DNA of 63,811 nt. It comes from Bryobacteraceae bacterium CoA2 C42 (GTDB taxonomy: Bacteria > Acidobacteriota > Terriglobia > Bryobacterales > Bryobacteraceae). This document shows positions 1-63,811 of the stretch, piece after piece. The stretch covers positions 1 through 63,811 of the forward strand of contig JAINDL010000022.1 of assembly GCA_019931245.1 (NCBI GenBank), read 5' to 3'. The notes beneath the pieces were generated by a model that did no database searches, was not told where the DNA came from, and saw only the letters and a list, made by a program, of their open reading frames with translations. Both the position numbers and the translations under genes were made by a program. Every line of letters starts with the position of its first letter. Position 1 is the stretch's first letter.

Positions 1-57
1 CAGACCCGCTCGCTCGTCAGACCCGCTCGCTCGTCAGACCCGCTCGCTCGTCAGACC
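1..57. repeat. 17-bp tandem repeat, three copies, at the plsX 3' end
   Basis: The unit CAGACCCGCTCGCTCGT occurs at 1-17, 18-34 and 35-51, and a partial fourth copy begins at 52. The array contains the plsX stop codon (34-36 on the minus strand), so the last five codons of plsX are repeat sequence. More copies may lie left of the window. The copies are perfect, which suggests recent slippage. Confidence 0.95.
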
Positions 58-1038
58 CTGATGGAGCCGCTCGTTCAGATTCGAAGAGGCGAACTCGGCC
101 GCCACGCGGACGGCATTCTTGATGGCATTAGCGTTGGAGCGGCCGTGGCAGATGATCGTACAGCCTTTGACGCCCAGCAGCGGCGCACCGCCAAATTCGG
201 AGTAGTCGACCCGTTTCTTGAAGTTCGTATAGGCTGAACGCGAGAGCAAGTAGCCGATCTTGCCCGACAGACTGGCCTTGAGCGACTCCTGCAGCAGATG
301 CTTGATGACATCCACGAGTCCCTCACTAACTTTGAGGGCGACGTTGCCGGTGAAGCCATCGCAAACGATCACGTCGGCGTGGCCGGTGTACAGATCCCTA
401 CCTTCGACATTGCCGATGAAGTGAATCGGTAACTGTTTGAGCAAAGGCATGGCGCCTTTGGTGAGTTCGTTCCCCTTGTGATCCTCTTCGCCGATGGAGA
501 GCAGCCCGACCCGAGGGTTTTCCGTGTGGAAGATCAGTCGCGAGTAGAGGTCGCCCATCATGGCGAACTGAGCCAGCATGTCCGGCGAGACGTCTACGTT
601 GGCCCCGACGTCAAGCATGACGGCGGGTTTTCCCTTGATCGTCGGGAAAACGGTGGCGAGGGCGGGACGGTCGACGCCTTTCACCATGCCACAAACGGTT
701 TTGGCCATAGCCATCACGGCGCCGGTGTTGCCGGCGCTGACCACCCCCTGCGCGTGGCCGTCGCGAGCGAGCCGAAGGGCGACGCGGATGGAACTATCCC
801 TTTTCGAGCGCAAAGCTTTGCCGGCGCTGTCGTCCATGGTGACGACCTCACTGGCGTGATGGATGGTAACGGGCAGCTTTTCCCAGCCCGGATGCGCGGC
901 TAACTCGCCCCGGACCACATGCTCCTGCCCAACGAGGATCACGGATACGGGGAATTGACGGACGGCACGGAGAGCCCCTTCCACCTCCGATTTCGGCGCG
1001 TGATCCCCACCCATTGCGTCTACGGCGATAGTCACCAT
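34..1038 (-). CDS. plsX: Phosphate acyltransferase PlsX
   Basis: This 334-residue protein is full length for PlsX, the soluble or peripheral enzyme that converts acyl-ACP plus phosphate to acyl-phosphate and so starts phosphatidic acid synthesis with PlsY. The N-terminus ([10 protein letters not shown]) and the internal stretches LDVGANVD and [11 protein letters not shown] are typical of the family. It lies 25 bp downstream of rpmF and follows the DUF177 gene, the classic yceD-rpmF-plsX order; fabH would be expected next, outside the window. The C-terminal residues after HQGL are encoded by a 17-bp tandem repeat that also supplies the stop codon, so the tail may vary between strains. Confidence 0.97.
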
Positions 1039-1063
1039 AGCAATCGATTGTGGCAGAAAAAAC

Positions 1064-1246
1064 TTACTGCTCGGCGACTTCGATTACGGCGCGGCCTTTG
1101 TAGAAGCCGCAGCTACCGCAGACGCGATGCGGAAGCTTAGGAGCGTGGCAGTTTGGACACTCCGACATGATCGGGCGAACCAGAAAGTCATGGGCCCGGC
1201 GGGAGGAAGTGCGGCGCTTGGAGTGACGTCGTTTTGGATTAGGCAT
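1064..1246 (-). CDS. rpmF: 50S ribosomal protein L32
   Basis: This 60-residue basic protein starts [13 protein letters not shown], the standard L32 N-terminus, and has four cysteines in a CPNC...CGSCG arrangement that forms the zinc ribbon of the C+ type of L32. It sits between the DUF177 gene and plsX on the same strand, the conserved arrangement that couples ribosome and phospholipid synthesis in many bacteria. Its length is normal. Confidence 0.97.
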
Positions 1247-1292
1247 GGCGAGAACTCAAACTTCTTATTGTAACCAATTTCAATTCAATGCG

Positions 1293-1805
1293 CTACAACT
1301 GGCGCAATGCGGCCCAGCGTTCGTCCGGAATCCGGGTGGTGCACGCACAAGTCTGCTCGTTGCGATTCACGCCGCAGACGGGACAGAGGCCTTTGCACCC
1401 GGTCGCACAGAGAGTCTGGGACGGCAAGTCGAGCAGGACCTGCTCGCGGAGCACGTCGGTCAGCTCCATGCCGTCGCCTTCGTAAAAGCCGAGGTCGATA
1501 TCGGCATCCTGTAGTTCCAGCTCCTGGCCCGGCATTGCTTCGGGCAGCGGCTCGTAGGCGAGATCGATGTCGGTATCGACGGCCAGCGAGATAGGGGCCA
1601 GGCAGCGATCACACTCCAAATGCAGGCCAACGGCGAGGTGGCCGGCAACGCGGATCTCCTGGGTCAGCGGATCGAGGGTAGCCTGCCCGGTGGCCTGTAG
1701 GGGGCCGGTCTGGCTGATGTTGGGGGTCCAGGCGATGACGCCGGGTGCGACGGACTCGCTGAACCGGATGGGGCCGAGTTCTAGCTCACGGAGGGAAAGG
1801 AACAT
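1293..1805 (-). CDS. yceD: DUF177 / YceD family protein (23S rRNA accumulation)
   Basis: This 170-residue protein belongs to the YceD/DUF177 family, whose members are needed for normal 23S rRNA accumulation in E. coli and plants. A mid-protein CDRC motif and a C-terminal cysteine cluster (CATGCKGLCPVCG, then CAC) suggest metal binding. The context supports the call: it is immediately upstream of rpmF and plsX on the same strand. The start is the ATG at 1805. The bacterial family is short and variable, so the call rests equally on motif and synteny. Confidence 0.88.
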   Translation of the reverse strand: MFLSLRELELGPIRFSESVAPGVIAWTPNISQTGPLQATGQATLDPLTQEIRVAGHLAVGLHLECDRCLAPISLAVDTDIDLAYEPLPEAMPGQELELQDADIDLGFYEGDGMELTDVLREQVLLDLPSQTLCATGCKGLCPVCGVNRNEQTCACTTRIPDERWAALRQL

Positions 1806-1830
1806 GGACTTCTGCTATCAGGCTAGCAGG

Positions 1831-2598
1831 TCAGCGCAGGAAGCGGCGAAGCCCGAGGTCATAGGCGGCTGCACCGAGCAGTCCACCGACGAGCGGGCCG
1901 GCGATCGGCACCCAGAAGATTCCGGAGCCATCGGTGAGGCCGTTGTTCCGAAACCCGGCCACGACGGTGAACAGGCGGGGGCCGAAGTCGCGGGCGGGGT
2001 TGATGGCATAGCCGTGTAGGGCGCCAAAGGACATGCCGATGGCCACGACGATGAGCCCGATCAGCATCGGGGTGAGGTAGGCGGGCGGCGGATTGCCGTG
2101 TTCATCGGTCACGGCGAGCACGAGGAAAACCAAGAGGGCGGTGCCCAGCATCTGGTCGATCAAGCCGGCCATGGGAGCGGCGGGAAAGGCGGGAAACGTG
2201 GCAAAGACGCCGGCGGTCTTCTCGAGGGCGGGGTCGAACTTCAAGAACGCCTCGCGGTAGTTGAGAAACACGAGGGCGGATCCGGTGAAGGCTCCGGCGA
2301 TCTGTGCGAGGCAGTATGGCAGAACCTTGTTCCACGGGAAGCCGCGGAAGACGGCCAGCGCGAGCGTCACGGCGGGATTCAGATGCCCCCCGCTGATTTT
2401 CGCCGAGACGAGAACCCCGAACATGACAGCGAGGCCCCAGGCGAGGTTGATATTGGTCGTTCCGCCGTTGACGATTTCGCCGGCCTGCCCGGTGCCGAAC
2501 AGGACGACGGCGGCAACAACTCCACCGCCAAGCAGCAGGATGATCAGGGTGCCGAAAAACTCGGCGGCAGTTTCGGCCAGCAGACGAGAGGTAGACAT
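1831..2598 (-). CDS. MIP-family aquaporin / glycerol uptake facilitator
   Basis: This 255-residue integral membrane channel has the two signature half-helix motifs: NPA at residues 74-76 (GGHLNPAVTLA) and NPARD at 200-204 (YAINPARDFGPR). Asp204 directly after the second NPAR is the usual mark of glycerol-conducting GlpF-type channels rather than strict water channels. Six hydrophobic segments are visible and the length is normal. No glycerol kinase or glpD is nearby, so the substrate is inferred from the motif only. It lies in a minus-strand run between an exported protein gene and the yceD-rpmF-plsX cluster, with about 25-bp gaps. Confidence 0.93.
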   Translation of the reverse strand: MSTSRLLAETAAEFFGTLIILLLGGGVVAAVVLFGTGQAGEIVNGGTTNINLAWGLAVMFGVLVSAKISGGHLNPAVTLALAVFRGFPWNKVLPYCLAQIAGAFTGSALVFLNYREAFLKFDPALEKTAGVFATFPAFPAAPMAGLIDQMLGTALLVFLVLAVTDEHGNPPPAYLTPMLIGLIVVAIGMSFGALHGYAINPARDFGPRLFTVVAGFRNNGLTDGSGIFWVPIAGPLVGGLLGAAAYDLGLRRFLR

Positions 2599-2625
2599 GT
2601 CCGACGAGTCTACAACACCTGCGGA

Positions 2626-3660
2626 CTATTTTCCTGGCGGATAGGGAATTTCGAGCGGACCATTTTCGAGGCCCTCGATACGAATCCGCAGCGGAGGCGC
2701 CGGGGCCGGGGGGGGCTGGGGTTGGGGCAGTACCTCCGCGATATCTCGATTGGGCGCGGCGGCGAGCGGCTTTACCGGCAGTCCGAGGACCGCGCCGAGG
2801 GCCGGAAACTCTCCGATGAGGGTGGACTCGCTGAGCGTGCCGGCCAGTGCGAGGCCGCTGGTCCGATGCAGGGCGGTCAACCGGGGCAGCCAGGCCGCGA
2901 GCGAGTAGGAGGGAAGCGGCCGGCGCGAGCGGTCCTGGTCGAGCGCCTGAAGGGCGGCGTCCAGCCGCGCGGACTCCGGCAGTTCGATCCCGATGGTGAG
3001 CGTGGCTTCCGGCTTCACGGTGAGGACCAGCTCCATGCCGGCCCTGGCGTCCCAGGAGGCCGGACCGAAACCGACGGGCAACTCCGCGGTCAAAACCCAG
3101 ACGTCGGCCTCGGGGCCGAATGCAAGCGCCCGGCCGAACAAGGGGTTCGCTTCGCTGAGCGGCCGGCGCGGCCGCCGACCGCGGTCGATTGCGGCGGTCA
3201 GGGCGCGACGGCTGCCGAGCAGAGCGGTCTGGGCATCGATGATCGCAAAGTGGGTCTCGCTGGCCGAGCCGCTAGGCGGTACGATCATCTCGATCCCCTG
3301 ATAAAGGTTGAGCTTTGCCTGTCCGGCGGTCGCCATCTGCTTGATCCGGGCGGCATTCAGCGGCCCGGACAGGATCAGCACCGAGTCGGCGGCGCCATCC
3401 GCCAGGTAAATGGTCGACACGAGCAGACGCTGGACATGGCGGGACAACTCCGGACCCATGGCGGCGAGGAAGCGCTGCCGGAGCTGTTCCCCGGCCGGCG
3501 ATTGACCCAACCGGAACAGATCGGCTCCGGCCAGAATCTGGGCGTCCGGATGGGCGAATCGCCAGGCCGAGGGCTCGGGCCGCTGCGCACTCTCCGGGGC
3601 GGCGGTTCCGGCAGAGGCCAACGCCAGTAGGGTACAAAGAATGGCAAGCAGGGTTCTCAT
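2626..3660 (-). CDS. Exported protein of unknown function
   Basis: I do not recognise a named family. The 344-residue product begins with a clear signal peptide (MRTLLAILCTLLALASAGTAA) and should be periplasmic or outer-membrane associated. The body alternates hydrophobic beta-type segments with Arg/Pro-rich loops and ends in a Pro-rich tail (PQPQPPPAPAPP). Phrases such as SVLILSGPLNAARIKQMA and YQGIEMIVPP resemble acidobacterial exported proteins that score stored or adhesion-like values, but I cannot assign a role. It starts 6 bp after the large TIGR03437 protein gene, so the two are probably co-transcribed. Confidence 0.75.
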   Translation of the reverse strand: MRTLLAILCTLLALASAGTAAPESAQRPEPSAWRFAHPDAQILAGADLFRLGQSPAGEQLRQRFLAAMGPELSRHVQRLLVSTIYLADGAADSVLILSGPLNAARIKQMATAGQAKLNLYQGIEMIVPPSGSASETHFAIIDAQTALLGSRRALTAAIDRGRRPRRPLSEANPLFGRALAFGPEADVWVLTAELPVGFGPASWDARAGMELVLTVKPEATLTIGIELPESARLDAALQALDQDRSRRPLPSYSLAAWLPRLTALHRTSGLALAGTLSESTLIGEFPALGAVLGLPVKPLAAAPNRDIAEVLPQPQPPPAPAPPLRIRIEGLENGPLEIPYPPGK

Positions 3661-3666
3661 GGCGTC

Positions 3667-6033
3667 TCAGCGGAGGGGAAGCAGGACCGTATTCGAACTC
3701 CGTCCATTTACGAAAGCGGTGACGGGGAGTTCACTCGCTGGCGGCAGATCCTCAGGAATCAGCACCCGGATGGCGACCAGACCGACCTGCCCCGGACTGG
3801 CGATGGCGCTGAGCGGGCTGAGCGTTGATCCCCCGATCCGGATCACCACCGGGTGGGCCAGCGGGTTGGGCGGGCTCGGAGGGGCGGGGAAGCCATCGAG
3901 CAGCGGGCGTTGGAATCGGCCAAAACCGGTGCCGACCAGGGTAACGGTCTGCCCGCGCCGGGCCGGGCGATCCGGCGAGACCACGCCGCCATCCTCATGA
4001 GTGGCTGCCCCGTAGATTCTGTCGTCGAGCGGGAAGCCGAACAGGCCGGGAGCCTCGCGGACTACCTCCGCCTTGCCTTCGATGACCGGCTGGTTCCCGG
4101 TGCGGACACCGAAGACCTGTTCACCGTCCGGCAGATCCGAGGGGGCCACGGCATTGATCTGCTCCGGGGAGACGAACAGCAGCGGCAGCATCCGGTTGTT
4201 CCATTGCACGACCGTATTGGCGAGGGACTGGACCGGCGAACCGCCGGGGGCCGCCGCATACGCCGGCGCCAGCATCCGGCCAAAGATGGACACGATACTG
4301 CCGGGCGCGATGACCTTGTCGGGCGTCTCGCCGGCGGCGTTACGGACCCCGGCGGTCGGGATGGTGGGCACGGGATCGAGCAGTGCGCGGACCAACTGGG
4401 GGCTGTTGAGCAACACGAAGCCAAGGTTGGCGCTGCCTTCGAGGTCCCCGGCCCAGCGCCGGAAGCGGTAACCATCGCGGGCGTTGGCCGTCACGCGGAC
4501 GGTGGCTCCGGCAGGATAGAACCCGTCCGGCGAGGCCGGTTCGAAGCTGAAGTCGGACCCATCGGCGGGGTCCGAGACAGCCCGCAGCCGGTTCGACACC
4601 TGATAATTCAGGCTGATGCGCCGTTCGTCTCCCGAGAAGGTAACGGTGCGGCTCTGTTCTCCGGCATCGGACCAGCCGGCGAATTCCGCCCGCGAGTCGG
4701 CGCCGAGTTCGATTACCGGTGAGGCGTCGAGGGAGACGGTTGAACCCGCGGCGCCATCGAGTGTGCACGGCATGGCGCAGATTTCGCCGTTTACCAGCAG
4801 ACGCGAGGCGGGCAGGTTAGTCGAAATGATGAGCCGCGGCATCAGTTCGTAGTTGGCCGTCAGGCGGAGACCCTGGTCGGCCGCATCGGCGCGCAGGGGG
4901 ATCTCCTGAGAGGCGGGGCCACCGTTGGACCAGTTCAGAAAGCGATACTTGCGACCGCGGCTGTCGGTGGTGATGGCCGGTGCGGCAACGGTGTTGGTGC
5001 TGCCGATGGCCCACACGAAATTGTAGGAGGGCCAGTTATCCCGGCCATTGACGGCCAAGCGCAGCCCGGCGGGCTGGGTGAGCAGCGAGACGTTGGCGCC
5101 GCGGACGAAGCGGGCGGTAATCGTCTGCGGGATGTGAGAATCCACTACCTCGTACAATCCGCCGGCTCCGAGCGGAACGTCGAAGGATTCAAAGACCCAG
5201 AGGCGGCCTTGGAGGTCCTGCTGCGGGCTAGGCGCGCTGAACTGGTGGCGGGCCCCGACGGCCAATTCGCGCAGCCCGGGATTGGAGCGGCCGACGTCTT
5301 CCCACCGGCTGACGGTGGGAAAGGGGGAACGGTCGATGGAGACCTGGAAACCCTCCGGTTCGGTATAGAAGAGTACCCGCTTGGCCGGAGCAAACAGCGG
5401 CGTAATACTGGCCGGCCCTCGCACGACATACGACCGGAGAAAGGCATCGCCGGGCGGCGCCCCGTTGACCAGCCAGCCAGTGAAGACGAACCCTGGATTG
5501 GGAACCGCCGCAAGATCAAGAATCGAACCGAGACCGAAATAAGCGGCATAGGAAGACTGGGTGCAGTTGCCGTTTACGAAGAGCTGACCGGGAAAGGGCG
5601 TCGCTCCAGCGCTCGGCAGAGTACAGTCCGTCCGGCCAGGGCTTGCGGTAGTGGAAAAGAAGACGAACTGAATGCGGAACTCAAGCTGGTAAGTTACCCG
5701 GTAGGAGGTGATCGCCGGATCCGCGGTGACCGTCTGAACGGGGTTGGTGGCGCCGGGCAACACCCCGCGGTTATCCTTCCAGTCCGTAAAGCTAAAGCGC
5801 AGATCGATGGAACTGGTTTGCGTCAAAGTGTCCGCCTCGAGCCTATGTTTGCTGCCCGTGGCCCAAACAAAAGACTGGGAACCCCGGTAGCGAACTCCGT
5901 CAACCAGGAAATAGGCATCTGCAGGTTCGGCGAAGACACGAACCTGCGCGGAGTTCTGGGCCCGGCCGTCCAAGGCGAACAGGGCGGCGAACAACGCCAG
6001 AAGAAGATAGCGTGAAACGGCGAGGGAACTCAT
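3667..6033 (-). CDS. Large exported repeat protein with Solibacter-type TIGR03437 C-terminal domain
   Basis: The 788-residue product has a signal peptide, then at least four beta-rich modules each centred on a F-x-x-W-x-x-G type motif (FTGWLVNG, FLNWSNGG, FAGWSDAG, FRRWAGD), reminiscent of divergent InlB/B-repeat or Ig-like surface modules. From about residue 556 (PTAGVRNAAGETPDKVIAPG) to the end it matches the TIGR03437 domain that is amplified in Solibacter-like Acidobacteria (note GSIVSIFG, INAVAPSDL, VTLVGTGFG). The likely location is the cell surface or secreted. Its function is unknown; adhesion or matrix binding is a guess. This domain is one of the strongest taxonomic signals in the window. 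Confidence 0.9.
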   Translation of the reverse strand: MSSLAVSRYLLLALFAALFALDGRAQNSAQVRVFAEPADAYFLVDGVRYRGSQSFVWATGSKHRLEADTLTQTSSIDLRFSFTDWKDNRGVLPGATNPVQTVTADPAITSYRVTYQLEFRIQFVFFSTTASPGRTDCTLPSAGATPFPGQLFVNGNCTQSSYAAYFGLGSILDLAAVPNPGFVFTGWLVNGAPPGDAFLRSYVVRGPASITPLFAPAKRVLFYTEPEGFQVSIDRSPFPTVSRWEDVGRSNPGLRELAVGARHQFSAPSPQQDLQGRLWVFESFDVPLGAGGLYEVVDSHIPQTITARFVRGANVSLLTQPAGLRLAVNGRDNWPSYNFVWAIGSTNTVAAPAITTDSRGRKYRFLNWSNGGPASQEIPLRADAADQGLRLTANYELMPRLIISTNLPASRLLVNGEICAMPCTLDGAAGSTVSLDASPVIELGADSRAEFAGWSDAGEQSRTVTFSGDERRISLNYQVSNRLRAVSDPADGSDFSFEPASPDGFYPAGATVRVTANARDGYRFRRWAGDLEGSANLGFVLLNSPQLVRALLDPVPTIPTAGVRNAAGETPDKVIAPGSIVSIFGRMLAPAYAAAPGGSPVQSLANTVVQWNNRMLPLLFVSPEQINAVAPSDLPDGEQVFGVRTGNQPVIEGKAEVVREAPGLFGFPLDDRIYGAATHEDGGVVSPDRPARRGQTVTLVGTGFGRFQRPLLDGFPAPPSPPNPLAHPVVIRIGGSTLSPLSAIASPGQVGLVAIRVLIPEDLPPASELPVTAFVNGRSSNTVLLPLR

Positions 6034-6154
6034 GACAAATCGTCCTATGCGGTCTTTCGACGGAAGGCGCTTCGTTCTCTATCGGGAAAAGACCTTAGCG
6101 TTTCCCCCCCGCAACGGGTAGGAAGGCTCGGTTTACAGTAGAGGGAGAAGATCA

Positions 6155-6994
6155 ATGTCTGAACCAACAGCCAACTCGCTTCCGGCGGCACTGCCCGCCG
6201 TTCCCTTGACCATAGAAGGCGCCTGGGTGCTCCACCTGATGTACCGTATCGACCGCGGCAAGTGGAATGCGCTCACCAATCTCAGCCGGCGCGATCTGCT
6301 GCGCGAGTTTGCCGACGATCTGCGTCAAACCCAGAGCAGGGAGGACGGCCAGACGGCGGTCTACGCGATGGTGGGCAAAGGCGATCTGATGATCATCTGT
6401 TTCCGCGAGTCCCTGGCGGCATTGCAGGAGGCGCAGCGGGACTTTTTGCGCAACTCGCTGGCGGGCTACCTGACGCCGGTGGCCGACTACACCTCGGTGA
6501 TCGAGTTGGGTCTGTACGAGTCGTCGGTCAAGACCTTCCGGGCGCTCGAGGAAAAGGGGCTGGCGCCGCATGGCGAACTCTGGCAGGCGGCCGTGCAGGA
6601 GACCCTGGAGCGCCAGGCCGAAGCGATGGCGCCGCGGCTGTACCCGCGGCTTCCCGAGAGCCAGTACGTCTGTTTCTACCCGATGGACCGTTTGCGGGGC
6701 GAGGCCAAGAACTGGTACACCGTTCCGATTGAAGAACGGGCCCGGATGATGCACGAGCACGGACTGGTGGGCCGGCGTTATGCGGGAACGGTGAAACAGA
6801 TCATCACGGGGTCGATCGGGCTGGACGACTGGGAGTGGGGCGTTGATCTGTTTTCGGACGATCCGGTGGTGTTCAAGAAGCTCATTTACGAGATGCGTTT
6901 TGACGAGGTGAGCGCCGTTTACGCCAAGTTCGGCAAGTTCTATGTCGGGGTTCGCTGTGCTCCGGCGGAGTTGGAGGAGCGGCTGCTCGGGTAG
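6155..6994 (+). CDS. chdC: Coproheme decarboxylase HemQ/ChdC (chlorite dismutase fold)
   Basis: The 279-residue protein fits the peroxide-dependent coproheme decarboxylase that makes heme b in the coproporphyrin-dependent pathway. The conserved core is visible: FYPMDR with Tyr175 (the family's catalytic tyrosine position), NWYTVP, and MMHEHG with His200/His202, one of which should be the proximal heme ligand, followed by GTVKQIITGSIGLDDWEWGVDLF. The ribosome binding site is GAGGGAG about 8 bp before the ATG. It diverges from the TIGR03437 gene. A true chlorite dismutase is unlikely because these are HemQ-type motifs and length. Confidence 0.92.
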   Translation: MSEPTANSLPAALPAVPLTIEGAWVLHLMYRIDRGKWNALTNLSRRDLLREFADDLRQTQSREDGQTAVYAMVGKGDLMIICFRESLAALQEAQRDFLRNSLAGYLTPVADYTSVIELGLYESSVKTFRALEEKGLAPHGELWQAAVQETLERQAEAMAPRLYPRLPESQYVCFYPMDRLRGEAKNWYTVPIEERARMMHEHGLVGRRYAGTVKQIITGSIGLDDWEWGVDLFSDDPVVFKKLIYEMRFDEVSAVYAKFGKFYVGVRCAPAELEERLLG

Positions 6995-7047
6995 ACCCGC
7001 CGGGGCGCGGCTTCGCGCGCTGCCAGTTACTTGGTATACTTCGCCTG

Positions 7048-8349
7048 ATGCCGGAGACCTCTTTTCAACTGCCCCGCATGGTGCGGGTGAAGCAAAACTT
7101 TCCTGACCGTGGTTTGCGCGATGTGGCGGGTTCTGTCGCCGAAGCTTTAAGGGCGGCCGGATTGTCCTCGCGCTTAAAGCCCGGAGCGCGGGTGGCGATC
7201 GGGGTGGGAAGCCGGGGGATTACGAACATCGATACGATCGCCAAGGCGGTGGTGCGCTACTGGCAGGAGGCCGGTTGCGAGCCGTTTATCTTTCCGGCCA
7301 TGGGCAGCCACGGGGCGGCGACGGCCGAGGGTCAGGCGCATGTTCTGGCGAACTACAAGATCACCGAGGCGACCATGGGGTGTCCGGTCGTCAGTCAGTT
7401 GGAGGTGATTTCGCTGGGGCGCGATGCCAACGGCATTGAAGCCTTCCTCGACAAGGAAGCGCACGGGGCCGACGGGGTGATGCTGGTGGGCCGGGTGAAG
7501 TGGCACACGGACTTCGCGGGCGAGATTGAGAGCGGTCTGTTCAAGATGATGGCGATCGGGCTGGGCAAATTCGCCGGAGCGCAGCGCTATCACACCTACG
7601 CCTATAAGCTGGGTCTGGGCCACGTGATCCGGAGTGTGGGGCGGCAGGTGCTGCAGTCGGGCAAGATTTTGGGCGGTTTGGCAGTTTTGGAGGACGCCTA
7701 CCATCAGACGGCGCATGTGGAGGCCGTGCCGGTGGAGACGATGGAGAAGCGCGAGGAGGAGTTGCTGGCGCTTGTGAAGAGTTGGATGGGGCGGGTACCG
7801 TTCGACCTTGACATCCTGATGCTGGACGAGATTGGCAAGACGATCTCCGGCGCGGGCATGGATACCAAAGTGGTGAACCGAAGCGTGAATGCCGAGTCCA
7901 ACCCGTGGCCTGGCCCGCGCTTTGAACGGATTTATTTGCGCGATCTTTCGAGCAAAAGCTACGGGAATGCGGTAGGTCTGGGAATGGCTGACATTGTCCA
8001 CGACCGACTGCTGGCGAAGGTCGACTGGACCCCCACCCGGATCAACTCGCTGACGGCGTCGACGCCAGGCGCCATTCGCACGCCGATCCACTTTGGCAGC
8101 GACTATGAGTGTCTACGCACGCTCTGGCCGACGGTGGGTAAGTTTGACGACAGCGCGGTAACGCTGGGCTGGATTAAGAATACGATGGAGCTGACCCCGC
8201 TGGCTCTCAGTGAGAATCTGCTGCCGGAGATCGCCAAGCACTCTCTGCTGTCGGTAATCAGTGATCCGGAGCCGATCGAGTTGGATGCGCAGGGCAATTT
8301 CCTGACGTCTTTGTTCAGCGCCGAGGATTTGACGGCGGCGGGCCACTAA
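7048..8349 (+). CDS. LarA-like / DUF2088 family protein
   Basis: The 433-residue cytoplasmic protein has an N-terminal region (GARVAIGVGSRGITNIDTIAKAVV, then FPAMGSHGAATAEGQ) that resembles the DUF2088/LarA lactate-racemase superfamily, where the SHG-type loop contacts a nickel-pincer cofactor. The rest (VGRVKWHTDFAGEIESGLFKMMAIGLGK) is typical of the large uncharacterised branch often annotated as iron-sulfur or racemase-like. No larB, larC or larE cofactor genes are in the window, so actual racemase activity is unproven. It starts 53 bp after hemQ on the same strand and may share its transcript. Confidence 0.65.
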   Translation: MPETSFQLPRMVRVKQNFPDRGLRDVAGSVAEALRAAGLSSRLKPGARVAIGVGSRGITNIDTIAKAVVRYWQEAGCEPFIFPAMGSHGAATAEGQAHVLANYKITEATMGCPVVSQLEVISLGRDANGIEAFLDKEAHGADGVMLVGRVKWHTDFAGEIESGLFKMMAIGLGKFAGAQRYHTYAYKLGLGHVIRSVGRQVLQSGKILGGLAVLEDAYHQTAHVEAVPVETMEKREEELLALVKSWMGRVPFDLDILMLDEIGKTISGAGMDTKVVNRSVNAESNPWPGPRFERIYLRDLSSKSYGNAVGLGMADIVHDRLLAKVDWTPTRINSLTASTPGAIRTPIHFGSDYECLRTLWPTVGKFDDSAVTLGWIKNTMELTPLALSENLLPEIAKHSLLSVISDPEPIELDAQGNFLTSLFSAEDLTAAGH

Positions 8350-8390
8350 TCTTTCGGCGCAGACTTTCCCGTGCGCTCGAAGAGGGCTGG

Positions 8391-8495
8391 ACTCCCGGGT
8401 GGTAACCCGTTAGGTTCGCCGGTCCCGTAGGATGTGTGTATCGGGGCGGCTTCGGTGACGGAGATCGGCAAGCCGCGAGCGGGATACCGGACTCC
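8391..8495. other. Candidate structured intergenic RNA region
   Basis: The stretch after the LarA-like gene has no convincing protein but contains nested complementary segments: CGGGT/ACCCG at 8396-8409, CCGGTCCCG (8419-8427) with CGGG-AT-ACCGG (8480-8490), and inside that GCGGCTT (8446-8452) with AAGCCGC (8470-8476). I compared it by eye with RNase P, tmRNA, 6S, SRP and common riboswitch consensus motifs and found no match. High G+C makes chance pairing common, so this is weak. Confidence 0.3.
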
Positions 8496-8629
8496 TCCCT
8501 GCTGGCAGCGTGGAACAAGCAGCTAAGCCGACGGCCGGGTGGCGCTTGGGGGAACGCGGTCAGTTCCACTCAATCCGGCGTGAAGCGGGGCCCAGCAAGG
8601 CCGCTGGCGATTCGAAGGAAAGGAAACCG

Positions 8630-8683
8630 ACGACGAAAACCGGGAGTGGCTGGTGCGTGCCAGCCACTCCCGGTTTTCGTCGT
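8630..8683. repeat. Long perfect inverted repeat (24-bp arms, 6-bp loop)
   Basis: The arm at 8630-8653 is exactly complementary to 8660-8683, with the loop TGCGTG between them. The inner part reads GGGAGTGGCTGG / CCAGCCACTCCC. It lies between the LarA-like gene (plus) and the flp genes (minus), where both transcripts converge. No T-run follows either arm, so it could be a two-way terminator or a REP/MITE-like mobile palindrome. The rest of 8496-8740 shows nothing else I can support. Confidence 0.85.
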
Positions 8684-8740
8684 GTCGAAAGATATTCAGC
8701 TTCCCAGAACAGCAGCCCCGTTCTTTGTTGACGCGACCCT

Positions 8741-8878
8741 TTAGAACATTGTGCAGACGGAAGCAGAGACTCCCGGCATGACCAAACCCGAGACAAGGAC
8801 AATAAGTCCTGCCACAGGTTCATATTCAATCAGATCTTGGCTTTGGGACTGTGTAAGAAGCTTAACTGGCCACAGCAT
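8741..8878 (-). pseudogene. Degenerate second copy of the Flp pilin gene
   Basis: This 45-codon frame beginning at the ATG at 8878 encodes a chain aligning with the neighbouring Flp pilin: SQSQDLIEYEPVAGL matches KGQDLIEYALMAGF, and LVMPGVSASVCTMF matches AIMPGVAASISTIF. The residue before the QDLIEY core is Ser instead of Gly, so prepilin peptidase would probably not cut it, and a Pro sits in the start of the hydrophobic helix. The product is also cut short of the Flp C-terminus. I read it as a decayed tandem duplicate of flp. A short expressed paralogue cannot be excluded. Confidence 0.75.
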
Positions 8879-8900
8879 ACCCCTCAGCAGGGGTCTGCTC

Positions 8901-9101
8901 TTAGCTTCCCTGAGCAGCGGCTCCGGTCATGGTGGAGGCTACGCGCGAGAAGATCGTGCTGATCGACGCAGCGACACCGGGCATGATAGCGCCGGCGGCC
9001 ACCGCCACGAAGCCAGCCATCAAAGCATATTCAATCAGGTCTTGGCCCTTGGTATCTTTCCAAAGCTGGACCTTCAGTGCAAGTTTCTTAAAGCGATTCA
9101 T
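8901..9101 (-). CDS. flp: Flp family type IVb pilin
   Basis: I place the start at the ATG at 9101 (MNRFKKLALK), which follows a GGAGAGGAA ribosome binding site; a longer frame begins at 9125. The 66-residue prepilin has a basic leader, then G|QDLIEYALMAG, the Flp signature with cleavage after Gly, Glu at +5 and Tyr at +6, then a hydrophobic helix and a short hydrophilic tail. It would be processed by TadV-type prepilin peptidase and assembled into a Tad adhesive pilus. The rest of the tad machinery is absent here except a CpaE/TadZ-like ATPase at 16454-17674. Confidence 0.93.
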   Translation of the reverse strand: MNRFKKLALKVQLWKDTKGQDLIEYALMAGFVAVAAGAIMPGVAASISTIFSRVASTMTGAAAQGS

Positions 9102-9400
9102 TGTTGTAGTTTCCTCTCCGTGCAACTAATTCAGATTTGACAGTTGCTATAAGTAAGTTAGCATCGGGGAGCAGGTGCACCAATCAGTACGAATACCTAG
9201 TTGCTCCTCCAAATCCACCTGATGGCTCCGGGGCGAGTGGCGGTGCGCGGATGTTCTCCGAAGGGCCGATGGCCACGCCACCGATGGTGCCGAAGGGGAG
9301 GAGATTCGGAAGAGAACGGTGGAATCGGCAGGTGAGCGCCGTGGCTCCCGGAGCCAGCCTGCTCGGTCTGGCGGTTTTCAGGCTGGCGGGCGCTGCCGGA

Positions 9401-9440
9401 AGCCGGTATGGCGCCGGACTGAAGCGGCGCCGTACCGGCT
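9401..9440 (-). terminator. Strong hairpin downstream of the isomerase-like gene
   Basis: A 16-bp stem (9401-9416 with 9425-9440, one G-U wobble) with an 8-nt loop lies 9 bp beyond the stop of the minus-strand gene ending at 9450. There is no clear T-run, so it may act as an mRNA 3' stabiliser or a non-canonical terminator. Apart from this hairpin I see nothing supportable between 9102 and 9449. Confidence 0.6.
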
Positions 9441-9449
9441 GTTGCCGGG

Positions 9450-10283
9450 TTAGCCGACGACTTTGCGCATGTAATCGAGGCAGCGCTTCATCTCGGCCAT
9501 GGTATCGCTGCCGCGGTACTCGTACTCGATGTTAGCGGGAATCGCGGAATTGTTCTGTTTGAGCCACAGCAGAGTGGCCTTGATGGGGGTATCGCCTTCG
9601 CCAAAGACAACGTTGGGTCCCTGGTTTTTGCGGCGGTCCTTGATGTGTAGCGTGACGATGCGCTTATGCCACTTGCCGAGGAACTCGACGGGGTCGAAGT
9701 TGGCGGCGGTGAAGTGGCCGATGTCGAGATTGATACAGATATACTTGCTCATGCCGTTCATGGCTTCGAGAAAGTTCTCCGGGGTGGCGAACTCGTTGGC
9801 GACGATGCGGGAGTGGTTGTGCATGCCGACGCGGATTTTGGCCTTGCGCGCGAAGGGATCGACGCGTTTGGCGGTGGAGACGTTGGAGGAGGCGGTGATG
9901 ATCTTGGCGCCCAGGGCATCAGCGAATTCGAAACCACGGGCCACTTCGGCATCGGTAAAGTCTTCGCGGAAGGAGTAGTTGTAGGCGTGGATGGTAATTC
10001 CGTTATCGTTAAACTTCTTCCGGATGGTGGTGAAGTGGGAGAGCGGGACGGAAAGGCGCCACTTGCGGACCTCCTCGCGGTCGACTTTGCCCGAGAATGG
10101 TTCAGCGTGGCCGGACCACATCTCGACGGTGTTGATCTGCAGTTCCTTGAGGGCGGCAACGGCCTTATCGGCATCGCGATCGCGCAGCGAGTAGGTCTGA
10201 GCGCCAAGAGTGACATTGCCCGGCTTGGCGGCGAGGGCGCTGGCGGCCAGCAGGGAGGTGGTGAAGGTGCGACGGGTGTACAT
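9450..10283 (-). CDS. Exported sugar phosphate isomerase/epimerase-like TIM-barrel protein
   Basis: I choose the ATG at 10283 (MYTRRTFTTSLLAASALA), which gives a twin-arginine-like signal; a GTG at 10304 is an alternative. The mature part starts GNVTLGAQTYSLRDRDADKAVAALKEL and has the features of the AP-endonuclease-2/xylose-isomerase-like barrel: TVEMWSGHAEPF, INLDIGHFTAA, VTLHIKDRRKNQ and NIEYEYRG, which carry the metal-binding Glu/His/Asp residues. Such exported barrels are abundant in Acidobacteria and Planctomycetes and act on unknown sugars or polyols. It ends a minus-strand series starting with HU. Confidence 0.85.
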   Translation of the reverse strand: MYTRRTFTTSLLAASALAAKPGNVTLGAQTYSLRDRDADKAVAALKELQINTVEMWSGHAEPFSGKVDREEVRKWRLSVPLSHFTTIRKKFNDNGITIHAYNYSFREDFTDAEVARGFEFADALGAKIITASSNVSTAKRVDPFARKAKIRVGMHNHSRIVANEFATPENFLEAMNGMSKYICINLDIGHFTAANFDPVEFLGKWHKRIVTLHIKDRRKNQGPNVVFGEGDTPIKATLLWLKQNNSAIPANIEYEYRGSDTMAEMKRCLDYMRKVVG

Positions 10284-10310
10284 AGAACACCGATAGTCTA
10301 TCACCGTCTC

Positions 10311-11060
10311 CTAGCGGCGCCCGGGCTGCATATAGTGGGCCTTGGCGTACTTGAGGAATTGATAAATGGCTCCGAACCAGGCGATGGCCAAGCCTTCGAC
10401 CCCATCGAGGAAGCCGCGCTTGACAATGTAGGCGCGGAAGAACTCCCACCAGGGTTTGCAGAACAGGTGGTAGAACGTGATGGGTTTGCTTTGTTCGACA
10501 ATCTGCTCGGCCGCGAGGGTGGTGTAGCGGTCGAGCGTGCGGAGATGTTCGCTGAGCGAGTCGCAGGTGAAGTGAAGGAGGGTGGCCTCCAGCGCGCCAA
10601 CCGGCCCCGTCACCGAGAGCGTTTCGTGCACAAAGTCACCGGTCCAGGAGGCGTGCCGGCGGTTGTAGAGGCGGATTTTGCGATCCGGGTACCAGCCCGA
10701 GTGGAGAATCCAGCGGCCAAGGTACTGCGCGAGGCGGGGCATGGTGTAAGCGTGGTGGAGGGGACCGTTCTTCTTGAGCTGCCAGATTTCGGCCTCGAGG
10801 AGTTCAGAGAGCGCTTCGTCGGCGTCGATGGAGAGAATCCAGTCATGGGCGGCTTGGTCGGCGGCCCAGTTTTTCTGGCTGGAGTAGCCGGTCCAGGCGC
10901 GGTCGATGACCCGGGCACCGAGCTTGGCGGCAATCTCGACGGTGCGGTCAGTGGAACCGGAGTCGACGACGAGGATCTCCTCGACGCAACGCAGACTCTC
11001 GATGGCGCGGGCGATGTTGCGCTCTTCGTTGTAAGTGATGATGGTTGCTGAAATTTTCAT
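10311..11060 (-). CDS. Glycosyltransferase family 2 (WaaE/KdtX-like)
   Basis: The 249-residue GT-A fold enzyme begins MKISATIITYNEERNIARAIES, has the nucleotide-sugar motif VVDSGSTDRT near residue 35, the metal-binding DAD in LSIDADEALSE, and a C-terminal region (WTGDFVHETL ... LHFTCDSLSEHL) seen in lipopolysaccharide core glucosyltransferases of the WaaE/KdtX type. It probably adds a sugar to a lipid-linked or core oligosaccharide at the inner membrane. It lies between an M50 protease gene and an isomerase-like gene with gaps under 30 bp. Confidence 0.9.
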   Translation of the reverse strand: MKISATIITYNEERNIARAIESLRCVEEILVVDSGSTDRTVEIAAKLGARVIDRAWTGYSSQKNWAADQAAHDWILSIDADEALSELLEAEIWQLKKNGPLHHAYTMPRLAQYLGRWILHSGWYPDRKIRLYNRRHASWTGDFVHETLSVTGPVGALEATLLHFTCDSLSEHLRTLDRYTTLAAEQIVEQSKPITFYHLFCKPWWEFFRAYIVKRGFLDGVEGLAIAWFGAIYQFLKYAKAHYMQPGRR

Positions 11061-11074
11061 CCGCCGGATCTCCT

Positions 11075-11995
11075 TTAGAGTGCCATGGCGGTCTGGATGG
11101 GGTTGGGGGTGAACGACAGTAGGAAGATCCCGGCGGCGAGCAGACCGAGTCGGGTTCTTCCGGCGCCGACCGGGAACTCGTCAATGATCGGGGGGCGTCG
11201 TCGTCCGGTAATCAGGAAGAAGATAGCCCAGAGGATCCAACCGGTCCAGAAGAACCAGCCGAGCGGGAGCAGCGCCAGGGCAAAGAGTTGGGAGAGGCGG
11301 CGGTGAGGTGGGCCGAACAGAGCGTAGAGAATGTGGCCGCCGTCGAGTTGGCCGATGGGGAGGAGATTGAGCGCCGTGGCGAACAGGCCGATCCAGGCGG
11401 CGCGGGCCACCGGGTGGAGATAGACATCGGCGGGCGCCACTCCCGGAAAGACCGCCTGGAGGGAGAGCCAAACAAGTGGCGGGTTGCCGAAGGTGAGGTC
11501 TCCCTGATTGGCGATGCCCGGGATGACTTTGCTGAGGGCGATGCCGACACCGAGGGCGGGGATCAGGCAGACGAAGCCGGCGAGGGGGCCGGCGATGCCG
11601 ACATCAAACAGGTCGCGCCGGGAGAAGATTGGTGAGCGGATGCGAATGAAGGCGCCAAAGGTACCGATCAGGGTTGGCGCGGGCAGAAAGTAGGGTAGGG
11701 AGGAATCGATGCGGTGGAAACGGCACACCAGATAGTGGCCGAACTCGTGAGCGAGAAGAATGGCGAGCAGGGTGAGTGAGAAGGGAAGTCCCTCGGCGAG
11801 CAGGTGAGGCTGCTCCCAGAGGGTTGCAAGGAAGGCGAAATCCTCTTCAAAGCGGAAGGCGGGCAGATTTCGGGAGAAGTTGACGGCCAAACGGGCCCCG
11901 ACGATGGTGGTCGTCAACAGCGTCAGCAGCAGGAGAAGGGCGTGAATCCACAGCCGGGACGAGGATGGCAAACGGCGCCCTGTTCCGTAAGACAT
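11075..11995 (-). CDS. Site-2 protease-like M50 family metalloprotease
   Basis: The 306-residue polytopic membrane protein carries the zinc motif HEFGH at residues 83-87 and the second active-site motif NLLPIGQLDGGH at 210-221, which supplies the Asp ligand. Hydrophobic segments flank both motifs. The family cuts substrates inside the membrane, often anti-sigma factors or signal peptides. No PDZ domain is visible, so it belongs to the short M50 branch. It is 17 bp downstream of the HU gene and 14 bp upstream of the family 2 glycosyltransferase. Its natural substrate is unknown. Confidence 0.9.
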   Translation of the reverse strand: MSYGTGRRLPSSSRLWIHALLLLLTLLTTTIVGARLAVNFSRNLPAFRFEEDFAFLATLWEQPHLLAEGLPFSLTLLAILLAHEFGHYLVCRFHRIDSSLPYFLPAPTLIGTFGAFIRIRSPIFSRRDLFDVGIAGPLAGFVCLIPALGVGIALSKVIPGIANQGDLTFGNPPLVWLSLQAVFPGVAPADVYLHPVARAAWIGLFATALNLLPIGQLDGGHILYALFGPPHRRLSQLFALALLPLGWFFWTGWILWAIFFLITGRRRPPIIDEFPVGAGRTRLGLLAAGIFLLSFTPNPIQTAMAL

Positions 11996-12012
11996 GGCGG
12001 TGCGCGTTGTCC

Positions 12013-12282
12013 CTACTGCAGTTGCTGGAGCTCTTTGCCTGGCTTAAAGCGAACGGCCTTGCCCGGGGGGATGGCGACTTCGGCGCCGGTGCGAGGATTG
12101 CGACCGATGCCGGTTTTGCGGGGCCTGACGTTAAAGATACCAAATCCTCGTAGTTCGATGCGCTCACCGTCGGCGAGGGCCTTCTTCATGGTCTCAAAGA
12201 CGGTTTCTACGGCCATTTCGGCTTTAGTTTTGGTGATGCCCGTGCGGTTTACCACTTCGTTAATAATGTCTAGCTTGATCAT
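12013..12282 (-). CDS. HU/IHF-type DNA-binding protein
   Basis: The 89-residue protein starting at the ATG at 12282 (MIKLDIINEVV) is a complete HU-family nucleoid protein: two N-terminal helices, then the beta-arm region GRNPRTGAEVAIPPGKAVRFKPGKEL. The frame is open far upstream, but that extension overlaps the divergent flavin reductase gene and is not HU-like. A sigma70-like promoter lies 39-68 bp upstream. It starts a minus-strand run with the M50 protease and glycosyltransferase genes. HU and IHF subunits cannot be told apart by eye here. Confidence 0.95.
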   Translation of the reverse strand: MIKLDIINEVVNRTGITKTKAEMAVETVFETMKKALADGERIELRGFGIFNVRPRKTGIGRNPRTGAEVAIPPGKAVRFKPGKELQQLQ

Positions 12283-12320
12283 CGGAATCGACCCCCGGGG
12301 CGCCTTCTCACTGAAACTCC

Positions 12321-12350
12321 ATGATAAGATTAGGTTTAGTGTCATGTCAA
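12321..12350 (-). promoter_or_regulatory. Sigma70-like promoter for the HU gene
   Basis: On the minus strand TTGACA (12345-12350) and TATCAT (12321-12326) are separated by 18 bp, with the HU start codon 38 bp further. The -35 hexamer overlaps the first codons of the divergent flavin reductase gene (ATG at 12344). Confidence 0.7.
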
Positions 12351-12829
12351 GCGAAGTTGATGCTATCTCGTTCCGCCGGGCCTGTTCGCGTTTCGCCACC
12401 GGGATCACGATTGCCACGGTGCTGGATCCCGAGGGGGTGCCGCAGGGATTCACGGCCAATTCCTTCACGAGTGTTTCGGCCGACCCCGCGCTGGTTCTGA
12501 TCTGCGTTGACCGCCGCGCGAACGTGCTGCCGCATTTCAAGGCGGCAGGCCATTTTGCGATCAACGTGTTGCGGGTGGAGCAGAAAGAGTTGTCGATGCG
12601 GTTCGCCGCGCGGGGGCAGGACCGTTTTCTGGAGGTGGATTGGCGACCTGGCACGGGGGGAGTTCCTCTGTTGGCGGGAGCTCTAGCGCAGTTTGAGTGC
12701 GAGCGGCGCGAGGTGTGGGAGGCGGGCGATCATCTGGTATTTTTGGGTGGGGTGGTAGCGGTCCGGTACGACGACGGTGCGCCGCTGCTGTATTATGCGA
12801 GTGGGTACCGGGAGTTGGGCACGGAATAG
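12344..12829 (+). CDS. Flavin reductase-like domain protein
   Basis: The 161-residue protein starts MSSEVDAISFRRACSRFATGITIAT and carries the flavin reductase-like signature (PQGFTANSFTSVSADPALVLICVDRRANVLPHFKAAGHFAINVL), followed by ALAQFECERREVWEAGDHLVFLGGV. Such proteins bind FMN or FAD and supply reduced flavin to a partner monooxygenase, or act as FMN-dependent oxidoreductases. The ATG at 12344 is chosen because it matches the family start and lies beyond the divergent HU gene. No monooxygenase partner is adjacent, so the physiological role is open. Confidence 0.9.
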   Translation: MSSEVDAISFRRACSRFATGITIATVLDPEGVPQGFTANSFTSVSADPALVLICVDRRANVLPHFKAAGHFAINVLRVEQKELSMRFAARGQDRFLEVDWRPGTGGVPLLAGALAQFECERREVWEAGDHLVFLGGVVAVRYDDGAPLLYYASGYRELGTE

Positions 12830-12888
12830 TGTTTACGATCCTCAGCCTTGACCTGCCCGGAGGATCTCCTTAGAATCGAGGTAGCTGT

Positions 12889-14562
12889 ATGAGACTCCAT
12901 CGAAATCTCCTGATCGTCGCCGTGGCATGCGGAGCGCTGTTGATTCCACCTGCAGCGCAGACGGCCGATAAGAAGGGCAAGCAACCGGAGGGTGCCCGTG
13001 AGACGGTGGCCAAGCCGCTGTCGGAGAAAGAAAGGCGCAGGCGCGAGGAGAAGCTGCGGAAAGAGTTGGAGGGGCCTTACCGGAAGTGGCTGTCCGAGGA
13101 TGTGCTGTATATCATTACGGACGAGGAGCGGACGGCGTTCAAGCGCTTGGCGACCGACGAAGAGCGGGAGCAGTTTATTGAACAGTTTTGGCTCCGCCGC
13201 GATCCCTCGCCGGACTCGCAGGAGAACGAGTTTAAAGAAGAGCACTACCGGCGGATCGCTTACGCCAATGAACGGTATGCGTCGGGCATTCCCGGCTGGA
13301 AGACGGACCGGGGCCGGATCTACATCACCTTCGGCCCGCCGGACGAGATCGAATCGCATCCGTCGGGCGGCACTTATGAACGGCCTTTTGAAGAGGGTGG
13401 CGGGACGACCTCGACGTTTCCTTTTGAGAAGTGGCGGTACCGGTGGATTCAGGATATCGGATCGGACATCATGATCGAGTTTGTCGATCCGACGATGACC
13501 GGGGAGTACCGGATGACGATGGACCCATCGGAGAAAGACGCCCTGCTGTACGTTCCGAATGCCGGTTTGACGCTGATGGAGCAGATGGGCATGGCTTCGA
13601 AAGCCGATCGGTTTAGCCGGACCGATGGCACCCGCCTCGGCACGGGTACGCAGCCGCTGCCCATGCGGATGAACCAGTTTGAGCGTTTGCGGCAGTTCTC
13701 TCAGCTGCAGAAGGCTCCGGCGGTAAAGTTCAAGGACCTCGAGGCGGCAGTGAGTTCAACGGTGAAGTTTAACCTTCTGCCGATGCGGGTGCGCGCCGAT
13801 TTCATGCGGATGACGGCGAGCACGGTACAAACCAACGTGACCATTCAGCTCGAAAAGAGGGATCTGCAGTTTCAGGACAAAGACGGAATCGCTAAGTCAG
13901 CCGTGAACATCTACGCGCGCATTACGTCGATGTCGCGGCGCGTGGTTAACGTTTTTGAAGACGTGGTGACGATGGAGGTCCCCTCCACCATGCTTGAGGC
14001 TGCCTCGAAAGGCGCTTCGATCTACCAGAAGTCCATTCCTCTGCCGCCGGGCACCTACCGGATCAACATCGTGGCTAAGGATGTCTACGGCGGGAACATG
14101 AACAACTACGAGATGGCGTTAAACGTGCCCCGGCTCGAGGATGATGTGTTCGGCATGTCGAGCGTAGTGCTGGCTGATTTGATTGAAAAAGTGCCGACGC
14201 GCTCGATCGGCAGCGGGCAGTTTGTCATTGGCACCACCAAAGTTCGTCCCCGCGTGACGGAGAGTTTCGGCCGGAACGAAAAGATGGGGATCTACGTCAA
14301 GTTCTACAACTTTGAACCTGATGAAAAGACGCGCAAGCCGAATGCGCAGGTGCAGTACGAGGTGGTCAAGGCGGGCAGCGATGCCAAGATCTTTGAGTTC
14401 ACCGAAGAGTTGACCAATTCCAACAGCGCGACGGAGGTGACCATTGAAAAGGTTCTGCCGTTGGGTTCGTTTGAGCCTGGTAAATACGAATTGCGGATGA
14501 AAGTCACCGACAAGGTGCGCAACCAGACGCTTCCCTCGGTGACCAAGTTTTCGGTGACGTAA
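12889..14562 (+). CDS. GWxTD domain-containing exported protein
   Basis: The 557-residue product has a signal peptide ending near PPAAQT, a charged helical region, and the GWxTD core: EQFIEQFWLRRDPSPDSQENEF, then GWKTD at residues 136-140 and GRIYITFGPPDEIESHPSGG. This family is widespread in Acidobacteria and Bacteroidetes and has no established function. The C-terminal half is beta-rich. It is followed after 17 bp by an outer-membrane-type protein, so the pair may act together at the cell envelope. Confidence 0.9.
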   Translation: MRLHRNLLIVAVACGALLIPPAAQTADKKGKQPEGARETVAKPLSEKERRRREEKLRKELEGPYRKWLSEDVLYIITDEERTAFKRLATDEEREQFIEQFWLRRDPSPDSQENEFKEEHYRRIAYANERYASGIPGWKTDRGRIYITFGPPDEIESHPSGGTYERPFEEGGGTTSTFPFEKWRYRWIQDIGSDIMIEFVDPTMTGEYRMTMDPSEKDALLYVPNAGLTLMEQMGMASKADRFSRTDGTRLGTGTQPLPMRMNQFERLRQFSQLQKAPAVKFKDLEAAVSSTVKFNLLPMRVRADFMRMTASTVQTNVTIQLEKRDLQFQDKDGIAKSAVNIYARITSMSRRVVNVFEDVVTMEVPSTMLEAASKGASIYQKSIPLPPGTYRINIVAKDVYGGNMNNYEMALNVPRLEDDVFGMSSVVLADLIEKVPTRSIGSGQFVIGTTKVRPRVTESFGRNEKMGIYVKFYNFEPDEKTRKPNAQVQYEVVKAGSDAKIFEFTEELTNSNSATEVTIEKVLPLGSFEPGKYELRMKVTDKVRNQTLPSVTKFSVT

Positions 14563-14579
14563 GTCGATTGTTGCCTTGC

Positions 14580-16355
14580 ATGCTGCTGAAGAGCCGACAA
14601 ATTCTGGGAATGGTTCTGCTTTGCGGGGCTGCGGGGCAGGTGTGTTCCGGCGCCGGTGATCCTCCCGGCCGTTTGCACGGCACGATTGTGGGGGTCGTAT
14701 CCGATGCGGCTGGCGGCGCCAAACTAGGCGCGACGGTTTACCTGTTCAACCGGTTCGAGAAGCTGGTCCGGAAGGTTTTGACCAATGAGAAGGGCACCTT
14801 CGGCTTCGACTTTCTTCCTCCTGATTCTTATAGCGTGCGGGTTGTCCTGCCGTCTTTTCTGCCAGCGGTTCGACAGAACATCCTGATTCAGCCGGGTATC
14901 CGCAGTTTTCTGGCGATCAATCTGGCGAGCCTGATGAACTCGGTCGAACTTATTTACCCGGGCCAGTCGCCGGCGCCATTGATGACCGACGAATGGAAGT
15001 GGGTATTGCGCGGAACCATGACAACGCGCCCGGTCCTCCGTTATGCACCACAGCAGAACCGTCAGGCGGCCGTGGTGTTTGGCGATACGCGGGGCGTTGT
15101 ACGAGTGCAGGCGGGGGATGGGGCAACTGGGGTATCCGGCGGCCAGCCCGACCTCGGCACGGCCTTCGCCGTAGCGACCTCGGTTTTGAACCGGCACCAA
15201 CTGCAGGTTACGGGTAATCTTGGATATGCTTCCCGCGGCGGGATTCCGGCGGCCGCTCTGCGGACGCGCTGGAGCCGTTCGGCGCTGTACGGAGGATCCT
15301 CACCCGAGGTGCTGGTAACCGTCCGTCAGCTGTTTGTCGTGGGGCAGGGTTCGCAGGCACCCCCTCTGCGCACGCTATCGACCGCGGCGGTGGATCGGAT
15401 TTCGTTTGCGGATCGCTGGGACCTGCTCTACGGGGCGCAACTGGAAGCGGTTACCTTCTACGACCGGCGGACGGTGATGAGTCCTTTTTCCCGGTTGACC
15501 TATCGGCTTGGCCCGCAGCAGGAGTTGCTGGTGGCATTTTCGAGTGGGGCGCCTCCCGAAGAGATTCTCCGCTCGCCGGGTCCTTGGGCGGATGGGGTCG
15601 GCGACTCACGGTTGGGTCAGGACGTGGGTACGGTGAGCTCGTTTCCCCGGGTATCGCTCCGGGACGGTCGCGTTCATGTGCAGCGGACGGGAAATGCCGA
15701 GCTGGCTTACCGGAGGAGATTCAGGAAGGATCTGGAAGTTACGGCTGCGGTGTTTGAGCAGCGGGTGGCGAACGGGGCGATGCTGGCCCTTGGAGCCGCC
15801 GAAGGACTCGACCGGGCGGAGGTTCTCCCCGATCCGTTTTCGAGCGGTGCCGTCTTGAACATCGGCAGCTATCAGCGACGGGGCGCGGTAGTGTCGGCAA
15901 CCCGTCAGTGGGGGCGTCACTGGAGCGGTTCGGTCGCCGCCGGCAATGTGGGTACTTTGCGGGCGACGTTGCCCGGAGAGCCTGTATCCTCAGCAGGCGA
16001 CATCCGGCGGCTTTTGCGGCAGACGCAGCGGAACTGGATCGCCGTCCGGGCCACGGGCGTAGCGCCGGGCGCGGGTACTCGATTCGTGGTCAGCTACCTG
16101 CACATCGCTGGTTCGAATGCGTTGCCGATGTATCGGTATCTCACGCAGGGATTTTCCCCTGAGTTGGGTCTGAATTTGCAGGTGCAGCAACCGTTACCGG
16201 GTCTCGGCCTCTGGTCTGGGCGGCTGGAAGCGATCGTGGAATTGCGGAACGCCGTCTCAAGTGGCTACCAGCGATTGAATGCGGCAGAAGATCGCGGAGT
16301 GGTGTTAATGCCTTCGCCCCGTACATTGCGGGGCGGGTTGGCGTTCATCTTCTAG
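14580..16355 (+). CDS. Outer-membrane-type protein with carboxypeptidase-regulatory-like domain
   Basis: I place the start at the ATG at 14580 (MLLKSRQILGMVLLCGAAGQ); a TTG at 14568 is possible. After the signal peptide comes a CarboxypepD_reg-like Ig fold (LHGTIVGVVSDAAGGAKLGATVYLFN ... GTFGFDFLPPDSYSVRVVLPSF). The remaining 450 residues are beta-strand-rich with aromatic-ended segments up to a final GGLAFIF, suggesting a beta-barrel. It resembles the TonB-dependent-receptor-like proteins amplified in Acidobacteria but lacks an obvious plug domain. The substrate is unknown. It probably shares a transcript with the GWxTD gene. Confidence 0.7.
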   Translation: MLLKSRQILGMVLLCGAAGQVCSGAGDPPGRLHGTIVGVVSDAAGGAKLGATVYLFNRFEKLVRKVLTNEKGTFGFDFLPPDSYSVRVVLPSFLPAVRQNILIQPGIRSFLAINLASLMNSVELIYPGQSPAPLMTDEWKWVLRGTMTTRPVLRYAPQQNRQAAVVFGDTRGVVRVQAGDGATGVSGGQPDLGTAFAVATSVLNRHQLQVTGNLGYASRGGIPAAALRTRWSRSALYGGSSPEVLVTVRQLFVVGQGSQAPPLRTLSTAAVDRISFADRWDLLYGAQLEAVTFYDRRTVMSPFSRLTYRLGPQQELLVAFSSGAPPEEILRSPGPWADGVGDSRLGQDVGTVSSFPRVSLRDGRVHVQRTGNAELAYRRRFRKDLEVTAAVFEQRVANGAMLALGAAEGLDRAEVLPDPFSSGAVLNIGSYQRRGAVVSATRQWGRHWSGSVAAGNVGTLRATLPGEPVSSAGDIRRLLRQTQRNWIAVRATGVAPGAGTRFVVSYLHIAGSNALPMYRYLTQGFSPELGLNLQVQQPLPGLGLWSGRLEAIVELRNAVSSGYQRLNAAEDRGVVLMPSPRTLRGGLAFIF

Positions 16356-16392
16356 TTGACCGGGTTCCGGTGCAGCGGGCGGCCTGATTCGG

Positions 16393-16467
16393 CAGCACGC
16401 TGATCAGGCTCTTGAGACAGGACGGCGGTCAAACTCCTGAGGCAGGACGGCGATCAGACTGTTGATT
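16393..16467. repeat. Three imperfect 25-bp tandem repeats over the cpaE stop codon
   Basis: Units at 16393-16417, 16418-16442 and 16443-16467 share the pattern CAGsACGsyG-TCA-ACTC-TGA with several substitutions. The stop codon of the minus-strand CpaE gene (16454-16456) lies in the third unit. The copies are more diverged than the array at position 1, so it is older. Confidence 0.85.
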
Positions 16468-17674
16468 TCTTTTCTGAAAACAAAGATCCCTTCATCGGAA
16501 GCATGGAAAGGATTCCGCTGAGCGGGCCTTGCCTTGGTTTGGCTGTGCTTTCGACGACAACAGGTTGCCGCTCAACTAAGGAGTAGGCGAGCTTTTGGAA
16601 CTCGCGTCCGAGTTCGGATTTCGAGTCCACCGGCTTGCCGGCGGTGAGCGCACGGTTTACGCCCTGATAGTCGTTGGGAAGGGCGATTTTGACTGGTGCT
16701 CCGAGCAGATTTTCAATAGCTTTGATGTCGATGGCGGAACGCTTTTGGCTCCGATTCAGCACCAGTTCAATCCGGTCCTGCAGATCGAGGGTTCTCAGAT
16801 AGTTAAACCGTTCGCGGGCCAGGTGCAGCGAGGAGATCTCGGCCGTTGTGACCAGGTAGATCCGCCGGGACTCCTCCATGATCTCGATCGAGTACTTCTC
16901 CATGTTGCCGGACAGATCGATGGCGACCATACGGTAGTAACGGCGCAGAAAGGAGACGAGGTGGCGCATCTGGGAAGGTTCGATCCGGTAGCCGGGATTC
17001 AGACGGCCGGAGTGCAGCACATCGAGATCACCGATGGAGGTTACTAACTGCGGCCACAGAGCCTCGTCCATCTTGAAGGAGTTCTCCGCGGCATCGGTGA
17101 TACAGAACTCGTTGTCGAGTTTCATCATAAAGCGCTGCATGCCGGAGTTCAGGTCGAGGTCGACAAGCACGGTTTTGCAGTCGCCCAACCTGGCGGTGGC
17201 CGCCGAGACGTTCATGGCAATGGTCGAGGCGCCAACGCCGGGTTTGGCCGGAAGGAACGAGTAGATGTAGTCGGACTCGAAGGAAGCAATCGGATTCCGC
17301 TTGAGGTTTTCGCTCACCCTGCCGATGGCGTCAATCAGTTCGTCCGCCTGGAACGGAGCCGCGAGGAACTCGCGAATCCCCACCCGCATGAGTTCGAGCA
17401 GTGCCTGCGGATTGGTCCCCTGGTTAATGGTGATCACCTGGATTCCGGGAGCGGTCGCATCCGCCGCCTGCGAGGTGGCGATGGCGTGCTCGACCGAGGC
17501 CAAGCTGAGGAAAATCACCTGCGGCGCATGAGCCCGCAAGGTTCGTTGCAGTTCGATCCCATTCGGGTATCGATCCAGCTTGCGAAGAATGTTAACGATC
17601 CCAATCTGGGATAACAACTCGTCAAGTTGATCGGCGAGTTCCCGGTCAGGGCTAATAACAATACCCCGAAGCAT
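16454..17674 (-). CDS. cpaE: CpaE/TadZ-like pilus assembly ATPase
   Basis: The 406-residue protein has an N-terminal atypical receiver-like domain (about residues 1-125: VISPDRELADQLDELL ... ALLELMRVGIREFLAAPF) and a C-terminal ParA/MinD-type ATPase beginning KPGVGASTIAMN at 144. The usual second Walker A lysine is replaced by Ala149, a feature common in TadZ/CpaE proteins, which localise the Tad pilus to its site in the cell. VLVDLDLNSGMQRFM is the switch I/Walker B region. Ribosome binding site GGGAGG lies 8 bp before the ATG. It fits with the Flp pilin 7 kb away; the other tad genes must be elsewhere. Confidence 0.88.
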   Translation of the reverse strand: MLRGIVISPDRELADQLDELLSQIGIVNILRKLDRYPNGIELQRTLRAHAPQVIFLSLASVEHAIATSQAADATAPGIQVITINQGTNPQALLELMRVGIREFLAAPFQADELIDAIGRVSENLKRNPIASFESDYIYSFLPAKPGVGASTIAMNVSAATARLGDCKTVLVDLDLNSGMQRFMMKLDNEFCITDAAENSFKMDEALWPQLVTSIGDLDVLHSGRLNPGYRIEPSQMRHLVSFLRRYYRMVAIDLSGNMEKYSIEIMEESRRIYLVTTAEISSLHLARERFNYLRTLDLQDRIELVLNRSQKRSAIDIKAIENLLGAPVKIALPNDYQGVNRALTAGKPVDSKSELGREFQKLAYSLVERQPVVVESTAKPRQGPLSGILSMLPMKGSLFSEKKSTV

Positions 17675-17837
17675 TACAGCAACCTCCCTTTCGAGGAGGG
17701 CTTGAAATCAAGTTTCCAAACCGAATCTTGTCCCATTTCCTACCTATCGGATGGACCGCTAAAAAACTTTAGAGGGAGTACCTTGAGGGTCTAAGGCCCG
17801 CACCAGGGGCATTCTCCTTTCGGATAAACTGAAGAGC

Positions 17838-18134
17838 ATGTGGGATCCGTTTGAAGTCACCTGCCCCTGTTGCCAAGGCGTTCTGACGATTGATCCGCAG
17901 CGAAAATCGGTCTTGAGCCACCGCGGCCCGGCGTCGAAGGCGTCGTCGTTTGATCTCACGAACGAAGTGGCAAAGCTCAAACAGAGCGGGGCGCAGCGGG
18001 AGCAGCAGTTTGCTGACGCCCTCGCCGGCCACCGGCGGCATCAGGAGACGCTTTCCCGACGGTTCGACGATCTGTTCCGGAAGGCCAAAGATGAGGAAGA
18101 TTCCGCCCGGCCGGTGCGCGATATTGACCTGTAG
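17838..18134 (+). CDS. Small protein with N-terminal CPCC motif
   Basis: This 98-residue protein of unknown function has an N-terminal zinc-ribbon-like stub (VTCPCCQGVLTIDPQRKSVLSHRG) and a charged, probably coiled-coil C-terminus (EVAKLKQSGAQREQQFADALAGHRRHQETLSRRFDDLFRKAKDEE). No signal peptide is visible, so it should be cytoplasmic. It precedes the DUF1592 cytochrome gene by 78 bp on the same strand. The single cysteine pair could be half of a zinc site completed by dimerisation. Confidence 0.75.
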   Translation: MWDPFEVTCPCCQGVLTIDPQRKSVLSHRGPASKASSFDLTNEVAKLKQSGAQREQQFADALAGHRRHQETLSRRFDDLFRKAKDEEDSARPVRDIDL

Positions 18135-18212
18135 GGCGGACGATCGTGATCTTCGCCCTGCAAATAGTCTGCGGCAAGCGATACGATAACGGATATCTCT
18201 CCGGAGGCGTAT

Positions 18213-20160
18213 TTGCCAGCTCGATTTCTGATCGTCTCTCTCCTGATTGCCGGTTCCACGTGGGCGCAGGCTGTGCCCGGTTCGTTTGCGCAGGGCGCGT
18301 ATGCCGTCCTCGAAAAAGCCCAATGCCGCTCCTGCCACAACACGGATGGCGTGGCGGCCGGAACGCGGCTGCTGTTTCCGGAAGGTGCGGTAACCCCGGA
18401 GCGGATTGAAGCCTTTGGACTGTCGCTGGTGAGCCTGGTGGAACGTCTCGATCCGGCCAAATCCTTGCTGCTTGAAAAACCGACCAAACGCGTGAGTCAT
18501 GTAGGCGGGCAACGCATTCAGCCGGGCAGCCCGGAGGAGACGATTCTTCGGGCCTGGATCGACCAGCTGACCAAGCTCTCCGGCGATCAGCTCGCCAAGG
18601 CCATGCGGTATCGCGAGGAGGAGGAGTCGGGCGGTGGCCGGCCTGCCGTGCGGATTGAGTTGCGGCGGTTGACGCACAGCCAGTACAACCAGACGGTAAA
18701 GGATCTGCTCGGCGATGCTTCGCGCCCGGCGGACCGGTTCCCGCCGGAGGATTTCGTCAATGGATTCCGGAATCAGATTCAGGCCCAGAGCCTTTCGCCT
18801 TTATTGATCGAAGCCTACAGTAACGCCGCCGAACGAATGGCTCAGAGCGCGCTGCGGGGCGGGGACACCCGGGGCCTGATCGGGTGCAAGGCCTCGGCGG
18901 TCTGCCGGACGAAATTTATCCGGGATTTCGGCCTGCGGGCGTTCCGTCGTCCGCTCGACGCTGGTGAGCAGAAGCGCTACGAGGCGCTGTTTGCTTCCGA
19001 GAAAGAGTTTTTTGCCGGGGCGCAACTGGTCATCGAGGCGATGCTGCAGTCCTCCAGCTTTCTGTTCCGCCTCGAGGAGACCTCCGATCCGCGGTGGAAG
19101 CCCTATGCCACGGCCAGCCGGCTCTCCTACGCGCTTTGGGACACGATGCCGGATGCTGACCTATTCGCGGCGGCGGAGAAGGGGTTGCTGGCGACGCCGA
19201 AGGGCGTTGAGTCCCAGGTGCGCCGCATGCTCGATCATCCGCGGGCGCGGCAGGCGCTGAGCGAGTTCGTCGGGCAGTGGCTTCGTTTCGACCGCATCCT
19301 AACCGCGAGCAAAGACCGCCGGAAGCACCCTTCTTTCACGCGGGAAACAGCGGTCGCGATGACGGAAGAGGCCAAGCTGTTTGTGAATGATCTCGTCTGG
19401 AATGATCGCAACTTCATGGATCTGTTTACCGCGCCCCACGGCTATGTGAACGGGGAGTTGGCATCGATCTACGGCGTGCCTGCGCCGGCCCAGGAGTTCG
19501 GCAAAGTGGACTTCCCGGCGGCTTCCGAACGGGCCGGTATTCTCGGCCAGGCGCTTTTTCTGGCGAGCACCGCCAAGCCGGATGAGTCTTCGCCCACGGC
19601 GCGCGGCTTGTTTGTGCGGGAACAGTTTCTCTGTCAGCACGTGCCGGATCCGCCGGCGGGGGTGAACACCAACCTGCCTCCGTTTTCGGCCGACCGCCCG
19701 CAGACCAACCGCGAGCGGCTCTCCGAGCACGTCACCAACCCGGGTTGCGCGGCCTGCCATAGTTTGATTGACCCGATCGGCTTCGGCTTTGAGAAATTTG
19801 ACGCCGTGGGCGCCCGCCGGGACAAGTTCGTGCTGAACACGCAGGGGCGCACCCGGGAGGACCGCGGTAAGACGGTCAAGGCCTGGGAGCTGGAGATCGA
19901 CTCGACGGGCTTTGTGGCCGGGGTGGCGGCATCGGAGTTCTCCTCGCCGGCCCGGCTTGGGGCGGTGCTCGCGCAGAGCGCGCAGTGTCAGGAGTGCATC
20001 GCTAAACAGTATTTCCGCTACACCTACGGCCGCACGGAAACGGCCGCCGACCGGCCGGTCATCCGCCGGATGATCGACGATTTCCGCCGCTCGCAGTTCC
20101 GCTTTAAAGAGCTAATATTGTCATTAATGCTATCTCGGGAAACTCCCGGAGGGACACTTC

Positions 20161-20189
<29 letters not shown>
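18213..20189 (+). CDS. DUF1592-type cytochrome c family protein (planctomycete/acidobacterial)
   Basis: The 658-residue exported protein starts with TTG at 18213, seven bases after a GGAGG site, giving the signal peptide [20 protein letters not shown]. It has a heme c motif CRSCH at residues 38-42 and a second CAACH near 512-516 in the DUF1588-like region ([23 protein letters not shown]). The body matches the DUF1587-DUF1592-DUF1588-DUF1585 architecture ([37 protein letters not shown]). Function is unproven; members are thought to be periplasmic redox proteins linked to polymer degradation. Its 3' end overlaps the DUF1552 gene by 29 bp, evidence of translational coupling. Confidence 0.9.
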
Positions 20190-21492
<1,303 letters not shown>

Positions 21493-21498
21493 GGCGCC

Positions 21499-23469
21499 AT
21501 GCTGCGGATTCTGCTGCTGGGTTTGCTGCCAACGCTCGCGCTCGCCTCCGGGCGCGAGTTGGCCGAGTGGGTGATTCGTTGGGAAGGGGCGGTGACAATC
21601 GAGGGTGGCAGCCGGCCTCTGCGGAGCTTGGCCGAACTGCCGCCGGGTGAGGTCACCATCACGGGGATCGACCTGACCGGCTCGGTGATGCCGCCTCCGG
21701 AACTGAAGCGGTTGGCCGGCTTGACCAGCCTGCGGGATCTGTTCCTGCCCGGTCCGGTGTGGAACCCGGGGGGCGGCAACGAAGACGCCAACGACGTTTT
21801 CGCCACGCTCGCCACGCTCACCAATCTCGAACGATTGTTCGTGGGTTGGCATTTCGCCACCACCATCAACATCAAGGACAAGGGGTTGCAGGCGCTGCAG
21901 GGTTTGAAGAAGTTGCGGGACCTGCGCTGTTCGCAGTGCAGCGTAGGGAAGGTTGATTTTTCGGGTTTCACGGGGCTGCGCAGTCTTGACCTGAACAATA
22001 CGCGTTTCACCGATGCGGGCCTGGCCAGCCTGGCCAACCTGAAGGGTCTGCGCCGCCTGCTGATGCGGGATTCGCTGGTGACCGACGAGGGGATGCGGCA
22101 CCTGGCCGGCTTAACGGAGCTCGAAGAGCTGGATGTTTCCGGGGTACGCGTGACGGACAAGGGCATCGCCCATTTCCGGAATCTTACGCGGTTGCGGGTG
22201 CTGAATCTGCGCGGCGCCGAGGCGACCGACGAGGGCTTGGCCGTACTCGAAGGCATGAAAGAGCTCCGTGGTCTGGATCTCTACCGGACGCGGATCACCA
22301 ACGCCGGCCTGGCGCGCCTGCAGAATCTGAAGAATCTGACCGACGTCGACCTGCGCTACAGCCGCGTGACCGGCAATGGCGTGGAAGCGCTGCGGGCGGC
22401 GCTGCCGCGGGCCAAGGTGCAGTATGTGGGAGCGGCGGCCATCCGGTCGAAGAATTCGGGCGCCGACCGGCCGGCAACGGAGACGCCGGAGGCGATTGCG
22501 GCCTGGGTGACGGCCATCGGGGGTCGGCCGGTGCTGCGCGCGGGGCAGTTGGTGACGGTCGATCTGTCGACGACACCGGTGAGCGATGCGCAACTGGTTT
22601 TCCTGGCGCGGTTGGGCCAACTGGAGGAGTTGCACCTGCAGGCGACGCAGGTGGGTGATCTCGGGATGGCTTCGCTGACGGCGCTGCCGCGGCTGCGGGT
22701 GCTCGATGTGAGCAACACCACCGTCTCGGACGCCGGGTTAGCGCAGATTGCCAAGGTGAGCAGCCTGGAGGTGCTGCGGTTGGCGGGTACGCTCGTCGAA
22801 GGCCCCGGACTCGGCTCGCTCGCCTCGCTTCCCAAGCTGCGCGAACTCGACCTGGGCGCGACGCGTTTAGACGACAGGGCGCTGCCGGCCATCGGTAAAC
22901 TGGCCGGGCTGACCAGCCTGCGCCTGAGCTATACCGAGATTACCGACGGCGGCTTCAAACAGATCGCCGGGCTCGATCAACTGGAGACGCTGCATCTGGC
23001 CGGGACCGATATCGGCAACGATTCCCTGGTCCGCATTGCCAAGTGGAGCCGGCTGCGCGATTTGAATCTGAACCAGACGCGTTTTCTCGACGGTGGTCTG
23101 GCGGCGCTGGCGCCGCTCGCGAAGCTCGAACGGATCACGCTGTTCCGGACGCTGGCGGGGAACGTGAGTGCGCAGACGCTGGCGACGCTCGGGAATCTGC
23201 AGACGATCGTGCTCGACTATACGGCGCTGAACGATGCCGGCCTCGAACTGCTGCGCAATCTGCCGAAGTTAGCCGACCTCAGCATCGACAACACGAACGT
23301 GACCGACAAAGCCGTGGCGGCGTTCCAGAGCATGACCGGCTTGCAATCGCTGAACCTGTACCACACGCTCCTGTCCGAGAAGGGCTACGAGGAGATCCGG
23401 CGCGCGCTGCCCGCCTGCAAGATTGTCTTTGATCGTGATTCGGCGCTGCCGAACCGGAGGACCCGCTGA
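21499..23469 (+). CDS. Exported leucine-rich-repeat protein
   Basis: The 656-residue exported protein has two blocks of about 24-residue leucine-rich repeats of the RI/GALA-like kind with a recurrent (V/I)TD(A/K)GL-L--L--L--LDL pattern, broken near residue 320 by a [18 protein letters not shown] segment that resembles the start of the N-terminal domain ([13 protein letters not shown]). So the protein looks like an internal duplication of cap plus repeats. It starts 6 bp after the DUF1552 gene and is followed by a second repeat protein. A binding role for an extracellular or periplasmic partner is likely. Confidence 0.85.
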
Positions 23470-23470
23470 G

Positions 23471-24466
23471 ATGAGATTCGCTGCCGTTCTGTCGTTTGTG
23501 CTGCTGGCTGCCGCGCCTGTCCGGGCGGTGGAAGGGGCTGCCGATTTGCAGTGGGTGGCTGATGCCGGGGGAAGCGTGGTGCGGGATGCGGCGGGCCGGG
23601 TGACCGGGCTCGATTTCCGGGCCAGTTGGGTGACCGATGCGGACATGCGCAAGGTGGCCCGGATGCCGGGGCTGACCTCGCTCAACCTGGCGCTGTCCCG
23701 GGTGACCGACCAGGGGATGCAGGAGTTGCGCAGTCTGACGGGGATCGTGGACCTGGACCTTCGTTTTGCCGAGTACGTGACGGATGAAGGCGTAGCCGCG
23801 CTCAAGAACTGGAAGAAGCTGAAGCGCCTGGATCTGCACGGCACCAAGGCCAGCGACACCTCGCTTGACCATATCGCGGGCATCGCCACGCTCGAGTCCC
23901 TGGACCTGGGTTCGGTGATGCTGACCGATGTCGGTCTCGAACGGCTGACGGTGCTGCCCAATCTGAAGGCGCTCACCATTGGCGGCAATGAGTTGGGCGA
24001 TGCCGGCTTGCAGGCTTTGCGGCAGATGCGGGGTTTGCAGTTTCTCGATCTGAGCGGCCGTCAGGGTACCGATTCCAACGTCTGGGCCGTGAACATGTCC
24101 GATGTCGGCCTCGACGCCATTCTGACCTTGACCGAACTGCGCGAACTCCGCTTCGGCTGTACCTCGATTGGCGTGGGTTCGGAGGGGACGCGGTTTGCCA
24201 CGGTGAGCGCGATGAGCGTGACGCCCCGGCGCCTTGAGAAGATGAAGGCGCTGACCAAGCTGCAACGCCTGAAGCTCGAAGGTTGTGACCGCATTGATGA
24301 CGACGCGGCCAATCTGCTGACGGGTTTCCCTAACCTCGAAGAGGTGGATCTGAAGGGGACCGCCGTGACGGCGAAAGGGGTAGCCGCCTTGCGCGCCGCG
24401 CGGCCCAAACTGCGCGTTCATCAGGGCCCCTGGGAAGCCAAGGCGGCCAACTTCCGGAATAATTAA
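23471..24466 (+). CDS. Second exported leucine-rich-repeat protein
   Basis: Start chosen at the ATG at 23471, one base after the previous stop, giving a signal peptide [19 protein letters not shown]; 331 residues. The N-terminal cap ([24 protein letters not shown]) resembles that of the preceding protein. It is followed by about eight leucine-rich repeats ([42 protein letters not shown]). The two are paralogues in one operon with the cytochrome genes and the following sulfatase. Confidence 0.85.
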
Positions 24467-24511
24467 GCTGGCGTGGCGTTCGGCGCGGGCATACGATAGA
24501 CTGCCGTATCG

Positions 24512-25942
24512 ATGGCCACCACCCGCCGGCAGTTTCTTTCGACGGCCTCCGCCGCCGCTCTCGCGCCGCCTCCCGCGACTCGACCGAACATTCTGTTCCT
24601 GATGCCCGACCAGCACCGCGCGCAAGCCGTTGGCTGTTTGGGCAACGCGGAGGTGAAGACGCCGCATCTGGACGCCCTGGCGCGGCAGGGGCTCACCATC
24701 CCCCACACCTTCGCCAACACCCCGGTCTGCTGCCCGGCCCGGGCGATTCTGCTGACCGGTCAGTACTGCCACCGCAACGGCATGGTGGCCAATGATCTCC
24801 GTCTGCGCGAAGACGGCCCCTCGCTGGCGAAGGCGCTCGCGGCGGCCGGCTACCGCACCGGCTTCGTCGGCAAATGGCATCTTGACGGTGGGCCGCGGCT
24901 GCCCGGCTTCGTCCCGCCCGGACCCCGCCGGCAGGGTTACCAATACTGGGCCGCCAACCAGTGCAGCCATCAGCACTTCAACAACACCATCTTTCGCGAT
25001 ACCCCCGAGCCGATTCGCCTCGACCGGTTCGAGGCCGATGCCTATGCCGACTACGCCATCGAGTTCCTGCAGCAGGCGCGAGCCGCCGGCGAGCCGTTTT
25101 ATCTCACGGTCCAGTGGGGGCCGCCGCACGATCCCTACAAGGCCCCGCCCGAGTACCGGAAGCAGTACGATCCCGCCAAACTCACCATGCGGCCCAACTG
25201 GCAGGCCAAGCCCGGCGTGCCGGGTCCCGAACAGATGGCCGAGTACTATGGCATGGTTACCGCGATTGACGATGCCACCGGCAAGATCCTCGCCGCTCTT
25301 GAGACGCTGGGGTTGGCCGAAAACACGATTGTTCTCTACTCCTCCGACCACGGTGACATGCTGGGTTCGCAGGGCGAGCGTCTGAAGCGCAAGCCGTGGG
25401 AGGAGTCGATCCGCGTGCCGGGTTTCCTCCGCTGGCCGGGGAAAATTGCTCCGGGCTCCACGACGCCGGCCTTCTTCACCCACGTCGACTTCGCCCCGAC
25501 GCTGCTCGGCCTGGCCGGGGTGCGCGTCCCGGCCGCCATGCAGGGCAAGGACCTCAGCCGGGATCTGCTGCGCGGGAAGGGAACCGGGCCGCGCGAAGCC
25601 TTCTTCCAGATCTTTGGCCCCTTCGCGGGCGACGGCACGGCGGGCGGTTGGCGCGGGATCCGCACCGACCGTTACGTCTACGCCCGGTACGCCGACCGTC
25701 CCTGGGTGCTCTACGATCTGCAGGAGGACCCCTACCAGCAGAACAATCTCATCGGGAAGCGGAAGGCGCTCGAGGCGAGTCTCGACCGCCGTCTGGCCCG
25801 GAAGATGGCCGAGACCGGCGATGCGTGGACGTACAACTGGACGGCTCCGGTGGAAGACGCCGGGCGGTTGTACAAGCACCAGACTTTCCGTTCCGTCCAG
25901 GAGTATCTGGAGTGGGCCAGCGCCCATCCCGAGAAGGCGTAA
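24512..25942 (+). CDS. Sulfatase (formylglycine-dependent), Tat-type signal
   Basis: The 476-residue protein has an N-terminal TTRRQFLSTASAAALA signal resembling Tat substrates. NILFLMPDQHRAQAVGCLG supplies metal ligands, and the formylglycine motif is CCPAR at residues 73-77 in PVCCPARAILLTGQYCHRNGM, so Cys73 is the residue to be converted. Other sulfatase motifs are VGKWHL and YSSDHGDMLGSQG. It would hydrolyse sulfate esters of sugars or lipids in the periplasm; the substrate is unknown. It follows the repeat-protein gene by 45 bp and converges with the GNAT gene. The activating enzyme gene is not in this window. Confidence 0.93.
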   Translation: MATTRRQFLSTASAAALAPPPATRPNILFLMPDQHRAQAVGCLGNAEVKTPHLDALARQGLTIPHTFANTPVCCPARAILLTGQYCHRNGMVANDLRLREDGPSLAKALAAAGYRTGFVGKWHLDGGPRLPGFVPPGPRRQGYQYWAANQCSHQHFNNTIFRDTPEPIRLDRFEADAYADYAIEFLQQARAAGEPFYLTVQWGPPHDPYKAPPEYRKQYDPAKLTMRPNWQAKPGVPGPEQMAEYYGMVTAIDDATGKILAALETLGLAENTIVLYSSDHGDMLGSQGERLKRKPWEESIRVPGFLRWPGKIAPGSTTPAFFTHVDFAPTLLGLAGVRVPAAMQGKDLSRDLLRGKGTGPREAFFQIFGPFAGDGTAGGWRGIRTDRYVYARYADRPWVLYDLQEDPYQQNNLIGKRKALEASLDRRLARKMAETGDAWTYNWTAPVEDAGRLYKHQTFRSVQEYLEWASAHPEKA

Positions 25943-25954
25943 CGAGTCCGCCGG

Positions 25955-26950
25955 TTAGGAGAAAAAGCCCCGCCGTGGTGGCCGGATACCGTCCCACACC
26001 ATGGCGGCAAAGCTTTGCTTGCGGACAAACCCCATCCGCTCATACAAGCCAATCGCCTTCCGGTTGGCGCTCGTCACCGTCAGGCTGCAGTGTGAGCAAC
26101 CCGCGGCGCTCATGGCGCGCAGGGAGTCTACCATCAGGGCGAAGGCAACCCCGCGGCCCCGCATCGAGGGACTGACACAGACCTGCGTCACATGGCCCGT
26201 TTCCGGAGCGACCCGGCTGGCCAGACACATGCCCACCAGCCGTCCCGTATCGCGGTTCCAGGCCAGCAGCGAGGCCTCCTCGTCAAAGGCGCCGCAGCCC
26301 GGATAATCAACGAGGTAGGTCAGGAACCGGCGGGCGCCCCCGATGCTCTGATACTGATCGTTGATTTGGCTATCCACATGCCCGTCGTAGGAATCGGCCA
26401 GCAGGCGGGCCGCCTCGTCGTGGTACCGGCTGTGCCAGGAATCGATGTCCAGGCGGGACTGCGCGGCGCCGGAGGGCCAGGCCGGCCAGGGCCGCAGGGC
26501 ACACTGCAGAAACTGCCGTTCGTGAACCTGCAACTGGTCGTGGTAGGCCGCCGGCATCGGCCGCGGGGCTTTGAGGAGAAGAATCTGCGCTTCAATCCGC
26601 CGGATGCCTCGCATCTTCGCCAGCGAATCGACGCAGGCCGCCAGCAGACGGTTCTCCCGCTCTACCGTCCGGTACTGCTCCCGCACGAACAGATCCCCAA
26701 TCAGGCCCTTCTCGTTGTCGGACACCGTGTAGGCATAGCCCAGCACCTCGCGGCCGGAAACGAGCGCGTGGCCGCCCAGCGTCTGCTCATCGGCAAACTG
26801 CCGGACCAGCGCGGCGGAGGGCTCGAAGTCCCAATGCAGCTCCCGCCGCCACGCCGCAGTCTCCTCGATCAATAGATCGTGCAACGAACCCGGCGCCAAC
26901 TCCCGGAGCTCCTTCAACTCACCAACCATGCCTGGGGAGTTACCGGCCAT
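25955..26950 (-). CDS. GNAT-family N-acetyltransferase
   Basis: The 331-residue cytoplasmic protein has a degenerate N-terminal GNAT-like half (ALVSGREVLGYAYTVSDNEKGLIGDLFVREQYR) and a canonical C-terminal one: HVTQVCVSPSMRGRGVAFALMVDSLRAMSAAGCSHCSLTVTSANRKAIGLYERMGFVRKQSF, where RGRG(V) binds acetyl-CoA. The tandem arrangement resembles two-domain acetyltransferases of the mycothiol-synthase or ribosomal-protein type, but the substrate cannot be told. The start is the ATG at 26950; an in-frame ATG at 26929 is possible. It diverges from the RND efflux operon across a palindrome-containing gap. Confidence 0.88.
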   Translation of the reverse strand: MAGNSPGMVGELKELRELAPGSLHDLLIEETAAWRRELHWDFEPSAALVRQFADEQTLGGHALVSGREVLGYAYTVSDNEKGLIGDLFVREQYRTVERENRLLAACVDSLAKMRGIRRIEAQILLLKAPRPMPAAYHDQLQVHERQFLQCALRPWPAWPSGAAQSRLDIDSWHSRYHDEAARLLADSYDGHVDSQINDQYQSIGGARRFLTYLVDYPGCGAFDEEASLLAWNRDTGRLVGMCLASRVAPETGHVTQVCVSPSMRGRGVAFALMVDSLRAMSAAGCSHCSLTVTSANRKAIGLYERMGFVRKQSFAAMVWDGIRPPRRGFFS

Positions 26951-26954
26951 TTAG

Positions 26955-26990
26955 GCAGTATACTGCGCCGTTGGCCGGCGGTAACCGGCC
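26955..26990. promoter_or_regulatory. Two palindromes in the GNAT / RND divergent promoter region
   Basis: GCAGTATACTGC (26955-26966) is a perfect 12-bp palindrome containing a TATACT -10-like core. GGCCGG-N6-CCGGCC at 26973-26990 is a second symmetric element. They lie between divergent starts at 26950 and 27049 and are plausible repressor sites or hairpins. No regulator gene is adjacent. Confidence 0.4.
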
Positions 26991-27048
26991 CCGCGATCCT
27001 GACGCCTTGTTTCTGGCGGCGTGGTTTGTGCAAGTGGTTTGTGGAAGA

Positions 27049-28260
27049 ATGAGGGTTTCCTTTTTCATGCGATTTCTCGGCACGTTTTCCCTTTTCGGGC
27101 TCCTGCTAACCAGTTGTTCCGGCCCCTACAGCCAGGGCGGCGCCGCCAAGGCGAAGCCAGACCCGGCCCCGCTGGCCGTCAAAACCACCACCGTCAGTCT
27201 CACCACGCTTCCTGAGGTCATCAGCGCCAATGGCGAACTGTTCGCCGAAGAGTTGACGACGGTTTCGGCCAAGGTGCCGGGCCGCGTCGCCAAACTCTAC
27301 GCCGATCTCGGCAGCGTGCTCAAGGCCGGCGACATCGTAGCCGAACTCGAAAAGACCGAATACGAGTTCCGCGTCCGGCAAAGCGAGGCGGCCGTTGATC
27401 AGATCCGCGCCCGCCTGGCGCTGTCGAACCGCCCCGACGAAGAGTTCGACCCCGCCCGCACAGCGACCGTGCGGGAAGCCGCCGCGGCTTTGAAAGAGGC
27501 CCGGTTCATCTTCGACACGACGGCGAAGCTGCAGAAGGAAGGCGTCGTTTCCCGCATCGAGTTTGAAAAGGCGCAGGTGCGCCGCGATGGCGTCGAGGCG
27601 CACTATGCCGCGGTCGTCGCTGACGTCATGCAGCTCCGCGCCCAACTCAGCGAACGGCGCGCCAATCTCGCGCTGGCCCGGCAGCAACTCGACGATTGCA
27701 CCATCCGGGCACCCTTCACCGGCGCGGTCACCCGCCGCCCGGCCTCGCCCGGGGAGTATCTCGGCGTCAACGCGCCCATCCTGACGCTCGTCCGCCAGAA
27801 TCCGCTGCGCGTGCGTCTGGACGTTCCCGAACGCCTCGCTGCGCGCGTCAAACAGGGCCAACGCATCGAGGTGCGCCTCGAAGGCGCGCCGGTGGTGCGG
27901 TCCGGGCGCGTCGTGCGTTTGAGCCCCGCCATTGAAGCCCAGGGCCGCTCGCTGCTCGTCGAAGGCGAAATCCCCAATCCGGATGGCGTCCTCCGCCCCG
28001 GCTCCTTTGTCCAGGGCGCCATCACGCTGAACGCCGAGGCGCAGGGCATCTCGGTACCTCGCGAAGCCGTGCTCGGGTTCGCCGGCACGGAGCGGGCGTT
28101 TGTCGTCAAGCAGGGCGTGCTCGAAGACCGCGTCCTCAAAACCGGCCGCCGCCTCGACGACGACCGTATCGAGGTTCTTGAGGGATTGGCCTCGGGAGAC
28201 CTCCTGGTGAGTCCGGCCAACGACCGGATGACCAAGGGTCTGCGCGTAAAGGAAAACTAG
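27049..28260 (+). CDS. RND efflux periplasmic adaptor (membrane fusion) lipoprotein
   Basis: Starting at the ATG at 27049 gives a 403-residue lipoprotein with a lipobox LTSC in MRVSFFMRFLGTFSLFGLLLTSCSG; an ATG at 27067 is an alternative start. The order is typical of HlyD/AcrA adaptors: barrel-sandwich half (VISANGELFAEELTTVSAKVPGRVAKLYADLGSVLKAGDIVAELEK), an alpha-hairpin, the second lipoyl half (LDDCTIRAPFTGAVTRRPASPGEYLG), then a beta-barrel and membrane-proximal domain. It links the inner-membrane RND pump to an outer-membrane channel. Its stop codon abuts the ATG of the pump gene. No TolC-like gene is adjacent. Confidence 0.93.
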   Translation: MRVSFFMRFLGTFSLFGLLLTSCSGPYSQGGAAKAKPDPAPLAVKTTTVSLTTLPEVISANGELFAEELTTVSAKVPGRVAKLYADLGSVLKAGDIVAELEKTEYEFRVRQSEAAVDQIRARLALSNRPDEEFDPARTATVREAAAALKEARFIFDTTAKLQKEGVVSRIEFEKAQVRRDGVEAHYAAVVADVMQLRAQLSERRANLALARQQLDDCTIRAPFTGAVTRRPASPGEYLGVNAPILTLVRQNPLRVRLDVPERLAARVKQGQRIEVRLEGAPVVRSGRVVRLSPAIEAQGRSLLVEGEIPNPDGVLRPGSFVQGAITLNAEAQGISVPREAVLGFAGTERAFVVKQGVLEDRVLKTGRRLDDDRIEVLEGLASGDLLVSPANDRMTKGLRVKEN

Positions 28261-31200
28261 ATGCAAAAGCTCGCTGAAGTCTGCGTTGCCCGCCCCGTTT
28301 TCGCCGTCATGCTCATCCTGGCCATGGTGGTCGTCGGCGGGGTCTCCTACGCCAAACTCGGCATCGACCGCTTTCCCGATGTCGACATGCCGATCATCTC
28401 GGTGCGCACGCTCCTGCCCGGCGCCTCGCCGGAAGAGATCGAAAGCACGGTCACCCGCTTCATCGAAGACTCGGTATCGACCGTCGAAGGCATCGACAAT
28501 ATCCGGTCCACCTCCACCGAATCGATCTCGATTGTCACCATCACCTTCAATCTCAATCGCAACATCGACCTCGCCGCCCAGGACGTCCGCGACGCCATCG
28601 CCGGCATCATCGTCCAACTGCCGCGCGACGCCAAGCCGCCGCTGATCAAGAAGCTCGATACCGATGCCTCCCCGGTGATGACGCTCGTGCTCAGCGGCGA
28701 AAAGACGCCGCGCGAACTGTACGAAACGGCCGAACGCGAAATTAAGGACTCGATTGAGAGCGTGGGCGGTGTCGGCCAGGTCCAACTCGTTGGCGGGCAG
28801 AAGCGCGCCATCAACATCTGGGTCGATGCCGACCGCCTGGCGGCCTACAAGATCCCGATTCTCAACGTCCGCAACGCGGTCGCCCGGCAGAACTCCGACA
28901 TTCCGGGCGGCCGCGTCGATGAAGGCGCCCGCGAACTGGTCCTGCGCACCCTCGGCCGCTTCCCGGACCCGAAGACCTTCAACGAACTCGTCGTCGCCAC
29001 CATCGGCAACTCCCCCGTCCGAATCCGCGACATCGGCTATGCCGAGGATGGCCACAAGGAGCAGCGCACCGCCGCCCGCTTCAACGGCCGCCCCGCCGTC
29101 GCGCTCGAAGTCCGCCGCCAGTCCGGCGCCAATACGATCGAGGTGGTCAACAACGTCAAGGCTCGCCTGGCGCGCGTGACCCAACTGCTGCCCCCCGGCG
29201 TGCAACTGGAGATCCTGCAGGATCAGTCCCGCTACATCGAGGCGGCCTTCCACGAAGTGCTGCTGCATCTCATTCTGGGTTCGATTCTGGCTTCGCTCGT
29301 CGTCTTTCTCTTCATGAAGGATTGGCGGGCGACGGTTATCGGCGCTGTCGCCATTCCAGCCTCCATCATCGCCACCTTCGGCGCCATGCGCGCGCTGAAC
29401 TTCACGCTCAACAACATCACCATGTTGGCGCTCGTGCTCATGGTCGGGGTGGTGATTGACGACGCGATCGTGGTGCTTGAAAACATCTTCCGCTTTGTCG
29501 ACGAGAAAAAGATGCATCCCATGGAGGCCGCCGTGAAGGCCACCAAGGATATCGGCCTCGCCGTCATGGCCACCACGCTCAGCCTGGTCGTGGTCTTTCT
29601 GCCCGTGTCGTTCATGTCGTCCATCTCGGGCCGCTTTCTGTACTCGTTTGGCGTGACGGCCACGGTGGCGATCCTCGTTTCGCTGGTCGTGAGCTTCAGC
29701 CTGACGCCCATGATGTGCTCCCGCATGCTGCGGCCCGGGGAAGCGCAGCATGCCACCAGCAAGGGCTTTTATGGCATGATCGAGCGCTTGTACATGCGGG
29801 CTCTCGGCTGGTCCATGCGCCATCGGCTGGCCATCAGCGCGCTCGGCCTGCTGACCATCTGCAGCATGGTGCCGCTGTTCCGGCTCGTCCGTCAGGAGTA
29901 CCTGCCCACCAACGTCGACGAGAGCGAAATCGAAGTCAGCATCAATACGCCCGAAGGCACCAGCCTGCAGTCGATGGAGGCCGTGCTCGACCGTGCCTAC
30001 CAAGACCTCAAACCCATGCCGGGCATCAAACACGTCGTCGCCGTGGTGGGCTCCGGCTACCTGCAGTCGGTCAACAGCGGCCGCATCTACGTGCAGCTCG
30101 AGCCGATTGAAAATCGCGTCTTTTCCCTCTCCCGCCTGTGGCAGAAGACGCTCGCCGGCAAGCCCGCCGAGGCGTTCGAGGGGATCTACTCGCAGCGCGA
30201 TGTCATGGCCGCCATCCGCGCCAAGCTCAAACAGATTCCCGATATCCGCACCCGCGTTGGCAATATTCAATCGCTCAATCAGGGCTCGGCGCCCTACGAC
30301 ATCGACTTTGTCATCCGCGGCCCTGAACTGACCGAACTCAATGCCTACTCCGAGCGCCTCCGCAAAACGGCGCTCACCATTCCCGGCCTCACCGACATCG
30401 ACACCACGCTCCGCATGAACAAGCCCGAACTGCGCGTGGTCATCGACCGCAACCGCGCCGCCGACCTCGGCGTCGACGCGGCCGACATCGCCAGTTCGCT
30501 CCGCCTCATGGTCGGCGGCGATGACGAAGTCTCCCGCTTCCGCGACGACAAACTCGCCGAAGAGTACGACGTAGAAGTCCGGCTCAAGGACCAGGATCGC
30601 AACTCGATGGCGACGGTCTCGAAGCTCTACGTGCCATCGAACAAATCGCGTATTGGCCTGGTGCGGCTCGACAACGTCGTGGAACTGAAAGAGGCGATGT
30701 CGGCCTACCGTATCGAAGGCCTCGACCGGCAGCGGCAGGTGGGCATCCGCGCCAACGTCCTGCCCGGCTTCGGCCTCGGTGACCGCCTGCCCGAAATGTT
30801 CAAGGCCGCCGCGGCGATGAACATGCCCGCCACTTACTCCACCACCATCGTCGGCCGCGGCCGCGAGTTCGAGCGGACCCTCAATGAGTTTCTGCTCGCC
30901 TTCGCGCTCTCGGTGGTCTTCATGTACATGATCCTCGCCTCGCAGTTTGAAAGTCTGCTCCATCCGGTGACCATCCTGTTGAGCCTGCCGCTGGCCGTAC
31001 CGTTTGGCTTCCTTTCGCTCTGGTTCTTCGGCGAGACGCTGAATCTGTACTCCGCGCTCGGCATTCTCGTGTTGTTCGGCGTCGTCAAGAAGAACAGCAT
31101 TCTGCAGATCGACCACACCAACAACCTGCGCCGCGAAGGTCTGCCCCGGCTTGAAGCCATCCTGCAGGCGAATAAAGACCGTCTGCGGCCCATCCTGATG

Positions 31201-31431
31201 ACCACAATCACGCTGGTGGCCGGCATGATGCCGCTCGCGCTTGGCGCCGGCCCCGGGGCCGAAGAGCGCCGCTCCATCGCCATCATCGTCATCGGCGGCC
31301 AGAGCCTCTCGCTGCTGCTGACCCTGATTCTCACGCCCGTCGTCTACAGCCTGCTCGATGACGCCGGCGTGTGGCTGACGCAGCGCCGCGGCGCTGCCCC
31401 GAATCCCGCGCCCGCTACCTCGGGCGATTAA
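28261..31431 (+). CDS. RND family efflux transporter permease (HAE1-type)
   Basis: The 1056-residue inner-membrane pump has the RND layout: an N-terminal helix, a large periplasmic loop, a helix bundle containing the proton-relay pair Asp400-Asp401 in GVVIDDAIVVLENIFR, a second loop and a C-terminal bundle ending LLLTLILTPVVYSLLDD. It belongs to the hydrophobe/multidrug AcrB-MexB branch rather than the metal CusA branch, because the CusA methionine signature is not apparent. It begins right at the adaptor's stop codon, so the two are translated together. Substrate range cannot be read from the sequence. Confidence 0.95.
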   Translation: MQKLAEVCVARPVFAVMLILAMVVVGGVSYAKLGIDRFPDVDMPIISVRTLLPGASPEEIESTVTRFIEDSVSTVEGIDNIRSTSTESISIVTITFNLNRNIDLAAQDVRDAIAGIIVQLPRDAKPPLIKKLDTDASPVMTLVLSGEKTPRELYETAEREIKDSIESVGGVGQVQLVGGQKRAINIWVDADRLAAYKIPILNVRNAVARQNSDIPGGRVDEGARELVLRTLGRFPDPKTFNELVVATIGNSPVRIRDIGYAEDGHKEQRTAARFNGRPAVALEVRRQSGANTIEVVNNVKARLARVTQLLPPGVQLEILQDQSRYIEAAFHEVLLHLILGSILASLVVFLFMKDWRATVIGAVAIPASIIATFGAMRALNFTLNNITMLALVLMVGVVIDDAIVVLENIFRFVDEKKMHPMEAAVKATKDIGLAVMATTLSLVVVFLPVSFMSSISGRFLYSFGVTATVAILVSLVVSFSLTPMMCSRMLRPGEAQHATSKGFYGMIERLYMRALGWSMRHRLAISALGLLTICSMVPLFRLVRQEYLPTNVDESEIEVSINTPEGTSLQSMEAVLDRAYQDLKPMPGIKHVVAVVGSGYLQSVNSGRIYVQLEPIENRVFSLSRLWQKTLAGKPAEAFEGIYSQRDVMAAIRAKLKQIPDIRTRVGNIQSLNQGSAPYDIDFVIRGPELTELNAYSERLRKTALTIPGLTDIDTTLRMNKPELRVVIDRNRAADLGVDAADIASSLRLMVGGDDEVSRFRDDKLAEEYDVEVRLKDQDRNSMATVSKLYVPSNKSRIGLVRLDNVVELKEAMSAYRIEGLDRQRQVGIRANVLPGFGLGDRLPEMFKAAAAMNMPATYSTTIVGRGREFERTLNEFLLAFALSVVFMYMILASQFESLLHPVTILLSLPLAVPFGFLSLWFFGETLNLYSALGILVLFGVVKKNSILQIDHTNNLRREGLPRLEAILQANKDRLRPILMTTITLVAGMMPLALGAGPGAEERRSIAIIVIGGQSLSLLLTLILTPVVYSLLDDAGVWLTQRRGAAPNPAPATSGD

Positions 31432-31453
31432 CCCGGCAGTAAACTGGAGTTGT

Positions 31454-34384
31454 ATGCGTACTCTGCTTCTTGCTTGCGCCTCTGTCTCCGTCCTTGCCGC
31501 CGTGGACTTCCAGCGCCAGGTGCGGCCGATCCTTTCCGATAACTGCTTCCAGTGCCACGGGCCCGATGCGAGCACCCGCATGGCCGGCCTGCGGCTCGAT
31601 CAGAAAGACGCCGTCCACGCCAAGCGGAGCGCCATTCTGGCCCGCATCACCGACGTGCGCCCGCAGCGCATCATGCCCCCGCCGCAGTCGCATAAGAAGC
31701 TCTCGCCCGAACAGGTCGCCACCCTCAAGACCTGGATCGAAGCCGGCGCCCCGTGGACCGCCCACTGGGCCTATGAAGCCCCGGTGCGGCCCGCCGCCAA
31801 CAGCATCGATGAACTCGTCCTCGCCAAGCTCCGCCCCCTCGGCCTCACCCCCGCCCCCGCAGCCGACAAACGCACCCTCGCCCGCCGCGCCGCGCTCGAC
31901 CTCACCGGCCTGCCGCCGGAACCCGCCGTCCTCGCGGCCTTCCTGAACGACTCCTCCGCCCAGGCCTACGAAAAGCTCCTCGACACGCTGCTGGCCTCCC
32001 CGCGCTACGGCGAGCACCGCGCCCGCTTCTGGCTCGACGCCGCCCGCTACGCCGACACCCACGGCATCCACGTCGACAACTACCGTGAAATGTGGCCCTA
32101 CCGCGATTGGGTCATCCAGGCCTTCAATCGCAACCTCAGCTTCGACCGCTTCACCACCGAACAACTCGCCGGCGATCTGCTGCCCAACCCCACGCTCGAA
32201 CAGCGCATCGCCACCGGCTTCCAGCGCTGCAACCCCACCACCAACGAAGCCGGCCTGATCGAGGACGAGTACGCCGAAATCTACGCCAAGGACCGCGCCG
32301 ATACCGTCGGCGCCGTCTGGCTCGGCATGACCGTCGGCTGCGCCGCCTGCCACGACCATAAATTCGACCCCATCACGCAGAAGGATTTCTACTCCCTCGG
32401 CGCCTTCTTCCGCAACACCACGCAGAACGTGATGGACGACAACATCCCCGATACGCCCCCCGTTCTCGTCGTCCCCCGCGCCGAAGACCGCGCCCGCTGG
32501 GAGCAGGTCTCCGCCCGCCGGGCCGCCCTCAACGCCGAACTCCAACGCCGCCGCCTGAACCCGGACCCGCGCTTTGACCGCTGGCTTCGTTCCGCAAAAA
32601 AGACGATCGCCGCTCACCCGCTACCCACCAAAGACCAACTCTACGCCCTGCCGGCCCGGCTCCCCATCGCCACCGAGGGCCAGCCCGTGCCGAAGGCCCC
32701 GAAGCTGCTCGCCGACCAGCCCTTCACCATCGCCGTCTCCTTCTACTTCCCCAAGACCGAGCAGCCCTACGTCATCGCCTCGCAGCAGGACGCCGCCGAC
32801 AAGGGCCGCGGCTGGTATATCGACGTGGCCAGCCGGGTCTCGGCCTTCCGCCTGGTTGGCGATGAGGGCCGGAATATTGAGATTCGCGCCGGCCACCTGA
32901 ACCAACTGGTCTATGGCACCTGGAACCACATCGTTGTCAGCTACGACGGCTCCCGCCATCAGTCCGGCCTCAGCTTCTATCTCAACGGCCGCGCCATTCC
33001 CACCCAGGGCGGCGGCAACCAGAACGTCGAACTCCCGGGCCGCATCGATTCGGCCGCTCCCCTCATCCTCGGCAAGGCGCTGCCGGGCGGTGAGATCGCC
33101 GACTTCCGCATCTTCAAGCGCGTCGCCAGCGAAACGGAAGCCCGTCTGCTGGCTGACTGGGCCACCCTGCGCCGCAGCGAAGACCGCGAAGCGCTGCGGA
33201 CTTACTACCTCTTCCACCGCGACCCGGCCTATCAGAAACTGGCCGCCGAACAGGCCCAGCTTCAGCTTGAAGCCAAGGCCATCGCCCGCCGCGGCGCCGT
33301 CACCCACGTCATGCAGGAGCGCGAAGGCCAGATGCCGTTCGCGCACGTGCTCTACCGCGGCGCTTATGACCAGAAGCGCGACCGCGTCGAAGCCAATACC
33401 CCCAGCGTCCTTCCGCCCATGCCCGCCGGCCTGCCCCGCAACCGCCTCGGCCTCGCCCAGTGGCTGGTTAGCCAGGACAACCCGCTCACCGCCCGCGTCG
33501 CCGTCAACCGCATGTGGCAGGAGCTATTCGGCGATGGCCTTGTCCGTACCGCCGAAGACTTCGGCAGCCAGGGCCAGCCGCCCGTCAACCAGGAGTTGCT
33601 CGACTGGCTCGCCATCGACTTCCGCGACAACGGCTGGGACATGAAGCGTTTCTATAAGCAGGTGATGCTCTCGGCCACCTACCGCCAGGCGGCCCTCCAC
33701 ACGCCCGATAAGCTCGCCAAAGATCCCGAAAACCGTCTGCTCAGCCGCGGCCCCCGTTTCCGCATGGACGGCGAGATGATCCGCGACTACGCTCTCGCCT
33801 CAAGCGGCCTGCTGTCGCCCCAACTCGGCGGCCCCAGCGTGAAGCCCTACCAGCCCGCCGGCGTCTGGGAGACCGTCGCCATGAACGGCTCGAACACTCG
33901 CTTCTACAAGCCCGACTCCGGCGACAAACTCTACCGCCGCTCCGTCTACTGGTTCTGGAAGCGCAGCGCCCCGCCGGCCAGCCTGGATATCTTCAACGCC
34001 CCGACGCGCGAAGCCTGCACGGTCCGCCGCGAACGCACCAACACCCCGCTCCAGGCCCTCGTCACGATGAACGACACCCAGTTCGTCGAAGCCGCCCGCG
34101 TGCTCGGCCAGCGCGCCTATCACGCCGGCGCGGAGTTCGACCCCCGCGCCGACTTCCTGGCCGCGGCGGTGCTGCAGCGGCCGCTGGCCGATCCCGAACG
34201 GCAGATCGCCCGGCAGGCCTATCAGGACTATCTCCGCTACTACGACTCGAACCCCGCCGATGCGAAGAAACTTCTGGCCGCCGGCGAAGCGCCCGTCGAT
34301 GCGAAGGTCGCACCGGCCGAAGGAGCCGCGCTGACCATGCTCGCCAATCAGCTATTGAATCTGGACGAAGTGCTCAACAAGTAA
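31454..34384 (+). CDS. DUF1549/DUF1553 cytochrome c protein with internal LamG domain
   Basis: The 976-residue exported protein starts with a signal peptide and a PSCyt1-type heme motif CFQCH at residues 31-35 (ILSDNCFQCHGPDA). DUF1549 follows (LARRAALDLTGLPPEPAVLAAFL, ARFWLDAARYADTHG, and CAACHDHKFDPI around residue 295). A LamG/concanavalin-like jelly roll occupies about residues 415-555 (PFTIAVSFYFPKTEQPY, YGTWNHIVVSYDG). DUF1553 ends it (GLAQWLVSQDNPLTARVAVNRMWQELFGDGLV, YRQAALHTPDKLAKDPENRLL). The family is typical of Planctomycetes and Acidobacteria and thought to couple glycan binding to redox chemistry. RBS TGGAG precedes the ATG. Confidence 0.93.
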   Translation: MRTLLLACASVSVLAAVDFQRQVRPILSDNCFQCHGPDASTRMAGLRLDQKDAVHAKRSAILARITDVRPQRIMPPPQSHKKLSPEQVATLKTWIEAGAPWTAHWAYEAPVRPAANSIDELVLAKLRPLGLTPAPAADKRTLARRAALDLTGLPPEPAVLAAFLNDSSAQAYEKLLDTLLASPRYGEHRARFWLDAARYADTHGIHVDNYREMWPYRDWVIQAFNRNLSFDRFTTEQLAGDLLPNPTLEQRIATGFQRCNPTTNEAGLIEDEYAEIYAKDRADTVGAVWLGMTVGCAACHDHKFDPITQKDFYSLGAFFRNTTQNVMDDNIPDTPPVLVVPRAEDRARWEQVSARRAALNAELQRRRLNPDPRFDRWLRSAKKTIAAHPLPTKDQLYALPARLPIATEGQPVPKAPKLLADQPFTIAVSFYFPKTEQPYVIASQQDAADKGRGWYIDVASRVSAFRLVGDEGRNIEIRAGHLNQLVYGTWNHIVVSYDGSRHQSGLSFYLNGRAIPTQGGGNQNVELPGRIDSAAPLILGKALPGGEIADFRIFKRVASETEARLLADWATLRRSEDREALRTYYLFHRDPAYQKLAAEQAQLQLEAKAIARRGAVTHVMQEREGQMPFAHVLYRGAYDQKRDRVEANTPSVLPPMPAGLPRNRLGLAQWLVSQDNPLTARVAVNRMWQELFGDGLVRTAEDFGSQGQPPVNQELLDWLAIDFRDNGWDMKRFYKQVMLSATYRQAALHTPDKLAKDPENRLLSRGPRFRMDGEMIRDYALASSGLLSPQLGGPSVKPYQPAGVWETVAMNGSNTRFYKPDSGDKLYRRSVYWFWKRSAPPASLDIFNAPTREACTVRRERTNTPLQALVTMNDTQFVEAARVLGQRAYHAGAEFDPRADFLAAAVLQRPLADPERQIARQAYQDYLRYYDSNPADAKKLLAAGEAPVDAKVAPAEGAALTMLANQLLNLDEVLNK

Positions 34385-34396
34385 GTCAGCTCCCGC

Positions 34397-35038
34397 TTAG
34401 GGTACCCAGATCGCATAGACGAGGTAGCAGGCCAGCGTACCGCCCACCAGGGTCCACAGCCCCGCTACCCGATTGCGCTGCAGATACCACAGCAGCACCA
34501 GGCCGCTTGCCGACACCAGCACCATCAGCCCGGCGGAGACGTCCAGCAGAAGGCTCCAGGCCGGGCCCGTGTCGCGGCCCTTGTGCAGGTCGTTGAGTAC
34601 TGCGGCCAGCCCCATGCGCGTCTCGGTCACCTCGTAGCGGCCGGTCGCCCGGTCCATCACGACATCGGCCGTGTAGCCCGGCCCCTTGAACGAGACCGCC
34701 GCCTGGCCCTCCTCGGCGCGGAACTCGCTGAGGCCGGTCTTGATCCCGTGGTTCCCCCGCAGATGTTCCACAATTTCGAGCTTCGCCAACTCGCCCTTCG
34801 TCCACGCCGTGGGGACCTGCCCGCGGAACTGCGCCGTCCGCTCCGCGTCCGCGAACCAGTCGGCGTGGTTTAAGGTCAGCCCGGTGACCGAAAAGAACAG
34901 CAGCAGCGACAAGCTCACCATCGAGCCGTAGATATGCAGCCAGCGCGCTGCCGTTGCTGTGCGCCGCCGCCATGCGCCGCGGGCCGGCTCAGCGCGTAGC
35001 TTTTCGGTATTCCAGGTTTGCTGCGGCGATTTCGACAT
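34397..35038 (-). CDS. PepSY-associated membrane protein
   Basis: The 213-residue membrane protein has a conserved N-terminal WLHIYGSMVSLSLLLFFSVTGLTLNH segment, a periplasmic PepSY-like region (KLEIVEHLRGNHGIKTGLSEFRAEEGQAAVSFKGPGYTADVVMDRATGRYEVTETRMGLAAVLNDLHKG) and C-terminal helices. PepSY transmembrane proteins of this type occur in flavin-linked ferric reductase and extracellular electron transfer modules. Its first 50 bases overlap the 3' end of the DUF2271 frame, so translation is coupled. It is the last gene of the EF-hand/ApbE/DUF2271 operon. Confidence 0.87.
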   Translation of the reverse strand: MSKSPQQTWNTEKLRAEPARGAWRRRTATAARWLHIYGSMVSLSLLLFFSVTGLTLNHADWFADAERTAQFRGQVPTAWTKGELAKLEIVEHLRGNHGIKTGLSEFRAEEGQAAVSFKGPGYTADVVMDRATGRYEVTETRMGLAAVLNDLHKGRDTGPAWSLLLDVSAGLMVLVSASGLVLLWYLQRNRVAGLWTLVGGTLACYLVYAIWVP

Positions 35039-35564
35039 TGCCTTTGAGCGGCACGGACTGCGCCGTACCGTTGAACTCCATTTCCTGACGGATCAGTTGA
35101 TAGGTGCCATGCTCCCGCGCGGCTTCCATGCAGACGGCATACCGCCCCGGCTTCACCGGCTTGCCCTGACTATCCCTGCCGTCCCACTTCACGGTGCACT
35201 TGCCCGGCGCCCGCGTTGCGCTCGCCACCGTGGCGGAGATCTCGGTCCCCTCGGCCATGGCCCGCAGGCGGTCGCCCCGGTACCAGGATCGCAGGTCCGG
35301 CCACCAGCGCGACTTCTCCACCAAGAACGCCAGCGTCCGCAGCGGAAACCGGTCTTTGTCTTCGATCCACACGGCGTCTTCGATCCACACGGCGTCTTCG
35401 ATCCACACGGCCACGTAGGGCCGGCGGTAGCGTTGCCCGTCGACGCGGGCGATTTCGAACTCCACGACCAACTCCATGGCGTTCGGCGGCGGCGTCTGCG
35501 CCAGCGCGCCCCAACCCCGGCTCACTACCGGCCGCCCGTTGGCGGCGATCAGCAGATACTCCAC
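34989..35564 (-). CDS. DUF2271 domain, C-terminal half of an ApbE-DUF2271 fusion split by a frameshift
   Basis: This frame opens with GTG at 35564, but its first residues (VEYLLIAANGRPVVSRGWGAL) continue the ApbE fold from the upstream frame, so it is probably not an independent gene. The rest is DUF2271: MELVVEFEIARVDGQRYRRPYVAVWIED ... KCTVKWDGRDSQGKPVKPGRYAVCMEAAREHG. ApbE-DUF2271 fusions with a PepSY partner are known from other bacteria. One G in a run of five G on the minus strand (35564-35568) shifts the frame. The segment VWIEDA is present three times because of an 18-bp repeat. Confidence 0.7.
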   Translation of the reverse strand: MEYLLIAANGRPVVSRGWGALAQTPPPNAMELVVEFEIARVDGQRYRRPYVAVWIEDAVWIEDAVWIEDKDRFPLRTLAFLVEKSRWWPDLRSWYRGDRLRAMAEGTEISATVASATRAPGKCTVKWDGRDSQGKPVKPGRYAVCMEAAREHGTYQLIRQEMEFNGTAQSVPLKGNVEIAAANLEYRKATR

Positions 35565-36429
35565 CCCCGGGCACGCTGTCGGCCAGCCGCTGCCCTTCGG
35601 CCGGCTCCATCACGGCCAGCGCCGTGGCCAGCGCGCCGGCCGTCACCGCCTCGGGCGCCGTTACCGTGGCGCTGCGAACGGCGGTGGCCGGCATCGCCGT
35701 CCGCGGGTCGAGCAGGTGCGAGTACCACTGCCCGCCGATCGTGTAGCCTCGCCGGTAGTCGCCGCTCGTGGCCATGGCCCGATCCTGCACGGTCACCTGC
35801 GCCGCCGTCCCCTCTCCGGGACTCCGCACATCGATACGCGGCCGCAGAGCGCCGCGCACGGCCAGGTCGCCGCCCAGGTTGAGCAACGCGCCCCGCACCG
35901 GTCCGGCCATCGCCGCGTCCAGAGCCCGGTCGATGACATAGCCCTTCGCCAGGCTGGCGAAGACCTGCGGCGTCGATCCCAGCCGCGTCGCCACGCGCCC
36001 TTCCAGCTGCCAATGACGCCGGGCGATCGCGGCCACCACCGCCGCCCGTTGCCCGGCGTCCGGCGCCCGGCTCGCGCCCTCCCACGGCACGATCGCCGCC
36101 CCTACGGCCGGGTCCACCGCGCCGCCCGTCCGTTCGCGCCAGGTGTCGAAAGCCCCCAGCACGGCCGCCAGATCGGCGGAGACCTCGGTGGCTTCGTTTC
36201 GTCGCTGGAGAAACCGGCTCGCTTCCGAATCCGGGTCCCACGTGCTCAGCACCCCGCGCAGCCGTTCGATTTCGTCCAGCACCATCTCCTCGGCCAGTTC
36301 GGCATCGGCTGCGGAGTCCGCGGCAAACTGCAGGTCGAGCGAAGTGCCCAATACACTCTCGTGCCCGAAGGCGAACACCGGCTCCCCGCGTCCGCCCAGG
36401 CTGGCTAACAGCAACTGCCGCCGCGTCAC
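35170..36429 (-). CDS. apbE: FAD:protein FMN transferase ApbE, frameshifted at its end
   Basis: The ApbE domain runs from the start (MTRRQLLLASLGG, Tat-like) to about residue 288. Motifs are LGTSLDLQF, GAVDPAVGAAIVPWEG, LAKGYVIDRALDAA, LLNLGGDLAVRG and the nucleotide-binding YSHLLDPRTAMPA. ApbE covalently attaches FMN to Thr residues of exported proteins. After ADSVPG the frame changes at a G-run and the ~100-residue tail (GGVSADRRQRAAGS...) is out-of-frame translation of the DUF2271 region. Intact, the fusion would span 34989-36429. The stop/start overlap (ATGA) with the EF-hand gene shows an operon. Sequencing error, programmed frameshift and true inactivation remain possible. Confidence 0.85.
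   Translation of the reverse strand: MTRRQLLLASLGGRGEPVFAFGHESVLGTSLDLQFAADSAADAELAEEMVLDEIERLRGVLSTWDPDSEASRFLQRRNEATEVSADLAAVLGAFDTWRERTGGAVDPAVGAAIVPWEGASRAPDAGQRAAVVAAIARRHWQLEGRVATRLGSTPQVFASLAKGYVIDRALDAAMAGPVRGALLNLGGDLAVRGALRPRIDVRSPGEGTAAQVTVQDRAMATSGDYRRGYTIGGQWYSHLLDPRTAMPATAVRSATVTAPEAVTAGALATALAVMEPAEGQRLADSVPGGGVSADRRQRAAGSEPGLGRAGADAAAERHGVGRGVRNRPRRRATLPPALRGRVDRRRRVDRRRRVDRRQRPVSAADAGVLGGEVALVAGPAILVPGRPPAGHGRGDRDLRHGGERNAGAGQVHREVGRQG
35358..35411. repeat. 18-bp in-frame tandem repeat, three copies (VWIEDA)
   Basis: GTCTTCGATCCACACGGC occurs perfectly three times at 35358-35375, 35376-35393 and 35394-35411, inside the DUF2271 coding region. In the DUF2271 frame it adds VWIED units, so the repeat expands the protein without changing its frame. 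Confidence 0.95.
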
Positions 36430-37058
36430 GGACGGCGTTCCCTTTCGCCCCGGCGGCCAAACGCCGGACGGATCTCTTCGCGCGTCAGTTTCCCATCGCC
36501 GTCTTTATCGAGCTTGGCGATCTGCGCCGCGGCGCCCTGGATCTCCGCCGCCGACAGCGTGCCGTCCTGATTGGTATCGACGGCGGCGAGGACGGGGTCC
36601 ATCCGCATTCTGCCGCCGCGTGGCCCGCCTTCACCCCGTGGCCGGCCTTCACCCCGTGGCCCGCCTTCGCCCCGCGGCGGCGCCGCTGCCGTCAGCTCCT
36701 CCTTCGTCAGAAAGCCATCGCCATTCTTGTCCGCCCGCGCCATCAAGCCCTGCATCCGCTCGGGCAACTCCGCCGCGCTCAGCTTCCCGTCGCCGTCTTT
36801 ATCGAACGACAGCATCCGGGCAACCCTGTCGTCGTCACCGCCGCCCGGGGGCGGGCCCGGCGGGCGCAGCTCCTCGGGCGACACCTTGCCATCGCCGTTC
36901 TTATCCAATTTCGCCAAAGCGGCCGGAGCCTTCTGCCATTCCGCCGCGCTAATCTCGCCGTCCTGGTCGGTGTCCAGCATTGCCAGCGCGGGCCCGCCAC
37001 GGCGCGGTTGGGCGAGCAGCAGCGTGCTCAGTGCGAAGAGTAAAGTGAGGTGTTTCAT
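36426..37058 (-). CDS. Exported EF-hand protein
   Basis: The 210-residue protein has a signal peptide (MKHLTLLFALSTLLLAQ) and six EF-hand loops: DTDQDGEISAAE, DKNGDGKVSPEE, DKDGDGKLSAAE, DKNGDGFLTKEE, DTNQDGTLSAAE and DKDGDGKLTREE. Each has the DxDxDG calcium-binding pattern. A Gly/Arg/Pro-rich linker between the fourth and fifth loops (RGEGGPRGEGRPRGEGG) is an 18-bp repeat. Such small EF-hand proteins are common in Acidobacteria and Planctomycetes. Here the gene overlaps the ApbE start by 4 bp, so it is probably the first gene of the ApbE-DUF2271-PepSY operon and may serve as a calcium sensor or structural subunit. Confidence 0.92.
   Translation of the reverse strand: MKHLTLLFALSTLLLAQPRRGGPALAMLDTDQDGEISAAEWQKAPAALAKLDKNGDGKVSPEELRPPGPPPGGGDDDRVARMLSFDKDGDGKLSAAELPERMQGLMARADKNGDGFLTKEELTAAAPPRGEGGPRGEGRPRGEGGPRGGRMRMDPVLAAVDTNQDGTLSAAEIQGAAAQIAKLDKDGDGKLTREEIRPAFGRRGERERRP
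36620..36673. repeat. 18-bp imperfect tandem repeat in the EF-hand gene linker
   Basis: Units at 36620-36637, 36638-36655 and 36656-36673 follow GTGGCC(C/G)GCCTTC(A/G)CCCC. They encode the RGEGGP-type linker between EF-hands. Confidence 0.85.
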
Positions 37059-37113
37059 GCTCTCTTTAACCCCACTCGCGCCACGCCTACTCGGTCAATC
37101 GGGTTAAGGAGTG

Positions 37114-37980
37114 CTAAGGCCGGGCCGAAAATCCATAGATCCGTGCCGCGTTGCCGCCGCGAATCTTCGCCTGCTCGGCGGCCGTGGCAAACGCCCAGTG
37201 CTCGGCGAACAGCGCCCGGCTCTTTGCGTACTCCGCCGCGTTCATGCCCAATCCGCCCCAGAGAATCCGCTCCGGCCCGAACGCCTCGTAGGCCCGCTTG
37301 ACCACCGGCGCCACCGGCGTCTCAAAGTAGCTCCATCCCGAATACTTGAAGATCGTCCGCGGGTGCCGGGCCAGCGCCATGACGGCCTCCATGCCGCCCC
37401 GCTTCGTACCGCAGCGGCCCATGTGGTCCAGCACCACCGTCAAGCCCGGAAACTTCGCGCACAACGCGCCGATTTTCGCCGCCTGGTCCGGCACAAAGTG
37501 CATCTGGATGGCCAGGCCGAGGTCCGCCGCCGTCTTCCAGCAGGCCGCCACGCCCGGGTCGGCCAGGTCGCGGTTCTTGATCGGCCCGCTCCGCGCCGGC
37601 GGCTCGGCCGCACTGTTCATGGCGTGAATCCGCAGCGCCACCAGCCGCTGGGGATGCGCCTTGACGAGCTCCCGCATCTTGCCGGGGGTCGCCGGATCGA
37701 TCGGGTCGAGCAGCAGCGTCCCTTTGAAGCGTGGCTCCCGCAGGCAGTGCCACAGATACGAGTGGTCGTCCTGGTAGGGCTCCGGATGCACGATCACCGT
37801 GTGGGCAATCCCGGCCTTCTTCACGAAGGCGACGTAGGGCTCAAGCGGTTCGGCCGGCGGCGCGTAAGTCCCCTTCGGATGATAGGGGAACTTGGCGGGC
37901 TCCCACAGGTGTACGTGCGTATCGATTACGGGCGCTCCGGCGGTAGCCGCCGCCAACGCCAGCAGTTCTCGGCGAGTCAT
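37114..37980 (-). CDS. Amidohydrolase 2-like metal-dependent hydrolase
   Basis: The 288-residue exported protein has an N-terminal MTRRELLALAAATAGAP signal followed by VIDTHVHLWEP, the amidohydrolase-2 metal motif, then HTVIVHPEPYQDDHSYL, VALRIHAMN, VVLDHMGRCG and SYFETPVAPVVKRAYEAFGPERILWGGLGMNA. These are motifs of TIM-barrel lactone/amide hydrolases (2-pyrone-4,6-dicarboxylate hydrolase-like). It ends 55 bp upstream of the EF-hand gene on the same strand, and starts 7 bp after the creatininase-family gene. The substrate is unknown; a cyclic amide or lactone is plausible from the neighbours. Confidence 0.87.
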   Translation of the reverse strand: MTRRELLALAAATAGAPVIDTHVHLWEPAKFPYHPKGTYAPPAEPLEPYVAFVKKAGIAHTVIVHPEPYQDDHSYLWHCLREPRFKGTLLLDPIDPATPGKMRELVKAHPQRLVALRIHAMNSAAEPPARSGPIKNRDLADPGVAACWKTAADLGLAIQMHFVPDQAAKIGALCAKFPGLTVVLDHMGRCGTKRGGMEAVMALARHPRTIFKYSGWSYFETPVAPVVKRAYEAFGPERILWGGLGMNAAEYAKSRALFAEHWAFATAAEQAKIRGGNAARIYGFSARP

Positions 37981-37987
37981 AGGCCCC

Positions 37988-38668
37988 TTACTTCATCACG
38001 AAATCGCGGAAAATGCCAGCCAGTTCGGTGACAATCTCTTCGGTCAACGCCTCGCCCCGCTCGACGGTCGCCGCCCGCGGGTCGTCCGTATAGCCGTCAA
38101 TCGCCTTCCAGAAGTCCGGACGCTCCTGCCGGCAGTCCGGCTCCCGCGCCGGGTTCCAGAAATCGACGGTCAGGTCAATCAGCTCCGGCCGCGCCGCCAT
38201 CATCAGCGACGTCTCCCACTCGCCGGCGTGGCCCGGCCCCCGCACGCCCCAGTACGCCGCGCACCCGAGCAGCACGTTCCGCTCCCGCCGCACATCGCGC
38301 GCCGCCAGCCGCATCAGATCCTGATTGCCGCCGTGCCCGTTGACGACAAAAATCCGCTGGAACCCGTCGTCGACCAAACAGTTCAGCAGATCTTTCAAGA
38401 CGGCCAGATAGGTCTCGGTGCCCAGAGACAGCGTTGCGCCAAACACCAGATGGTGGTGCGAGGAGCCGAACGGCAGCGTCGGCGTCACAATCGCCGCCAC
38501 GCCGCTCCGCTCGGCCGCCGCGCGCGTAATCCGCTCGACGGTAAGAAAATCCATGCCCGTCGCCAGGTGGGGTCCGTGCTGTTCGGTGGCCCCGATCGGC
38601 AGAATCGCCAGGCTCTCCGGAGCGGCCGCGCGCAGCTGCTCCCGGTTCATTTCCGCAAAAAGTCGCAT
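37988..38668 (-). CDS. Creatininase family protein
   Basis: I choose the ATG at 38668 (MRLFAEMNREQL); the frame is open to 38698. The roughly 226-residue protein shows creatininase-family metal ligands in LAILPIGATEQHGPHLATGMDF, VTPTLPFGSSHHHLVFGATLSLG, VVNGHGGNQDLM and AGEWETSLMMAARPELIDL. The family includes creatinine amidohydrolase and mycofactocin MftE. A peptide-modification role is not supported because no SPASM or precursor gene is next to it. The gene diverges from the dimethylformamidase-like gene with only 28 bp between starts, so their promoters overlap. Confidence 0.9.
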   Translation of the reverse strand: MRLFAEMNREQLRAAAPESLAILPIGATEQHGPHLATGMDFLTVERITRAAAERSGVAAIVTPTLPFGSSHHHLVFGATLSLGTETYLAVLKDLLNCLVDDGFQRIFVVNGHGGNQDLMRLAARDVRRERNVLLGCAAYWGVRGPGHAGEWETSLMMAARPELIDLTVDFWNPAREPDCRQERPDFWKAIDGYTDDPRAATVERGEALTEEIVTELAGIFRDFVMK

Positions 38669-38696
38669 CAGGCCCATGCTATACAATTTGAGGAAC

Positions 38697-40283
38697 ATGC
38701 GTGTTCTAGCCTACGTCAGCGACGAGATGTACCTCGCCCTGCCCGGGGTCATCGCCGACTTTGCATCGGCCTCCGGCGAGATTACCGTTCTGCACTCCTC
38801 GGCCCGCGGCGCCTTCTACGGCGACCTGCCGCCCGGCACTTACACAGTTACTCTCGCCAAGGACGGCTACGGCGCCAAAACCGTCACGGTTGACCTTACC
38901 ACCCCGCCGCGGTTCCGCCTCCTCGCCGATGGTCTCCTTGGCTATATGTGGCCGAAGTGGGCCGTCGCCGGCGGGAAGAGCGAATACCGCGTCCATTCGA
39001 ACGAGCAGTATCAACTGACGCTCTGGCGCTACGGTCTCAAGAAAGAGTATGTCCGCATGGTCGGCTGGGTGGATGAACATGGCCCCCAGGCCAACCGCCA
39101 GATTCTGCCCGACGGCGACTTCACCCAGACCGGGGTCCACTGGAACAACGACGGCTACCCCTCGCCCCCCATCGTAGAAGCCCCCGAACGCTCCGGGCTC
39201 TACTACCTCTGGGCCCGCACCCCGTCGGGCCGCTCCTTCAGCTTCCCCTGGGTCGTGTCGCCCGCCAAGCCCACCGCGAAGATCGCCGTGCTGGCCGCCA
39301 CGAATAACTGGAACGCCTACAATAACTACGGCGGCCGGAGTAACTATGTCAATCCCACCGGCCTGCCGGCTACCCCGGTGGTCAACTCCCGCCAGGACCT
39401 GAGCCGTTACACCGATGGCCTCCCCTTCGGCAGTTGGCGCCCCGCCGATGAGGAGTATCTTCCGCTCGCCTTTGACCGTCCCGAGCCCAATAACCACTTA
39501 CTCATCGACGGCGAAATCACCGACCCGATTCCCGGCCGCGTCCAATGCGGCCAGGCCCCCGGCGAGTGGCGCCTGTACGGCTGGCTCGAACGCGAAGGCT
39601 TCGACTACGACCTCTACGCCGAGGCCCAACTCCACGACGGCACCCTCGACCTCGATGCTTATCAAATGCTGATCGTCGCCGTCCATCCCGAATACTGGAC
39701 GCGGGAGATGTATCTGCGCGTCAAAAGCTGGGTGTTTGAGCGGGGCGGCAAGTTCCTCTACCTCGCCGGCAACGGCCTGAATTGCGAGGTCACGCTGGCG
39801 GCCGACGGCACCATGCGCTGCCTGTCGCATCTGTACAGCGAGCACGGCGAGATGTGCGGCCGGTTTGAAAGCCGCATGGCCCGCACTTTGGAGTCGGAAG
39901 CCAACCTCCTCGGCGTGGTCTGCACCGAGACCGGTATCATGACCTCGGCGCCATACCGCGTCATCGACGCCGAGCACTGGATCTTCGCCGGCACGGGCCT
40001 TAAGAACGGCGACGAGTTCGGCCACAAGACGCTCCACGAACGCGTTCCCGGCGGCGCCTCCGGCCACGAGACGGACAAGCGCAGCGCGTCGTCGCCGCCC
40101 AACACCGTCCTTCTCGCCAAGGGCACGAACGTCGACGACGGCGGCGCCGAAATCGTTACCTTCGATACGCCCTCCGGCGGCGCCGTTTTCTCGGTCGGAT
40201 CGATCACCTGGGTCTCGGCGCTGTTTCCGGACGCCGATGTTTCCCGCATCACGGCCAACGTGATCCGCCGTTTTTTGCGTTGA
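38697..40283 (+). CDS. N,N-dimethylformamidase beta-subunit-like protein
   Basis: Starting at the ATG at 38697 (GAGGA ribosome binding site five bases upstream) the product is 528 residues. The stretch VLAATNNWNAYNNYGGRSNYVNPTGLPATPVVNSRQDLSRY is a hallmark of the dimethylformamidase large-subunit family, followed by EWRLYGWLEREGFDYDLYAEAQLHDG and WTREMYLRVKSWVFERGGKFLYLAGNGLNCEVTL. True DMFases cleave dimethylformamide with a small subunit, which is not present here, so the real substrate may be another amide. A small N-terminal segment with GDLPPGTYTVTLAKDGYG resembles a beta-sandwich. No signal peptide is evident. Confidence 0.85.
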   Translation: MRVLAYVSDEMYLALPGVIADFASASGEITVLHSSARGAFYGDLPPGTYTVTLAKDGYGAKTVTVDLTTPPRFRLLADGLLGYMWPKWAVAGGKSEYRVHSNEQYQLTLWRYGLKKEYVRMVGWVDEHGPQANRQILPDGDFTQTGVHWNNDGYPSPPIVEAPERSGLYYLWARTPSGRSFSFPWVVSPAKPTAKIAVLAATNNWNAYNNYGGRSNYVNPTGLPATPVVNSRQDLSRYTDGLPFGSWRPADEEYLPLAFDRPEPNNHLLIDGEITDPIPGRVQCGQAPGEWRLYGWLEREGFDYDLYAEAQLHDGTLDLDAYQMLIVAVHPEYWTREMYLRVKSWVFERGGKFLYLAGNGLNCEVTLAADGTMRCLSHLYSEHGEMCGRFESRMARTLESEANLLGVVCTETGIMTSAPYRVIDAEHWIFAGTGLKNGDEFGHKTLHERVPGGASGHETDKRSASSPPNTVLLAKGTNVDDGGAEIVTFDTPSGGAVFSVGSITWVSALFPDADVSRITANVIRRFLR

Positions 40284-40488
40284 ATTTGTCGGCCCGGGGT
40301 CGATGCCTTGCAATCCCGGTGAGGCCCCGGTCGCGACGCCGCCGCGCGGCGACTCCCAGCACGGCCAACGTCACCCGCCGCCTTCGCACGCTTGGCCGGA
40401 TGCCGACTCCGGCCGTCAGGGCCATCCGGTGCTCCCCAGTACGAACAACCTCATCCGTCGCTTTTTACGTTGAGTTCGTAGGCCCGCC
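40252..40488. repeat. Degenerate triplicated gene 3' end
   Basis: The 3' end of the DMFase-like gene (40252-40299, including the stop) is similar to 40441-40488; a shorter related stretch begins at 40361. The copies decode as TANVIRRFLR-stop, TNNLIRRFLR-stop and TANVTRR. The last copy overlaps the C-terminal codons of the minus-strand DUF5655 gene. Between 40300 and 40440 I see no other feature. Confidence 0.75.
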
Positions 40489-41008
40489 GCAGCCACTCCC
40501 GCACGGCCGGCGTGATGCCGGCCGCATCGGCAATGGGGATCCGGTGCGTAATCGCCTCTCCGCCGCCCAGGTTGCGGGCCGGCGCGAGGTCGCAGTCGAT
40601 GCCCCGTAAGCTCAGGCCCAGATCGAGGCGCGTCCGCGTGGTGGCCTGGATCACCGCAAACTGGCTCCGCCGCGCGATCGTCACGTAGGTCCGGCACGGC
40701 TTCAGCGTCACGTCCGCCCCCAGGTCCCGCGCCAGGGCGGCCAACGTCTCATAGAGCGACCGCAGCCCTGCCTTGGGCCCGGCGTACTGCGCCTCCACCA
40801 GCCCCGCGGCGTCTGCGTACGCCGCCGCCGACCCGTCCAGGCTGCTCAGAATCGCCATCGCCGTATTCTGGCCGAGGCCGTAGGTCTGCTTCAGCCACTG
40901 CTTCCGCGCCGCGGGCGTCGCTGGCCCCTTCGCGGCGACAATCGCCATCCACTCCGCCAGCGGCTTGCCGGTTCTCGCCTCGAGGTTGGCGATGACGGCC
41001 GCCATCAT
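40451..41008 (-). CDS. DUF4287/DUF5655 domain protein
   Basis: The 185-residue protein has an N-terminal DUF4287 (MMAAVIANLEARTGKPLAEWMAIV...ARKQWLKQTYGLGQNTAMAILSSLDG) and a C-terminal DUF5655 (LETLAALARDLGADVTLKPCRTYVTIARRSQFAVIQATTRTRLDLGLSLRG ... AVREWLRRAYELN). Family members normally have about eight more residues at the N-terminus (TGKSP-like). The in-frame sequence upstream of this ATG does encode VTGKSPGE but has no standard start codon, so a non-ATG start is possible. Its function is unknown. The start lies 20 bp after the TPR gene stop on the same strand. Confidence 0.87.
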   Translation of the reverse strand: MMAAVIANLEARTGKPLAEWMAIVAAKGPATPAARKQWLKQTYGLGQNTAMAILSSLDGSAAAYADAAGLVEAQYAGPKAGLRSLYETLAALARDLGADVTLKPCRTYVTIARRSQFAVIQATTRTRLDLGLSLRGIDCDLAPARNLGGGEAITHRIPIADAAGITPAVREWLRRAYELNVKSDG

Positions 41009-41028
41009 CTCGCCGGGACTCTTGCCCG

Positions 41029-41631
41029 TTACGGCAGTTTTCCCTCCTGCAGCGCCTTCCAGTGCACCCGCGCCGTATCGCCCATGTAGTCCGCCCCGGC
41101 CAGCCGGTTGGCCTCGCGGAAGTACTGCTTCGATGCCTCGCGCCGCCCGGCCGTCTCCTCGTAGTAGCCCAGGTAGAGGAAGGCGTAGAACATCCCGGTC
41201 GATCCGCCGTTTTTGGCCGCGTTCATCACCTGCGTGGTCGTCCCGGTGCCCGCAAATAATGCGTGCACCTGCATCATGCCCGGCCGCGTGTCCGCCGTAA
41301 TCGGAATCAGATTCGCCCGCGCCTTGGCCAGCCCGTCAATGCGTGCCGCGCACAGCATGTGGAACACGGCGTTTTCCACGTCCTCCGGATTCACCGTCCG
41401 GTGCAGCGTAAACTGCTTCCGGCAGTCTTCAAACCGGCCCGCGTAGTAGAGCGAAATGCCCCGCTGCCAGTGCTGCGGCGCGTAGCCCGGCACCAGCTTC
41501 AGCACCTCATCGAAAGCCGCCACGCTCTCGGCGAACTTGCCGGCGCGGAACGCGTCTTCCCCCTTCTTCTGCCAGGCGTCCGGGGTCTGGGCCGCCATGG
41601 CGGCCGCCAATAGAAAAACAAACCAGCGCAT
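41029..41631 (-). CDS. Exported tetratricopeptide-repeat protein
   Basis: Starting at the ATG at 41631 gives a signal peptide (MRWFVFLLAAAMAAQ) and a 200-residue protein with at least two clear TPR units (AWQKKGEDAFRAGKFAESVAAFDEVLKLVPGYAPQHWQRGISLYYAGRFEDCRKQFTL) and a last helical pair (FYAFLYLGYYEETAGRREASKQYFREANRL). It probably acts as a periplasmic scaffold. The open frame extends to 41658 but the shorter start fits the signal sequence. It diverges from ybaK. Confidence 0.82.
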   Translation of the reverse strand: MRWFVFLLAAAMAAQTPDAWQKKGEDAFRAGKFAESVAAFDEVLKLVPGYAPQHWQRGISLYYAGRFEDCRKQFTLHRTVNPEDVENAVFHMLCAARIDGLAKARANLIPITADTRPGMMQVHALFAGTGTTTQVMNAAKNGGSTGMFYAFLYLGYYEETAGRREASKQYFREANRLAGADYMGDTARVHWKALQEGKLP

Positions 41632-41656
41632 GGCCTTTAGAATAAGGCATAGCGAC

Positions 41657-42133
41657 ATGAAAACGAACGCCGTCCGCCTGCTTGAGGCCCAGGGAATCGT
41701 CCACGAGGTGCGTACCTATGAGGTTGACGAGGATCATCTCGACGCCATCACCGTCGCGGCTAAGGTTGGTTTGCCGCCCGAGCAGGTTTTCAAGACGCTT
41801 CTCGTTCGCGGCGACCGGGAAGGCCTCTGTTTCGCCGTCATCCCTGGTAACACGGAGCTCGATCTGAAGGCGCTCGCCAAGTTGAGCGGCGACCGCAAGG
41901 TGGAACTCGTCCCCCTCAAAGAGGTGCAGCCGCTCACCGGCTACATCCGCGGCGGTGTCACGGCTCTTGGTCCGAAAAAGGACTTTCCGGTGTTTCTCGA
42001 CGAGACCGCCCAGCTTTGGGACGTCATCTCTATTTCGGCCGGGGTCCGCGGCGCGCAGATCCTGCTCTCGCCGCAGGACTATGCGCAGGCCACCGCCGCA
42101 ACGTGGGGCGAAATCGCCCGTTTTGGCGCTTAG
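41657..42133 (+). CDS. ybaK: Cys-tRNA(Pro)/Cys-tRNA deacylase YbaK-like
   Basis: The 158-residue protein starting at the ATG at 41657 (MKTNAVRLLEAQGI) is a complete YbaK/EbsC-type trans-editing enzyme, which removes wrongly attached Cys from tRNA(Pro). Motifs are YEVDEDHLDAITVAAKVGLPPEQVFKTLLVRGD, VIPGNTELDLKALAKLSGDRKVELVPLKEVQPLTGYIRGGVTALGPKK and GVRGAQILLSPQDY; the Lys in FKTL is the family's functional lysine. The 3' end overlaps the convergent imuB stop by 4 bp. Confidence 0.93.
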   Translation: MKTNAVRLLEAQGIVHEVRTYEVDEDHLDAITVAAKVGLPPEQVFKTLLVRGDREGLCFAVIPGNTELDLKALAKLSGDRKVELVPLKEVQPLTGYIRGGVTALGPKKDFPVFLDETAQLWDVISISAGVRGAQILLSPQDYAQATAATWGEIARFGA

Positions 42134-43398
42134 TCATAGACCCCGTCGACAAACCAGACCTCGCCCGGATGCTGCCGGTAGATCCGGTACAGCCCCGCCC
42201 CGGTCACGGCCACATCCCACTCATCCCGCGCCCACGCCGTCTCGGCCCACCACTCGCCGGTTGTCCGCCACGGCCCCGCCGCTGCCGCCACCGCCCCTTC
42301 CACCCCCGTTGCCCGCAACGCGGCCGGCCGTCCCTCCACCAGGCGCACCCGCGCCGGCAGCGCCGGCCGGAACAGGCGCACCGCCAAATGCAGCGCCGGC
42401 GCCGGGGCGGCGGCCGTCCCCGTCCCTGCCGCAAACAGATTCCGCTGCCGCAGCCGCCAGGCATCCGGCCGGTAGGTGTTCAGCAGCTCCGGCGAACCCA
42501 CCGTGCCTTGCCCGGTTAACGCCGCCAGCCGCCCCAGCAGCGTCTGCAGCCGCTCCGGCTCCGGCGCGTTCGGGCTGAACATCGCCCGTTGCACCACGCG
42601 CGGTGGGGTAGGCCGCAGCTCCAGCCGCACCCCCACCACCGGCCCCGCCGGCCGGTCCGCTTCGAGCGCCAACTGCACCTGCTTGAGCAGAACGCGCGGG
42701 TCCTGCACCGGGGTAGGGAAGCCGATGGTCCGCTCACTCACCTCCCACCGCTCCATCTCCAGCTGCAGGCTCAACTCCATGACGGCATTTCCGGTCGACG
42801 TCACCTCCCGGACCAGATCGTGCAGCAAACCGGAGAGCACAAACAGCAGCGGCTCCAGATTGCTTACCGGCGACTCCAACTCCTGCACCGCGAGAAACTC
42901 TCTGGCCGCCCGCGTCAACTGCAGCACGCGCTCGCCCCGGCCTTCGGCCAGCGCCTGTAGCCGTCCACCCTCCTCTCCCAGCCGCTCCAATACCCCCAGC
43001 GGCGGCAGCGCCAGAAAGTCGGCGATCGTTTTGACGCCCCACCGCGCCAGCGTATCCAGAATGGCCGGACTCGCCGGCAGCACCTCCACCGGCAGCGGAC
43101 CCAGCGTCTCGCCCTCCCGCCCCGGCTCGAGAACCGTCACCCCCGCGCAGTGCCGGGCCGCCAGCGCCGCGGTATCCGGGTGCCGCGCCAGGGCGATGTT
43201 GCCCGCCACGCCCAACGTCTCGCCCTGCCGCGCGATCTCGGCCGCCAACTGCGGCGCCGGGCCGAACAGCCGTCCCAGCCCGGCTACGGAGAACACAATC
43301 GTGTCTTCGTCCAGTGCTTCATGGCCGTTGGTGAACTGCGCGGCCAATACCGGCAAATGCTCCGCCGGGCCGCGCCGGCGATGGATACAGACAAACAT
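42130..43398 (-). CDS. imuB: ImuB-like Y-family polymerase homologue
   Basis: The 422-residue protein has the ImuB-type start MFVCIHRRRGPAEHLPVLAAQF and DTIVFSVAGLGRLFGPAPQLAAEIARQ, then helix-hairpin-helix region (DTLARWGVKTIADFLALPPLGVLERLGEEGGRLQALAEG), then the little-finger region. The acidic triad of active Y-family polymerases is not visible, consistent with ImuB serving as a scaffold and clamp-binding hub for the DnaE2 translesion polymerase. It starts 3 bp after the imuA stop. No dnaE2 is in the window. Confidence 0.9.
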   Translation of the reverse strand: MFVCIHRRRGPAEHLPVLAAQFTNGHEALDEDTIVFSVAGLGRLFGPAPQLAAEIARQGETLGVAGNIALARHPDTAALAARHCAGVTVLEPGREGETLGPLPVEVLPASPAILDTLARWGVKTIADFLALPPLGVLERLGEEGGRLQALAEGRGERVLQLTRAAREFLAVQELESPVSNLEPLLFVLSGLLHDLVREVTSTGNAVMELSLQLEMERWEVSERTIGFPTPVQDPRVLLKQVQLALEADRPAGPVVGVRLELRPTPPRVVQRAMFSPNAPEPERLQTLLGRLAALTGQGTVGSPELLNTYRPDAWRLRQRNLFAAGTGTAAAPAPALHLAVRLFRPALPARVRLVEGRPAALRATGVEGAVAAAAGPWRTTGEWWAETAWARDEWDVAVTGAGLYRIYRQHPGEVWFVDGVYD

Positions 43399-43401
43399 CG
43401 C

Positions 43402-44040
43402 TCATCCCGCCAGTACCCGCAGCCGCGCCGTCTCCGCCCGGACCGGCTTGCGTAGGCTGGCTTCCAAATCCAATCCCCGCAGCAGATTCCCGCTCCAGTG
43501 CGCCGTCCGCGGCGCCAGTTGAATCTGCGTCGTCGCCGACTGCCGCGCCACCGGCTGCCCGGCGGTAATCAGCAGCATGCCCGGCGTCTGCTCCACCGCC
43601 AGCCGGAAGCGGTGCCACCGGGAGTGGGGAATCCGCTGCAACTCCTCGGCGCGGAACTCGCACAGGTCGAGCACCATCACCCGGAACCCGCCCCCGCTCA
43701 GAATCAGATCCGCCGCCTGCAGGCTGTGCTGCAGATGCCGCCCGCACTGCACCCACAGCAGCCGGTCGAGCACTATCCCCGCCGCCTGCGCCGAAGCCGG
43801 GCAGAAGGTGCTGCCCCCGTCCACTAAGGCGCACAGCTCGCCTTCCTGGGTCGCCGCCGCCAGGGCCGCCTGCACCAGAGCGGTGCGCCCCGACGACCGG
43901 GCCCCGGTAATCTCGGTAATGGTGCCCGGCGCCAGGCCCGGCACCAGTGCCGCCAGGCTGGCGGGCGTATAGGCGCACAGCTCCACGGCCGGAGGTTTGC
44001 GCCGGGTGAGTTCGGCCAGGGACAGAATAGGGAGGGCCAT
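43402..44040 (-). CDS. imuA: ImuA-like RecA-fold SOS mutagenesis protein
   Basis: This 212-residue protein is a shortened RecA relative that partners ImuB in SOS translesion synthesis. The Walker A-like loop is GARSSGRTALVQAAL, and the core strands are ELCALVDGGSTFCPASAQAAGIVLDRLLWVQCG and VMVLDLCEF. It immediately precedes imuB. A direct repeat resembling a LexA box of the alphaproteobacterial type lies just upstream of its ATG. Confidence 0.88.
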   Translation of the reverse strand: MALPILSLAELTRRKPPAVELCAYTPASLAALVPGLAPGTITEITGARSSGRTALVQAALAAATQEGELCALVDGGSTFCPASAQAAGIVLDRLLWVQCGRHLQHSLQAADLILSGGGFRVMVLDLCEFRAEELQRIPHSRWHRFRLAVEQTPGMLLITAGQPVARQSATTQIQLAPRTAHWSGNLLRGLDLEASLRKPVRAETARLRVLAG

Positions 44041-44042
44041 GT

Positions 44043-44057
44043 TTTCGCCTTTTGTTC
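44043..44057 (-). promoter_or_regulatory. Possible SOS box upstream of imuA
   Basis: On the minus strand the sequence reads GAAC-N7-GAAA, one base off the GAAC-N7-GAAC direct repeat used by alphaproteobacterial LexA. It lies 2-17 bases before the imuA start, where a repressor would block translation and transcription. The LexA site of this phylum is not known to me, so this is a weak lead. Confidence 0.3.
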
Positions 44058-44108
44058 GCTATAAAGGCTATTGTCCGCTTGGCCCTGCCCTGCCGTCAAG
44101 GGGCTTTT

Positions 44109-44774
44109 TTACTGGCCGCCCGTCTGCCGGAAGCTCTTGGGTTCGGGCGGCTTGTTGCCCAGTTTCCGCCGGCCCAACTCGCCGAAGCGGGCTTTGGCGC
44201 GCGATTTCAGCAGCCGGAACTGCGTTTCGGTCAGCCCCATTTCGGCGCAGATCTGCTCCTGGGTCTGTTCGTGCAGGTAGAACCGGGTCAGGATTTCCCG
44301 GTCGCGCCGGGAGATGGCGCGCAGGATCTGTTCCATGATGCGGAAGCGCTGTTTGCCCAGCACTTCGGCCTCCGGGTCGTGCCGGTCGTCCACCAGTTTG
44401 TAGCCGAGTTCGACGTCGCCCATATCGCGCCGGCTCTGCACGAGGCCGTCGATGTGCGTGGCGACCTGCCGTCGCACAACGGTTCGTACGTAACCCATGA
44501 GCCGTTCCGGTTCCCGGAGGTCGCCCCGGCGGATGGCGTTGACGACAATCAGAAACGTGTCGTGAATCTTATCTTCGACGTCCTGATAGCCCAATTGGCG
44601 AATGAGCAGAAAGCGGATTCCGCGGGCGAAGACGGCATAGAGCCGCTCCATTCCCTCGTTGTCTCCCCGCTGTACGGCGGCGACGAGGTCGTTCCAGTTG
44701 ACGGCATCGTTCGGGGAAGAGGCTGTTTCCGAATTGTCTGGGATGTTAGGTGGATCACCCACGGCGAATATCAC
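44109..44774 (-). CDS. ECF-type RNA polymerase sigma factor
   Basis: The 221-residue protein has sigma region 2 (LVAAVQRGDNEGMERLYAVFARGIRFLLIRQLGYQDVEDKIHDTFLIVVNAIRRGDLREPERLMGYVRTVVRRQVATHI) and region 4 (RIMEQILRAISRRDREILTRFYLHEQTQEQICAEMGLTETQFRLLKSRAKARFGELG). Its start lies 4 bp after the CHAT gene stop, so they are one transcript. No anti-sigma factor gene is adjacent. The pairing suggests that the CHAT protease is part of the signal path that frees or uses this sigma factor. The C-terminal tail is short and Pro/Arg-rich. Confidence 0.92.
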   Translation of the reverse strand: MIFAVGDPPNIPDNSETASSPNDAVNWNDLVAAVQRGDNEGMERLYAVFARGIRFLLIRQLGYQDVEDKIHDTFLIVVNAIRRGDLREPERLMGYVRTVVRRQVATHIDGLVQSRRDMGDVELGYKLVDDRHDPEAEVLGKQRFRIMEQILRAISRRDREILTRFYLHEQTQEQICAEMGLTETQFRLLKSRAKARFGELGRRKLGNKPPEPKSFRQTGGQ

Positions 44775-44778
44775 AAGC

Positions 44779-47214
44779 TTATCCTTTTCCTGCTAAAAAA
44801 AAGCCTGCCCAGTACCGGGGCTCCGCCCGGAAGGTTCCCGAGCGAAGGCAGGCCTGTTGCGAACGGCGAAGTGCGGCGGCAACGGCAAAGCGGCCGCCGT
44901 GGGGGGATTCCAACGCAGCATCCTGCACAACATGACGATAAAAAGTCGTGAAAAAGGGGCCGGCGTCATCCTTGACGGGCCAGTAGGTGGCCATGACGTT
45001 CTCGCTGCCGGCCATCAGCCAGGAACGGGTTAAACTGACCACCCCCACCCCGGGGCGCTGTTCGCCCTGGCCGGAATGGCAGGCGCTCATCACCACCAGC
45101 GCCGGGGCCGAGGAGAGCGTGACGATGTCCCGCTGGCCTAGGAATCGTGTCTGTCCGTCCTCTCCCAGGCTGAGCGCCAAACCGGTCGTCTCCGGGGCGC
45201 CCGCCGCGGCCAGGGGAATGGCGTGGGTGGCCAGATGCAGAACCGCCGGCTGTTCGGTCCGCAGCGCCTGCATCAGGCCCGTCACGGAGGCCGCCGGACC
45301 GCTCAGGATACGGCCCGCGCCCCAGATCGTCAACGCCTGTTGCGCCTCCAGCCGGGAGGCCGGCAGACGGGGGAGCTCCAAGCCCGCTGTGCCAGCGGAC
45401 GCAAACGGCCAGTGGGGCCAGAACGCGGGCGATGGTTTGGGATAGCGGGCATCGGCACGGTTGAAGATTGGATCCGCAACGCCCAGCCAAGACCCACGCA
45501 AGGGCTTGCCGGTTACCGAAACGCCAAGAGTAGGCACCTGCAATACAGTGTGACTTTCCACCAAAAAATCTCTTTTGTTTACGGACAAAGCCGCAAAGGG
45601 AATGTCAAACAGCCCGTTGTCCAGCACGATCCGCCAATGGGTGGCCGCCAGGGCCGGTTCCCGGAGCGAGCCGAGCAGCAGATTCAGCAGTTGCGCGCCC
45701 TGCTCCCGCAGGTCCGGCGCGTTTGCATACACGCTCTGATGGAAGGCCCGCGCCGCCGCCGCCAGCTGCTTCCGCCCCGGCAGATGCGTCATCTGCAGGC
45801 CCTGCCGGGTCAGGAGCCATAACTGCGAGGCCGGTTCACTCGTATGGAAGGTGAGAACGGCTTCCTGCTCTTCGAGCGGATCCCGCCGCATGACCGGCTT
45901 GCCGCTCATCTGCACGGGCATCCCGGCGGCGGCCTCCATCTCAAGAAGCCGCACCCGCCGCTGATCGGCCTCGGCCCGCGCCGCGGCATTCTCCGTGCCC
46001 AGCAGCCGCGCCTCCAACTGCCGGACTCTGGTTAGCTCCTCCTGATAGCCCGCCGGAAGCCGCGACGATACATTGGCGGAAGCCTCCAACTGCGCCTGCA
46101 TGCTCCAGGCGTGGCTCTCCTGCAGGACCTGAAAGGTCGTCTCCCGCAGCGCCGCCGTCTGCGGCAGCGCCGCGGAGACCCGCAGCAGGTCGTCGAACAG
46201 GTCGCTGACCTCCACCTCGCCGTGCGTCCAGAAATGGTCGGACGGAATCAATCCCGATCGCCACCGCCGCGCTTCGACGAGGGCTCTCTGATAGGCCTGG
46301 AGGGCTCCCTGCGCATCGCCCTCCAATTCGGCAATCTGGCCGCGCCGGTGCTCGAGCATCCAGGGCTTGCGGAGTCGTGGGGCGGCGCCTTGCCGCGCCG
46401 CCCGTTCGTTCCAGAACTTCGCCCGCGGCAGGTCTCGTTTGGCGTAAAACACACTCGACAGGAGCGCGTAGGACTGCGGTAACCGCGGATCGGCCCGTAG
46501 CTGACGCAGCCGCCAGGCCCGGCAGAAGGCCTCTTCGGCGGTGTCCAAACGGCCGAACTGCATCATTTCAAAGCCAAGGTTATCCCAGGCTTCCGCCTCG
46601 TGGGACTGCTTGCTGGCCGGCCGCTGGGCGTCCAGGGTCTGCCCGGTGGCGATCGCTTCGAAGAAATAGGGCAGGGCGCTGTCGAGACGCTGCTCGCGGA
46701 TCTCGAGCCGGCCCAGGATTAGGTACAGCGACATGCGCAGGGAGGGCTGATCGGTATACTGTACCGCCTGTAACCCCTGCCGGGCCGCCAGAGCGGCGGC
46801 GGTTCGGTCGCCGAAGGCCATGTACAGGTTCGCCAGGCCGAAGTAGACGGTCTGACTGGTTTGGCTATCTTGCGCCTCGGTGGCATAGTGGCGGGCCTGC
46901 TGGTAGGTGGTGAGCGTGTCCCGGTAGCGGCCCTCCGCCATGAGGTTACTGGCGCGGTTGACAAAAAAACGGGCTGCCGAGGAGCGGTCGCCCCGGCGCA
47001 GGGCGGCTTCGGCGCCTTGGCCATAGTACTCGGCCGCGGAACGGTAATCGGTCTGTGCCGTACTACGGGCCGCTGCTTCTTTAAAGTGGGTGTATTCCTG
47101 GTTTTTCCAGGCCAGTTCGAAAACGGAAGAAACCTTTTCCGGGGGCGGCCACCGCAGGGAATTTGTGTAGAAAACAGGCGGAAGAAGGAGAAACAGCAAA
47201 CCGGCGGTGCGCAT
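44779..47214 (-). CDS. Exported TPR-CHAT domain caspase-like protein
   Basis: The 811-residue protein starts with a hydrophobic segment (MRTAGLLFLLLPPVFYTNSLRWPPP) likely acting as a signal or anchor. A TPR region follows to about residue 370 (GEAWKNQEY, YRSAAEYYGQGAEAAL, YRDTLTTYQQARHYAT, LGRLEIREQRLDSALPYFFEA). The C-terminal CHAT domain has the catalytic pair His664 (VLHLATHAIP) and Cys712 (VMSACHSGQG), and MATYWPVKDDAGPFFTTFYRH closes it. CHAT proteins are caspase-related peptidases; several cut sigma or antisigma partners or act as defence effectors. Signal export plus cis sigma factor gene makes a signalling role more likely than phage defence. Confidence 0.9.
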   Translation of the reverse strand: MRTAGLLFLLLPPVFYTNSLRWPPPEKVSSVFELAWKNQEYTHFKEAAARSTAQTDYRSAAEYYGQGAEAALRRGDRSSAARFFVNRASNLMAEGRYRDTLTTYQQARHYATEAQDSQTSQTVYFGLANLYMAFGDRTAAALAARQGLQAVQYTDQPSLRMSLYLILGRLEIREQRLDSALPYFFEAIATGQTLDAQRPASKQSHEAEAWDNLGFEMMQFGRLDTAEEAFCRAWRLRQLRADPRLPQSYALLSSVFYAKRDLPRAKFWNERAARQGAAPRLRKPWMLEHRRGQIAELEGDAQGALQAYQRALVEARRWRSGLIPSDHFWTHGEVEVSDLFDDLLRVSAALPQTAALRETTFQVLQESHAWSMQAQLEASANVSSRLPAGYQEELTRVRQLEARLLGTENAAARAEADQRRVRLLEMEAAAGMPVQMSGKPVMRRDPLEEQEAVLTFHTSEPASQLWLLTRQGLQMTHLPGRKQLAAAARAFHQSVYANAPDLREQGAQLLNLLLGSLREPALAATHWRIVLDNGLFDIPFAALSVNKRDFLVESHTVLQVPTLGVSVTGKPLRGSWLGVADPIFNRADARYPKPSPAFWPHWPFASAGTAGLELPRLPASRLEAQQALTIWGAGRILSGPAASVTGLMQALRTEQPAVLHLATHAIPLAAAGAPETTGLALSLGEDGQTRFLGQRDIVTLSSAPALVVMSACHSGQGEQRPGVGVVSLTRSWLMAGSENVMATYWPVKDDAGPFFTTFYRHVVQDAALESPHGGRFAVAAALRRSQQACLRSGTFRAEPRYWAGFFLAGKG

Positions 47215-47262
47215 TTCTTCGTTGAATGAGAGTACGAATCAAGAGAAGCGGACCTGGCGCTC

Positions 47263-47293
47263 CTAGGAGTACCCTTAGCGGGAGTACTCCTAG
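47263..47293. promoter_or_regulatory. Perfect palindrome between promoter and CHAT start
   Basis: CTAGGAGTAC at 47263-47272 is exactly complementary to 47284-47293, with an 11-bp spacer. It lies just downstream of an extended -10 box, so it would cover the first ~26 bases of the transcript, a position for a repressor site or a 5' hairpin. TCCTAG also occurs upstream at 47485. Confidence 0.6.
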
Positions 47294-47295
47294 AA

Positions 47296-47304
47296 ATCAT
47301 ACCA
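47296..47304 (-). promoter_or_regulatory. Extended -10 promoter element for the CHAT/sigma operon
   Basis: On the minus strand TGGTATGAT reads as an extended -10 (TGn-TATGAT). No strong -35 hexamer is present at the right distance, as is usual with extended -10 promoters. Transcription would start near 47289 and reach the CHAT ATG after about 75 bases. Confidence 0.5.
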
Positions 47305-47350
47305 GACGATATACTGAGCGAGTCTAGTACTGACGTTTCAATTTTGGCGG

Positions 47351-47385
47351 CGTGCGGCTGTTACGCACGAAGGCAAGCGGCTTGC
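47351..47385 (-). other. Two stem-loops after the Ile micro-ORF
   Basis: CGTGCG-N7-CGCACG (47351-47369) and GCAAG-cgg-CTTGC (47373-47385) are two small perfect hairpins directly downstream of the 12-residue micro-ORF. No T-run follows, so they are not typical intrinsic terminators, but the order leader peptide then hairpins resembles an attenuator or a translational control element. Confidence 0.4.
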
Positions 47386-47395
47386 GCCGTTTGAA

Positions 47396-47434
47396 CTACA
47401 ACAGCTCGATGATGATGATGATGATCGGGTCCAT
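47396..47434 (-). CDS. Isoleucine-run micropeptide (12 residues)
   Basis: A short frame with start ATG at 47434 encodes MDPIIIIIIELL and a TAG stop; six consecutive ATC codons encode the Ile run. AAGGA lies six bases before the ATG, an almost ideal ribosome binding site, which distinguishes it from a chance microsatellite. It lies 180 bp upstream of the CHAT gene on the same strand and is the only candidate coding sequence in the 403-bp gap 47215-47617. It could be a leader peptide that senses Ile supply, or a hydrophobic membrane micropeptide of the type I toxin kind. Neither is proven. Confidence 0.4.
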   Translation of the reverse strand: MDPIIIIIIELL

Positions 47435-47617
47435 CGGTTTTCCTTGGTAGTAAGCGTTTGGTCACTCGCCTACTCTCAACTCGATCCTAGGTCGGACGGA
47501 CCCTGTATTCCCGAACATGCCACTGCGTAAGTGGTTGGAAATAAGAAGAATAAAAATCAGATGCCCCTGTGACCAGCCGGCCGGGGCGAACTCAGGGCGC
47601 CGGAATACGGCGACGGG

Positions 47618-48991
47618 CTACCGGGCTGGCGCGAGGGACCGGCTGATGCGGTCGGCGTAGGCGCGGGCCGCGGCCAGTACTCGGGTGCGGTCGAGCGTCT
47701 GCGGCTGCCGCTGCTTCACCACCATGCGGCCATTGACGATGACGTCCTGTACGTCCGAGCCCTTCAGGGCGTATACCAAAGCCGAATAGACATTGAACAG
47801 GGGCACCGCCTGCGCTTCGGTCATGGCTACAGTAATCAGGTCCGCCCGCTTGCCCACTGCAAGCGAGCCGATCTCTTTCTGCAGCCCGAGCACCCGCGCG
47901 CCGTCGATGGTGGCCATCGCGAAGATCTGTGCCGCCGGCAGCGCCGTTGGATCGTTGGCCGAGACCTTGGCGAGTTTGCCGGCCAGGTCCATCTCTTCAA
48001 ACAGATTCAGATCGTTGTTCGAACCGGCCGGCCCGTCCGGCCCCAGGCCCAGGGCCACATCCAGGCGAAGCAGTTTCAGCACCGGGGCGATGCCACTGGC
48101 CAGTTTCATGTTGCTGCTCGGGCAGTGTGCCACCCCGACGCCGCGCCGGGCCAGGGTGGCGATGTCGTTGTCGTCGAGCCAGACCCCGTGGGCGGCCACC
48201 GTGCGGCCCGTCAGGACGCCCAGTTTTTCGAGCGCCTGCGTGGGGCTGAGGCCGCGCTGCTTTTGCGTATCCTCATTCTCTTTCTTCGTCTCCGACAGGT
48301 GGATGAGCAGCGGGGCGCCGTACCGGTTGGCGAGTGCGCGGGATGCCTGCAGCGTCTCGTCCGAGTTGGTGTAGATGGCGTGGGGGGCGACGGCTGCCGT
48401 AATCAGCGGGTCGCCGGCAAACTGTTTGAGAAAGGCCTCGGCGCGGCGGAGGGCATCGACCGGGGTTTTGGCGTCGGGCACCGGAAAGCCGATGATGGTC
48501 TGTCCCAGGACGGCCCGCATGCCGGCCCGGCGGGTGGCTTCGGCGATGACCTCTTCGAAGTAGTACATATCCGTGTAGGTCGTCGTGCCGGACAACAGCA
48601 TTTCGAGCACGGCGAGATCGGTGCCGACGCGGACGAACTCCGGGCTGACGTTGCGGCCTTCGGCCGGGAAGATGTAGCGCTCGAGCCACTCCTGCAGGCG
48701 CAGATCATCGGCGATGCCGCGCAACAGGGTCATGGGCGCGTGGGTGTGGGTGTTGATCAGGCCCGGGGCGAGGATGGCATCGGGACGGTGCAGCCGCGGT
48801 TTGGCGCCGTGGACTTTGAGCACGTCGGCAGCGGGGCCGACGGCGACGATCCGGTCCTTCTCGATGGCAACGGCGCCGTTTTCGATAATGCGGCGGTTGC
48901 CGTCCATGGTGACGACGTAGCGGGCGGTAAGGACGAGGTCGGCGGCGCCGAGGGTGGATACAAAGAGCAGGCTAACGAAGATACGAAGCAT
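47618..48991 (-). CDS. Amidohydrolase, MTA/SAH-deaminase-like
   Basis: The 457-residue exported or cytoplasmic hydrolase has the cyclic-amidohydrolase signature INTHTHAPMTLLRGIADDLRLQEWL, SGTTTYTDMYYFEE, VAPHAIYTNSDETLQASRALANRYGAPLLIHLSETKKE, THAHGVWLDDNDIATLARRGVGVAHCPSSNMKLASG and LGPDGPAGSNNDLNLFEEMDLA. These suit the ATZ/TRZ/MtaD group that deaminates methylthioadenosine, S-adenosylhomocysteine or guanine-like bases. An N-terminal hydrophobic stretch (MLRIFVSLLFVSTLGAADLVLTARYVV) suggests export, which is unusual for MtaD. Its ATG overlaps the cdd 3' end by 20 bp, so it belongs to the nucleoside operon. Confidence 0.85.
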   Translation of the reverse strand: MLRIFVSLLFVSTLGAADLVLTARYVVTMDGNRRIIENGAVAIEKDRIVAVGPAADVLKVHGAKPRLHRPDAILAPGLINTHTHAPMTLLRGIADDLRLQEWLERYIFPAEGRNVSPEFVRVGTDLAVLEMLLSGTTTYTDMYYFEEVIAEATRRAGMRAVLGQTIIGFPVPDAKTPVDALRRAEAFLKQFAGDPLITAAVAPHAIYTNSDETLQASRALANRYGAPLLIHLSETKKENEDTQKQRGLSPTQALEKLGVLTGRTVAAHGVWLDDNDIATLARRGVGVAHCPSSNMKLASGIAPVLKLLRLDVALGLGPDGPAGSNNDLNLFEEMDLAGKLAKVSANDPTALPAAQIFAMATIDGARVLGLQKEIGSLAVGKRADLITVAMTEAQAVPLFNVYSALVYALKGSDVQDVIVNGRMVVKQRQPQTLDRTRVLAAARAYADRISRSLAPAR

Positions 48992-49364
48992 TGAACGACT
49001 CCGGCAGAAGCTCGGCGACGGTGAATTCCCGGGTGACGCCTTGAAGATTGATCAGGGTGACGGTTGCCTGGGGGGCGAACTCGGCGAGGATCTGGCGGCA
49101 GGCGCCGCAAGGTGGGGTAGGGTGGGGCGAATCGGCGGCGATGGCGATGGCGCGGAAGGCGCCGGGCGGGACCCCTTCGCTGATCGCCTTCCAGATGGCG
49201 ACGCGTTCGGCGCAGACGGTGAGGCCGTAGCTGGCGTTCTCGATATTGCAGCCGGTGTAGATGGCGCCGTCGGTAGTTTCGACGGCCGCGCCGACGAGGA
49301 AGCCGGAGTAGGGCGCAAAGGCCTGCCGCCGGGCCGCCATCGCTTGCCGGGCGAGTTCAGTCAT
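48972..49364 (-). CDS. cdd: Cytidine deaminase
   Basis: The 130-residue tetrameric-type enzyme deaminates cytidine and deoxycytidine to uridine products. The zinc-site signature is CAERVAIWKAI and PCGACRQILAEF; the substrate contact YTGCNIENASYG is present. It is cytoplasmic and lies between punA (8-bp overlap) and the amidohydrolase gene (20-bp overlap), so the operon is translationally coupled. Confidence 0.96.
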   Translation of the reverse strand: MTELARQAMAARRQAFAPYSGFLVGAAVETTDGAIYTGCNIENASYGLTVCAERVAIWKAISEGVPPGAFRAIAIAADSPHPTPPCGACRQILAEFAPQATVTLINLQGVTREFTVAELLPESFNASYLR

Positions 49365-50172
49365 GGAGGTGGGCGATGATGGACCGGAGAAGCTGCTCGA
49401 AGCGTCCGGCGTTTTCGCGGCCGGTGGCGAGCACCTCCTGGTGATTGAGTTCCTGATTGAGCATGCCGGCGGCCATGTTGGTGACGCAGGAGATGGCCAG
49501 CACCTTCATCCGCATATGAGCGGCGACGATGACCTCGGCGACGGTGGACATGCCGACCAGGTCGGCGCCGATGGCGCGGAGGTAGCGGATTTCGGCCGGG
49601 GTCTCGTAGCTGGGCCCCAGCAGGCCGGCGTAAACGCCATTTTGCAGAACGAAGCCAAGCCCGGCGGCGCAGCGCTGGGCGATCTCCCGGTAGGCCGGGT
49701 GGTAGGCGAAGGTCATGCCGGGGAAGCGTTCTCCCCAGGCATCGTTGTTGGGGCCGGCGAGCGGATTGGAGCCCTGGAGATTCATGTGGTCGCTGAGGAG
49801 CACGAGGTCGCCGGGCCGGTAGGCGGGGTTGATGCCGCCGGCGGCGTTGGTCAGGATCAGCGAGCCGGCGCCGAGCGCGCCGAGGACGCGGATAGAGAAA
49901 GTGGCCTGCTGGGGCGTGTAGCCCTCGTAGAGATGGGCGCGTCCGGCGAGCACGGCGACGGACCGGCCGGCGATGCGGCCGGCCACCAGCTTGCCGGGAT
50001 GGCCGACGGCGGTGGAGGCGGGCCAGTGGGGGATGTCGCGGTAGGGGATGACGGTCGAGTCCTCCACGGCATCGGCAAAGGCGCTGAGGCCGCTGCCGAG
50101 TACGATGCCGGTCTCCGGGAGCGCGGGCAGATGCGCGCGCAGGTATTGGGCGGCTTCGTCGACGGGATTCAT
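49357..50172 (-). CDS. punA: Purine-nucleoside phosphorylase (trimeric type)
   Basis: The 271-residue protein has the PNP family motifs GIVLGSGLSAFADAV, GHPGKLVAGRIAGRSVAVLAGRAHLYEGY, LILTNAAGGINPAYRPGDLVLLSDHMNLQGSNPL, and the base-binding YETPAEIRYLRAIGADLVGMSTVAEVIVAAH. It splits inosine and guanosine with phosphate to base plus ribose-1-phosphate. The start overlaps the nupC stop (ATGA) and the end overlaps cdd by 8 bp. Confidence 0.95.
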   Translation of the reverse strand: MNPVDEAAQYLRAHLPALPETGIVLGSGLSAFADAVEDSTVIPYRDIPHWPASTAVGHPGKLVAGRIAGRSVAVLAGRAHLYEGYTPQQATFSIRVLGALGAGSLILTNAAGGINPAYRPGDLVLLSDHMNLQGSNPLAGPNNDAWGERFPGMTFAYHPAYREIAQRCAAGLGFVLQNGVYAGLLGPSYETPAEIRYLRAIGADLVGMSTVAEVIVAAHMRMKVLAISCVTNMAAGMLNQELNHQEVLATGRENAGRFEQLLRSIIAHLHD

Positions 50173-51383
50173 GCGAGTAATCCGGCGATACAGGCGGACA
50201 TGAAGTTGGCCAGGGTGCCAGCGGCGACGGCGCGGAGGCCGAGGCGGGCGAGGTCAGACTTGCGGGAGGGCACCAGGGCGCCAATGCCGCCTACCTGGAT
50301 AGCGATCGAGGAGATGTTGGCAAAGCCGCACAGGGCGTAGGTAGCGATGATCTTTGAGCGCGGGTCGAGCACGACCCCTTGTTCCGGGAGTTTGCCGAGG
50401 TCGATGAAGGCGACGAACTCGTTCAGCACGAGCCGCGTGCCGAGCAGTTTGCCCACGTGGGGGGCATCGGCCCAACTGACGCCGAGCAGGTAGGCGACCG
50501 GCGCGAAGATCCAGCCGAACAGCTCCTGCATGGTGGCCGGGAACCAGCCCATTTGCGCGTGGGCCCAGCCGAACAGGCCGTTGACGAGCGCGATGAGCGA
50601 GACGAAGGCGATGAGCATGGCGCCGATGTTGAGCGCCAGTTGCAGGCCATCGCCGGCGCCGCGGGCGGCGGCGTCGATGACATTTACCCCGTTCTTTTCG
50701 ATCTCGACTTTGATGCCGCCCAGGGTGGCGGGTTCGCCGGTCTCGGGGAGGAACATCTTGGCGAGGAGGATGGTGGCCGGGGCGGTCATGATGACGGCGG
50801 TGAGCAGGTGGCCGATCTCCACCTTGGCAAACATGACGTAGGCCGCCATGACGGCGCCGGAGACGTGGGCCATGCCGGAGGTCATGATGGTGAACAGCTC
50901 GCTCTGGGTCAATCCGGCCAGGAAGGGGCGGATGGTGAGGGGAGCTTCGGTCTGGCCCATGAAAATGCTGGCGGCGACGCAGGTGGCTTCGGCGCCGCTC
51001 GCGCCCATGACGCGGCGCATCAACAGGGCCATGGCCTGGATGATCACCTGCATGATGCCGAGATAGTAGAGGATGCCGAACAGGGCGGCAATGAAAATGA
51101 CGATGGGAAGAACCTGAAACGCAAACAGGACCCCGAAGGGTCCCGTGGATTTGCCGAGCGGTCCGAACAGGAAGGAGGAACCCTCTTCCGCGTACCGGAG
51201 CAGCGCTTCGACGCCGCGGCTGGCGGTTTCAAAAGCTCCGCGCAGCGGCGTGCGCAGCACAAGCAGGGCGAAGAGGATTTGCAGGCCAAGGCCCCAGAGC
51301 AGCAGGGAGGGGCGAATGGCGCGCCGGTCGGTAGAGAAAAACCAGGCGAGGGCCAGGATGAGCAGCAGCCCCACGACGCCCAT
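50169..51383 (-). CDS. nupC: Concentrative nucleoside transporter (NupC/CNT family)
   Basis: The 404-residue inner-membrane transporter has the CNT core: VAASIFMGQTEAPLTIRPFLAGLTQSELFTIMTSGMAHVSGAVMAAYV and MLIAFVSLIALVNGLFGW, with about ten hydrophobic segments. It imports nucleosides with H+ or Na+. It lies 5 bp after deoA and overlaps punA. The set of uptake, deamination and phosphorolysis genes forms a complete nucleoside use pathway. Confidence 0.94.
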   Translation of the reverse strand: MGVVGLLLILALAWFFSTDRRAIRPSLLLWGLGLQILFALLVLRTPLRGAFETASRGVEALLRYAEEGSSFLFGPLGKSTGPFGVLFAFQVLPIVIFIAALFGILYYLGIMQVIIQAMALLMRRVMGASGAEATCVAASIFMGQTEAPLTIRPFLAGLTQSELFTIMTSGMAHVSGAVMAAYVMFAKVEIGHLLTAVIMTAPATILLAKMFLPETGEPATLGGIKVEIEKNGVNVIDAAARGAGDGLQLALNIGAMLIAFVSLIALVNGLFGWAHAQMGWFPATMQELFGWIFAPVAYLLGVSWADAPHVGKLLGTRLVLNEFVAFIDLGKLPEQGVVLDPRSKIIATYALCGFANISSIAIQVGGIGALVPSRKSDLARLGLRAVAAGTLANFMSACIAGLLA

Positions 51384-51388
51384 GGGAG

Positions 51389-52693
51389 TTAGCTCACGAC
51401 TTCGAGGATATTCTCCCGTTCGTTGGGAGCCGCGTTCGAGATGCGGAAGGCATCTTCGACCAGTTCCGCCGCTGCTTCGACGTTGGTGGCGTCGCGGTAG
51501 TATAGCCGGCAGAGAATGGCGCCGGGATCGATCTTCTGGCCGACTTTCACTTCCAGAATGACGCCGACGGCGTGATCGATGACATCGTCTTTGGTGTTGC
51601 GGCCGGCGCCGATCAGCGTGGAGGCCGCGCCGATGACCTGCGCATCGACGGCCGAGACGTAGCCGCCGCGGGCAGTGACGATGTCGCGGGCGCCGGTGGC
51701 GTTCGGCAGGAGTTCGAACTTGTCGAGGACGTTCGGGTCGCCGCCCTGGGCTTTGATGACCTCTTTCAATTTCTTGTAGGCGGAGCCGTCGACGAGGCGG
51801 CGCTGCGCGATATCGCGGGCTTCGTCGATGGTGGGGACGATTTTGCCGAGGTGGATCATACGCGCGGCGAGTTCAATCGACAGGCGGGTGAGGTCGATGG
51901 GGCCGGCGTTCTGGAGGGTCTGCGACACCTCCATGATTTCGAGAGCGTTCCCGATGGCGTAGCCGAGGGGCTGGTTCATGTCGGTGATGAGCGCCTGGAC
52001 GCGTTTGCCGTGCCGGCGGCCGATGGCCACCATCAACTGGGCGAGACGACGGGCATCCACCTGTTTTTTCATGAAAGCGCCGGTGCCGACCTTGACGTCG
52101 AGCACGATGGCGTCGAGGCCGGCGGCCAGTTTCTTCGACATGATGGAACTGGCGATGAGCGGAATGGACTCGACGGTGCCGGTGGCGTCGCGGAGGGCAT
52201 AGAGAGCGCCATCGGCCGGCGCGATTTCCGCGGTCTGTCCGATGAACGCCAGCTTGTGCTTGGCCACCTGAGCCTTCAGTTCCTCGATGGTGAGGTTGGT
52301 CCGGAAGCCGGGAATAGACTCGAGTTTATCGAGGGTGCCGCCGGTATGGCCGAGAGCGCGGCCGGAGATCATGGGCACGGTCACACCCGCTGCTGCGGCG
52401 ATGGGGGCGGCGATCAGACTGGTCTTGTCGCCGACGCCACCGGTGGAGTGCTTGTCGACTTTGAGACCCGGGATGTCGGAAAAATCGACGGTCTGTCCGC
52501 TGCCGAGGAGCAGGTCGGTGAGGTACCCGACTTCCTTCTCGCTCATGCTCGAATAGAAGGTGGCCATCAGGAACGCGGACATCTGATAGTCCGGAATCGC
52601 TCCACTCATGTACCCTTTGACAAGGTAGCTGAGTTCGTCGGAGGATAGTTCCTCGCCGTCTCTTTTGCGGGTGATCAGGTCGACGGTACGCAT
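51389..52693 (-). CDS. deoA: Pyrimidine-nucleoside (thymidine) phosphorylase
   Basis: The 434-residue protein has the phosphorylase signature VDKHSTGGVGDKTSLIAAPIAAAAGVTVPMISGRALGHTGGTLDKLESIPGF, with phosphate- and base-binding residues, and the C-terminal RDIVTARGGYVSAVDAQVIGAAST. It releases thymine or uracil and (deoxy)ribose-1-phosphate. It is the first gene of the operon and diverges from modABC over a 178-bp gap. The length and N-terminus MRTVDLITRKRDGEELS are closer to Bacillus Pdp than to E. coli DeoA, so the broad pyrimidine activity is likely. Confidence 0.95.
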   Translation of the reverse strand: MRTVDLITRKRDGEELSSDELSYLVKGYMSGAIPDYQMSAFLMATFYSSMSEKEVGYLTDLLLGSGQTVDFSDIPGLKVDKHSTGGVGDKTSLIAAPIAAAAGVTVPMISGRALGHTGGTLDKLESIPGFRTNLTIEELKAQVAKHKLAFIGQTAEIAPADGALYALRDATGTVESIPLIASSIMSKKLAAGLDAIVLDVKVGTGAFMKKQVDARRLAQLMVAIGRRHGKRVQALITDMNQPLGYAIGNALEIMEVSQTLQNAGPIDLTRLSIELAARMIHLGKIVPTIDEARDIAQRRLVDGSAYKKLKEVIKAQGGDPNVLDKFELLPNATGARDIVTARGGYVSAVDAQVIGAASTLIGAGRNTKDDVIDHAVGVILEVKVGQKIDPGAILCRLYYRDATNVEAAAELVEDAFRISNAAPNERENILEVVS

Positions 52694-52871
52694 GTTTGTC
52701 CACTAGGGTACCATGTTAATTTGTTGAAAGTAAAACGCTAGAACCAGGGAATCCGCGTTTGGCCGGAGGGGCAGGGCTGGGAAGGCGCCTGGTTCGATGG
52801 GAGTACTGGAGCGTGATCCGGCCGGGCTGTGGCCCGGGCGCCGGAGAGGCAAGCGCGGGGGGCGAGGACCG

Positions 52872-55478
52872 ATGAGCGCAGTCCGGACAACAATAACGGC
52901 CGCCGCGGCGGCGCTGGGGATGGCCTGGGTTGTGCCGGAGGCGCGGGCGGAAAGCCTGACCGTTTCGGCCGCCGCGAGTTTGCGGCCGGCGCTGGAGGAG
53001 GCGGAGCGGGTGTTTGTCCGGATGCGGCCGGAGGCCCGGATCGTTTGGAACTTCGGCGCGAGCGGAGCGCTGCGGCAGCAGATTGAGCAGGGTGCGCCGG
53101 TGGACGTCTTTCTGCCGGCCGCACCGGGGCCGATGGACCGGCTCGAGGCGAAGGGGCTGGTGGCGGCCGGAACGCGGGCGGACCTGCTGCACAACGAGGT
53201 GGTGCTGATAGCGCCGGCCGCGGCTGCGCGGCCGCGCGGTTTCGCTGATCTGACGGACCCGGGGATTCGCACGTTGGCGCTGGGCGATCCGGCGAGCGTT
53301 CCGGCGGGCGAGTATGGCCGTGATGTGTTGCGGTCGCTGGGACTTTGGGAGGCGGTAAGCTCGCGTCTGGTTCTGGCCAAAGATGTCCGGCAGGTACTGA
53401 CCTATGTCGCCGCGGGCGATGCCGATGCCGGGATAGTTTATGCCAGCGATGCGCGGGGAGTCGACCGGGTCCGGGTGGCGGCTGTGGCGCCGCCGGGCAG
53501 CCATGCGCCGATTGTGTACCCGGTGGCGGTACTCGCGGGAGCGAGGCAGCCCGCGCTGGCGCGGGAGTTCGTCGCGTTTCTCCGGGGCCGGGAGGCCGGG
53601 GAGGTGTTCGCGCGGTTTGGTCTGCTGCCCGGATGGCCGGCGCTTGCGCGGCCGGCGGAGCCGCGCAAGCCGTTCGACCTCTCGCCGCTTTGGATCTCCG
53701 TCCGCACCTCCCTCGCGGCGACGCTACTTACCTTTGGGCTGGGGCTGGCGGCAGCGTGGTGGATGCACGGCTACCGGGGCCGGGGGCGGGTCGTGCTCGA
53801 CGGGCTGTTTCTGCTGCCGTTGGTTTTGCCGCCGACGGTGATCGGCTTCTTTCTCCTGCTGGTGTTGGGGCGGGGAAGCGGGTTGGGCCGCCTGCTGGAG
53901 CAGGCGGGTTGGACGATCGCCTTCTCCTGGCCGGCGACCGTGATTGCGGCGACGGTGGTGGCTTTTCCGCTGATGTACCGGGCTTCGCTGGGGGCGCTTG
54001 AGCAGGTGGCGCCGAGTTTGCCGCAGGCGGCGCGGACGCTGGGGGCGTCGGAGTGGCGGGTTTTCCGGCGGGTGAGTCTACCGCTGGCGGGTCCGGGGAT
54101 TCTGGCGGGAACGGTGCTGGCCTTTGCGCGGGCGCTGGGGGAGTTCGGCGCCACGTTGATGCTGGCGGGTAACATTCCGGGCCGGACGCAGACGATGCCG
54201 GTGGCGATCTTTTTCGCGGCCGAGGGCGGGGAGATGGACCGGGCGCTGGCCTGGGTACTGATGACGGTGGCGGTTTCCCTGGGGGCGATTGTGGCGTTGG
54301 GCTACTGGTCGCGCTATCAGCCCCGGCGGAGGAGGGGCGGCGCCGGGGCGACCGAGATTGAGGCGGGCGGGGCGTGGCTGCCGCCGGCAACGGACGAGGC
54401 GCCGGCGCGGGCGGGCGGGGCGACGCTCGCGTTCCGGGCGGCGCGACGGTATGCGGATTTTGCCCTGAACGCGGAGTTTGCCACCACAGGAGCGCGGCTT
54501 GGCCTGCTGGGGGCGTCCGGGTCGGGCAAGAGCCTGACGCTGCGCTGCCTGGCGGGTATCGAGACGCCGGACAGGGGCCGGATGGTGTTGAACGGGCGGG
54601 TGTTGTTTGATGACGTCGAGGGGATCAACCTGCCGCCGGCGGAGCGCCGGATTGGGGTGTTGTTTCAGGATTATGCGCTGTTTCCGCACCTGACGGTGGC
54701 GGACAACATCGGCTTCGGGTTGTCCGGCGCACCGGGCGCGGAGCGGGAGCAGCGGGTGGCGGAGATGCTGCGGCTGGTGCATTTGGAGGGGCTGCGGGAG
54801 CGTTATCCCGAGGAGTTGTCCGGCGGACAGCGGCAGCGGGTGGCACTGGCGCGGGCGCTGGCGCCGCGCCCGGATGCCCTGCTGCTCGATGAGCCGTTTT
54901 CCGCGCTCGATCCGCACCTGCGGCGGCAGTTGGAGAATCAACTGCGAGAGGCGCTGCGGGGCTATCCGGGGGCGGTGGTCCTGGTCACGCACGATATGGA
55001 GGAGGCCTACCGGTTGGGCGAGGAGTTGGTGGTGCTCGACGGCGGGCGCGTGATTGCGGCCGGGGACAGGCAGCGGCTGTTTAAGCGGCCCGGCAGCGTA
55101 GCGGCGGCCCGGTTGACCGGCTGCAAGAACATCTTCGCGGTGGCGGCGGGCGGGGATGGGTGGCTGGCGGTGCCGCAGTTGGGCATCGGGCTGGCGGGGG
55201 CGGACCCGGCGGGTCCACCGCCGACGCACGTTGGGATTCGCGCGCGGCATCTGCGGCTGCGGGTGGAGGGCGGGGGGCGGATCAATGTATTTCCCTGCCG
55301 GCTACGGGCATTGACGGAATCGCCGCACGAGGTGACATTGGGCCTGGCGGTGGGGGAGAGCGGGGCGGCGACGCTGGCGATGCAGATGAGCCGGGAGGAG
55401 TGGCGGATTTGGAGGACGCGGCCGCAGCCCTGGTATGTGGAGTTACCGCCGGAGCAGTTGCTGTGGCTGGTGGGATAG
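52872..55478 (+). CDS. modABC: Molybdate ABC transporter ModA-ModB-ModC in a single chain
   Basis: Starting at the ATG at 52872 (GAGGA five bases upstream) the product is 868 residues. A signal peptide (to EARA, residue 26) leads a ModA-type binding domain (SLTVSAAASLRPALEEAERVF, NFGASGALRQQIEQGAPVDVFLPA; about 27-255). Next is a ModB-type permease (LVLPPTVIGFFLLLVLGRGSG, EWRVFRRVSLPLAGPGILAGTVLAFARALGEFGATLMLAG; to about 483), then a ModC ATPase with Walker A GASGSGKS near 545, LSGGQRQRVALARAL near 648, LLLDEPFSALD, and VTHD, with a C-terminal TOBE-like tail. The frame is unbroken. The usual three genes are one, with the binding domain tethered to the permease. No Mo-box or ModE site was seen in the 178-bp upstream gap. 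Confidence 0.9.
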   Translation: MSAVRTTITAAAAALGMAWVVPEARAESLTVSAAASLRPALEEAERVFVRMRPEARIVWNFGASGALRQQIEQGAPVDVFLPAAPGPMDRLEAKGLVAAGTRADLLHNEVVLIAPAAAARPRGFADLTDPGIRTLALGDPASVPAGEYGRDVLRSLGLWEAVSSRLVLAKDVRQVLTYVAAGDADAGIVYASDARGVDRVRVAAVAPPGSHAPIVYPVAVLAGARQPALAREFVAFLRGREAGEVFARFGLLPGWPALARPAEPRKPFDLSPLWISVRTSLAATLLTFGLGLAAAWWMHGYRGRGRVVLDGLFLLPLVLPPTVIGFFLLLVLGRGSGLGRLLEQAGWTIAFSWPATVIAATVVAFPLMYRASLGALEQVAPSLPQAARTLGASEWRVFRRVSLPLAGPGILAGTVLAFARALGEFGATLMLAGNIPGRTQTMPVAIFFAAEGGEMDRALAWVLMTVAVSLGAIVALGYWSRYQPRRRRGGAGATEIEAGGAWLPPATDEAPARAGGATLAFRAARRYADFALNAEFATTGARLGLLGASGSGKSLTLRCLAGIETPDRGRMVLNGRVLFDDVEGINLPPAERRIGVLFQDYALFPHLTVADNIGFGLSGAPGAEREQRVAEMLRLVHLEGLRERYPEELSGGQRQRVALARALAPRPDALLLDEPFSALDPHLRRQLENQLREALRGYPGAVVLVTHDMEEAYRLGEELVVLDGGRVIAAGDRQRLFKRPGSVAAARLTGCKNIFAVAAGGDGWLAVPQLGIGLAGADPAGPPPTHVGIRARHLRLRVEGGGRINVFPCRLRALTESPHEVTLGLAVGESGAATLAMQMSREEWRIWRTRPQPWYVELPPEQLLWLVG

Positions 55479-55497
55479 CTGATAGAATTTTCGGGAG

Positions 55498-56622
55498 ATG
55501 CTTCGCCGCGTACTCCCTCTATGTTGGGCGCTGCTTTTCGCGATGACGAGCGAACTGCCGGCGCAGAAGAAAAAGAGTAAGAAAGAGGCCAAGGAGGAGA
55601 TCACGCAGGTTCTCGAGATTCCTCCCGATCCGCCGGCGGCGGTGACGGTCGAGACGGCGCGTCTCGAGTTTCTGGTTTCGCCGATGACGGGCAAGGGGCT
55701 GTTGTCGGCGCAGGTGCGGGAGGCGCTCAAGAGTTTGAAGTCCCAGGCGCGGGGTGGGCAGATTGTGAAGCTCCGAGCTTTTGTGGCGGGCACGGGGGAT
55801 CTGCGCCGGGTGCCGGCGATTGTGAGCGAGGAGTTTACCGAGAAGCGTCTTCCGCTGCCCGCGGTATCGACGATTCAGGTGGGTCTGCTGCCGATGGAGG
55901 GAGCGCAGGTGGTGGTGGAGGCCGTCGTCGCGGCGAAAAAGCCGGTGAACCCCCACGGTCTGGGACTGCTTTCGGGCATGGGCGGTTACGGCAAGGAGGA
56001 GCCGGACAACGTGCTGCCGATGCTCGACCGGGCGCTGGCCGACCTGACGAAGGCGTCGCAGCTGGCCGGGAGCCAGAAGGGCGATGTGGTGAAGGTGACG
56101 TGTATGCTGTCCTCGCTCACGCAGGTGAACGAGGTCCGGTCGCGGGTGGCGGCGGCGTTTCCGGCGGCGGGTTTTACGGCCTTTCAGGCGCAGCGGGGGC
56201 ACGGGGCCGCGCTGGCCGAGTGCGAAGGGGTGGTCCGGTTGGCGAAGGCTCCGGCCGAAGCGGTGCAGTTTCTGAATCCGGCGGATATGGCGCCGTCGCC
56301 GCGGTTTTCGAAGTTCGTGCTGGTGAACGCGCCGCGGTTGGTTCTGACCGGTTCGCAGGTGGCGTTTAACTTTGAAGAGAACGATGTGCGCCTGGCGTTT
56401 AAACGGATGGCGAAGGTGCTTGAGGCGCAGAAGACGAGTACGAAGCAGGTGGTGTTTTCGAACCTCTATCCGATCTCGAACCGTGTCCTTGAGTTGGCGC
56501 GCAAGGTGCGTTTCGAGTTTTTCGATACGGCGAAGCCGCCGGCGAGCACGGCGCTGGTTTTCGAGGGATTGCCGAGTATGGACGCTTCGCTGGGGATTGA
56601 GTTGATCGCGGTGCCGCAGTAG
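55498..56622 (+). CDS. Exported RidA/YjgF-like repeat protein
   Basis: The 374-residue protein has a short signal peptide (MLRRVLPLCWALLFAMTSELPA), a Lys-rich linker, and three segments that each resemble parts of a RidA fold: LPLPAVSTIQVGLLPMEGAQVVVEAVV; the middle unit with DVVKVTCMLSSLTQVNEVRSRVAAAFPAAGFTAFQ; and a final unit with FSNLYPISNRVLELARKVRFEFF. RidA proteins are small cytoplasmic enamine deaminases; an exported chain with tandem copies is unusual. It starts 19 bp after modABC. Catalytic residues are not certain. Confidence 0.6.
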   Translation: MLRRVLPLCWALLFAMTSELPAQKKKSKKEAKEEITQVLEIPPDPPAAVTVETARLEFLVSPMTGKGLLSAQVREALKSLKSQARGGQIVKLRAFVAGTGDLRRVPAIVSEEFTEKRLPLPAVSTIQVGLLPMEGAQVVVEAVVAAKKPVNPHGLGLLSGMGGYGKEEPDNVLPMLDRALADLTKASQLAGSQKGDVVKVTCMLSSLTQVNEVRSRVAAAFPAAGFTAFQAQRGHGAALAECEGVVRLAKAPAEAVQFLNPADMAPSPRFSKFVLVNAPRLVLTGSQVAFNFEENDVRLAFKRMAKVLEAQKTSTKQVVFSNLYPISNRVLELARKVRFEFFDTAKPPASTALVFEGLPSMDASLGIELIAVPQ

Positions 56623-56640
56623 CGGCGGGGCGAGAGCGCC

Positions 56641-58806
56641 TCAGCGCGGAGAATCGGCCTTGCGGAACTGCACCCGACGTATCTGAATCGGTTTTTGACT
56701 GAGGGTAGCGAAGCGCAGTTCGGCCCGCGGCGGCGCGTGGGGCCCGGCGTTGATCAGGAACTCTTTGGCTTCGAACTGGCCGCTGTAAGTGGGGAGCAGA
56801 CGGTTCTGTTCGCTTTGATCATAGCCGGGAAGGGCGTATAGATCCACGCTCAGCGCCTGCGCCTTGCCAACGGGCCCACGGACCTCAAACGAGACCAAGT
56901 AGGCGGTGCTTTTCTCGAGTGCGACCGGCTGAGACAGAACGCTCACGCCGACGCCGGGCGTACATAAGACGGCCTCCTGGGCGACGCCTTTGCGGACGTT
57001 ATCGAGGGTCCAGCCGGCCCAGGCTTCGGGAATGCCCGTGATCCGCACATTACGAACGCGCAGCGGCCGGCGGGCGAGGCTGGCAAAGCGCAGGCGCGCG
57101 GTTGGAGGCGCATCCGGCCCGCTATTCCAGGTGAAGCTAACCGGCTGATAGGCGCCGGTGTGGGTCCGGATGATGCCGTTCTGCTCCGGATGATCGTAGC
57201 CCGGCCCGGCGTACAGATCGACGCTCAACTCTTCGGTGGATCCCTTCTCGCCCCGGACCTCAAACGCTACGGTGTAGGCGCGGTTGGGTTCGAGCGAGAT
57301 ATCGTGCTCGATCAGACTCACCTGTTTGCCGTCCGAGACGAAGATGGCCTCTTCGTCCGCGCCGACCCCGGCCGCGTTCCTGTGCCAGGTTGACCAGGGC
57401 GAATGGCACAAGGTATCGATGGGTCGATGGGCGGTCAACCGCTCGACGATCCCGTCGAGTTGCGGGTTCCGTTCGACCATCGCCGCCTGAATCGCCGGGG
57501 CCTGGCGCCGCATCCACGTTGACAGGGTGAGTCCGCCGCCGGCCGCGAGCAGCAGCAACGCGCCGGCCAGGATCCGCTCGCTGCGCCGGCCGTCGCGGCA
57601 CAGGGAGACGAGGCCCACCGTGCCCGATCCGTAGAGGGGCACGAGCATCGCCACTCCATAGCGGGACTCCACCGAGGACAGGCTGTGTACCCCCAGGTGG
57701 CCCAGGATGAGGGCCCCGACCAGGAACACGGCCCAGCGCTCGGCGGCAGTTGCCGCGCTGCGTTTGCGCCACGCCGCGGCGAGGGTCCCGAGTCCCAGCG
57801 CTACCATGGCCCAGTTGGCCGCTACGACGTAGGGCGAATACCAGGGCGCCAGATCCTCGACATAGGGCAGCGGCAGATCCTGGTCCAGGAGGTTAAAGAC
57901 GTGGCTTCCCCATGTCTTTAGCCCTTCGGAGGGATGCGCGATGTACCAGGCCAGCGGATCGGAGACGCCTGCTTCGATGTCGACGAGAAAGGGGTTTTCG
58001 TACTTGACGCGCGGGTCGGTCCCGGGGGCAATCGAGGTGGTGTACTTCAGGAACATCACGCCCATCATCCGCATGAGGGGGCCCAGTTCGGAGGCGACGA
58101 GCGGGGTGGACCGGCCATGAAAGACCCGGTTGTTTTGCCACTGCGGCCACCAGGGAATCAGGAGACAAACGAGGGCCACCAGCGCGACCCACTGCCTTCG
58201 CCACAGGGCTAAACCGACAATCAGTCCCCCCATCGGCAGCAGGAAGACGTTGGCTGGCCGGACCATCACGAGCGCGCCGCACACCAACCCCCCGGCGGCC
58301 CAGAACCACGCGGGCAGGGGCCGGCCCCACGTCGCGATGCCGGCGGCCAGCAGGAGAGTGCCGAGGGAGAGGGACAGGCTTTCGGTGAGAAAGTAACCCG
58401 GATAGAGCAGGGCAAACGGATGGGCCACTACGCCCGCGTAGGCCGCCAGCGCCACCCAGTTGCGCGCGCCGGCCCGGCGCAGCGCCAGCCAGAGACACGC
58501 CGCCGTTGCCAGATGCAGCCCGAGTTGGGCGGCAAACCCCACCCAGCGCTCGGGTAAATGCAGAAACTGCGACAACCGGATCACCCCGCTCAGAAACGCC
58601 GGATACCCATAGGTTCGTAATTCTGAGTGCAGATACTTGGTAAATACCCCGCGTTCGAGAATGTCCTGGGCGATCGTACGGTAACCATAGGCATCATAGA
58701 CGGGAGGCTTGGGTACGGTGTGCCATCCGTAGAGAAGCGCGAGGAGGATGGCGGCAGCCGTAGCCAGGAGCCACAGGGATCGATGGGAGAGGTTAGGAAT
58801 CCGCAA
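56641..58806 (-). CDS. GT-C type membrane glycosyltransferase with duplicated C-terminal modules
   Basis: The 721-residue protein begins with a hydrophobic helix and PVYDAYGYRTIAQDILERGVF, the ER-loop-like acidic motif of dolichyl-phosphate/ArnT-type GT-C enzymes, then ten or more hydrophobic segments to about residue 430. The C-terminal part has two homologous beta-sandwich modules (VDLYAGPGYDHPEQN and VDLYALPGYDQSEQN), each preceded by a YTVAFEVRG or YLVSFEVRG strand. These may bind the acceptor polymer. Length and composition fit a polyprenyl-phosphate-sugar transferase. It is next to sugar genes. Confidence 0.8.
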   Translation of the reverse strand: MRIPNLSHRSLWLLATAAAILLALLYGWHTVPKPPVYDAYGYRTIAQDILERGVFTKYLHSELRTYGYPAFLSGVIRLSQFLHLPERWVGFAAQLGLHLATAACLWLALRRAGARNWVALAAYAGVVAHPFALLYPGYFLTESLSLSLGTLLLAAGIATWGRPLPAWFWAAGGLVCGALVMVRPANVFLLPMGGLIVGLALWRRQWVALVALVCLLIPWWPQWQNNRVFHGRSTPLVASELGPLMRMMGVMFLKYTTSIAPGTDPRVKYENPFLVDIEAGVSDPLAWYIAHPSEGLKTWGSHVFNLLDQDLPLPYVEDLAPWYSPYVVAANWAMVALGLGTLAAAWRKRSAATAAERWAVFLVGALILGHLGVHSLSSVESRYGVAMLVPLYGSGTVGLVSLCRDGRRSERILAGALLLLAAGGGLTLSTWMRRQAPAIQAAMVERNPQLDGIVERLTAHRPIDTLCHSPWSTWHRNAAGVGADEEAIFVSDGKQVSLIEHDISLEPNRAYTVAFEVRGEKGSTEELSVDLYAGPGYDHPEQNGIIRTHTGAYQPVSFTWNSGPDAPPTARLRFASLARRPLRVRNVRITGIPEAWAGWTLDNVRKGVAQEAVLCTPGVGVSVLSQPVALEKSTAYLVSFEVRGPVGKAQALSVDLYALPGYDQSEQNRLLPTYSGQFEAKEFLINAGPHAPPRAELRFATLSQKPIQIRRVQFRKADSPR

Positions 58807-59285
58807 GGTAAGTGGTAACTGACCAGACTACCAATTGGCGGGAAGGAGTGCCAAGCGGGGCCAGCCCGTCATGCGCGGGAAGAAAGCGCGGGAAGAAAGC
58901 GCGGGAAGAAAGGGGGGCGGCGATCGCGCGGAGGACAGATTGGGCTGTTTGTTGCCAGGTGAACGCAGCGGCTCTTTGTTTGCCTCTTTTGATCAGGGCG
59001 GGGGCGGTGAGTGCCTTTTGCATTTGCTCGGCGGGGGCTGTCGCGTTTCCCGGGCGGAAGTGGAGGGCTCCTTCGGCGCTGACGTCGCGCATGGTGCGGG
59101 CGCTGGCGCAGATGGTGGGGAGTCCGGCGGCCATGGCTTCAAGGATTGGCATGCCGAAGCCTTCGAAGGTTGAGGGGAAGACGAAGAGGCTGGCGAGGCG
59201 GTAGAGGTCGTATAAGTCCTCCCGGTCGAGCCGGTAATCTCGACGTTTGGGCCGGCTTTGGCTTCTATTGCTGCTGTGTTACAGA
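58793..59285 (-). pseudogene. Truncated, frameshifted glycosyltransferase copy
   Basis: Pieces in two frames (IEAKAGPNVEITG, then MPILEAMAAGLPTICASARTMRDVSAEGALHF, KALTAPALIKRGKQRAAAFTWQQTAQSVLRA) are clearly a partial copy of the C-terminus of the intact enzyme at 62045-63112 (MPILEAMAAGLPTICADARPMRDVSADGALHF). The frame is broken near 59230. The N-terminal two thirds are missing and are replaced by a transposase remnant at 59290. The region also includes a 13-bp triple tandem repeat at its 3' part. Confidence 0.85.
58874..58912. repeat. 13-bp tandem repeat, three copies
   Basis: CGCGGGAAGAAAG is repeated perfectly at 58874-58886, 58887-58899 and 58900-58912. It lies in the 3' part of the degenerate glycosyltransferase copy; 13 bp is not a multiple of three, so each copy shifts the frame. 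Confidence 0.93.
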
Positions 59286-59289
59286 CGAA

Positions 59290-60215
59290 AAGTGCCACAT
59301 AGCGGGCGGGAAGTGGTTCCTTACCCGGAGGCCAGGCGGATGGCGTCGGCTGAATGCCCACGACGAATTCCAGTCCCATATCCAGCCCCCATGTTTCGCA
59401 AGGCTTGGCGGAACCTGGTGTCGTTGCCGTAAGCGGCGTCAGCGACCACGGGCGCGCGCGGAATTCCCTCGGTGACGGCTTGCGGGATCTGTTCGGCGGC
59501 GATGAGCGGTTTGGTGCGGAACACGGCATCATCTGGCACACCGGGTCTGGCACACCGGCCTTGCGGCGCCGTTCGGGGTCTTCGCTCCAGAGTTCCGGCA
59601 GGTAGAGTTCGTCGGCGATGGGGAGGCTGGCGGATACCGTGCTGATGGACAGGCTGACGGCGACCTGGCAGTCGTCCTGTTTGCCGACTTGGCCGCAGTA
59701 TTGCCGGGCGACGCCAACGGAGTGTTTGCCTTTCCTTCTTAGGAACTCGCGCACGACGGACTCGCTTCGGCCCGGCAGGAGGGGCGAGTTCCTCGCCCAT
59801 TGGTGCCGGGCCTGCGCGGCCTGTGCGCTTCTTGGAAACGCCGGTATCGTCGACCACCCAGGCGGAGAGGGGCGCACGGGAGGTCATCTGCGGCAGGACG
59901 TAGTGGCGGACGGCTTGGAGGAGAAGTTGGTCATTCCAGGGCGCTACGGCAACGACGTGATGCAGCGATTGATGAGCGCGCCGGACATCGTTCGTATCGA
60001 GACGGGGTTGGGGGCAAGACGAGCGGCCATGGGTTCCACGCTTTTGCGCTCTCCGGGCAAGAGGAGGCCGAGGCAGTAGCTGGTTAAGGGCTGATGCCGG
60101 TCCTTGTGTCCTGGTTTCCTGCCGCTTGCGCCAGACCCTGAAGGTAGGCGGCAAGACGCTGCTCGCGTGGGCCTGGCGCGGGGGGAGGTTGCGGGACCAC
60201 GGTCGGAGTGTATCG
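59290..60215 (-). mobile_element. Decayed IS701-type transposase
   Basis: Fragments in several frames form an IS701-family transposase: LLPGERKSVEPMAARLAP, the DDE-type VVDDTGVSKKR, KHSVGVARQYCGQVGKQDDCQVAVSLS, LPELWSEDPERRRKAGVPD, VVADAAYGNDTRFRQALRN and EFVVGIQPTPSAWPPGKEPLPAR. At least three frameshifts break it, and the 3' end is missing at the junction with the glycosyltransferase fragment near 59285. I could not find terminal inverted repeats. The copy is inactive and may once have disrupted a sugar gene. From 60216 to 60380 I see nothing beyond weak coding traces. Confidence 0.85.
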
Positions 60216-60380
60216 CAGGGTATGACACAGTAGGGATAGCCTTGTCGAAGTGCAGATGAACTGGTTGGCAGAATGAGCGTGGCGATTCATGTGCACATCT
60301 ACAAACAGTCAAGACGGTTGCAGGCTTAAAATTCCCCCTTCACATTCAGACCGAGAATGGCGGGAACACTCACGCTGCAA

Positions 60381-61316
60381 TTACGGTTCCCGGCGCCACT
60401 GGAACCCGTTCATGCCCCCGCTGGTGAGTACCAAGTCGTCTCCAAGGCTCCCCACAATCGTGGTAGCTTTTCCACTTCCAGAGCTCCCGGATTCGCCCAT
60501 GTCACTCCAATGCGCCACTCCCTTATCCACCTTCGCGTAGGTAGCGAGCGATTTGCTCATGGTCTTTTCCCGACGGGTGCCGCTCAGATAAATTGTGCCA
60601 TCGGCTTTACTGGCCATTCCTCGCAACTGGAATCCCTCGGGTTTATTGATCGTGCTTCGAGAAAGTTCTTCTCCGGAAATTGATGACAATGCTATCAGTT
60701 CGCCAGTTGACGGTAGATAAATGTTTACGCGATCACCACTGATGGTCATGCCAGCGGCGACTGCCGGGTGTGGCCATTTCGCAAAGTTCTCTCTGCTTAA
60801 TGCTGTCCAATCCTGTAGGCCGTCCTTGGAAAAGGAACGAAGCATTTGGTGTGGCAAGTCCGTCTTCGCATCAGGTGGATTGAGAATCCTTCCAAGGGCC
60901 CATAACTTCCCATTAGGGGCGACCTTGAGATGCAATGGCACAAACGGGCTTGTGCGGACTGTCTTGATAGGCGAACCGTCAGGACTTAGCCACAGAAGAA
61001 AGCCAGCCAATGCGCCTGCGGCTGTACGCGCCCCACCACCGGCAACCGTTGTTCCGTCTGGCCAAACACCCATCGAGGTTATCGATGTTTTCACCGCTCC
61101 CTCAATGGATGCTTCTGTGCTCCAAATTCTAAAACCTTCCTTGCTAAAGAGCCTTACCGCAGCGCTTCCTGTATCCCAGACAGCTAAATAATTGTTCTCC
61201 CAGGCGCGGTGGCCAAGTCCGATGATGTTGGTGTTCAGATCCACTGACCTAAGTGACGTGCTGACAGGCTGAGCCAAGGAAGGGGCAGGCATCAGAAAGA
61301 TGAATCCCACAGCCAT
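60381..61316 (-). CDS. Exported beta-propeller-like protein, unknown function
   Basis: The 311-residue protein begins MAVGFIFLMPAPSLAQPVST, a likely signal peptide, followed by six or so repeats with a hydrophobic strand pattern (YLAVWDTGSAAVRLFSKEG, GVWPDGTTVAGGGARTA, KVAPNGKLWALGRI, GMASKADGTIYLSGTRRE), suggesting a small beta-propeller. I do not recognise a family. The base composition is visibly lower in G+C than the flanks. It follows the Cys-rich gene on the same strand with a 108-bp gap, so the two may be co-expressed. Confidence 0.7.
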   Translation of the reverse strand: MAVGFIFLMPAPSLAQPVSTSLRSVDLNTNIIGLGHRAWENNYLAVWDTGSAAVRLFSKEGFRIWSTEASIEGAVKTSITSMGVWPDGTTVAGGGARTAAGALAGFLLWLSPDGSPIKTVRTSPFVPLHLKVAPNGKLWALGRILNPPDAKTDLPHQMLRSFSKDGLQDWTALSRENFAKWPHPAVAAGMTISGDRVNIYLPSTGELIALSSISGEELSRSTINKPEGFQLRGMASKADGTIYLSGTRREKTMSKSLATYAKVDKGVAHWSDMGESGSSGSGKATTIVGSLGDDLVLTSGGMNGFQWRREP

Positions 61317-61424
61317 ATATGCACAGACTAACTAGCGAAGTTCGAGCATCCGAAGTACCGATTGCATGATTGTCTTCTATTGGATCGAGTTAAGGTTGAA
61401 CGCATTGAACGTCGGGGGGAGTGG

Positions 61425-61922
61425 CTACAGTTCGCAGGAATTGCATCCGAGCTCGTCGCAACTACAGCCCTGGCATTCGTTGTAGCCGGTGAATCTGTGG
61501 CCATCGCAGTACGCGGCACCCATCTCCGGCAGTGAGTAATATTTCGAATAATTGTCGTAGCTACATGAGCCTCCTCCACAGAACGGATAAGCGTCGCTCA
61601 TGTAGTGTGATCCGCACGTTGAGAATGAGCAGCTCTGAGCATGTACGGTGGTTCCGGATATCAGGCTCAGTATGAACTCCCCGGTCGAACTAAGCGGGCT
61701 AAGATTACACGTGTTGAAAAGCGGCCGCCGGAGATTTCGTTCTTCAAACTTGGCATAAGCTGGTGAGTCATCGAACAAACCAGTCAATGGCTTTCCGTTT
61801 GACTCAAACACTGGAACTGGATTCGCGAGTCGTTTGGGGCTCGATGGGACCGTAATAATGCTGACAAAAGCAGAGATGGCTAAGAGCAAAGAAACGTGCA
61901 GAGAGGTTTTGGAGAATCGCAA
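61425..61922 (-). CDS. Exported cysteine-rich protein
   Basis: I choose the TTG at 61922 (RFSKTSLHVSLLLAISAFVSIITV, a signal peptide) because GAGG lies just upstream; a TTG at 61958 is possible. The roughly 165-residue product has a cysteine-rich C-terminal third: CSFSTCG, FCGGGSCS, YCDG, ECQGCSCDELGCNSC, rich in Gly, Ser and Tyr. Twelve cysteines would form disulfides outside the cell, or be modified. No recognised family. It is encoded in the lower-G+C island next to the propeller-like gene and near sugar genes. Confidence 0.7.
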   Translation of the reverse strand: MRFSKTSLHVSLLLAISAFVSIITVPSSPKRLANPVPVFESNGKPLTGLFDDSPAYAKFEERNLRRPLFNTCNLSPLSSTGEFILSLISGTTVHAQSCSFSTCGSHYMSDAYPFCGGGSCSYDNYSKYYSLPEMGAAYCDGHRFTGYNECQGCSCDELGCNSCEL

Positions 61923-62044
61923 TGTCCTGACCTCTGCCCATGGATAGATCTGAATCAAAAAAATGCAAGCCCTTTTCTTTTGACTTCGATTGGGTCGTCG
62001 GTGACTTTTCGCTTCCGAGAAAAATCTCGCACTGTTTGAAGAAA

Positions 62045-63112
62045 TTACGTCTGCCTCGATTCCTCGATCGCCTCCGCAGCGCGTAAGACGGCCAGGGCCG
62101 TTTTCTGCCAGGTGAACTCGGCGGCGCGTTGTTTTCCTCTTTCGATGAGGCCGGGGGCGGTGAGGGCCTTTTCCATCTGTTCGGCGAGGGCGGAGGCGTT
62201 GCCGGCAGGGAAGTGGAGGGCTCCGTCGGCGCTGACGTCGCGCATGGGGCGGGCGTCGGCGCAGATCGTCGGGAGGCCGGCGGCCATGGCTTCGAGGATC
62301 GGCATGCCGAAGCCTTCGAAGGTCGAGGGGAAGACGAAGAGGCTGGCGCGGCGATAGAGGTCGTATAAGTCCTGGCGGTCCAGCCAGCCGGTGATCTCGA
62401 CGTTGGGGCCGGCCTTGGCTTCGATGGCTTGCGTGTGGAAGCCTTTCATTCCGGCCAGGACGAGGCGGTATTCAGGGTGGGTTTGGCGGAACTTCTCGAA
62501 GGCTTCTAATAGGGTCTCGATGCCTTTGTGGGGGTGGAGGGTGGAGACGCAGAGGACGATGGGTGCGGTGCGCTGGGCGTTGAGGGTGGGGAAGACTTCG
62601 CCGACGCCGGGTGGGGCTATGTGAATGCGGTCGAGGGGGACTTTGTAGATCTCGTGGATGTCTTCTTTGGACTTTTCGCTTAAGGTCAGGATGGCCTTCG
62701 AGCGGCGAGCGGCGGCCCAGACTAAGAAGCGCCAGGCGAGTAAGTCGGCGGGTTTGAAGTATTCGGGGTGGCGCTTGTGCTGGAGGTCGTGGATCCAGGT
62801 GAGTTGCGGGCAGCGGGCGAGGCACGGGGCGGTGAAGCCGGGATTTAAGAGGATGTCGCAGTCGCCGGTGGAGAGCACGAACTGCTCCCAGAGGATGCGG
62901 CCGGGACGGAAGCGGGCGTGGACGGGTTGGGGCCAGAGCTGGAAGCGGGGATCGGCGGGGGCGAGGTCGGGGCCGGTTTCGCGGTTGGTGAAGAGGAGAT
63001 ACTCGTGGTCGTTAGGCTCCTGGGCGAGGGCCTGGAGTAAGTTGCGGAGATAGATTTCGGTGCCGCCGACCTCGCCGGGGAGGAGATAGAGGGCGTTAAC
63101 GCCGATTCGCAT
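62045..63112 (-). CDS. Glycosyltransferase family 4 (GT1-like)
   Basis: The 355-residue GT-B enzyme starts MRIGVNALYLLPGEVGGTEIYLRNLLQAL and has the family core: WIHDLQHKRHPEYFKPADLLAWRF, KAILTLSEKSKEDIHEIYKVPLDRIHIAPPGVGE, IVLCVSTLHPHKGIETLLEAFEKF, and FVFPSTFEGFGMPILEAMAAGLPTI, with the E-x7-E signature. It transfers a sugar from an NDP donor in surface polysaccharide synthesis. It overlaps the upstream TPR gene by 17 bp. A truncated paralogue sits at 58793-59285. Confidence 0.93.
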   Translation of the reverse strand: MRIGVNALYLLPGEVGGTEIYLRNLLQALAQEPNDHEYLLFTNRETGPDLAPADPRFQLWPQPVHARFRPGRILWEQFVLSTGDCDILLNPGFTAPCLARCPQLTWIHDLQHKRHPEYFKPADLLAWRFLVWAAARRSKAILTLSEKSKEDIHEIYKVPLDRIHIAPPGVGEVFPTLNAQRTAPIVLCVSTLHPHKGIETLLEAFEKFRQTHPEYRLVLAGMKGFHTQAIEAKAGPNVEITGWLDRQDLYDLYRRASLFVFPSTFEGFGMPILEAMAAGLPTICADARPMRDVSADGALHFPAGNASALAEQMEKALTAPGLIERGKQRAAEFTWQKTALAVLRAAEAIEESRQT

Positions 63113-63811
63113 CGACTTGGGCCTGGGCCTTAGCTTTGGCGTTGGTGGCGTTGCGGAGGCCCTGGGCGGCGGCGGCGAGGTCGGGGGCGAGGCGGAGGGC
63201 GGTCTGGTAGCTGGCGATGGAGGCGTCGAGTTCGTTGCCGGCGAACAGGATGTTGGCGCGGTAGACGTGGAGCATGGGGAAGTTGGGGTCGAGCTTTTCG
63301 GCTTCGGCGAGGGCGGCGAGGCCTTCGTCGTACTGCTGGGTTTTGCCGCGGATCATGCCCATGAGGGAGAAGTTGTGGGCGGAGGGTTTGATGCGGTTGG
63401 CGTCTTCGAGGCGGGTGAGGGCGAGGGCGGGCTGGCCGGCGCAGTCGAGGGCGAGGGCCCAGTCGACGTAGAGATGGTCGTCGGGTTTTTGGAGTTCGGC
63501 GGCGCGGGCGTAGGAGTGGGTGGCTTCGAGGCACTGCCCCTTTTCATAGTGGGCGTAGGCGAGTTGGAAGTGGGGGCGGGCTTTGTTGGGGGACTTGGCG
63601 GCGGTGTCGGCCCAGAGGGCGAGGGCGGAGTTCCAGACGGTGTTGCGCTGGTAGGTGGCGGCCATGAGGGCGAGCGAGACGGCGGCAGTGAGGACGGCGA
63701 GGACGGTGGGGGTGGTTTTCGAGCGGCGGAGGAGTTCGACGGCGATGAGGGTGAGGGCGAAGACGGGCATGTACATGCGGCGCTCGACGAGGACGTCGCG
63801 GATGGGGAGGA
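63096..63811 (-). CDS. Membrane TPR protein, 5' end beyond window
   Basis: The frame continues past the right edge with upstream codons LPIRDVLVERRMYMPVFALTLIAVELLRR, so 63776 is not the start. Visible are a membrane helix (VLAVLTAAVSLALMAATYQ) and then TPR units (PHFQLAYAHYEKGQCLEATHSYARAAEL, VDWALALDCAGQPALALTRLEDA, GKTQQYDEGLAALAEAEKLDPNFPMLH, GNELDASIASYQTALRLAPDLAAA). This is the C-terminal half of a TMTC-like or GT-C plus TPR protein of the kind encoded with polysaccharide glycosyltransferases. Its stop overlaps the glycosyltransferase start by 17 bp. Confidence 0.85.
   Translation of the reverse strand, partial: LPIRDVLVERRMYMPVFALTLIAVELLRRSKTTPTVLAVLTAAVSLALMAATYQRNTVWNSALALWADTAAKSPNKARPHFQLAYAHYEKGQCLEATHSYARAAELQKPDDHLYVDWALALDCAGQPALALTRLEDANRIKPSAHNFSLMGMIRGKTQQYDEGLAALAEAEKLDPNFPMLHVYRANILFAGNELDASIASYQTALRLAPDLAAAAQGLRNATNAKAKAQAQVDANRR

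Follow-up and report, generated by a model that had tools for sequence, protein, structure and literature searches.

The window, i.e., the whole stretch of 63,811 nucleotides from Bryobacteraceae bacterium CoA2 C42 analysed here, carries a gene, hereafter modABC, whose product is probably one polypeptide chain making up an entire half of a type I molybdate importer, with a tethered ModA domain and with a fusion of single origin behind it. The best reading of the whole is a homodimeric type I importer of molybdate (perhaps tungstate), which would bear two tethered ModA domains and work without free ModA. What is new is a complete half-importer on one chain and lasting in one lineage, all of its parts and the two-gene form being already known, and the surprise is moderate. 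No report of a one-chain ModABC came up in searches of the open-licence literature, papers on Solibacter and Bryobacter included; in the available part of a survey of molybdenum use, ModABC systems are counted and the section on fusions concerns molybdoenzymes (PMC6147048).

Architecture of the fused protein

The modABC gene runs on the forward (+) strand from an ATG at 52872 to 55478, i.e., 868 codons with zero internal stops upon translation. The most upstream ATG of the same frame lies at 52797 and gives an open reading frame of 893 aa (52797-55478, +). On this one chain come in order a signal peptide, a ModA domain, a linker, a ModB permease, an ABC ATPase and a C-terminal beta tail, with the following coordinates:

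52872..52949, + strand: putative signal peptide, residues 1-26 (translation; hydropathy peak at residues 3-21; Ala-x-Ala before residue 27)
52950..53627, + strand: ModA-type molybdate-binding domain, residues 27-252 (TIGR01256)
53628..53681, + strand: A-B tether, residues 253-270, with a variable core of 14 aa at residues 255-268
53682..54326, + strand: ModB-type permease with five long membrane helices (TIGR02141, hydropathy, model)
54327..54425, + strand: B-C linker, residues 486-518 (model, alignment)
54426..55139, + strand: ABC ATPase domain, residues 519-756 (PF00005, motifs)
55140..55475, + strand: C-terminal beta tail, residues 757-868 (model strands, Foldseek)
55476..55478, + strand: stop codon of modABC

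An unbroken 868-codon frame holding ModA, ModB and ATPase parts had been put forward by a sequence-only reading of this DNA, and both the translation and the domain matches bear it out. Pfam recognises SBP_bac_11 at residues 29-251, BPD_transp_1 at 290-485 and ABC_tran at 539-676, and solved relatives of the chain include ModA structures over residues ~26-251 as well as FbpC, PotA and molybdate-importer ATPases within residues 519-812. The Ala-x-Ala motif ahead of residue 27 corresponds to the cleavage rule of signal peptides. Modelled as a single chain by AlphaFold2, the protein reaches a mean pLDDT of 87.6 and a pTM of 0.66; because the model is a monomer with such a pTM, the relative placement of the domains is unproven. 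The input was a 62-row alignment (A2) in which the unfused rows were trimmed to 190 residues, so that the modelled end of ModA depends on the seven fused rows; an earlier alignment (A1), where MAFFT had scattered the ~40 last ModA residues of the unfused rows, was discarded.

The ModA domain is matched by TIGR01256 of NCBIfam at residues 34-250 with 190.9 bits against a cut-off of 62.5, and once modelled it matches the molybdenum-binding domain 4kd5_A in Foldseek with a TM-score of 0.97 of target. Residues S36, S64, A145, V172 and Y190 align with S12, S39, A125, V152 and Y170 of E. coli ModA, the ligand-contacting residues of that protein; on the alignment, all five are kept in the fused ModA (5/5).

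The permease is matched by TIGR02141 at residues 274-480 with 240.3 bits against a cut-off of 182.6 (NCBIfam). Its modelled helices span residues 271-300, 306-332 (in two pieces), 353-378, 394-423 and 455-482, and an EAA-type loop carries AARTLGA at residues 386-392. In such permeases the EAA loop is cytoplasmic, and here it sits between the third and fourth helices. The odd number of helices (five) together with a cytoplasmic EAA loop would place the N-terminus of the permease outside and the ATPase inside, and a secreted ModA could therefore be fused to that N-terminus. Judged by helix number in the model, the topology thus appears to fit a binding domain and a permease on one chain. The ModB of Archaeoglobus fulgidus has six helices, which would put the N-terminus inside and would prevent a fusion of this kind.

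Between permease and ATPase, the B-C linker is disordered in the model (pLDDT < 50 at residues 486-512) and differs in length and sequence between fused proteins. The ATPase domain shows a Walker A motif, GASGSGKS, at residue 547 and a signature motif, LSGGQRQ, at residue 649. It had been called a ModC ATPase from sequence alone; the ABC ATPase with its motifs stands, but the ModC assignment does not follow from the family score, since TIGR02142 (residues 521-740) gives 205.1 bits, under its cut-off of 285.05, and the domain scores about equally well against several other importer ATPases in NCBIfam. It may thus be called a molybdate-importer ATPase by context rather than a ModC equivalog.

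The tail had likewise been described as TOBE-like, a description that the domain scans do not support: zero Pfam TOBE or Mop matches were found in it up to E = 5. The same absence of Pfam TOBE, up to E = 1, was noted in five related ATPases (three fused, one from Clostridia and one from a cyanobacterium), and in the same scan the tail of E. coli ModC matched Pfam TOBE PF03459 at 6.5e-19. The tail is nonetheless a confident beta domain (ten-residue mean pLDDT 79-96), and in Foldseek the chains that match best belong to MalK, PotA and FbpC, with ~360-370 columns aligned, e.g., FbpC 9j4r_B with 364 aligned columns and a TM-score of 0.86 of target. From these lengths, the FbpC match would cover both ATPase and tail, and the tail is probably of the FbpC/PotA/MalK type and not of the Pfam TOBE/Mop type. 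A regulatory Mop/TOBE tail belongs to the E. coli type of ModC and is not universal; with a tail devoid of TOBE/Mop, there is no support for a Mop-type tail through which internal molybdate would inhibit the fused protein.

Distribution of the fusion

A contig-database scan, from which 80 loci were kept, was built on six short modABC peptides, so that unrelated ABC fusions could escape it. In six of the loci (L002-L006 and L008), all acidobacterial by name, a single frame contains A, B and C, which is the case in none of the other 74 kept loci. These six fused proteins are 59-97% identical to that of the window in the alignment, the closest record being L002, named Acidobacteriaceae. As six acidobacterial loci besides that of the window repeat this single-frame A-B-C order, chance is ruled out.

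Within the family of the window, a match at 1e-60 was obtained in 27 of the 237 genomes: seven carry the fusion, five have modA adjacent to a fused modBC, 14 have B and C as separate genes, and one (G011, locus L105) has a permease-ATPase frame, 647 aa long, that is more distant. The seven fused are the window and six that agree in coordinates or identity with L002-L006 and L008. In the genus of the window, 6/19 genomes are fused, 12/19 give a distant ModA-type match and 1/19 no match. In two genomes of the genus, G098 and G085, a ModA-like match lies within a frame of 962 and 947 aa, respectively; both frames were considered as candidate fusions, then rejected: the extra part of these frames matches Pfam NAD-GH (E ~1e-178), neither ModB nor ModC occurs in the flanks fetched, and because a 643-aa Hsp70 gene lies on the opposite strand of the extra part in G098, the long frame is read as antisense read-through instead of a fusion.

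At broader levels, an even sample of the class gave 27 matches in 399 genomes at 1e-120, including five fusions, all among the seven already mentioned; 11 non-fused loci of this sample were read through and showed zero fusions. An even sample of the phylum matched in 27/396 genomes, the sole fused gene being that of the window itself. In Cyanobacteria, 84/339 genomes match at 1e-100 and none covers ModA to ATPase free of stops, nine rows covering A to C but with stops in between; in Bacillota, 60/299 genomes match at 1e-70 with zero fusions. Since the listing of an open frame is not always reliable, a subset of the matched rows was read individually, at 11 places in Cyanobacteria and 10 in Bacillota. 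In the former, nine were frames longer than 840 aa with no stops already known between A and C, and a further two measured 676-701 aa; the ten in Bacillota were long-frame rows plus other suspects. None was fused (0/11 and 0/10). ModA was separate at 10 of the cyanobacterial places and absent from the stretch fetched at the remaining one (L196); it was separate at all ten in Bacillota, where the loci read carry three genes. Among seven plasmid records, no A-B-C in one frame was found: the five annotated records reaching ModA and ModB list separate genes, H6 is unannotated and H7 reaches the ATPase only.

As groups, these searches covered the Acidobacteria at several levels, the Cyanobacteria, the Bacillota and plasmids, with E limits from 1e-60 to 1e-120 that weaker fusions might escape. 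In the sets searched, the one-chain ModABC, said from the outset to be uncommon, did not occur outside genomes that bear the name Acidobacteria or group with that of the window.

Origin of the fusion

Among the acidobacterial sequences, a single branch sets the seven fused proteins apart from all others, with support of 99/97 in the ModBC tree and 99 in the ModA tree, and the fusion corresponds to one change on the tree. As such, it apparently arose once, in one acidobacterial lineage. The genes nearest to it among those with separate modA and fused modBC (A|BC) are L113 and L114 in the ModBC tree (92/93) and those of the family of the window in the ModA tree, so that the two trees disagree on the exact sister of the fused clade.

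In seven acidobacterial loci (L089-L093, L113 and L114), the modA stop overlaps a putative modBC start codon lying in another frame. The overlap is four bases long in 5/7 (GTGA or ATGA) and a single base in 2/7 (TGATG or TAATG), the modBC starts having been assigned by reading and not by annotation. The most likely source of modABC, judging from these sequences, is such an adjacent modA and an already fused modBC with overlapping stop and start. Judging by the ends of the sister genes, the union of A with BC required a change of frame plus several added residues, and not the mere loss of a stop.

Could the join then be an artefact of sequencing or assembly, in which a stop was lost or a frame shifted? 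With sister genes overlapping by one or four bases, a small error could appear to join them, and all six records of relatives come from assembled metagenomes; but seven genomes show the join, their linker sequences differ, and a linker of 14-15 residues is longer than a plain joining of the sister gene ends would give. The chance of an artefact is practically nil, and with seven genomes in agreement this explanation was ruled out, barring one and the same error in all of them.

Regarding the older joining of B to C, the acidobacterial and nine cyanobacterial ModBC group together at 93/94, which is under the starred level and was obtained with five rows left out. The second pair of trees indeed left out L112, L045, L022, L023 and L041 as long or outgroup rows, three of which are cyanobacterial ModBC; these same three, which are more divergent, fall outside that group in a fuller tree that includes an E. 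coli outgroup. The grouping is suggestive of one older B-C fusion from which acidobacterial and cyanobacterial ModBC would stem, and the fusion in the window seems to be the end of a series going from A,B,C to A|BC to ABC. In the available part of a 2011 study, cyanobacteria and algae are the only groups for which full-length ModBC is reported (PMC3627308), a known range which the acidobacterial modBC genes extend.

The tether and possible internal starts

The A-B tether was measured from a conserved LPG/VPG at the end of ModA to a conserved DLSPLWIS at the start of ModB. It is disordered in the AlphaFold2 model (pLDDT < 50 at residues 255-266) and amounts to 14 residues in three of the seven fused proteins (window, L002 and L006) and to 15 in the other four, with sequences little alike except in the close pair formed by the window and L002. 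Between these two, residues 253-270 differ by three synonymous changes and one non-synonymous change, counts too small for a test, and pN/pS over the entire modABC gene is 0.27.

Such a joint could be cut, in which case the whole chain would be cleaved in the periplasm at the A-B linker to yield a free ModA and a ModBC half-transporter. A disordered linker of unconserved sequence would lend itself to it, and in the available part of one source binding domains are typically soluble in Gram-negative bacteria, and lipid-anchored or fused in Gram-positive bacteria (PMC9732360). Yet a length held at 14-15 residues in 7/7 proteins is needless for a disposable joint, and reading the translation by eye revealed no hydrophobic stretch ahead of a possible cut site in the linker, which makes cleavage unlikely. 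The absence of a cleavage site, advanced in the sequence-only reading as meaning that ModA stays attached, is a judgement by eye and does not prove that the tether survives.

Alternatively, the gene might give two products, i.e., the full ModABC and an internally started ModBC, resulting in transporters with one or zero tethered ModA. In-frame codons that could serve for it occur near where sister modBC genes begin in three relatives, namely an ATG one codon before the conserved ModB stretch in L003, a TTG one codon before and a GTG seven codons before it in L008, and a TTG one codon after its start in L004; an additional separate ModBC is thus possible there. Against this, the window, L002, L004, L005 and L006 have zero in-frame starts in the ten codons preceding that stretch. 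In the window, neither the 23 codons preceding the start of the stretch nor the 28 following it include an in-frame ATG, GTG or TTG, the nearest ones being 24 codons before and 29 after, hence no obvious internal start for an intact separate ModBC. Overall, two products are a highly improbable outcome, and a single tethered chain is retained as the preferred reading.

Proposed mechanism and comparison with known importers

For this tethered chain, the signal peptide would direct the ModA domain to the periplasm and would then be removed, leaving ModA presumably held by a flexible linker of 14 residues to the first helix of the five-helix ModB, in line with the predicted topology. By analogy with type I importers, two chains would pair, and the transporter would hold two each of permease halves, ATPases and tethered ModA domains, the latter of which may in turn close on molybdate or tungstate and dock at the shared permease mouth. 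Joining ModA to the permease would take free diffusion out of docking, the homodimer would fix two ModA per transporter, and the tether would swap a pool of free ModA for a high local concentration. As put forward by the sequence-only reading, the coupling of affinity and ATPase might then change too. Tentatively, and with somewhat less than even confidence, this can be extended to a one-polypeptide importer of a diderm with exactly two ModA and no free pool, where tether length is selected for the local ModA concentration that it sets and the two domains cooperate as in OpuA.

The closest known systems each share part of these traits. E. coli ModABC has the same three functions, and its ModA, ModB and ATPase align with the modABC chain, but they are three proteins, ModC bearing a Pfam TOBE tail, whereas the protein of the window is one chain without TOBE. 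Cyanobacterial ModBC resembles modABC in having permease and ATPase on one chain and in the same order, with rows 45-52% identical over the matched part; these relatives mostly have modA plus modBC and, unlike the one chain of the window, keep ModA separate. In Anabaena variabilis, inactivation of the fused modBC abolishes molybdenum uptake at 1 uM, as reported in the available part of PMC3627308 (citing Zahalak 2004). The A. fulgidus ModBC-A is likewise a type I molybdate importer, but with a free ModA; according to the part available, docking of ModA requires molybdate in this system and does not in that of H. influenzae (PMC6453779).

Covalent joining of the binding domain, with two or more per transporter as proposed here, is described for OpuA, GlnPQ and EgtU, as far as the available parts of the sources go. 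In GlnPQ, the ATPase is a separate protein. The same holds for OpuA (PMC11065425) and EgtU (PMC9732360) in those parts, whereas in the window the ATPase is on the same chain. Covalently linked binding domains do function in OpuA, where an 11-residue linker plus an anchoring helix, as against the 14-residue tether here, carry each of the two joined domains, which meet transiently (PMC11065425, available part). As seen above, fused binding domains are described as a Gram-positive habit, and a fully fused importer in Acidobacteria is therefore unusual. Acidobacteria are diderms.

A lineage that gave up the free binding protein for a 1:1:1 tether offers a test, set up by nature, of the purpose served by a free pool, and because the likely intermediate (modA overlapping modBC) survives in relatives, tethered and untethered importers can be compared directly. 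Structural and single-molecule studies would also find an uncomplicated subject in a type I importer that is homodimeric and encoded by one gene.

Genome context and substrate

In the genome of the window (97.7% complete), modABC is the only ModA match and, among six ModB matches, the only one over the cut-off. The same genome has molybdopterin-oxidoreductase genes (PF00384; four matches at three places, one with an internal TGA) and xanthine-dehydrogenase-type genes (PF02738; three matches). ModA-type proteins generally bind both molybdate and tungstate, and the substrate might be another oxyanion than molybdate, e.g., tungstate first. An ATPase below the ModC cut-off and equally near several other importer ATPases would be compatible with it; set against this are ModA and ModB domains both exceeding the curated molybdate cut-offs, the five ligand residues kept, the presence of molybdoenzyme-family genes and the lack of a second ModA, such that this alternative is rather unlikely.

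Neighbouring genes were scanned around modABC and around L003, L004 and L005, and none was a molybdenum gene; the neighbours identified in the window are of the nucleoside-metabolism and RidA-like kinds. Rfam at gathering scores gave zero matches at the locus, and a promoter scan found 0 sigma-70-like sites there against 0.3 expected. Upstream of modABC lie nucleoside-salvage genes on the opposite strand, and downstream, starting 19 bases past its stop codon, is one further feature:

55498..56622, + strand: RidA/L-PSP-type gene, 374 aa (PF01042, three stretches)

A RidA-like gene directly follows the fused gene in four of the six related loci as well (L002, L003, L006 and L008, but not L004 and L005), and it is perhaps co-transcribed with modABC.

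Molybdate importer loci

Among the Acidobacteria, a separate modA gene accompanied by a gene in which ModB and the ATPase are fused was found at eight loci (L089-L093, L113, L114 and L208), and in the first seven of these the stop of modA overlaps the start of modBC. Fused ModBC occurs outside cyanobacteria, in Acidobacteria, where a 2011 study (PMC3627308) had not reported it. In three Desulfosporosinus loci (L026, L028, L032), a stretch of about 5 kb holds a tandem pair of molybdate-importer-like gene sets; the genes of the second set run B, C, A.

Downstream of the one-frame modABC fusion, the following gene was present:

55498-56622 (+), 374-aa protein with three RidA/L-PSP-type stretches, 19 bases 3' of modABC

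A gene of this type also lies directly 3' of the fused gene in four of the six related loci carrying the fusion. Judged by eye from its sequence, the 374-aa protein appears secreted.

ModA-type genes in same-genus genomes lacking the fusion

A distant ModA-type protein (29-37% identical) is encoded in 12 genomes of the same genus without the fusion (L146-L157), and neither ModB nor ModC was present in the flanks of its gene in the three genomes for which these were fetched (G085, G086, G098). At two loci, an open frame of about 950 aa continues into the ModA-type gene:

L176 1428-4313 (-)
L177 1526-4366 (-)

This frame matches Pfam NAD-GH at about 1e-178, and a 643-aa Hsp70 gene lies antisense to it in L176, where the opposite strand was scanned; the NAD-GH hit there probably arises as a shadow of dnaK read in antisense.

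Other features

58796-60154 (-), DDE_5 transposase, split between two frames
62051-63112, intact glycosyltransferase

Adjoining the split transposase is a short glycosyltransferase fragment, which by eye is similar to the intact gene; from sequence, the region looks like an insertion-sequence remnant beside a partial gene copy.

In genome G000, one in-frame TGA, which may be a selenocysteine codon or a sign that the gene is broken, lies in a molybdopterin-oxidoreductase match (contig C9 39039-40670, locus L162/L163).
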